Origin: a virus
DNA: 22,658 nt
IMG/VR virus record: IMGVR_UViG_3300017746_000183
Span: 1 to 22,658 of that record
Reading direction: 5' to 3' (one strand)
In this document: piece by piece, positions 1 through 22,658 of the stretch
Layout of the letters: each line of letters opens with the position of its first letter
Position numbering within the stretch: the first letter of the stretch is position 1
Notes under the pieces: model-generated
Databases searched by the model: none
The model's input: the letters and a program-made list of their open reading frames with translations, nothing else
Told to the model about the DNA's origin: nothing
Position numbers and translations under genes: made by a program

Positions 1-405
1 CGTGTTTCTCATAGAATCACATCATTGAAAGCAGAGGGTAAAAACTTCATGGGCAAGGCAAGAATCCTTGAGACACCCATGGGTAACATCGCTAAATCCT
101 TGCTTGGTGAAGGAGTCAAGTTGGGTGTGTCATCTAGAGGCATGGGAAGTATTGACCGACAGGAAAGTGCTTCTTATGTTATGGATGATTTTATGCTTGC
201 TACAGCGGCAGATATCGTTGCTGATCCTTCCGCGCCTGATGCATTTGTCAATGGCATCATGGAAGGTAAGGAGTGGGTGTGGGATAATGGACTTCTTAAA
301 GAGAAACATATTGCTGAAATGAAAGCAGAAATTGATAACTCTTCTCGTTTCGAGTTGGAAGAAAAAACCCTCCAAGCATTTGAGCGTCTTATTTCCGCGC
401 TCTAA
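1..405 (+). CDS. gp21: Prohead core protease gp21, C-terminal part (5' end outside window)
   Basis: The reading frame is open from base 1 to the TAA at 403-405 and gives 134 residues of a protein that began upstream. It contains GVSSRGMGS (residues 42-50 of the visible part), which matches the active-serine segment of the T4-type prohead protease family (peptidase U9). The catalytic histidine region is expected upstream and is not in the window. In T4 this serine protease sits in the prohead core and cleaves the scaffold and capsid proteins after L/I-x-E sites once assembly is complete. T4 gp21 is 212 residues, so roughly the last 60% is seen here. The next two genes encode its substrates, gp22 and gp23. 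The apparent TTG start at 25 is only an artefact of the truncated edge. The identification rests on both motif and gene order. Confidence 0.88.
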   Translation, partial: RVSHRITSLKAEGKNFMGKARILETPMGNIAKSLLGEGVKLGVSSRGMGSIDRQESASYVMDDFMLATAADIVADPSAPDAFVNGIMEGKEWVWDNGLLKEKHIAEMKAEIDNSSRFELEEKTLQAFERLISAL

Positions 406-417
406 TTTCATAAATTC

Positions 418-424
418 CTAAATA
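418..424 (+). promoter_or_regulatory. Candidate late promoter box CTAAATA before gp22
   Basis: CTAAATA lies 40 bases before the gp22 start. The same seven bases recur before gp23 (1654-1660) and gp3 (3834-3840). T4 late promoters are a lone TATAAATA -10 box read by the gp55 holoenzyme, and this looks like the cyanophage equivalent. Assignment is by position and resemblance only. Confidence 0.5.
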
Positions 425-464
425 AACTATAGATTAAATCAACAACGAACACGGGGAAACTCAA

Positions 465-1649
465 ATGTCAGATATGCTTAAAGAAAAATTTGAGGAGTTT
501 GCCAGTGAGCACGCCGCTGTCCTCGCTGAGGCGGGTCAAGACCCAATGCCTACAGTGACTGCCGCTGTGCTCCCTGGTGATTCTGCTGCTACTGGACAAT
601 CCCAAACTGCTGTAAATGCTAAAGCAGCATCAGGTGAAAGTGCAACTGGACATGCTGCACCAATCCAACCTGGCGTTGCCATTGGACAAGCAGCACCACA
701 AGAAGTTAATAGTGTAACCACAACTCCTCACGAGCATGATGAGGATGGCGATGAGAATCCTGGTGCTAAGGCAGCAGCTCCTATCGGTGGTGGTATTTCT
801 GGCGAACCCAATCGTGGCGCTAGTAATACCGATCTTCCTAACGGCACTGCTCCTTCATTCGGTGCAGAAATTGCTTACGGAACCAAGATGGGTGGCAGTG
901 TAACCTATCCAATCAAACCTAAGTTTGAATCTGTAGACATGAGTGCAGACGTTGCTGCTCTAACTGAGGGCACCGAACTCACCGAAGACTTTGCTGCTAA
1001 AGCAAAAACAATCTTTGAAGCTGCTGTAACTTCTCGTCTTAACGAAGAGTGGGCGAAACTAGAAGAAGGTTTTGCAGCACAAGTTAACGAAGCAATTGAA
1101 GTTTCTAAAAAGGAACTTGCTGAAGAAGTTAACGGCACTATGAACTATGCGGTCACCAAGTGGCTTGAAGAAAATCAAGTCTCTGTTGATCGTGGCATCA
1201 GAAATGAGATTACTGAAGACTTCATCGTTGGTCTGAAGAATCTCTTTGAAGAGCATTATATCGCAGTACCTGACGAGAAAGTAGATGTTCTCGAAGGTCT
1301 GTCTGAAGATCTTTGTAAAATGGAAGCGCGTCTTGACGAACAGGTTAAGCGCAATATTGAACTTCAAAATCGTCTTAATGAGTCTGCTAAGACCGTAATT
1401 GTTAGCGCAATTGCTGAAGGTCTTGCTGACACTCAGAAAGAAAAATTGGCATCTCTTGCTGATGGTGTAGAGTTTACAACCGAGGAGGAATTCTCCAAGA
1501 AACTCACCACTATCAAGGAGTCCTATTTCACTAAGGATTCTGTCATTAAGGCAGAAGTTGCTGATGAAACCCCAGTAGAAGGTAGCGCAGATGATGTTTC
1601 GCCTGCAATGGCGCAATACATTAACGCTATGAACCGCTGGAATCAGTGA
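465..1649 (+). CDS. gp22: Prohead scaffolding (core) protein gp22
   Basis: This 394-residue protein lies between the prohead protease and the major capsid gene, exactly where T4-like phages carry the main prohead core (scaffold) protein. The scaffold fills the prohead during assembly and is then degraded by gp21. Residues about 15-140 are low-complexity and rich in Ala, Gly, Pro and Thr. Residues about 155-370 are Glu/Lys/Leu-rich, with long predicted helices suitable for coiled coils, as expected of a scaffold. It is clearly longer than T4 gp22 (269 residues), the excess being the Ala/Gly-rich N-terminal part. The ATG at 465 follows a GGGGAAA ribosome site in the short spacer after gp21. Sequence identity of scaffolds is low, so the call depends mainly on gene order and composition. 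Confidence 0.85.
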   Translation: MSDMLKEKFEEFASEHAAVLAEAGQDPMPTVTAAVLPGDSAATGQSQTAVNAKAASGESATGHAAPIQPGVAIGQAAPQEVNSVTTTPHEHDEDGDENPGAKAAAPIGGGISGEPNRGASNTDLPNGTAPSFGAEIAYGTKMGGSVTYPIKPKFESVDMSADVAALTEGTELTEDFAAKAKTIFEAAVTSRLNEEWAKLEEGFAAQVNEAIEVSKKELAEEVNGTMNYAVTKWLEENQVSVDRGIRNEITEDFIVGLKNLFEEHYIAVPDEKVDVLEGLSEDLCKMEARLDEQVKRNIELQNRLNESAKTVIVSAIAEGLADTQKEKLASLADGVEFTTEEEFSKKLTTIKESYFTKDSVIKAEVADETPVEGSADDVSPAMAQYINAMNRWNQ

Positions 1650-1653
1650 TTCA

Positions 1654-1660
1654 CTAAATA
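1654..1660 (+). promoter_or_regulatory. Candidate late promoter box CTAAATA before gp23
   Basis: CTAAATA begins 5 bases after the gp22 stop and ends 39 bases before the gp23 ATG. It is identical in sequence, and nearly identical in spacing, to the box before gp22. It would give gp23 its own late transcript in addition to read-through from gp22. Confidence 0.5.
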
Positions 1661-1699
1661 ATTCTATCCACAATTCTCAATAAAAATTTCGGAGACACA

Positions 1700-3106
1700 A
1701 TGTTTAACGCAGAACATCTCCAGGAGAAGTGGTCACCTGTTCTCAACAACGAAGCAGCAAGTCCTATTGCTGATCGTTACAAGAAAGCAGTGACCTCGGT
1801 CCTTCTGGAAAACCAAGAACGCTTCCTACGCGAAGAGCGTGGAATGCTACAAGAAGTTGCAGTCAACAGCCTTGGCGCTAGTACTGTTTCTCCTGCTGGA
1901 TCCGCTCTCGGATCTGCTAACACGGGTGGTCTTGCAGGTTTCGACCCTGTACTGATCAGTCTTGTTCGCCGCGCAATGCCTAACTTGATGGCATATGACG
2001 TTTGTGGCGTTCAACCCATGAGCGGTCCTACTGGACTCATCTTCGCAATGCGTTCACGCTACGAGAACCAAGGCGGCGAAGAAGCATTGTTCAACGAGCC
2101 TGATTCAGGATTCACTGCTGGTCTCGATGCAACTACTGGTGCATACACCCCTAGAACTGGCGCTGGCGTCGGTGGCGATGCAGAAGGTAACAACCCTGCA
2201 CTGCTTAACGATTCTTCACCTGGCACCTACGAGGTTCCCCAAGGATTCTCTCGCGAGAACCTAGAGCAAGCTGGCGATGCTGGCAAACTCTTCCGCGAGA
2301 TGTCATTCAGCATTGAGAAGACTTCTGTGACTGCAAAGTCCAGAGCTTTGAAAGCAGAATACACCTTGGAACTGGCACAAGACCTTAAGGCAATTCATGG
2401 TCTTGATGCTGAGCAGGAACTTGCTAACATCTTGTCTAGCGAAGTCCTTGCAGAAATCAACCGCGAAGTCGTCCGTCGCGTATACAGCGTTGCTAAGCCT
2501 GGTGCTGCAAACAACGTTGCTAACGCTGGTATCTTTGACCTCGACGTTGACAGCAATGGTCGTTGGTCCGTTGAGAAGTTCAAAGGACTTCTGTTCCAAA
2601 TTGAGCGCGATTGTAACGCAATTGCACAAGACACTCGTCGTGGCAAAGGCAACTTCCTCATCTGTTCTGCAGACGTTGCAAGTGCTTTGGCAATGGCAGG
2701 CGTTCTTGACTACAGCAGCGGTCTAACTGGCGCTGGCGGTCCTGCAATCGGTACCGTAGATGACACTGGCAACCTTAGCGTTGGTACGATCAATGGTCGC
2801 ATCAAGGTCTATGTTGATCCTTATGCTGCTAACCTTAGCGATAAGCACTACTACGTAGTTGGTTATAAGGGTACTTCCCCTTATGACGCAGGACTATTCT
2901 ACTGCCCCTACGTTCCCCTCCAAATGGTTCGTTCCATCGACCCTAACAACTTCCAACCAAAAATTGGTTTCAAGACTCGTTACGGCATGGTTTCCAACCC
3001 ATTCGTCACCACCAACGGCGCTTACAACGGCACCCCCGATGGCGAAACCCTCTCGGCAAACGCCAACATGTACTACAGACGTGTACAAGTTACCAACCTT
3101 ATGTGA
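1700..3106 (+). CDS. gp23: Major capsid protein gp23
   Basis: This 468-residue protein is the precursor of the hexameric shell subunit, with the HK97 fold in T4. The recognisable N-terminal block (HLQEKWSPVL), the conserved FDPVLISLVRRAMP segment near residue 80 and the RYGMVSNPF segment near the C terminus are typical of T4-like cyanophage gp23, the usual marker gene of this group. T4 gp23 is 521 residues, and cyanophage versions are somewhat shorter, as here. A plausible gp21 cleavage site of type L-x-E is at residues 50-52, ahead of the mature domain (family knowledge plus inference). The ATG at 1700 follows a CGGAGA ribosome site. The gene ends just before a strong terminator, consistent with a highly expressed late transcript. 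Confidence 0.96.
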   Translation: MFNAEHLQEKWSPVLNNEAASPIADRYKKAVTSVLLENQERFLREERGMLQEVAVNSLGASTVSPAGSALGSANTGGLAGFDPVLISLVRRAMPNLMAYDVCGVQPMSGPTGLIFAMRSRYENQGGEEALFNEPDSGFTAGLDATTGAYTPRTGAGVGGDAEGNNPALLNDSSPGTYEVPQGFSRENLEQAGDAGKLFREMSFSIEKTSVTAKSRALKAEYTLELAQDLKAIHGLDAEQELANILSSEVLAEINREVVRRVYSVAKPGAANNVANAGIFDLDVDSNGRWSVEKFKGLLFQIERDCNAIAQDTRRGKGNFLICSADVASALAMAGVLDYSSGLTGAGGPAIGTVDDTGNLSVGTINGRIKVYVDPYAANLSDKHYYVVGYKGTSPYDAGLFYCPYVPLQMVRSIDPNNFQPKIGFKTRYGMVSNPFVTTNGAYNGTPDGETLSANANMYYRRVQVTNLM

Positions 3107-3128
3107 TCCATCACTTCAGGTTTCTTCA

Positions 3129-3155
3129 GACCTCCCGAAAGGGGGGTCTTTTTTT
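3129..3155 (+). terminator. Rho-independent terminator after gp23
   Basis: The stem GACCTCCC / GGGGGGTC (8 pairs, one G-T) closes on a GAAA tetraloop and is followed by a run of seven T. It starts 22 bases after the gp23 stop and should end the capsid transcript. Confidence 0.9.
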
Positions 3156-3276
3156 ATCTTTACAAATATTGTGTAGTAATATATACAGAAAATAATAATT
3201 GTTATCTGTTGATACACTTTAATTAAATGTTTTAGTTTCCTGACATAATTAGTAAAAGAATTATGCGAGGTGCCTT

Positions 3277-3450
3277 ATGCACAATCTCTTGTCAAGATCT
3301 CAGTTAGATGAGTGGCGACATTTTGAAGATACTATAAACCAAGCAACCTCGGAGCAAGAAAAACTTAATGACTACTATGAATGTTTGATAGAATGCGATT
3401 CGTTGAAGCAATCAGAATGTAAAAAAATCTGTAGGAGAATGTTTATGTGA
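3277..3450 (+). CDS. Twin-CX3C microprotein of unknown function
   Basis: This 57-residue ORF starts at ATG 3277 behind a GCGAGG ribosome-site-like sequence and ends at TGA 3448-3450. I recognise similar small proteins after gp23 in other T4-like cyanophages, but no function is known to me. The first 35 residues are polar and probably helical (MHNLLSRSQLDEWRHFED). The second half has four cysteines at 36, 40, 48 and 52, giving C-x3-C-x7-C-x3-C. This spacing suits either a helical hairpin with two disulfides or a four-Cys metal site. The gene sits alone between the gp23 terminator (3129-3155) and its own terminator (3476-3500), so it is either read through from gp23 or transcribed from a promoter in 3156-3276 that I cannot identify with confidence. 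Confidence 0.75.
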   Translation: MHNLLSRSQLDEWRHFEDTINQATSEQEKLNDYYECLIECDSLKQSECKKICRRMFM

Positions 3451-3475
3451 TAGCATCCACACATAAAGTGTTACT

Positions 3476-3500
3476 AGGAATCCTAAGGGGTTCCTTTTTT
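3476..3500 (+). terminator. Rho-independent terminator after the twin-CX3C gene
   Basis: AGGAATCC pairs with GGGTTCCT (8 pairs, one G-T) around a TAAG loop, followed by T5. It lies 26 bases after the stop of the 57-residue gene. Confidence 0.8.
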
Positions 3501-3508
3501 ATTAAATA
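3501..3508 (+). promoter_or_regulatory. Possible late promoter box ATTAAATA
   Basis: ATTAAATA starts directly after the T run of the preceding terminator and ends 21 bases before the GTG start at 3530. It resembles the T4 late box TATAAATA and the local CTAAATA boxes. The A+T-rich setting makes chance occurrence likely. Confidence 0.3.
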
Positions 3509-3529
3509 TGTGTATGATGGAGTATTAAA

Positions 3530-3700
3530 GTGCCTAGAGGACGTATGCATAAACATGAAATGCTAGCAAGAGTGTATAAATTGAAGACAGCACTATACGA
3601 TGAGACAACTACATTTGATTGTTCCTCAGAAGAAAGAAAAGAAGGAGCACATAATGCTCTCAACCAAGTCCTAGACATCCTACAGGAGTTCCGAGAGTGA
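3530..3700 (+). CDS. Conserved cyanophage microprotein (PRGRMHKHE type), GTG start
   Basis: This is a 56-residue ORF from GTG 3530 to TGA 3698-3700. The N terminus PRGRMHKHEMLARVYKLK followed by a C-terminal HNALNQVLDILQEF helix resembles a small protein I recall from this locus in many T4-like cyanophages, which supports the GTG start over the internal ATG at 3545. It is probably two helices with a basic N terminus, so nucleic-acid or protein binding is possible, but no function is known to me. It overlaps the next microgene by four bases (GTGA), which implies translational coupling. It lies between head and tail genes and is likely to be late expressed. Confidence 0.7.
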   Translation: MPRGRMHKHEMLARVYKLKTALYDETTTFDCSSEERKEGAHNALNQVLDILQEFRE

Positions 3701-3837
3701 AAGACCTAGACTTTATTGATGATATTCTAGAAGACGATGTAGAGGGTCTGAGAGCACGTATAGCGAAGGCAAAGAATGAAGTATTAATGGAAGAACCCTG
3801 TCCGTTTTACGAAATTGAAGATTGGACCTACGACTAA
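3697..3837 (+). CDS. Acidic microprotein, GTG start
   Basis: This 46-residue ORF starts at GTG 3697, which overlaps the TGA of the previous gene, and ends at TAA 3835-3837. It is strongly acidic (KDLDFIDDILEDDVEG at the start, EIEDWTYD at the end) with one basic helix in between. I do not recognise a family. Support comes from the tight GTGA overlap, the lack of any alternative gene here and the fact that the stop codon is embedded in the CTAAATA box of gp3. It could instead be a chance open frame filling the gap. Confidence 0.55.
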   Translation: MKDLDFIDDILEDDVEGLRARIAKAKNEVLMEEPCPFYEIEDWTYD

Positions 3838-3840
3838 ATA
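3834..3840 (+). promoter_or_regulatory. Candidate late promoter box CTAAATA before gp3
   Basis: CTAAATA overlaps the stop codon of the acidic microgene and ends 25 bases before the gp3 ATG. It is the third exact copy in front of a structural gene. Confidence 0.5.
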
Positions 3841-3865
3841 GTAGTGCTTGGGATGCTGACATACA

Positions 3866-4357
3866 ATGCCTGCTAATTGGTATAAAGAACAACCAAAAAA
3901 TAGAAACTATCTATCTCCTTTAGGTTTCCAACTCAAGTTGGAACTTTTTGAGGGGGTAGATTTTTTCTGCCAAAGTGCAGGCATCCCTGAAATTAACATG
4001 CCGTTCACAGAGGTTCCTACTCGCTTTAGAAACTTCCCTGTCACTCCTGGTGGTGGAGTTACCTATGGTGATCTACTTGTTCAATTTATAGTTGATGAAG
4101 ATCTTGTAAACTACAAGAGTATACATGAATGGATTAAAAAGAATGGAGGATCTGAGGAGCACAGCAATGATGAGATAGAATTTTCTCAGGGTCAATTGCA
4201 CATCACTACTTCAAATTTTAATATAAATCACATCATTGATTTTAATCGTTTGTTCCCAATCAGTTTGACGGGACTCACGATGGACGCTACACAAACTGAC
4301 ACACAATACTTCACAGCACAAGTTGCTTTCAAGTATACTGATTTTATAATCCGTTAA
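3866..4357 (+). CDS. gp3: Tail completion and sheath stabiliser gp3
   Basis: This 163-residue protein starts MPANWYKEQPKNRNYLSP and contains the block SAGIPEINMPFTEVPTRFR (about residues 37-55) followed by PVTPGGGVTYGDL. This is the cyanophage gp3 pattern found between gp23 and uvsY. In T4, gp3 (176 residues) caps the tail tube and sheath before head joining, and it shares the tail-tube fold of gp19, to which the IVDEDLVNYKSIHEWI and SLTGLTMDATQTDTQYF segments also fit. A tail-tube-like assignment rather than gp3 proper cannot be excluded from sequence alone. There is a late-type box 25 bases upstream and no terminator after it. uvsY follows 11 bases later, and a second promoter for uvsY may lie inside this gene's end. 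Confidence 0.82.
   Translation: MPANWYKEQPKNRNYLSPLGFQLKLELFEGVDFFCQSAGIPEINMPFTEVPTRFRNFPVTPGGGVTYGDLLVQFIVDEDLVNYKSIHEWIKKNGGSEEHSNDEIEFSQGQLHITTSNFNINHIIDFNRLFPISLTGLTMDATQTDTQYFTAQVAFKYTDFIIR
4323..4350 (+). promoter_or_regulatory. Possible sigma-70-type promoter for uvsY inside the end of gp3
   Basis: TATAAT (4345-4350) is 18 bases before the uvsY ATG. A poor -35 (TTGCTT, 4323-4328) sits 16 bases upstream of it, and a TATACT lies at 4334-4339. A promoter is expected here because a recombination gene follows a late tail gene without a terminator. The sequence support itself is modest. Confidence 0.35.
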
Positions 4358-4368
4358 GGATCTAATGT

Positions 4369-4842
4369 ATGAATTTTGACAAACTACATCATCTCTTTGA
4401 AAAAATTAAATCTGACTGGAAGACTGATAGTTACGTAGAACATGAGTTCCGTAACAAATCATACTCAGCAGACCTAGGAAAGATCTCATTAGAGATCCCT
4501 TTCTTACATAATAAATACTTAAACCATTACACAGATCTTTCACAGGTAAAGACTAGTCTAGAATTTGGATTAAGAAAAATCATAAAAGAAAAACGAGAGT
4601 ATTACGGCGGTGAAGCAGATGCTAAAACTTATGCCGAAAAACCTTTTGGGTCTAGTATTAAAACAAGTGAAAAGATGAGAGTCTATCTTGATGCTGATGA
4701 GGAAATCATTAACATTGAAGCAAAAGTTAAGTACATTGAGATGATATTAAATTATCTTGATCATGTGCTAAAGCAAATTTCTGCTCGCAACTACCATGTG
4801 AAAAATGCGATTGAATGGGAAAGATTTATTAATGGAACCTAA
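4369..4842 (+). CDS. uvsY: Recombination mediator UvsY
   Basis: This is a 157-residue, charged, mostly helical protein immediately upstream of uvsW, the fixed position of uvsY in T4-like cyanophages. UvsY (137 residues in T4) forms hexamers that help load the UvsX recombinase onto gp32-coated single-stranded DNA. The N-terminal KLHHLFEKIKSDWKTDSYVE block, the LNHYTDLSQVKTSLEFGLRKI segment and the C-terminal KNAIEWERFINGT helix fit the family. AAGGA lies upstream of ATG 4369. An overlapping ATG at 4366 is in a different frame. The stop TAA shares its last A with the ATG of uvsW, so the two are translationally coupled. UvsX itself is not in the window. Confidence 0.88.
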   Translation: MNFDKLHHLFEKIKSDWKTDSYVEHEFRNKSYSADLGKISLEIPFLHNKYLNHYTDLSQVKTSLEFGLRKIIKEKREYYGGEADAKTYAEKPFGSSIKTSEKMRVYLDADEEIINIEAKVKYIEMILNYLDHVLKQISARNYHVKNAIEWERFINGT

Positions 4843-6308
4843 TGTCCGACATTGTTATTAAAAAAAAGAATGAAGTTTATCTGACTCTTCAATCAGAACC
4901 TCACGTTCATCATGAACTATCAGATTATTTTTCTTTTGAACTACCTGAAGCAAAGTTTCTGAAGAGACAACCTAGGTTCAAATACTGGGATGGAATGATT
5001 CGTCTGTACTCTCCAGGTACAGGAGATTTGTATGTTGGGTTGTTAAATCATCTCAAACTTTGGGCAAATGAAAGACGTTACACAATTGAGTATGAAGAAA
5101 ATGAATGGTATGGAGACGCAGAGGAGTCTAATGACTTTGTATCTCCTGGTGGCGTAAAAGTTTTTATGGATAAGATCTCTAAGTATGCACCTAGAGACTA
5201 TCAATATAATACAGTATATCAAGCACTCAAAAACAATAGAGGATTATTTGTATCCCCTACAGGATCTGGCAAATCATTAATGATCTACAGTATCGTTAGA
5301 TACTATGTTGCTACAAAGAAAAAAATTCTATTAATTGTTCCTACTACATCTCTAGTAGAACAGATGGTAAAAGATTTTAAAGACTATGGATGGAATGCAG
5401 ACGACTATTGTCACACCATTTATTCAGGCAAAGATAAGAATACTGATAAACCAGTTGTCATCTCAACCTGGCAATCAATCTATAAATTTCCCAAAAGATA
5501 CTTCGATGACATTGAGTGTGTTATCGGTGATGAAGCACATCTATTTAAGTCGAAGAGTCTGACAGGCATCATGACCAAGCTACACAACGCTAAGTATCGC
5601 TTTGGGTTCACAGGTACACTAGATGGTAGCAAGACTCACAAGTGGGTGTTAGAGGGTCTCTTCGGTGCCTGTGAGAAAGTCACTAAGACAGATGACCTAA
5701 TCAAAAAAGGATACTTATCTAATCTCCGTATTAAGATCCTTATGTGCAAGCATGAGTATCAATACTTTGAGGACTACCATTCTGAAATGGAGTACCTTGT
5801 TACATGTCAAAAAAGAAACAACCTCATCAAAAATCTAGTTAAAGATTTGGATGGCAATACATTGCTTCTTTTTAACTATGTGGAAAAGCATGGGGAACCA
5901 TTGTATGAAATGATAAATAATCTTGTTGGTGACGATAGAAAAGTATTCTTCGTCCATGGTTCGGTAGACGTAGACTCCAGAGAAGAAGTCCGAGAGATTG
6001 CAGAGAAAGAAAACAATGCTGTAATCATTGCATCTTACGGAACATTCTCTACTGGTATTAACATTAAACGTTTACACAATATTATTTTCGCATCACCTTC
6101 CAAGTCAAGAGTTCGTAACCTACAGTCAATTGGTAGAGTCCTGAGGAAGGGAGAAGGTAAAGACATCGCAACACTTTATGATATTGCTGATGACATCTCT
6201 AACGAAACAAGATCTAATTACACTTTAAGACATCTATACGAACGAGTGAAGATCTATCAAGAAGAGAATTTTAAATATGAAAAAGTAAAAATAGATCTAA
6301 GAAAATAA
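4842..6308 (+). CDS. uvsW: Superfamily 2 recombination helicase UvsW
   Basis: This 488-residue helicase (503 in T4) has all the main SF2 motifs in order: Walker A SPTGSGKS at residues 138-145, LLIVPTTSLVEQM (motif Ia, from about 163), DEAH at 230-233, FTGT (motif III) near 256-259, IASYGTFSTGINIK in the second RecA domain, and QSIGRVLRKG (motif VI) close to the end. The first ~110 residues correspond to the N-terminal DNA-binding domain of T4 UvsW. The enzyme unwinds branched DNA, remodels stalled forks and, in T4, helps shift origin-dependent to recombination-dependent replication by unwinding R-loops. It starts at the TAATG junction with uvsY and is directly followed by the next gene with no gap, so uvsY, uvsW and the Sm-like gene behave as one operon. 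Confidence 0.96.
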   Translation: MSDIVIKKKNEVYLTLQSEPHVHHELSDYFSFELPEAKFLKRQPRFKYWDGMIRLYSPGTGDLYVGLLNHLKLWANERRYTIEYEENEWYGDAEESNDFVSPGGVKVFMDKISKYAPRDYQYNTVYQALKNNRGLFVSPTGSGKSLMIYSIVRYYVATKKKILLIVPTTSLVEQMVKDFKDYGWNADDYCHTIYSGKDKNTDKPVVISTWQSIYKFPKRYFDDIECVIGDEAHLFKSKSLTGIMTKLHNAKYRFGFTGTLDGSKTHKWVLEGLFGACEKVTKTDDLIKKGYLSNLRIKILMCKHEYQYFEDYHSEMEYLVTCQKRNNLIKNLVKDLDGNTLLLFNYVEKHGEPLYEMINNLVGDDRKVFFVHGSVDVDSREEVREIAEKENNAVIIASYGTFSTGINIKRLHNIIFASPSKSRVRNLQSIGRVLRKGEGKDIATLYDIADDISNETRSNYTLRHLYERVKIYQEENFKYEKVKIDLRK

Positions 6309-6698
6309 ATGGAAGAAGAATTCTATTCAACTATAAAATTATCTACTGGTGAAGAACTTATTGCAAAGGTATGTTATTTACCTGAAGAAGATTCTTTACT
6401 AGTAGAAAATCCAATGATAGTTGAAACCCATACTTCAAAAAAGAATGGTAAACGTGTAGAAGGATTTGTCTTAAAGGAATGGTTACATTCATCTTATGAT
6501 GACATGTTTGTATTAAAGATGAATCAAATAGTTACTATGAGTGAATTGGATGAGAGAATCAAAAGATTCTATCTAGGTAATCTAGAAGATGATAAAGGTG
6601 AAGTTAGTGTAGAACCTAATAAACTTAAAAACAATGGTTATGTAGGTTCAGTAGAAGAAGTCAAGAAGAATCTTGAATCTCTATTCAAAAGAAGCTAA
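6309..6698 (+). CDS. Putative Sm-like-fold small protein (paralog A)
   Basis: This is a 129-residue protein of unknown function. The ATG at 6309 directly abuts the uvsW stop. Its layout is beta-rich: IKLSTGEELIAKV (residues 9-21), a hairpin leading to LLVENPMIVE (30-39), FVLKEWLHSSYDDMFVLKMNQIVTM (53-77), then a polar tail. The same sequence of landmarks (GE, NP, W, two closing strands) is found in the proteins at 19590-20096 and, more weakly, 20074-20331, suggesting one family. The G-E/N-P arrangement and strand pattern resemble Sm/LSm folds, and I recall that a structure of an Sm-like protein of putative cyanophage origin has been reported, but I cannot confirm it is this family. The tail ends in LESLF (122-126), which looks like a sliding-clamp-binding peptide. 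RNA binding is an inference. Confidence 0.72.
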   Translation: MEEEFYSTIKLSTGEELIAKVCYLPEEDSLLVENPMIVETHTSKKNGKRVEGFVLKEWLHSSYDDMFVLKMNQIVTMSELDERIKRFYLGNLEDDKGEVSVEPNKLKNNGYVGSVEEVKKNLESLFKRS

Positions 6699-6733
6699 TA
6701 GATACAGTTATCTTTTGAACCCTTAACAGAGTC

Positions 6734-6762
6734 ATCCTACTGAGGTTCTGAGGATTTGTCAA
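6734..6762 (-). promoter_or_regulatory. Mirror-image promoter-like sequence on the minus strand
   Basis: On the minus strand, TTGACA (6762-6757) is followed after 17 bases by TAGGAT (6739-6734; 4 of 6 to TATAAT). Its -35 is the other arm of the inverted repeat whose right arm is the gp55 -35 box. It would transcribe antisense into the 3' end of the preceding Sm-like gene. No minus-strand gene follows it. The -35 match is a consequence of the palindrome, so only the -10 and spacing are independent support. Confidence 0.3.
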
Positions 6763-6777
6763 GCCCCCTTGACAAAT
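6754..6777. repeat. Perfect 10-bp inverted repeat over the gp55 -35 box
   Basis: ATTTGTCAAG (6754-6763) is repeated inverted as CTTGACAAAT (6768-6777) with CCCC between. The right arm contains the -35 hexamer TTGACA (6769-6774). No T run follows, so it does not look like a terminator. The position suggests an operator, or a pair of divergent -35 elements. A short direct repeat, CTGAGG at 6740-6745 and 6748-6753, lies just upstream. Confidence 0.85.
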
Positions 6778-6797
6778 TGTTTGCAATCACCTATAAT
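6769..6797 (+). promoter_or_regulatory. Perfect consensus sigma-70 promoter for gp55
   Basis: TTGACA (6769-6774), a 17-base spacer and TATAAT (6792-6797) match the bacterial housekeeping consensus at all twelve positions. The predicted transcript starts near 6804, giving a leader of about 18 bases before ATG 6822. It should be read by the host's primary sigma factor from the start of infection. The -35 box lies in a perfect inverted repeat, which may allow repression. Confidence 0.82.
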
Positions 6798-6821
6798 AGA
6801 TCCAAGGAAACAAGTAAAAGC

Positions 6822-7316
6822 ATGACCAGAACTAAGAACAAAGAATACTACGTAAACAACAAAGAGTTTCTGGCTGCTATCACTGAGTACCGTAGACTGG
6901 TACATAAAGCACTAGAGGATGGTAAAGACCGACCACGTGTTACCAACTACATTGGAGAGTGCTTTCTTAAGATCGCTACACACCTATCATACAAACCAAA
7001 CTTTGTCAATTACATGTTCCGTGAGGACATGATCTGTGATGGCATTGAGAACTGCCTACAATACATCGATAACTTCGACCCAGAGAAGAGTTCTAATCCT
7101 TTTGCATACTTCACCCAGATTATCTACTACGCCTTCCTGAGACGCATACAGAAGGAGAAGAAGCAACTGGAGATCAAGCAGCGTGTTCTTGAGAAGTCAG
7201 GTTATCAGGAAGTCATGTATACCGAACGCTACGAAGGTGATATGGCAGGTATGAACGCATCGTATTCTGACATGGGTAGCATCAAAGAAAATATTGAAAC
7301 AAGAATGAACCGATGA
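6822..7316 (+). CDS. gp55: Late-transcription sigma factor gp55
   Basis: This is a 164-residue sigma factor of the divergent T4 gp55 type (185 residues in T4). Residues about 80-113, including FDPEKSSNPFAYFTQIIYYAFLRR (split here by eye into helices), correspond to sigma region 2, which contacts the core enzyme and reads the single late -10 box. I place the start at ATG 6822 rather than at TTG 6756 because the TTG lies upstream of the promoter's transcription start and inside the inverted repeat. A weak AAGGA is 14 bases upstream of the ATG. In T4, gp55 acts with gp33 and the gp45 clamp, and the gp45 gene is about 7.7 kb downstream here. The visible C terminus (SIKENIETRMNR) shows no obvious hydrophobic clamp-binding motif. 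The stop overlaps the next ATG (ATGA). Confidence 0.92.
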   Translation: MTRTKNKEYYVNNKEFLAAITEYRRLVHKALEDGKDRPRVTNYIGECFLKIATHLSYKPNFVNYMFREDMICDGIENCLQYIDNFDPEKSSNPFAYFTQIIYYAFLRRIQKEKKQLEIKQRVLEKSGYQEVMYTERYEGDMAGMNASYSDMGSIKENIETRMNR

Positions 7317-7591
7317 AATCTACATTAGCAACTAGTCTAGGATCTAATCCTACTATTGAAAAGAATATTCCTGAAGACCAAGTTTGGATTGATGACGTTT
7401 TCTATGTCAAAGCAACTCGCTTTGGTCTTTATACCAGCGTATTGAAAGAACCTTATGGTGCTAACTTTATTACTGGTGCTACTGAGAAAGGAGTTGCTCA
7501 GATAACACGATGGCATCTTAAGTGTTTGCAGGATGGAACACTTGATGATTATACGTATGTTACTTCCGTTTCTATGGGTGTCAAACTTTGA
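7313..7591 (+). CDS. Conserved small protein of unknown function between gp55 and gp47
   Basis: This 92-residue ORF begins with the ATGA overlap of the gp55 stop, and its own stop overlaps the TTG start of gp47, so its placement in the operon is firm. The sequence is beta-strand-rich (QVWIDDVFYVKATRFGLYTSVL around 24-45, then YGANFITGATEKGVAQITRWHLKCL). I do not recognise a domain. Tight overlaps on both sides suggest production coupled to gp55 and gp47, but give no function. Confidence 0.75.
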   Translation: MKSTLATSLGSNPTIEKNIPEDQVWIDDVFYVKATRFGLYTSVLKEPYGANFITGATEKGVAQITRWHLKCLQDGTLDDYTYVTSVSMGVKL

Positions 7592-8631
7592 AAATTGCAT
7601 TAATTACTGACCAGCATCTAGACGGACGCAAGGGTTCCTTGGCATTCTGGACTTACTTTCAGAAGTTCTATGACGACGTATTTTTTCCAACGCTTGAGAA
7701 AGAAGGTATCACCACGATCATTGATCTTGGCGACACATTTGATAACAGAAAGTCTATGGATTATAATGTATGTAATCGAGTTACGACTAATTATTTCGAT
7801 AGACTGAAGAACTATAAAGTACACATGTTGCTTGGCAATCATTGTGTGTATTACAAGAACACCAATAAGATCAACTCACCTGAGTTGCTTCTTAAGCAAT
7901 ACGATAACATCACAATTTATTCTGAACCCAAGCATCTTAAACTTGGCAGTAAGAAATTCTTGATGCTTCCCTGGATCAATAAAGAAAATCAAGATAAAGT
8001 CTTTAAACTTTTGAAAACTAGTGAGGCAGATGTCTGTTGTGGTCACCTAGAACTTTCTGGATTTGAGATGAATGCTGGTATGGTGATGGATCATGGTATG
8101 GATCACAAACTATTCCATCGTTTTAAACGTGTTTGGTCTGGACACTATCACCATCAATCAAAAAAAGGTAATGTTCAATACCTTGGCAACCCTTATCAGA
8201 TGTTCTGGAATGATTATAAAGACGCTCGCGGTTTCCATATCTACGATACTGAAAGTGATCGACTTAAGTTTGTCGCAAATCCCTATGAGATCTTTGACAA
8301 AATCTTCTATGACGACACCAGTGTGGACTACAACAAACAAGATGTGTCATGTTATAAAGACAAGTACATCAAAATCATTGTTGAACAAAAAACAGATTAC
8401 CACATGTTCGAGACATTGGTTGATCGTCTTTACAACGTAGGAGTTCATGATGTGAAGATTGCTGAGACACTTCTAGAAGATGATCTAAATGATTCTGATG
8501 CAGATGTTGAGGTGAAAGATACTATGACATTGCTGAGTGAGTATATTGATGAAGTAGAAATGTCCGTAAATAAAAATGATTTAAAAAATCTTATGAAATC
8601 TCTATATATTGAAAGTTGCGAAATCGCTTAA
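7588..8631 (+). CDS. gp47: Recombination endonuclease subunit gp47 (Mre11/SbcD type), TTG start
   Basis: This 347-residue calcineurin-like phosphoesterase (339 in T4) is the nuclease partner of gp46. The metal-binding motifs are all present: DQH at residues 8-10, DLGD at 46-49, GNH at 83-85, CGHLELSG from 151, and SGHYHH at 184-189. The start is TTG 7588, overlapping the previous stop as TTGA. The core motif KIALITDQH begins at residue 2, so no later start is possible without losing the first metal ligand, and there is no ATG or GTG nearby. The gp46/47 complex resects double-strand ends for phage recombination and degrades host DNA. The stop overlaps the ATG of the small gene that separates it from gp46. 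Confidence 0.95.
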   Translation: MKIALITDQHLDGRKGSLAFWTYFQKFYDDVFFPTLEKEGITTIIDLGDTFDNRKSMDYNVCNRVTTNYFDRLKNYKVHMLLGNHCVYYKNTNKINSPELLLKQYDNITIYSEPKHLKLGSKKFLMLPWINKENQDKVFKLLKTSEADVCCGHLELSGFEMNAGMVMDHGMDHKLFHRFKRVWSGHYHHQSKKGNVQYLGNPYQMFWNDYKDARGFHIYDTESDRLKFVANPYEIFDKIFYDDTSVDYNKQDVSCYKDKYIKIIVEQKTDYHMFETLVDRLYNVGVHDVKIAETLLEDDLNDSDADVEVKDTMTLLSEYIDEVEMSVNKNDLKNLMKSLYIESCEIA

Positions 8632-8900
8632 TGTTTATCTTAACTCTGGTGGGCAAAGAGACTGGGGTATTTTCTCTTCTGAATGATGTAGGTGAACAGG
8701 TGATTCCTTTGTTTATAGAGTTTGATGATGCAAATAGATACAACATTATGATGCATGACCTGACTGAAAAGAAAATGCCCTTGAGCATTACCGAGGTTGA
8801 CCAGGAAATTATTGTGAACGCATGTGTTGAAAGAGATCAAAAGTATGCTATAATAACTCCTGATGACCTATTGATTCCCCCTGAAGACGTTCTTGCATGA
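8631..8900 (+). CDS. Small DUF3110-like protein between gp47 and gp46
   Basis: This is an 89-residue ORF from ATG 8631, which shares its A with the gp47 TAA, to TGA 8898-8900, overlapping the gp46 ATG. The order of elements is a first strand FILTLVGKETGVFSLL, FIEFDDANRYNIMMHDL (helix with DDA-RY), PLSITEVDQEIIVNACV, then a terminal LLIPPEDVL. This resembles the cyanobacterial DUF3110 family, which has the same DDA-RY helix, an acidic E-D-E-I turn and an APPE ending. The resemblance is from memory and by eye. The family has no established function known to me. Alternative: an unrelated ferredoxin-like small phage protein. Because it is translationally coupled to both nuclease subunits, it could modulate the gp46/47 complex. 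Confidence 0.72.
   Translation: MFILTLVGKETGVFSLLNDVGEQVIPLFIEFDDANRYNIMMHDLTEKKMPLSITEVDQEIIVNACVERDQKYAIITPDDLLIPPEDVLA
8827..8854 (+). promoter_or_regulatory. Possible internal promoter for gp46
   Basis: TTGAAA (8827-8832) and an extended -10, TGCTATAAT (TATAAT 8849-8854), are 16 bases apart, ending 42 bases before the gp46 ATG. It is a good sigma-70 match but lies inside a coding region of an A+T-rich genome. Confidence 0.38.
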
Positions 8901-10624
8901 TAACCTTTAAAAAGATTCGATGGAAGAATTTCCTTTCTACAGGGAACGTCTTCACCGAAGTTGATATTTGTAAAAACAAAACTAATCTAATCGTTGGTGA
9001 CAACGGAGCAGGTAAGAGTACTATTCTAGATGCTCTTACCTTTTCTTTGTTTGGGAAACCATTTCGTAAGATCAACAAACCAATGTTGATTAATAGTATC
9101 AACGAAAAAGATTGCATTACTGAAATTGAGTTTAGTATTGGGAACAATGATTATAAAGTTGTTCGTGGTATCAAACCAAATATTTTTGAGATCTACTGCA
9201 ATGACCAGTTGTGGAATCAAGAAAGCACTACAGTAGATCAACAGAAAAATCTTGAGCAAAACATACTTAAGATGAACTATAAATCATTCACGCAAATCGT
9301 GGTGCTTGGTTCTTCTACGTTTGTTCCATTCATGCGTTTGCCTGTTGCTCAACGTCGTGAGATCATCGAAGACATCTTGGATATTCAAATCTTCTCTACG
9401 ATGAATGTCGTATTGCGAGATAAAATTCGTGAGAATAATGATGAACTTAAAGAGTTTGATTATAAAATTGATCTCCTTAAAGAAAAAGTTAGTCTTCAAA
9501 AATCATACTTGTTAGAACTTGACAAGAAAAACAAGGCAGATATTTCTAACAAAGAAATTAAAATTGCTGAGTTACTGGATGAGGAAAACAAACATCACTT
9601 GGTTATTAAAGAAACTAATAATGTTATAGAACAACTCAATACGCAAATTGGGGACTATTCTGAATCTTCCAAAAAACTTAAGAAACTTAATACGTTTCTT
9701 ATTAAGGTTAGTTCTAAATTAACTGCCTGCAAAAAAGAACATGAATTCTTTGAACAAAATCATGTGTGTCCTACCTGTACACAAGAATTGACTGAAGAGT
9801 TTAGATCTGACAAAATTGAATCTGGTAAAACAAAACTAGATGAAATGTCTCTAGGTTATAATGAAATCCTGCAAGCAATTGGTGATGAAGAAAAACGTTT
9901 CTATAAATGGAATGAAATTTCTACAGAAATCACTGATAAAAATAATGCAATTTCACAATCAAACTTTGCGATCACTCAGATTCGTAAGTCTATTGTGAAT
10001 GTAGAGACAGATATTAAAGACCTAGAGTCTGGTGGCGGGGATAAAAAAGAAGCATTCACTAGACTGGAAAGTTTAGTTGAAGAGAAAAAACAACTAGCAC
10101 TTCGCATGTCTGAGTCTAAACAAGATAAAGATGTGTTAAGTGTTGCTTCTCAGTTGTTGAAAGATAACGGAATTAAGACTAGAATTATAAAGAAGTATCT
10201 TCCCACAATGAATAAACTGATTAATCAGTATCTTCAGGGGATGGAATTCTACGTTAACTTTAGTCTTGATGAAAATTTTGAGGAAACTATTAAGTCGCGT
10301 TACAGAGATCAGTTTTCCTACGCATCTTTCAGTGAAGGAGAGAAAGCTCGTATTGATATTGCTCTTCTGCTTACTTGGCGTAGCATTGCTAAACTTAAGA
10401 ATAGTGTGGATACTAATCTCCTTATCTTAGATGAGATCTTTGATGGTTCATTAGATCATCAAGGTGGTAGTGATTTAGGATGGATCCTAAGAAATTTTGA
10501 TGATAGTGTTTCTATCTACGTTATCTCTCACAAAGAACAAATGACTGACAAATATGATAGAACATTGAACGTAGAAAAAATTAAGAACTATTCTGTGGTG
10601 AGAGAAACCATTAACGAAGAATGA
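8897..10624 (+). CDS. gp46: Recombination endonuclease subunit gp46 (Rad50/SbcC type)
   Basis: This is a 575-residue SMC-like ATPase (560 in T4). Walker A GDNGAGKS is at residues 34-41, and two long charged coiled-coil arms flank the zinc hook CPTC at 291-294. The ABC signature SEGEK is at 479-483, Walker B with D512-E513 (LLILDE) follows, and the D-loop segment comes after it. With gp47 it forms the exonuclease that processes ends for recombination-dependent replication. The start overlaps the stop of the preceding small gene (ATGA), and its stop overlaps the oxygenase start. All the motifs expected for a functional ATPase and hook are present. Confidence 0.97.
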   Translation: MITFKKIRWKNFLSTGNVFTEVDICKNKTNLIVGDNGAGKSTILDALTFSLFGKPFRKINKPMLINSINEKDCITEIEFSIGNNDYKVVRGIKPNIFEIYCNDQLWNQESTTVDQQKNLEQNILKMNYKSFTQIVVLGSSTFVPFMRLPVAQRREIIEDILDIQIFSTMNVVLRDKIRENNDELKEFDYKIDLLKEKVSLQKSYLLELDKKNKADISNKEIKIAELLDEENKHHLVIKETNNVIEQLNTQIGDYSESSKKLKKLNTFLIKVSSKLTACKKEHEFFEQNHVCPTCTQELTEEFRSDKIESGKTKLDEMSLGYNEILQAIGDEEKRFYKWNEISTEITDKNNAISQSNFAITQIRKSIVNVETDIKDLESGGGDKKEAFTRLESLVEEKKQLALRMSESKQDKDVLSVASQLLKDNGIKTRIIKKYLPTMNKLINQYLQGMEFYVNFSLDENFEETIKSRYRDQFSYASFSEGEKARIDIALLLTWRSIAKLKNSVDTNLLILDEIFDGSLDHQGGSDLGWILRNFDDSVSIYVISHKEQMTDKYDRTLNVEKIKNYSVVRETINEE

Positions 10625-11253
10625 CTTACCCAACTCTAAAAACAGATGACGGGTGGGAATTATTTCCTTTATTTGCTAAAGCAGTTTCTACTCACCACGT
10701 AGATGAAACTATATGTAAGGAACTTCAAGATCTTGAAGTGAAATGCAATTGGAATGAAGACGATGGAACTGATGGTTGTAAAGGAGCAGTTAGTACAGAG
10801 AAAAATGTTCTTGACATGAACCCTGTTCTTAAGCAAAAACTCCATAGCATTGTTCATGACTATGTTCAGATAATCATGGGATACATTTGTGATGTTCAAT
10901 TTACAACTTCATGGTTTGCTAGAACATACGAAGATGGATTCTGTGAAGAACATATGCATAGCAATGCTTGGTTCAGTGGTATCATATACTATGGTGAGTA
11001 TGAAAAAGATACTGCACCAATTCAATTTACAGATTCTAATCCACATAGCGTCTGTGTAAAAGTATCTGAATTTAATTTCTTTAATGCATTTGCTTGGAAC
11101 ATTCAACCTGAACATGCATTGATTGTTATGTTTCCTAGTGAACTAAGACATAAAGTATTAAAAAACAAATCCCAGTGGACACGTAATGCTTTGGCATTTA
11201 ACGTTATGCCTAAGGGTGATGTCGGTATTCAGGACAGCGTGTTCCAATACTAG
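10621..11253 (+). CDS. Putative 2-oxoglutarate/Fe(II)-dependent oxygenase
   Basis: This is a 210-residue protein whose C-terminal half fits the double-stranded beta-helix of 2OG-Fe(II) oxygenases of the TIGR02466-like group common in cyanophages. EEHMHSNAWFSGIIYY (109-124) offers H111/H113 as metal ligand and the SG-IYY strand. MFPSELRHKV (170-179) gives the distal H177, and TRNALAFN (187-194) gives R188 for 2-oxoglutarate. The usual HxD is replaced by an H-x-H pair, as in this subgroup, so which residue completes the iron site is uncertain. Substrate unknown: a protein, nucleobase or small molecule are all possible. The ATGA overlap with gp46 places it at the end of the recombination operon, directly before a strong terminator. 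Compare homologs with care, because phage members are divergent. Confidence 0.75.
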   Translation: MTYPTLKTDDGWELFPLFAKAVSTHHVDETICKELQDLEVKCNWNEDDGTDGCKGAVSTEKNVLDMNPVLKQKLHSIVHDYVQIIMGYICDVQFTTSWFARTYEDGFCEEHMHSNAWFSGIIYYGEYEKDTAPIQFTDSNPHSVCVKVSEFNFFNAFAWNIQPEHALIVMFPSELRHKVLKNKSQWTRNALAFNVMPKGDVGIQDSVFQY

Positions 11254-11263
11254 AAGTGGCATA

Positions 11264-11289
11264 GGGGGGTCTAACGACCCCCTTTTTTT
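11264..11289 (+). terminator. Rho-independent terminator after the oxygenase gene
   Basis: GGGGGTC (11265-11271) pairs perfectly with GACCCCC (11276-11282) around TAAC, followed by seven T. It ends the gp46-oxygenase transcript. A TATACT box begins four bases after the T run. Confidence 0.92.
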
Positions 11290-11292
11290 GTG

Positions 11293-11298
11293 TATACT
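11293..11298 (+). promoter_or_regulatory. -10-like TATACT box before the VWA/metallopeptidase gene
   Basis: TATACT lies 23 bases before ATG 11322, just after a terminator, where a new promoter is needed. No -35 hexamer is visible at 16-18 bases. The same hexamer recurs at similar distance before the genes at 13521, 19590 and 20328. Confidence 0.42.
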
Positions 11299-11321
11299 GG
11301 TTGCATAGAAAGAAAGACACC

Positions 11322-13457
11322 ATGCAAACACAAGAGATCAAAGGCAAACTTGCTAAGTTACTTGCTACTGAAAACCTTTTGGTTGAGCATCGTTCTGTGA
11401 ATACAGCATCTTTCGATGTAGATAATCGTATATTGACTCTACCAAAATGGGATAAAGCATCTAGTACAGTCTATGATCTTTTGGTAGGACATGAAGTTGG
11501 ACATGCTTTATATACTCCTATGTGGGATGGATTCAATTGCCCTAAAGATTATGTGAACGTGACTGAAGATGCGCGTATTGAAAAACTTATGAAGCGTCGT
11601 TATCCTGGTCTTCGTAAATGTTTCTTCAATGGATATCGCGAACTCAATGACGATGATTTTTTTGGTATTGCTGAAGAAAATATTGATAGTTTAAAATTGA
11701 TTGATCGTATCAATTTATATTTTAAAATTGGTGTTGCTGAAGTTGTTATTCATTTCAATGCAGAAGAAAAAATTCTGGTAGACAAAACTGCAAACACAGA
11801 GACTTTTGATGAAGCAGTAAAAGTTGCTGAAGAGATCTGGGAATATTCTAAAGAACAGCAGCAAGATCTTGAGAACCTTGCAGATATTCCTCAGTCTGGT
11901 GGTGATGGTAGTTCTGGATCATCCGAAAGTCAAAGTGTCAATGACGAAGAATCTGGTGAGGAAGGTGGTGAAGAAGTCATGACACACGAAGAGATGCTGG
12001 AAGAAGCACAGCGCAGAGAAAACGAGAATGGTGCTGCACCAGCTGGTGGTGATATTTCTTCTTCTGATACTCAAAATAATTTTGATCAGCAATCACAGAG
12101 TCTTAGTAGAATTTCTTATTCAAGAAATGTATATGTTGACATTCCTACCTTGGATGCTTCTGATTATGTTGTTGATTGGAATGTAATTCATAATTGGATT
12201 GACAATCAGAAAGAGGGTCTTGACGTAGATGGTTTTTCGTGGGTTGATTTAGAGTATAGAAAATTTAAAAAGTCTGTTCAGAAAGAAGTAAACTATCTTG
12301 TAAAAGAATTTGAATGTAAGAAAGCAGCTGACGCATATGCTCGTCAGCAAACCTCACGTACTGGAGTTCTCAATACTAGTATCTTACATACGTACAAACA
12401 CAATGACGACTTGTTCAAGAAAGTAACAATTATTCCTGAAGGTAAAAATCATGGTCTTCTTTTTATTCTTGATTGGTCTGGTTCCATGAACACCACGTTG
12501 CTTTCTACTTTAAAGCAACTAATGACTCTCTGTATGTTCTGTAAAAAAGTACATATCCCTTTTGAAGTTTATGCATTTACTAATGAGTGGATTGGTGCTG
12601 AACGCTCAATGGAAAATCAAGTTGGAGAATTTTTTCCAAAACTAATTACTGAAAGACTTATTAAAAATGAAGTCTATGTAAGCAAGCAGTACTTTCGCAT
12701 GATGAATATTTTTTCATCTCGTACTAACAGCAAAAACTGGGAACGTCAATGCCTTAACATATGGCGTGAAGTATATTCATTACAATATTATGTTGGTTAT
12801 CCACCAACAATTGGTATGAGTCTCTCTGGAACTCCTCTCAATGAATCTATCCTTGTTATGAAGTCAATCATTCCTGGGTTTAAGAAGACTACTGGAGTCA
12901 GTAATGTTAATGTTTGTATTTTGACTGATGGAGAATCTTGTGGTTCTATGTATGGTCATGAGTCTACATATGATGATGATAAAGAAATGATTTTTGCACG
13001 ACGTTTAGATTCTACTAGTGTTACTCTTCGCGATCGTAACTTGGGTTGTACATACAGCAAACTAGAGTCTTGGGATGAGCAAACAAACGTCTTCATTGAA
13101 AACTTAAAGGAGACGCATCCATCTGTTAACATAATTGGTATCCGTCTTCTTGAAGGTGGTGGTGGTCTTGCCAGTTTCTATCGCCGCTATTGCAACGATT
13201 CTGTTGATGGACTTGATAAATTGTATAGAGATTGGAAAAAAACTAAATCAGTTATTCTTCCGAATCCTACTTCTTATGATGCTTTGTATGTTATTTCTGG
13301 TAAATCTAGTGTGCGTACTGAATTAGAGGAAGAGTCAACACTTGATGTTGATGCTGGTTCTTCTAAAACTCAAGTCCGTGCTGCCTTCAAAAAACTACTG
13401 AAGCAAAAGCAAAACAACAAAGATATCTTGAACCACTTCATCAGTCAGATTGCATAG
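11322..13457 (+). CDS. HExxH metallopeptidase-like/VWA-domain protein (partner of MoxR ATPase)
   Basis: This 711-residue protein has three parts. The N-terminal region has a zincin motif HEVGH at 57-61 (YDLLVGHEVGHALYTP), with EDARIEKLM from residue 82 as the likely third-ligand segment. An acidic, Ser/Gly-rich linker spans about 190-260. The C-terminal von Willebrand A domain has MIDAS residues D384-W-S386-G-S388 and D536 (ILTDGES). Cyanophage homologs are usually called 'peptidase' or VWA protein. Proteins with this layout typically work with a MoxR-family AAA+ ATPase, which here is the very next gene. I start at ATG 11322 because the TTG at 11301 precedes the likely transcription start. 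The target is unknown. It may be a chaperone-like remodeller or protease, and resemblance to CobT of cobaltochelatase is limited to the VWA part. Confidence 0.83.
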   Translation: MQTQEIKGKLAKLLATENLLVEHRSVNTASFDVDNRILTLPKWDKASSTVYDLLVGHEVGHALYTPMWDGFNCPKDYVNVTEDARIEKLMKRRYPGLRKCFFNGYRELNDDDFFGIAEENIDSLKLIDRINLYFKIGVAEVVIHFNAEEKILVDKTANTETFDEAVKVAEEIWEYSKEQQQDLENLADIPQSGGDGSSGSSESQSVNDEESGEEGGEEVMTHEEMLEEAQRRENENGAAPAGGDISSSDTQNNFDQQSQSLSRISYSRNVYVDIPTLDASDYVVDWNVIHNWIDNQKEGLDVDGFSWVDLEYRKFKKSVQKEVNYLVKEFECKKAADAYARQQTSRTGVLNTSILHTYKHNDDLFKKVTIIPEGKNHGLLFILDWSGSMNTTLLSTLKQLMTLCMFCKKVHIPFEVYAFTNEWIGAERSMENQVGEFFPKLITERLIKNEVYVSKQYFRMMNIFSSRTNSKNWERQCLNIWREVYSLQYYVGYPPTIGMSLSGTPLNESILVMKSIIPGFKKTTGVSNVNVCILTDGESCGSMYGHESTYDDDKEMIFARRLDSTSVTLRDRNLGCTYSKLESWDEQTNVFIENLKETHPSVNIIGIRLLEGGGGLASFYRRYCNDSVDGLDKLYRDWKKTKSVILPNPTSYDALYVISGKSSVRTELEEESTLDVDAGSSKTQVRAAFKKLLKQKQNNKDILNHFISQIA

Positions 13458-13462
13458 TGTCC

Positions 13463-13493
13463 ACTCTGCCCTCGACTCTGCCCCACTCTGCCC
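13463..13493 (+). repeat. Three direct repeats of ACTCTGCCC before the MoxR gene
   Basis: ACTCTGCCC occurs at 13463-13471, 13475-13483 and 13485-13493, at start-to-start distances of 12 and 10 bases, filling most of the 63-base intergenic region. The last copy directly abuts the TATACT at 13494. The C-rich repeats stand out from the A+T-rich surroundings and occupy the -11 to -45 region, as an activator or repressor site would. Confidence 0.85.
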
Positions 13494-13499
13494 TATACT
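13494..13499 (+). promoter_or_regulatory. -10-like TATACT box before the MoxR gene
   Basis: TATACT is 21 bases before ATG 13521. The nearest -35 candidate is TCGACT (13472-13477, 4 of 6, spacer 16), which overlaps the ACTCTGCCC repeats. This suggests a weak promoter needing an activator bound to the repeats. Confidence 0.45.
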
Positions 13500-13520
13500 T
13501 ACTTCATACGAAACAAACCG

Positions 13521-14615
13521 ATGCCTGCCAAGTCTGATTTAACCACTTCTCAAATTACTTCTTATCTTGCCGAGACCTTTGGTTCTGACATTAATACTGA
13601 TCACGTTCGTGCTGCAGCAACCTATTTCTCTGTATCATATCCTACTGCCGTCAAGCGTCTCTGTCAGTACAATGTTGCTCGCGGCAAATGGAACCTGACC
13701 ATTGAAGAAACACGTGACCAGTTGGAAACTCAGTTTCCTGATCAGGAAGAAATGAACCTCATCCCACTTAAAGATAATAGCTTTGTCCCGTTCGGTAACT
13801 TTACTGATCTGAAGAAAATTATTTCTTCTCGTCTTTTCTATCCTACATTCATTACTGGTATGTCTGGTAATGGTAAAACTTTCTCTGTAGAGCAAGCGTG
13901 TGCTGCTCTAGGACGTGAGTTGATTCGTGTAAACATTACAATCGAAACTGATGAAGATGATCTTATTGGTGGTTTCCGTCTTGTCGATGGGTCAACTGTT
14001 TGGCATAATGGACCTGTCATTGAAGCACTCGAACGTGGAGCAATCCTGCTACTCGATGAAGTTGACCTTGCTTCCAACAAAATTCTATGCCTTCAATCCA
14101 TCCTTGAAGGTAAAGGTGTGTTCCTGAAGAAGACAGGTCGCTATGTGAGACCTGCTGCTGGTTTCAATGTCATTGCTACTGCTAACACCAAGGGTAAGGG
14201 TTCTGATGATGGTCGCTTTATTGGTACTAACGTATTGAATGAAGCATTCTTGGAACGCTTTGCTCTCACCTTTGAGCAAGAGTATCCCACTCCCAAAATT
14301 GAGACTAAAATTCTTGAAAAAATTGGTGCGAATATTGGGGTGACAGATCCTGAATTCTGTGCTAAACTTGCTGACTGGGCTGACGTTATTCGCAAGACGT
14401 TTGCTGATGGTGGCGTGGATGAAATTATTTCTACTCGCCGCTTGTCTCATATCATTCGTGCTTATTCCATTTGGGGCGACCGATACAAGGCAATCAAAGT
14501 TTGTGTCAATAGATTTGATGAAGAAACAAAAACTCTCTTCCTTGATGTCTATACCAAACTTGATGAGAAAGTAGAAATGGAGGAAAGCGATGAGAGACCA
14601 TACTATGACCAGTGA
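13521..14615 (+). CDS. MoxR/CobS-type AAA+ ATPase
   Basis: This 364-residue AAA+ ATPase has Walker A GMSGNGKT at 113-120, Walker B ILLLDE at 175-180, sensor-1 N222 in IATANTKGKG, and the EAFLERF segment (241-247) with the likely arginine finger. TRRLSHIIRAY follows as the sensor-2 region. The first ~60 residues form a helical region (AATYFSVSYPTAVKRL) that could be a small DNA- or partner-binding domain. Cyanophage homologs are annotated CobS, the cobaltochelatase ATPase subunit. The motifs only prove membership of the MoxR clade, and no CobN is nearby. Its partner is very probably the VWA protein encoded just upstream. It has its own promoter region with triple repeats and overlaps the next small gene by 26 bases. 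Confidence 0.88.
   Translation: MPAKSDLTTSQITSYLAETFGSDINTDHVRAAATYFSVSYPTAVKRLCQYNVARGKWNLTIEETRDQLETQFPDQEEMNLIPLKDNSFVPFGNFTDLKKIISSRLFYPTFITGMSGNGKTFSVEQACAALGRELIRVNITIETDEDDLIGGFRLVDGSTVWHNGPVIEALERGAILLLDEVDLASNKILCLQSILEGKGVFLKKTGRYVRPAAGFNVIATANTKGKGSDDGRFIGTNVLNEAFLERFALTFEQEYPTPKIETKILEKIGANIGVTDPEFCAKLADWADVIRKTFADGGVDEIISTRRLSHIIRAYSIWGDRYKAIKVCVNRFDEETKTLFLDVYTKLDEKVEMEESDERPYYDQ
14579..14583 (+). promoter_or_regulatory. Ribosome-binding site GGAGG deciding the start at 14590
   Basis: GGAGG lies 6 bases before ATG 14590, inside the end of the MoxR gene. It favours this start over the in-frame ATG 14605, for which the spacing would be 21. Confidence 0.6.
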
Positions 14616-14778
14616 AAACTTTCATGGATACATTGGGCGAGTAGCAATCCTTAAGGATTGTAACCATCGCTCTGGAAAAATAATCAAAGGTGAGGGATTT
14701 AAACTTACTATGAAATCTATTGACGGCACGTTATTTGAGTGCTATCATGACAACATCGAATACATCTGGGGTAAATGA
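14590..14778 (+). CDS. Small protein of unknown function
   Basis: This 62-residue ORF starts at ATG 14590 inside the 3' end of the MoxR gene and is preceded by a good GGAGG site. Its stop overlaps the next start (ATGA at 14775). The sequence is strand-rich: YIGRVAILKDCNHRSGKIIKG then FKLTMKSIDGTLFECYHDNIEYI. It looks like a small SH3-like or Sm-like barrel, but I cannot assign a family. Close coupling to the DUF3310-like gene and gp45 places it in the replication operon. Confidence 0.68.
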   Translation: MRDHTMTSENFHGYIGRVAILKDCNHRSGKIIKGEGFKLTMKSIDGTLFECYHDNIEYIWGK

Positions 14779-15059
14779 CCAAATACAATGAAGACGCTCT
14801 TATCCAAGAGCTACGTGATTACATTTCTGGAACATATGGACAACACTATTCTGCTGGCAATGATGCCATTCAAACGTTAGATCTAATTGAAGCATGTGGA
14901 GACGCTGAGGCATTCTGCCGTAGCAACATCCTCAAGTATGCTTCGCGCTATGATCGTAAAGGCACTGCCCGTCGCGACATTATTAAAATCCTACACTATG
15001 CACTTCTGCTACTTCACTTTAGTGACAAGTCTGCTAAAACCGAACCCTATCCACAATGA
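14775..15059 (+). CDS. DUF3310-like small protein
   Basis: This is a 94-residue protein. The segment TLDLIEACGDAEAFCRSNILKYASRYDRKGTARRDIIKILHYALLLL matches the DUF3310 pattern found in many phages: an acidic LI-D helix, then a G/S-N-I-KY motif, then R..K.....D..K...Y. (The motif spans residues about 34-81.) The family is widespread next to phage replication genes, and its biochemical role is unclear to me; some members are labelled nucleotide kinase. It starts at the ATGA overlap with the previous gene, and its stop overlaps the gp45 start by four bases. An alternative for such helical bundles is a nucleotide-pyrophosphatase-like fold. The family call is by eye. Confidence 0.75.
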   Translation: MTKYNEDALIQELRDYISGTYGQHYSAGNDAIQTLDLIEACGDAEAFCRSNILKYASRYDRKGTARRDIIKILHYALLLLHFSDKSAKTEPYPQ

Positions 15060-15727
15060 ACAAAGTTATTCTTTCTGAACAGACTCTTCAGGTTCTTAAG
15101 AACTATTCCACAATCAATGGTTCTATCCTCATTCGCAAGGGTAATCAACTGAAGACAATCAGCGTCGGAGAGAATGCTCTTGCACAATATTCATGTGAAG
15201 AGAGTTTTCCTCAAACGTTCGGTATCTATGATCTCAACCAGTTCCTTGCTGGGTTGACTTTATTCCAGGATCCAATCTTGGAATTCGATAACGATAACTA
15301 TGTGACTATTCGTAGTCGTGGTCGCTCTGCAAAGTATTTCTTCTCAGATCCTGAGATTACTTTGAAGTCTGCTCCCGAAAAAAATATTAAATTTCCTGGT
15401 GGAGACATCGCTTTTAATATCACATGGGAAGACATCACGTCACTACAAAAAGCAGCAGCAGTTTACAATCTAACTGATCTTGTTTTTAAATCCGTAGACA
15501 ATCAAATTAGTTTGTATCTTCGTGATTCTGAAAACGAAACTAGTAATGATTATTGTCAAACTATTGCTGGGGATACAACTGGTGATTACGAACTGGTTCT
15601 CAAAGTGGAACACCTTCGTCTCCAACCAGGAGACTATCATGTTAAAGTGTCTGAGCATCTAGTATCCGAGTGGCGTCACACTCGCTTGGATCTTGTCTAT
15701 TATATTGCATTGGAATTTGATGACTAA
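15056..15727 (+). CDS. gp45: Sliding clamp gp45
   Basis: This is a 223-residue protein (228 in T4), located directly before gp44 as in T4. The trimeric clamp encircles DNA, tethers polymerase gp43 and, in T4, also activates late transcription with gp55 and gp33. The N terminus MNKVILSEQTLQVLKNYSTINGSI is the cyanophage gp45 pattern, and the remainder has the two-domain, strand-rich composition of the PCNA-like fold (EITLKSAPEKN linker, C-terminal LDLVYYIALEFDD). No enzymatic motifs are expected. ATG 15056 overlaps the preceding stop (ATGA), and the gene overlaps gp44 by eight bases. Confidence 0.94.
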   Translation: MNKVILSEQTLQVLKNYSTINGSILIRKGNQLKTISVGENALAQYSCEESFPQTFGIYDLNQFLAGLTLFQDPILEFDNDNYVTIRSRGRSAKYFFSDPEITLKSAPEKNIKFPGGDIAFNITWEDITSLQKAAAVYNLTDLVFKSVDNQISLYLRDSENETSNDYCQTIAGDTTGDYELVLKVEHLRLQPGDYHVKVSEHLVSEWRHTRLDLVYYIALEFDD

Positions 15728-16664
15728 AAAGTTTCTATGGGTTGAGCAGTATCGTCCCCAAAAAATCGATGACTGCATTCTGCCTGACAATCTTAAGAAA
15801 CCATTTCAAGGATTTGTAGAGCAGGGAGAGATCCCTAATCTGCTTCTCCTGGGGTCTGCAGGCGTCGGTAAGACCACTGTTGCTAAAGCGTTGTGTGAGG
15901 AGATTGGTGCCTCTTACATCGTCATTAACGGGTCAGACGAGGGACGTTTCCTGGACACCGTACGTAATCGAGTCAAGCAGTTTGCTTCTACAGTCTCACT
16001 AACCTCAGGAGCGCCTCACAAGGTGGTCATCATCGATGAGGCAGACAACACCACCCATGACGTGCAACTCTCCTTACGTGCCTTTGTGGAAGCGTTTCAC
16101 AGCAACTGCCGTTTCATCTTTACTTGCAACTTCCAAAATAAAATTATTGAACCACTGCACTCACGATGCACAGTTGTAGACTTTCGTATCAATAAGAGTC
16201 AGCAACAAAAGTTGCAAGCACAGTTCTTTGGTCGCTTGAAAGAAATCCTTGACGAGAATGAAATTGAGTACGAAGACAAAATTCTTGTTAAACTTATTGG
16301 TCGTTACTTTCCTGACTGGCGTCGTTTGATTAATGAAACTCAACGTCATTCAGCATCAGGAAAAATTAACACTGATATCTTAGTTGATATTGCAGACATC
16401 AATCTTGATTCTCTATTGGCAGCATTAAAGAATAAAGAGTTTACTACTGTACGTAAGTGGGTCATTGAAAATATTGACAATGATCCAAACATCGTCATGC
16501 GTAAAATCTATAATCTTCTATACGAACAAATTAAACCCAAGTACATTCCCGAAGCAGTTTTGATTCTTGCTAGATATCAATACCAGATTGCTTTTGTTGC
16601 TGATCAGGAAGTCAATCTTCTTGCTTGCTTGACTGAAGTAATGATGGGATGTGAATTCAAATAA
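15720..16664 (+). CDS. gp44: Clamp loader large subunit gp44
   Basis: This 314-residue AAA+ ATPase (319 in T4) has WVEQYRPQ at 7-14 (the RFC-box start), Walker A GSAGVGKT at 45-52, Walker B with DEAD at 106-109, and the SRC motif with arginine finger at 148-150. With gp62 it loads the gp45 clamp. I use ATG 15720, because the upstream ATG at 15693 would add nine residues lying inside gp45 and ahead of the conserved N terminus. Base composition changes sharply within the gene. By hand count, 60-base blocks at 15841 and 16021 hold 34 and 32 G+C, while blocks at 16261 and 16381 hold 21 and 19. Unlike T4, gp62 does not follow immediately. Confidence 0.96.
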   Translation: MTKKFLWVEQYRPQKIDDCILPDNLKKPFQGFVEQGEIPNLLLLGSAGVGKTTVAKALCEEIGASYIVINGSDEGRFLDTVRNRVKQFASTVSLTSGAPHKVVIIDEADNTTHDVQLSLRAFVEAFHSNCRFIFTCNFQNKIIEPLHSRCTVVDFRINKSQQQKLQAQFFGRLKEILDENEIEYEDKILVKLIGRYFPDWRRLINETQRHSASGKINTDILVDIADINLDSLLAALKNKEFTTVRKWVIENIDNDPNIVMRKIYNLLYEQIKPKYIPEAVLILARYQYQIAFVADQEVNLLACLTEVMMGCEFK

Positions 16665-16673
16665 TTTATAATT

Positions 16674-16874
16674 ATGGAAATCAGTAAAGCCGATCTCATT
16701 CATCACAGAATCCAAGCAGTCCTTCGAGAGAATGATTTTCAGGATGATGATCTTAAATACTTAGGATTCAATGAAGACAAAGGAGAGCATGAGTACAAAA
16801 TCAATGGACAATATGTCGTCCTTGCATCACAAATCGAAGACTTTGAAGAAGTCGAAAGTGAAGACGACACCTGA
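16674..16874 (+). CDS. Small acidic protein of unknown function
   Basis: This 66-residue ORF starts at ATG 16674, ten bases after the gp44 stop. An N-terminal helix (DLIHHRIQAVLRENDFQDDDLKYLGF) is followed by a strand pair (HEYKINGQYVVLASQ) and a very acidic end (DFEEVESEDDT). I do not recognise a family. No clear ribosome site is seen. It overlaps the next GTG start by 17 bases. It could be a clamp-loader-associated or DNA-mimic-like protein, but only its acidity hints at that. Confidence 0.62.
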   Translation: MEISKADLIHHRIQAVLRENDFQDDDLKYLGFNEDKGEHEYKINGQYVVLASQIEDFEEVESEDDT

Positions 16875-17034
16875 AAATGTAGCAGAAGCAAATGAAGCAT
16901 TGTTTCATGCTACAATGAACCTACCCCATGCTGCTGCTCATTGTGGAATGACAGAGCGTGAAATGAAAATGATCTTTCGTGAATACCTTAAATACCATGC
17001 CCCAGACATTGAAGTCTTTAAAGACGCCACTTAG
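16858..17034 (+). CDS. Small helix-turn-helix-like protein, GTG start
   Basis: This 58-residue ORF is taken from GTG 16858 (KTTPENVAEANEALF). A frame extension to ATG 16771 would run almost entirely inside the previous gene and is Ser/Lys-rich without family resemblance. TTG 16843 is an alternative. The core NLPHAAAHCGMTEREMKMIF (about residues 22-41) has the A-x3-G-(M)-T spacing of a helix-turn-helix, and similar small proteins occur near Dam genes in cyanophages as far as I recall. DNA binding is therefore plausible, and a regulatory role for the Dam gene it overlaps is inference. Confidence 0.6.
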   Translation: MKTTPENVAEANEALFHATMNLPHAAAHCGMTEREMKMIFREYLKYHAPDIEVFKDAT

Positions 17035-17839
17035 ATATCCTGGTGGTAAGAGTCGTGCCCTGAGTAAACTCTTTCAGTATATTCCTGATCTTAAGGAGTA
17101 CACTCACTATCGTGAACCATTTATTGGTGGTGGTTCTGTGGCGTTGGAAATTGGTAAGCGATACCCACACCTAGACATCTGGGTCAATGATCTTTACGAT
17201 CCACTTTATAACTTCTGGCGTGTTCTTCAAGATCAAGGTGATGAACTTTCTTCCTTGCTGAAGGATCTTAAGAACGATCATCCAGATCAAACATCAGCAA
17301 AAACTTTATTTCTAGATTCCAAGGACCAATTAAATGATGCCTCTACGTCCGATCTACTTCGTGCTGTGTGTTTTTATATTGTCAATAAGTGCTCTTTCTC
17401 TGGTCTCACTGAGTCCTCGTCCTTCAGCAAGCAAGCGTCAGATAGCAATTTCTCGATGCGAGGCATTTGTAAACTCCCTGAATATTCAGGAATGATTTCC
17501 AAGTGGAAAATTACTAAACTTTCATATGAAGAACTCTTTTGCGATAGCAAGTCAACCTTCGTCTATCTCGATCCCCCCTATGAGATCGGATCTAATCTTT
17601 ATGGTAAGCGAGGAAGCATGCACAAAGGATTCGACCACGATCAGTTTGCTTCTGATTGTGATCGCTTTATCTCTCATCAACTTGTTAGTTACAATTCGTC
17701 GCAACTGATCCGAGACCGCTTCAAGAAGGGGTGGACAGCTGCTGAATTTGCACACACTTACACCATGAGGAGCGTGGGGAGTTATAATACAGATCAAGCG
17801 TCTCGCAAGGAACTCGTCCTAACCAACTATGAAATGTGA
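16997..17839 (+). CDS. dam: DNA adenine methyltransferase (Dam, D12 class)
   Basis: This 280-residue N6-adenine methyltransferase of the D12/Dam class has TPLRYPGGKSR (10-20; AdoMet-binding motif), REPFIGGGSVAL (39-50), and the catalytic DPPY at 192-195 (FVYLDPPYE). The fold normally methylates adenine in GATC, and GATC is frequent in the window. Phages use it to resist restriction or to mark replicated DNA. The start is uncertain: ATG 16997 is used, TTG 17009 (KSLKTPLRY) and GTG 16979 are possible, and none has a good ribosome site. It overlaps the helix-turn-helix gene by 38 bases and the next microgene by 11. In T4 dam is not between gp44 and gp62, so this is an insertion in the clamp-loader operon. 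Confidence 0.92.
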   Translation: MPQTLKSLKTPLRYPGGKSRALSKLFQYIPDLKEYTHYREPFIGGGSVALEIGKRYPHLDIWVNDLYDPLYNFWRVLQDQGDELSSLLKDLKNDHPDQTSAKTLFLDSKDQLNDASTSDLLRAVCFYIVNKCSFSGLTESSSFSKQASDSNFSMRGICKLPEYSGMISKWKITKLSYEELFCDSKSTFVYLDPPYEIGSNLYGKRGSMHKGFDHDQFASDCDRFISHQLVSYNSSQLIRDRFKKGWTAAEFAHTYTMRSVGSYNTDQASRKELVLTNYEM

Positions 17840-17969
17840 AGTCAGACTCTACGTAGCAGGTCGCCTCTTTGCTGAGGAAGTCTATGCTCGCAACTATGAG
17901 GAAGCAAAGGAAGTTGCTCTTGCTCGCAACCCCAATGCTAAGGTAGTTGGTGTCACTGCTAAATTCTAA
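17829..17969 (+). CDS. Conserved 46-residue microprotein after Dam
   Basis: This ORF from ATG 17829 to TAA 17967-17969 begins inside the end of Dam and shares its last A with the next ATG. The sequence is KCEVRLYVAGRLFAEEVYA, then NYEEAKEVALARNPNAKVV and a final strand. This gives a beta-beta-alpha-beta outline with a regular, non-random look, and the last part resembles small proteins I recall from other cyanophages. It may be a tiny compact domain. Function unknown. Confidence 0.72.
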   Translation: MKCEVRLYVAGRLFAEEVYARNYEEAKEVALARNPNAKVVGVTAKF

Positions 17970-18169
17970 TGATACCTAAAGAATATCAGCATGGTGGTAG
18001 GGAAGTATCCCCCACCAATATTTTATTGCTTATCAGTGATCTTGAAGGTACGTATCAATATCTCAAGTGGATGGGATTTGATGAAGATATGAAAGTCCTT
18101 GAAGAAATGAAAGGACGATACTATAAATTGTATTTCAAAACAAAAAAAGAATGGAAAATTACCAACTGA
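17969..18169 (+). CDS. Small protein of unknown function upstream of gp62
   Basis: This 66-residue ORF begins at the TAATG junction with the preceding microgene and overlaps the gp62 start by 19 bases. It reads IPKEYQHGGREVSPTNILLLISDLEGTYQYLKWMGF and then a Lys-rich tail. It is probably helical, and no family is recognised. The junctions on both sides argue that it is translated. Confidence 0.62.
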   Translation: MIPKEYQHGGREVSPTNILLLISDLEGTYQYLKWMGFDEDMKVLEEMKGRYYKLYFKTKKEWKITN

Positions 18170-18540
18170 AAGATTACTTGTATACAATTAATCAATCTAA
18201 GCATAATTTACTGAGACAAAATCCTGAAGCTGTTAAAGGTTATCCACCATTCATTATAAACAAGTGTCTATCTGGATTTACGGATAGCATTTTATTTGCC
18301 AATGAGATGAACATTCATAATCATTTGGACAAACAGATGCAATATGATTTTTATCTAAATAGTTTGAAGCCGAGGAAAAGATTTTCTCCCTGGTTGCGTA
18401 AAGGTGAATTAGAGAACCTTGAATTGGTGAAGCAATATTATGGATACAACCATAGTAAAGCAGTTGCCGCCCTTAGAATTCTTACTAATTCTGAACTTGA
18501 GCAGATTAAAAAATTATTAGATAAAGGCGGTAACAGATGA
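18151..18540 (+). CDS. gp62: Clamp loader small subunit gp62
   Basis: This 129-residue protein has the gp62 hallmarks: LKDYLYTINQSK at 7-18, YPPFIINKCLS, NEMNIHNHLDKQMQYDFYLNSL (split as two adjacent motifs), then a PRKRFSPWL block. It is shorter than T4 gp62 (187 residues), lacking part of the C-terminal region. With four gp44 subunits it forms the loader for gp45, and in T4 gp62 bridges to the clamp. The start at ATG 18151 lies within the preceding gene, and its stop overlaps regA (ATGA). Between gp44 and gp62 lie five other genes. Confidence 0.93.
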   Translation: MENYQLKDYLYTINQSKHNLLRQNPEAVKGYPPFIINKCLSGFTDSILFANEMNIHNHLDKQMQYDFYLNSLKPRKRFSPWLRKGELENLELVKQYYGYNHSKAVAALRILTNSELEQIKKLLDKGGNR

Positions 18541-18956
18541 ATGAAATTGAAATTCAGTGGCAACCATCAGATATGGTTGAGGTGTTGTTGAATGAACCAG
18601 ATGATTTTCTGAAAGTTCGTGAAACACTCACTCGTATTGGTGTTGCTTCTAGGAGAGATAGAAAATTATATCAGTCTTGTCATATCCTACACAAGCAAGG
18701 TAAGTATTATATCGTTCACTTCAAAGAGTTGTTTGCTCTTGATGGTAAAAATACTAACTTGTCTTTAAATGATGTGCAACGTCGTAATCGTATTGCACAA
18801 CTTTTATCGGACTGGGGACTGATTGGTATTGTTGATAAAACTCAAATTGAAGACGTAGCAGCACTCAATCAAATTAAAGTTCTTTCATATAAAGATAAGG
18901 GAGAGTGGACATTGGAGTCCAAATATAATATTGGTCGTAAAAAACCAGAAGCATAA
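18537..18956 (+). CDS. regA: Translational repressor RegA
   Basis: This is a 139-residue protein (122 in T4). The block FLKVRETLTRIGVASRRDRKLYQSCHILHK (about 24-53, split here into strand and helix) and YYIVHFKELFALDGK with RRNRIAQLLSDWGLI are characteristic RegA features. RegA binds early mRNAs near their start codons and stops translation of replication genes such as the clamp and clamp-loader messages, and of its own. gp62-regA coupling (ATGA at 18537, GGCGG upstream) matches the T4 order. The stop codon TAA overlaps an ATAAATA box. A structured stretch follows. Confidence 0.95.
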   Translation: MNEIEIQWQPSDMVEVLLNEPDDFLKVRETLTRIGVASRRDRKLYQSCHILHKQGKYYIVHFKELFALDGKNTNLSLNDVQRRNRIAQLLSDWGLIGIVDKTQIEDVAALNQIKVLSYKDKGEWTLESKYNIGRKKPEA

Positions 18957-18959
18957 ATA
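18953..18959 (+). promoter_or_regulatory. Possible late-type box ATAAATA at the regA stop
   Basis: ATAAATA overlaps the regA stop and precedes the hairpins at 18965-18984 and 19007-19036. If active, it would produce a short transcript ending at the 19034-19040 T run. It equals the T4 late box TATAAATA at seven of eight positions (first base C). The terminator just downstream makes a role for hsp20 unlikely. Confidence 0.3.
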
Positions 18960-18964
18960 AATTT

Positions 18965-18984
18965 GAGACCTTTCGTGCGGTCTC
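18965..18984 (+). other. GAGACC/GGTCTC hairpin downstream of regA
   Basis: GAGACC (18965-18970) pairs perfectly with GGTCTC (18979-18984) around an eight-base loop TTTCGTGC. It is followed by unpaired sequence and not by a T run, so it is more likely a structured RNA element than a terminator by itself. Confidence 0.6.
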
Positions 18985-19006
18985 TACAAAAGTCGGAAAC
19001 CCTTAT

Positions 19007-19040
19007 AAAGTGATGCGGTGAACACTACATCACTTTTTTT
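19007..19040 (+). terminator. Extended terminator hairpin after regA
   Basis: AAAGTGATG (19007-19015) pairs perfectly with CATCACTTT (19028-19036), and the interior GGTG/CACT can extend the helix to an AA loop. The T run 19034-19040 makes this a good intrinsic terminator for the clamp-loader/regA transcript. Confidence 0.82.
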
Positions 19041-19048
19041 GTGTCTTG

Positions 19049-19056
19049 ATTAAATA
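19049..19056 (+). promoter_or_regulatory. Possible late promoter box ATTAAATA before hsp20
   Basis: ATTAAATA lies eight bases after the terminator T run and 56 bases before the hsp20 ATG. A TTCG-loop hairpin can form in the leader at about 19061-19077. The same terminator-then-ATTAAATA order occurs at 3476-3508. Confidence 0.35.
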
Positions 19057-19112
19057 GTAAAGGATGCCTTCGGGGTCCATACAAACATCTCGCTTATCTA
19101 AGGAGAACACTA

Positions 19113-19520
19113 ATGACGCATACATGGGATCTATACCTACCTCATGCTGTAGGTTTAAATGATATGTTCCATCGATTAGATTCGATGACCAATCATAATA
19201 AAAACTACCCCCCGTATAATTTAATCAAACATGACGCCAGTAATTACGAAATTCAAATTGCTCTCGCAGGATTTAAAAGAGAGGAGATTGAAGTATCTAC
19301 TGAATCAAACATTCTCAAGGTTACCAGCAACACTACAAGACAGGATACTGAAACAGAATACTTACACAAAGGAGTCTCGCGAAGATCATTTGCGAATACT
19401 TGGCAACTCGGTGACGATGTTAGAGTTGTGGACGTGACGTTTGAGGATGGTATGCTGGTCGTGAGTTTAGAAAAAATTATTCCAGACCACATGAGACGAA
19501 CGACTTACGAAGTCAAATAA
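19113..19520 (+). CDS. hsp20: Small heat-shock protein Hsp20
   Basis: This is a 135-residue alpha-crystallin-family chaperone. After a variable ~30-residue N terminus comes the crystallin domain: YNLIKHDASNYEIQIALAGF (about 35-54), REEIEVSTESNILKVTS, then YLHKGVSRRSFANTWQL, and the hallmark DGMLVVSLEK near 111-120. Hsp20 is found in nearly all T4-like cyanophages, next to regA and gp43, and is thought to protect phage or host proteins during infection. The C-terminal I-x-I anchor seen in many members is not obvious; the tail is TTYEVK. ATG 19113 follows AGGAG at 19101-19105 with seven-base spacing. It has a leader of its own and a downstream terminator, so it is probably a single-gene transcript. 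Confidence 0.94.
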   Translation: MTHTWDLYLPHAVGLNDMFHRLDSMTNHNKNYPPYNLIKHDASNYEIQIALAGFKREEIEVSTESNILKVTSNTTRQDTETEYLHKGVSRRSFANTWQLGDDVRVVDVTFEDGMLVVSLEKIIPDHMRRTTYEVK

Positions 19521-19531
19521 ATATCTGTCAC

Positions 19532-19551
19532 AGGGGGCGGTTGCCCCCTTT
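19532..19551 (+). terminator. Terminator-like hairpin after hsp20
   Basis: AGGGGGC pairs with GCCCCCT around GGTT (stem 19532-19538/19543-19549), followed by only three T. It is probably an intrinsic terminator of moderate strength. The left half of a -35 candidate for the next gene lies in its loop and right arm. Confidence 0.65.
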
Positions 19552-19569
19552 GCAATTTCGTGCTATACT
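19541..19569 (+). promoter_or_regulatory. Extended -10 promoter for the second Sm-like gene
   Basis: TGCTATACT (TATACT at 19564-19569) is an extended -10, with a weak -35 (TTGCCC, 19541-19546) 17 bases upstream, inside the terminator hairpin. The start codon at 19590 is 20 bases downstream. Confidence 0.48.
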
Positions 19570-19589
19570 ACTAAAAAGATTGGAGAACT

Positions 19590-20096
19590 ATGTCTGAGTC
19601 TGATAAGATTATCGTTTTTAAAAATGGCGAACGTGTCATCTGTGAACTACAAGAAGCATTTGAAGGAGAAGGCGAAGAACGCCGTGGCATCTGCCTGATC
19701 ATGCGAAACCCTTATATTCTGGAATTGGTTCCTGCCGAGAACCCTACTGCCGAGAATGACCTTCAAGTGAAGTTCAGTAAGTGGTGCCCTTACTCTATCG
19801 ATTATCAATTCCGTGTGCCCTATGACAGCATTCTAGCAATCGGTATTCCTGATCAAGGTCTGGATGGTGCATACCGCCAGAAGATTGCTTCTCTGGTTGC
19901 CCAACAGGATAACGAACTTCCTAAGTGGGAAGAGGGTCAAACAAACCCTAACATGGAAGCACAACTAGCAGAGATCACTGAAGTTGTTGGTGTCGATGCT
20001 CCTCCTACTGCTGGAGTTGCAGGAAATACTGATCAGCATCCTATTGCTACCCCACTTGCACAGGAGGAATCGGATGCTGAAACTCCTGAAAATTGA
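19590..20096 (+). CDS. Putative Sm-like-fold protein (paralog B) upstream of gp43
   Basis: This 168-residue protein of unknown function starts at ATG 19590 after TTGGAG. Its first ~90 residues parallel the protein at 6309-6698: IIVFKNGERVICEL (7-20), CLIMRNPYILEL (35-46), FSKWCPYSIDYQFRVPYDSILAI (62-84). The GE, NP, W and paired-strand landmarks fall at matching positions (G13-E14, N40-P41, W65). The pattern suggests a small barrel such as an Sm-like fold. The rest is a helix and an acidic, Ala/Pro-rich tail (ESDAETPEN) that seems disordered. It overlaps the next small gene by 23 bases. Function unknown. RNA- or replisome-binding is inference from fold and position. Confidence 0.78.
   Translation: MSESDKIIVFKNGERVICELQEAFEGEGEERRGICLIMRNPYILELVPAENPTAENDLQVKFSKWCPYSIDYQFRVPYDSILAIGIPDQGLDGAYRQKIASLVAQQDNELPKWEEGQTNPNMEAQLAEITEVVGVDAPPTAGVAGNTDQHPIATPLAQEESDAETPEN
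20062..20067 (+). promoter_or_regulatory. Strong ribosome-binding site AGGAGG for the 20074 start
   Basis: AGGAGG lies six bases before ATG 20074, inside the end of the previous gene, and decides the start of the 85-residue gene against the upstream in-frame ATG at 19984. Confidence 0.75.
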
Positions 20097-20331
20097 TGGT
20101 CACTGGATCGTAGCAGAAGTTGAAGAAATTGATGGTACTGAGTTCGGTCAACCCGATTGTATGCTAAAATACGCATGTGAGGTAAACGGGGTAATGGAAC
20201 AGCTAGTGCCCTTTCCCCCTTACAGCGAAGATAGAGAACTGACGATTCGTTCAGAAAATATTACATTTATTGCTGATCCATCGCCAATGTTCTCTTCACT
20301 ATACTATGACTTAAAAGCAAAAGAGGAATGA
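20074..20331 (+). CDS. Small protein of possible Sm-like type (paralog C) before gp43
   Basis: This is an 85-residue protein from ATG 20074. Its outline, LLKIDGHWIVAEVEE, then DCMLKYACEV, then PFPPYSEDRELTIRSENITF and IADPSPMFSSLYYDL, lines up loosely with paralog B. In particular PYS-x-D followed by two strands and a D-P/D-x-G helix matches CPYSIDYQFRVPYDSIL in B. The NP signature is missing, so the relationship is less certain than between A and B. Its stop overlaps the gp43 start as ATGA, so it is translationally coupled to DNA polymerase. Function unknown. Confidence 0.68.
   Translation: MLKLLKIDGHWIVAEVEEIDGTEFGQPDCMLKYACEVNGVMEQLVPFPPYSEDRELTIRSENITFIADPSPMFSSLYYDLKAKEE
20300..20305 (+). 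promoter_or_regulatory. TATACT box 22 bases before gp43
   Basis: TATACT is 22 bases upstream of the gp43 ATG, the same spacing as the boxes before the genes at 11322, 13521 and 19590. It lies in coding sequence (a Leu-Tyr-Tyr segment), and no -35 is seen, so chance is possible. Confidence 0.3.
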
Positions 20332-22658
20332 AGTTTTACACCAGCGTTCAGCAAGCAGGTAATAATATCCAGGTTCGTGGATACCAAAACGGAAACCAGT
20401 TCAGCGATAAGGTCCCTTTTAACCCTACGTTGTATCTGCCCACCCAACAACCTTCTCGCTGGAAGACTCTGGATGGTAAGAACGTTCGTCCTGTACAGCA
20501 GGGAACTATTCGTGACGCAAGAAAGTTTGTGGATGATCATAAAGACATTCCTGACTTTGAGATCTGTGGTCAAACTCGCTATCTGAATCAATACATTGCA
20601 GAAGAATATCCTGCAGATCAGATTGAGTTTGACTCAAGTCAGATTCGTGTGTTCACACTTGACATCGAGACAGCAGCAGAGAATGGGTTCCCTGATATCG
20701 AAACTGCCGACCAGGAGATCCTTCTAATCTCTTTGAAGGATAGTCGCACAAGACGCATCCAGGTGTTCGGACGTTATGCGTTTGATAACACCCACAAGGA
20801 TGTGGACTACATGCACTTCAGTACCGAGGTTGGTATGCTGCAGGCATTCATCCATTACTGGATGAGCAACTACCCTGATGTTATCACTGGGTGGAACGTG
20901 CAGTTGTTCGACATGACTTACATCAGTAAGCGTATCGAACGTGTTATTGGTGAGCGTGACGCTAAGTTATTGTCACCATGGAAGTCTACATATTGTCGTG
21001 AGATTTACATTAAAGGTCGCAAGCAAATTGCTTATGACATCTCTGGTGTTGCAACGTTAGACTATCTTGAGTTGTATCGTAAGTTTACTTATACTAACCA
21101 AGCATCTTATCGTTTGGATCATATTGCTAGTGTAGAACTTGGTACAAAAAAACTAGATCATAGTGAGTTTGATACATTCAAAGAGTTCTATACTAAAGAC
21201 TGGCATAAATTTGTAGAATACAACATCATTGACGTTCGCCTGGTTGACCAGTTGGATGACAAGATGAAGTTGCTAGAACTTGCCTTCACCATGGCATACG
21301 ATGCTAAGGTAAACTTTGAGGATGTATTTTCTCAAGTTCGCATGTGGGATAATTATATCTACGTCGAGTTGCTAAAGAGAAACATTGCAATACCCCCCAA
21401 GAAGGAAGCAAGAAAAGACGCTAAGTATGCTGGTGCATACGTTAAGGAACCTAAACCAGGTTTTTATGACTGGGTTGTCAGCTTTGACCTTAATAGTCTA
21501 TACCCTCATCTTATCATGCAGTATAACCTCTCACCAGAGACCCTGCTCCCAAACCGACACCCTACAGCAACTATTGATAAGTTGCTTGAGAAAGAGATAG
21601 ACACATCTGGTATTACTGATTGTCTTGCTGCTAATGGCACTCTGTATAAAAATGATGAGATGGGATTTCTTCCCATGATGATGCAGAAAATGTATGATTC
21701 TCGTGTCATCTATAAGAAGAAGATGCTTGAAGCCAAGCAGCAGTATGAGAAGACTCCTACTATTGAATTGAAGAAAGAGATTGCTCGCTGCAATAACATC
21801 CAGATGGCAAAGAAGATCTCTTTGAACTCTGCTTATGGTGCTATCGGCAGTGAACACTTTAGATACTTTCGACTTGAGATTGCAGAAGCAATTACTTGTT
21901 CTGGTCAACTCGCGATTCGATGGATTCAAGAGAAGTTAAACAAATACTTAAACAAGATTCTTAAGACTGACAATGTTGATTACGTTATTGCTTCTGATAC
22001 CGACTCTGTGTATCTTAACTTGGGTCCTCTGGTTGAAATTGTATACGCCAACAGAGAGAAGACTGATGAAGGAATTGTCGGGTTCCTTGACAAGGTGTGT
22101 CAAGTGGAACTTGAAAAGTATATTGAAAGTTCTTACCAAGAGCTCGCCCTTTACATGAACGCATACCAGCAGAAGATGGTCATGAAGCGAGAGAACATCG
22201 CTAATCGTGGCGTCTGGACTGCTAAGAAGAGATATATTCTCAACGTCTGGGATAGTGAAGGGGTTCGATATAAAGAACCTAAGATGAAAATCTGTGGTTT
22301 GGAGACTGCTCGTTCATCCACACCACAATACTATCGCGATAAACTATATCATGCATTCAAATTAATCTTGACACAAACTAATGAAGACTTGATTGATTTC
22401 ATTGAGTTTGTAAAAAAAGATACTAGAAACCAGGACTATGCGAACATTGCTTTCCCCCGTGGATGCAATGGCATGACCAAATACAAATGTTCCCATGACA
22501 TTTATCGCAAGGGAACACCTATCCATGTGAGAGGTTCCTTACTTTATAATTACTATGTTCGCAAGAACAAGATAACTAATAAGTATCCTATCATTCAGGA
22601 AGGAGAAAAAATTAAATTCATTTATCTGAAGACACCAAATCCAATGATGCAAAACTGC
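20328..22658 (+). CDS. gp43: DNA polymerase gp43 (family B), 3' end outside window
   Basis: The frame from ATG 20328 stays open for 777 codons to the end of the window. Exonuclease motifs are LDIE (D112, E114), N190-x4-D195 and Y298-x3-D302. Polymerase motif A DLNSLYP begins at D387, motif B K496-x3-N500-SAYG at 496-504, and motif C DTD at 557-559. All catalytic carboxylates of a T4-like replicative polymerase with proofreading are present. T4 gp43 is 898 residues and cyanophage versions are shorter, so roughly the thumb end and the clamp-binding tail are missing here. The start overlaps the preceding stop (ATGA). G+C falls from 29 of 60 bases at 20641-20700 to 20 of 60 at 21061-21120, a switch similar to that in gp44. 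Confidence 0.97.
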   Translation, partial: MKFYTSVQQAGNNIQVRGYQNGNQFSDKVPFNPTLYLPTQQPSRWKTLDGKNVRPVQQGTIRDARKFVDDHKDIPDFEICGQTRYLNQYIAEEYPADQIEFDSSQIRVFTLDIETAAENGFPDIETADQEILLISLKDSRTRRIQVFGRYAFDNTHKDVDYMHFSTEVGMLQAFIHYWMSNYPDVITGWNVQLFDMTYISKRIERVIGERDAKLLSPWKSTYCREIYIKGRKQIAYDISGVATLDYLELYRKFTYTNQASYRLDHIASVELGTKKLDHSEFDTFKEFYTKDWHKFVEYNIIDVRLVDQLDDKMKLLELAFTMAYDAKVNFEDVFSQVRMWDNYIYVELLKRNIAIPPKKEARKDAKYAGAYVKEPKPGFYDWVVSFDLNSLYPHLIMQYNLSPETLLPNRHPTATIDKLLEKEIDTSGITDCLAANGTLYKNDEMGFLPMMMQKMYDSRVIYKKKMLEAKQQYEKTPTIELKKEIARCNNIQMAKKISLNSAYGAIGSEHFRYFRLEIAEAITCSGQLAIRWIQEKLNKYLNKILKTDNVDYVIASDTDSVYLNLGPLVEIVYANREKTDEGIVGFLDKVCQVELEKYIESSYQELALYMNAYQQKMVMKRENIANRGVWTAKKRYILNVWDSEGVRYKEPKMKICGLETARSSTPQYYRDKLYHAFKLILTQTNEDLIDFIEFVKKDTRNQDYANIAFPRGCNGMTKYKCSHDIYRKGTPIHVRGSLLYNYYVRKNKITNKYPIIQEGEKIKFIYLKTPNPMMQNC

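Follow-up and report, generated by a model that had tools for sequence, protein, structure and literature searches.

A phased triple repeat adjoining the -10 box before cobS recurs at fixed spacing in cyanophages and probably marks one subtype of a wider promoter class

The window, by which we mean the whole stretch of 22,658 bases analyzed here, carries the gene order peptidase, cobS, sliding clamp, and clamp loader found in T4-like cyanophages such as Sf-CH11 and S-CAM3. Its cobS gene (positions 13521 to 14615, plus strand, as for all features of the window given below) encodes a CobS/MoxR-like AAA_5 ATPase of 364 amino acids and PHROG 249, which is annotated in relatives as CobS, as “porphyrin biosynthesis,” or as MoxR. 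Ahead of this gene lie three exact copies of ACTCTGCCC, at 13463 to 13471, 13475 to 13483, and 13485 to 13493, and the third is followed directly by the -10 box TATACT (13494 to 13499). These positions confirm an earlier description made from the letters alone (here the sequence-only reading), namely, three perfect 9-base copies with periods of 12 and 10 that end at TATACT; the span of -45 to -11 given there has to be corrected to about -43 to -13, with the -10 box placed at -12 to -7. A putative start site and a short leader (TTACTTCATACG...) occupy 13500 to 13520 and are kept in the nearest relatives. On the other side, a weak match to the upstream arm of the promoter class described below (right half tAGTGTCC versus AACTGTCC) covers 13438 to 13462 and overlaps the 3′ end and the stop codon of the upstream gene. 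That gene, a “peptidase” of 718 amino acids, is itself preceded by a promoter of the same class (11237 to 11298), with a terminator hairpin and no triple in its spacer. For the peptidase open reading frame (ORF), ATG 11322 looks a likelier start than the listed TTG 11301 (window positions 11237 to 11322).

The triple is the only arrangement of its kind in the window and is not due to chance: no other 9-mer is present three times within 40 bp, and none reached this in 200 Markov-1 resamples of the window. As the sequence-only reading had stated, the repeats are G+C rich in an A+T-rich spacer (68% for the repeats, compared with 39% for the whole window and 33% between the -10 box and the ATG). 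That reading had also suggested looking for the repeats elsewhere in this genome, but within the 22,658 bases no further copy of ACTCTGCCC was found with up to one mismatch.

Its second suggestion, a search upstream of the same gene in other cyanophages, was more productive, as the triple stands before cobS in several of them, e.g., Sf-CH11 and S-CAM3. All 27 repeat letters of the window are identical in Sf-CH11, S-CAM3, S-CAM4, and S-SZBM1, whereas the four-fold degenerate sites of cobS identical to those of the window amount to 54%, 64%, 48%, and 44%, respectively; Sf-FR1 shares 25 of the 27 letters. Over the six phages, 25/27 repeat columns are invariant at cobS versus 16/83 four-fold sites. 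This comparison indicates that the repeats at cobS are under purifying selection, with the reservation that the test phages were picked partly for carrying the triple: S-CAM4, S-SZBM1, and Sf-FR1 were chosen for bearing it, and Sf-CH11 and S-CAM3 are also top ranked by their flanking coding sequence. Two other phages that rank at the top by the same measure are S-RIM32, which has a terminator in the place of the triple, and ACG-2014i, in which the triple is degenerate. In the cobS lineage the flanks and the leader have diverged and the repeats have not, which points to selection.

Beyond this lineage, a strict pattern (up to three mismatches) matched once each in Sf-CH11, S-CAM3, S-CAM4, S-SZBM1, and Sf-FR1 among 14 isolate genomes and in none of the other 9, and the reversed control pattern matched in none of the 14. 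Looser triples are found in ACG-2014i (at cobS), Syn9 (before gp61 and before the helicase gp75), S-SCSM1, and Sf-CH3. A consensus search of phage records returned 28 records with one place each, all of them Synechococcus phages or cyanophages. When IMG/VR was scanned with two ACTCTGCCC copies at a 12-base period, at least 119 stretches were retrieved; among the matches listed, 74 have the promoter form (75 promoter-type loci, from which L042 was left out), and in 44 the words stand elsewhere, several of the latter being in-frame-looking 12-base repeats. The aligned promoter forms read ...AACTGTCC-ACTCTGCCC-CTG-ACTCTGCCC-C-ACTCTGCCC-TATAAT.... A relaxed collection comprises at least 103 distinct promoter-form triples in phage DNA, with the window merged into the row of a duplicate locus. 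This collection is biased, since each locus entered it through an exact match to part of the element (two copies; copy 3 with AACTGTCC; or arm, -10 box, and leader). At the 42 distinct sites chosen only by AACTGTCC, copy 3, and TATA, copy 1 is exact in 30 and copy 2 in 25.

The collected triples are held to a narrow geometry. From copy 1 to the -10 box the distance is 31 bp in 90 of the 103, 32 bp in 11, 33 bp in one, and 34 bp in one, and the window lies within the 31 to 32 bp typical of the subtype. Periods of 12 and 10 directly adjoining the -10 box occur in 81/103, with 11+11, as well as 11+10 plus one extra base, among the others. The right arm agrees with AACTGTCC at six or more of eight positions in 91/103, and the start codon follows the first base of the -10 box by 25 to 40 nt in 94 of the 96 triples with an ORF of at least 30 amino acids (27 nt in the window). 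The ends are thus fixed and the middle copy is movable by one base, as expected if the copies must share one helix face; the same-face phasing proposed by the sequence-only reading is therefore plausible, with a span of 31 to 32 bp in 101/103 and a middle copy shifting between 11+11 and 12+10. That reading had named repeats confined to this isolate, with neither copy number nor spacing conserved, as its refutation. Copy number and spacing are conserved in other cyanophages, with the -10 box coupled to the repeats, and this refutation therefore fails. In its triple form the element is conserved, under selection, and fixed in its geometry.

The tie to the MoxR gene as such, which the sequence-only reading had drawn, found no support, because the element stands before 25 clusters of downstream proteins. 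CobS accounts for 54 of the 96 proteins, and the other clusters are mostly small proteins of unknown function, together with the family of the 718-amino-acid peptidase and a helicase; the protein scan covered 20 of the 25 cluster representatives.

The triple belongs to a wider promoter class whose members share an imperfect inverted repeat with AACTGTCC at its end, a spacer of 30 to 31 bp, a σ70-type -10 box TATAMT, and a short leader (consensus gtGtGaCAGTT..cgAACTGTCa, N30-31, TATAaTA..taCATcAaC), with the start codon about 29 nt past TATAMT. Upstream of cobS, phages without the triple keep AACTGTCC or a near form of it, the 30 to 31 bp, and TATAMT. When matches to AACTGTCC (at least 7/8) were counted before 2,214 TATAMT sites, spacers of 30, 31, and 32 bp were found 12, 7, and 4 times, with 69 matches over 75 offsets, and the reversed AACTGTCC control gave no peak at 30 to 32 bp before the same sites. 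The exact class pattern yielded 21 matches in 11 of the 14 genomes (control matches, 0), and an iterated position-specific scoring matrix (PSSM), run over 2.5 Mb that comprised 12 complete genomes, portions of two more, and the window, retrieved 246 sites, a few of the weakest of which are surely chance; shuffled DNA gave 4 at an equal cutoff. The window is matched at 13438 to 13499 with a spacer of 31 and a weak arm (tAGTGTCC), scoring 24.6 versus a shuffled maximum of 20.2. In Syn9 and its relatives the class is repeated, often ahead of small ORFs. Two annotations deserve mention in this context: the start annotated for Syn9 gp61, 44804, falls within the promoter element, and ATG 44855 is the likelier one (L124, 44796 to 44855), and a minus-strand “hypothetical protein” of S-CAM3 has been annotated across the promoter (L123, 2979 to 3095). 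We also observed that the leaders past the -10 box fall into a few recurring strings, CATCAAC, TTCAGTTGAAAC, AAGGTAATCAA, and TTCATACGAAAC, as if they were interchangeable modules (L139 to L257).

Within this class the spacer varies. A scan by AACTGTCC, TATAAT, and CATCAAC alone gave 34 distinct spacers, of which 5 are triples and many others hairpins. Of 78 nonredundant spacers without a triple, 40 fold at -5 kcal/mol or better, some of them with U tracts. Since hairpin stems confound the hot spot of CCC, such spacers were omitted from the count, and among the 38 non-triple, non-hairpin spacers that remain, 10 have a CCC starting at offset 18 from the arm, a number reached in 0 of 500 shuffles; this is the position of the CCC of copy 2, also in the window. 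Compared in register with the triple consensus, nonredundant 31-bp spacers agree at 10.65 of 31 positions (shuffles, 8.93, standard deviation 0.36; next rotation, 10.46), but 30-bp spacers show no in-register resemblance (8.82 versus 8.49 in shuffles, standard deviation 0.42). The triple thus looks like the regular version of a phased, C-rich pattern that is otherwise looser, which these comparisons bear out only in part, and the idea that it is the mere consensus of all class spacers is likewise partly supported, by the 31-bp spacers and not by the 30-bp ones. Class spacers may differ greatly in sequence, and the triple is therefore not required for the promoter as such. The clearest case is a pair of loci, L316 with a triple and L335 with a hairpin, that are identical at 1,408 of 1,500 bases upstream and 925 of 991 downstream (∼94%). 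They do not differ at all in the 38 bases that lead up to the spacer or in the stretch that runs from TATAAT past the ATG, yet their spacers are wholly different. This is a natural module swap, triple for hairpin or the reverse, of almost equal length at one place.

What might read the triple was approached from several sides. The best -35 element, TCGACT, matches at 4/6 positions, lies inside the repeats at 16 bp from TATACT, and makes 9/12 overall, where shuffles average 0.5 such sites. RNA structure was rejected, as the RNA of the triple does not fold and folding of the region is no stronger than that of shuffles (z = -0.12); no terminator was detected in the triple, and by eye the G-rich strand has too few G runs for a G-quadruplex. 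Cyanobacteria are not known to have Rho, which bears on Rho loading. The microprotein encoded at 16858 to 17034, put forward by the sequence-only reading as a binder, has no Pfam match and occurs in 12/12 genomes, with the triple or without it (5 strict-triple, 5 non-triple, and 2 degenerate), and was dropped as a specific binder. Among 594 ORFs of S-CAM4, none is present in all five triple genomes and in no non-triple genome, so that no binder is in sight; a weak candidate, ORF 384, is found in 4/5 triple and 0/5 non-triple genomes but is absent from the triple-bearing S-SZBM1. A host origin of the element was rejected as well, since the pair occurs in 72 cellular contigs with 117 matches, none of which is then followed by TAYANT. 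These 12-base tandem repeats of ACTCTGCCC in cellular contigs, whose 117 matches exceed a rough hand expectation of about 7, are found in L358, L363, L374, L392, L407, and others, several of the contigs being cyanobacterial.

Taken together, we consider it probable that the triple is the spacer of one promoter subtype, in which phased repeats replace the -35 element as the site of a putative factor, within a class used many times per T4-like cyanophage genome. The positions taken up by the inverted repeat and the phased spacer are those at which activators of σ70 polymerase act. In this model the -10 box and a factor bound to the inverted repeat (about -45 to -65) would together hold host RNA polymerase, and the three ACTCTGCCC units, phased and reaching from -43 to -13, would take the part of a -35 element. 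As at activator-dependent promoters that carry direct repeats, such as those of the PhoB and MotA types, the triple might be read by a further putative DNA-binding protein, of phage or host, or by a remodelled polymerase, and both activation and repression are possible. More tentatively, and with the odds somewhat against it, these promoters may be built from interchangeable operator cassettes of 30 to 31 bp, set between an inverted repeat and a -10 box that are both fixed, with triple ACTCTGCCC as one type, for a putative trimeric or three-site factor, so that recombination swaps would rewire gene control in one step.

Three other explanations were weighed. It is rather unlikely that the spacer merely keeps length and tolerates any sequence, the 30 to 31 bp from arm to -10 box being what matters and the repeats, like the hairpins, serving to end or block upstream transcription or to shape the DNA rather than to bind a factor. 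The exact triple-hairpin exchange between L316 and L335 and the hairpins in many class spacers, some with U tracts, fit this idea, yet the letters should then drift, and the three copies are instead kept in distant phages and ahead of different genes; nor does the unfolded RNA, with no terminator and a region indistinguishable from shuffles, suit an insulator. A mobile promoter cassette, spread by recombination via the short AACTGTCC and TATAAT flanks with its letters not read, is a little more doubtful still. It would account for the 25 downstream gene clusters, for the clean module exchange at cobS, and for identical strings from -10 box to leader that recur ahead of other genes, but not for repeats that stay intact while the flanks and leader of the cobS lineage diverge, and the element of the window lacks the stem-loop of the promoter/stem-loop (PeSL) cassettes whose reported spread it would resemble. 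That the triple is a functionless short tandem repeat due to chance or replication slippage is refuted by its conservation and is hardly credible: ACTCTGCCC repeats do occur outside promoters (44 of the IMG/VR loci listed, from at least 119, and the 117 matches in 72 genome contigs), but the promoter form keeps unequal 12+10 periods (81/103) and stands at a constant distance from the -10 box, and 0/117 cellular matches are followed by a TAYANT box.

The preferred reading, a promoter subtype with a factor site in its spacer, can be set beside known systems. A novel element described by Doron et al. (ISME J, 2016) is said to control early genes of Syn9 and to be conserved in T4-like cyanophages. 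The present class likewise occurs in Syn9 and T4-like cyanophages, and we take the wider class to be probably this “early element.” Sites of the PhoB/OmpR type are direct repeats with a period of about 11 bp that replace the -35 element beside the -10 box. The triple likewise consists of direct repeats that adjoin the -10 box and would replace a -35 element, but it has another word and three copies, and the pair was never in promoter form in the 72 cellular contigs. T4 middle promoters (MotA box and AsiA) have a σ70 -10 box without a proper -35 element and an upstream word about 10 to 12 bp away. The present element is alike in outline, with a -10 box and an upstream word, but has three direct copies and an inverted repeat where the T4 promoters have a single MotA box.

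According to a passage in PMC5780444, T4-like cyanophages are without T4-like middle promoters and motA and/or asiA. The PeSL cassettes of T4-like phages (Arbiol 2010, Comeau 2014) are described, as cited in PMC4503421, as a promoter with a stem-loop before shuffled genes, and those of T-even phages are said to spread by recombination. Hairpin members of the present class resemble them as a compact promoter with a stem-loop, but here the hairpin or triple forms part of the promoter itself, flanked by the inverted repeat and the -10 box; the triple promoter of the window has no such stem-loop, showing no terminator and folding as shuffles do. In the literature searched, we found no mention of the triple and no occurrence of the motif word CTCTGCCC together with cyanophage.

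Few marine viruses are as common as T4-like cyanophages, which reportedly do without the T4 middle-promoter machinery, and this gives interest to how their transcription is ordered. A strictly spaced element before many genes, together with natural triple-hairpin swaps at the same gene, offers a ready reporter experiment, and the triple itself could serve as a bait sequence for finding the missing regulator.
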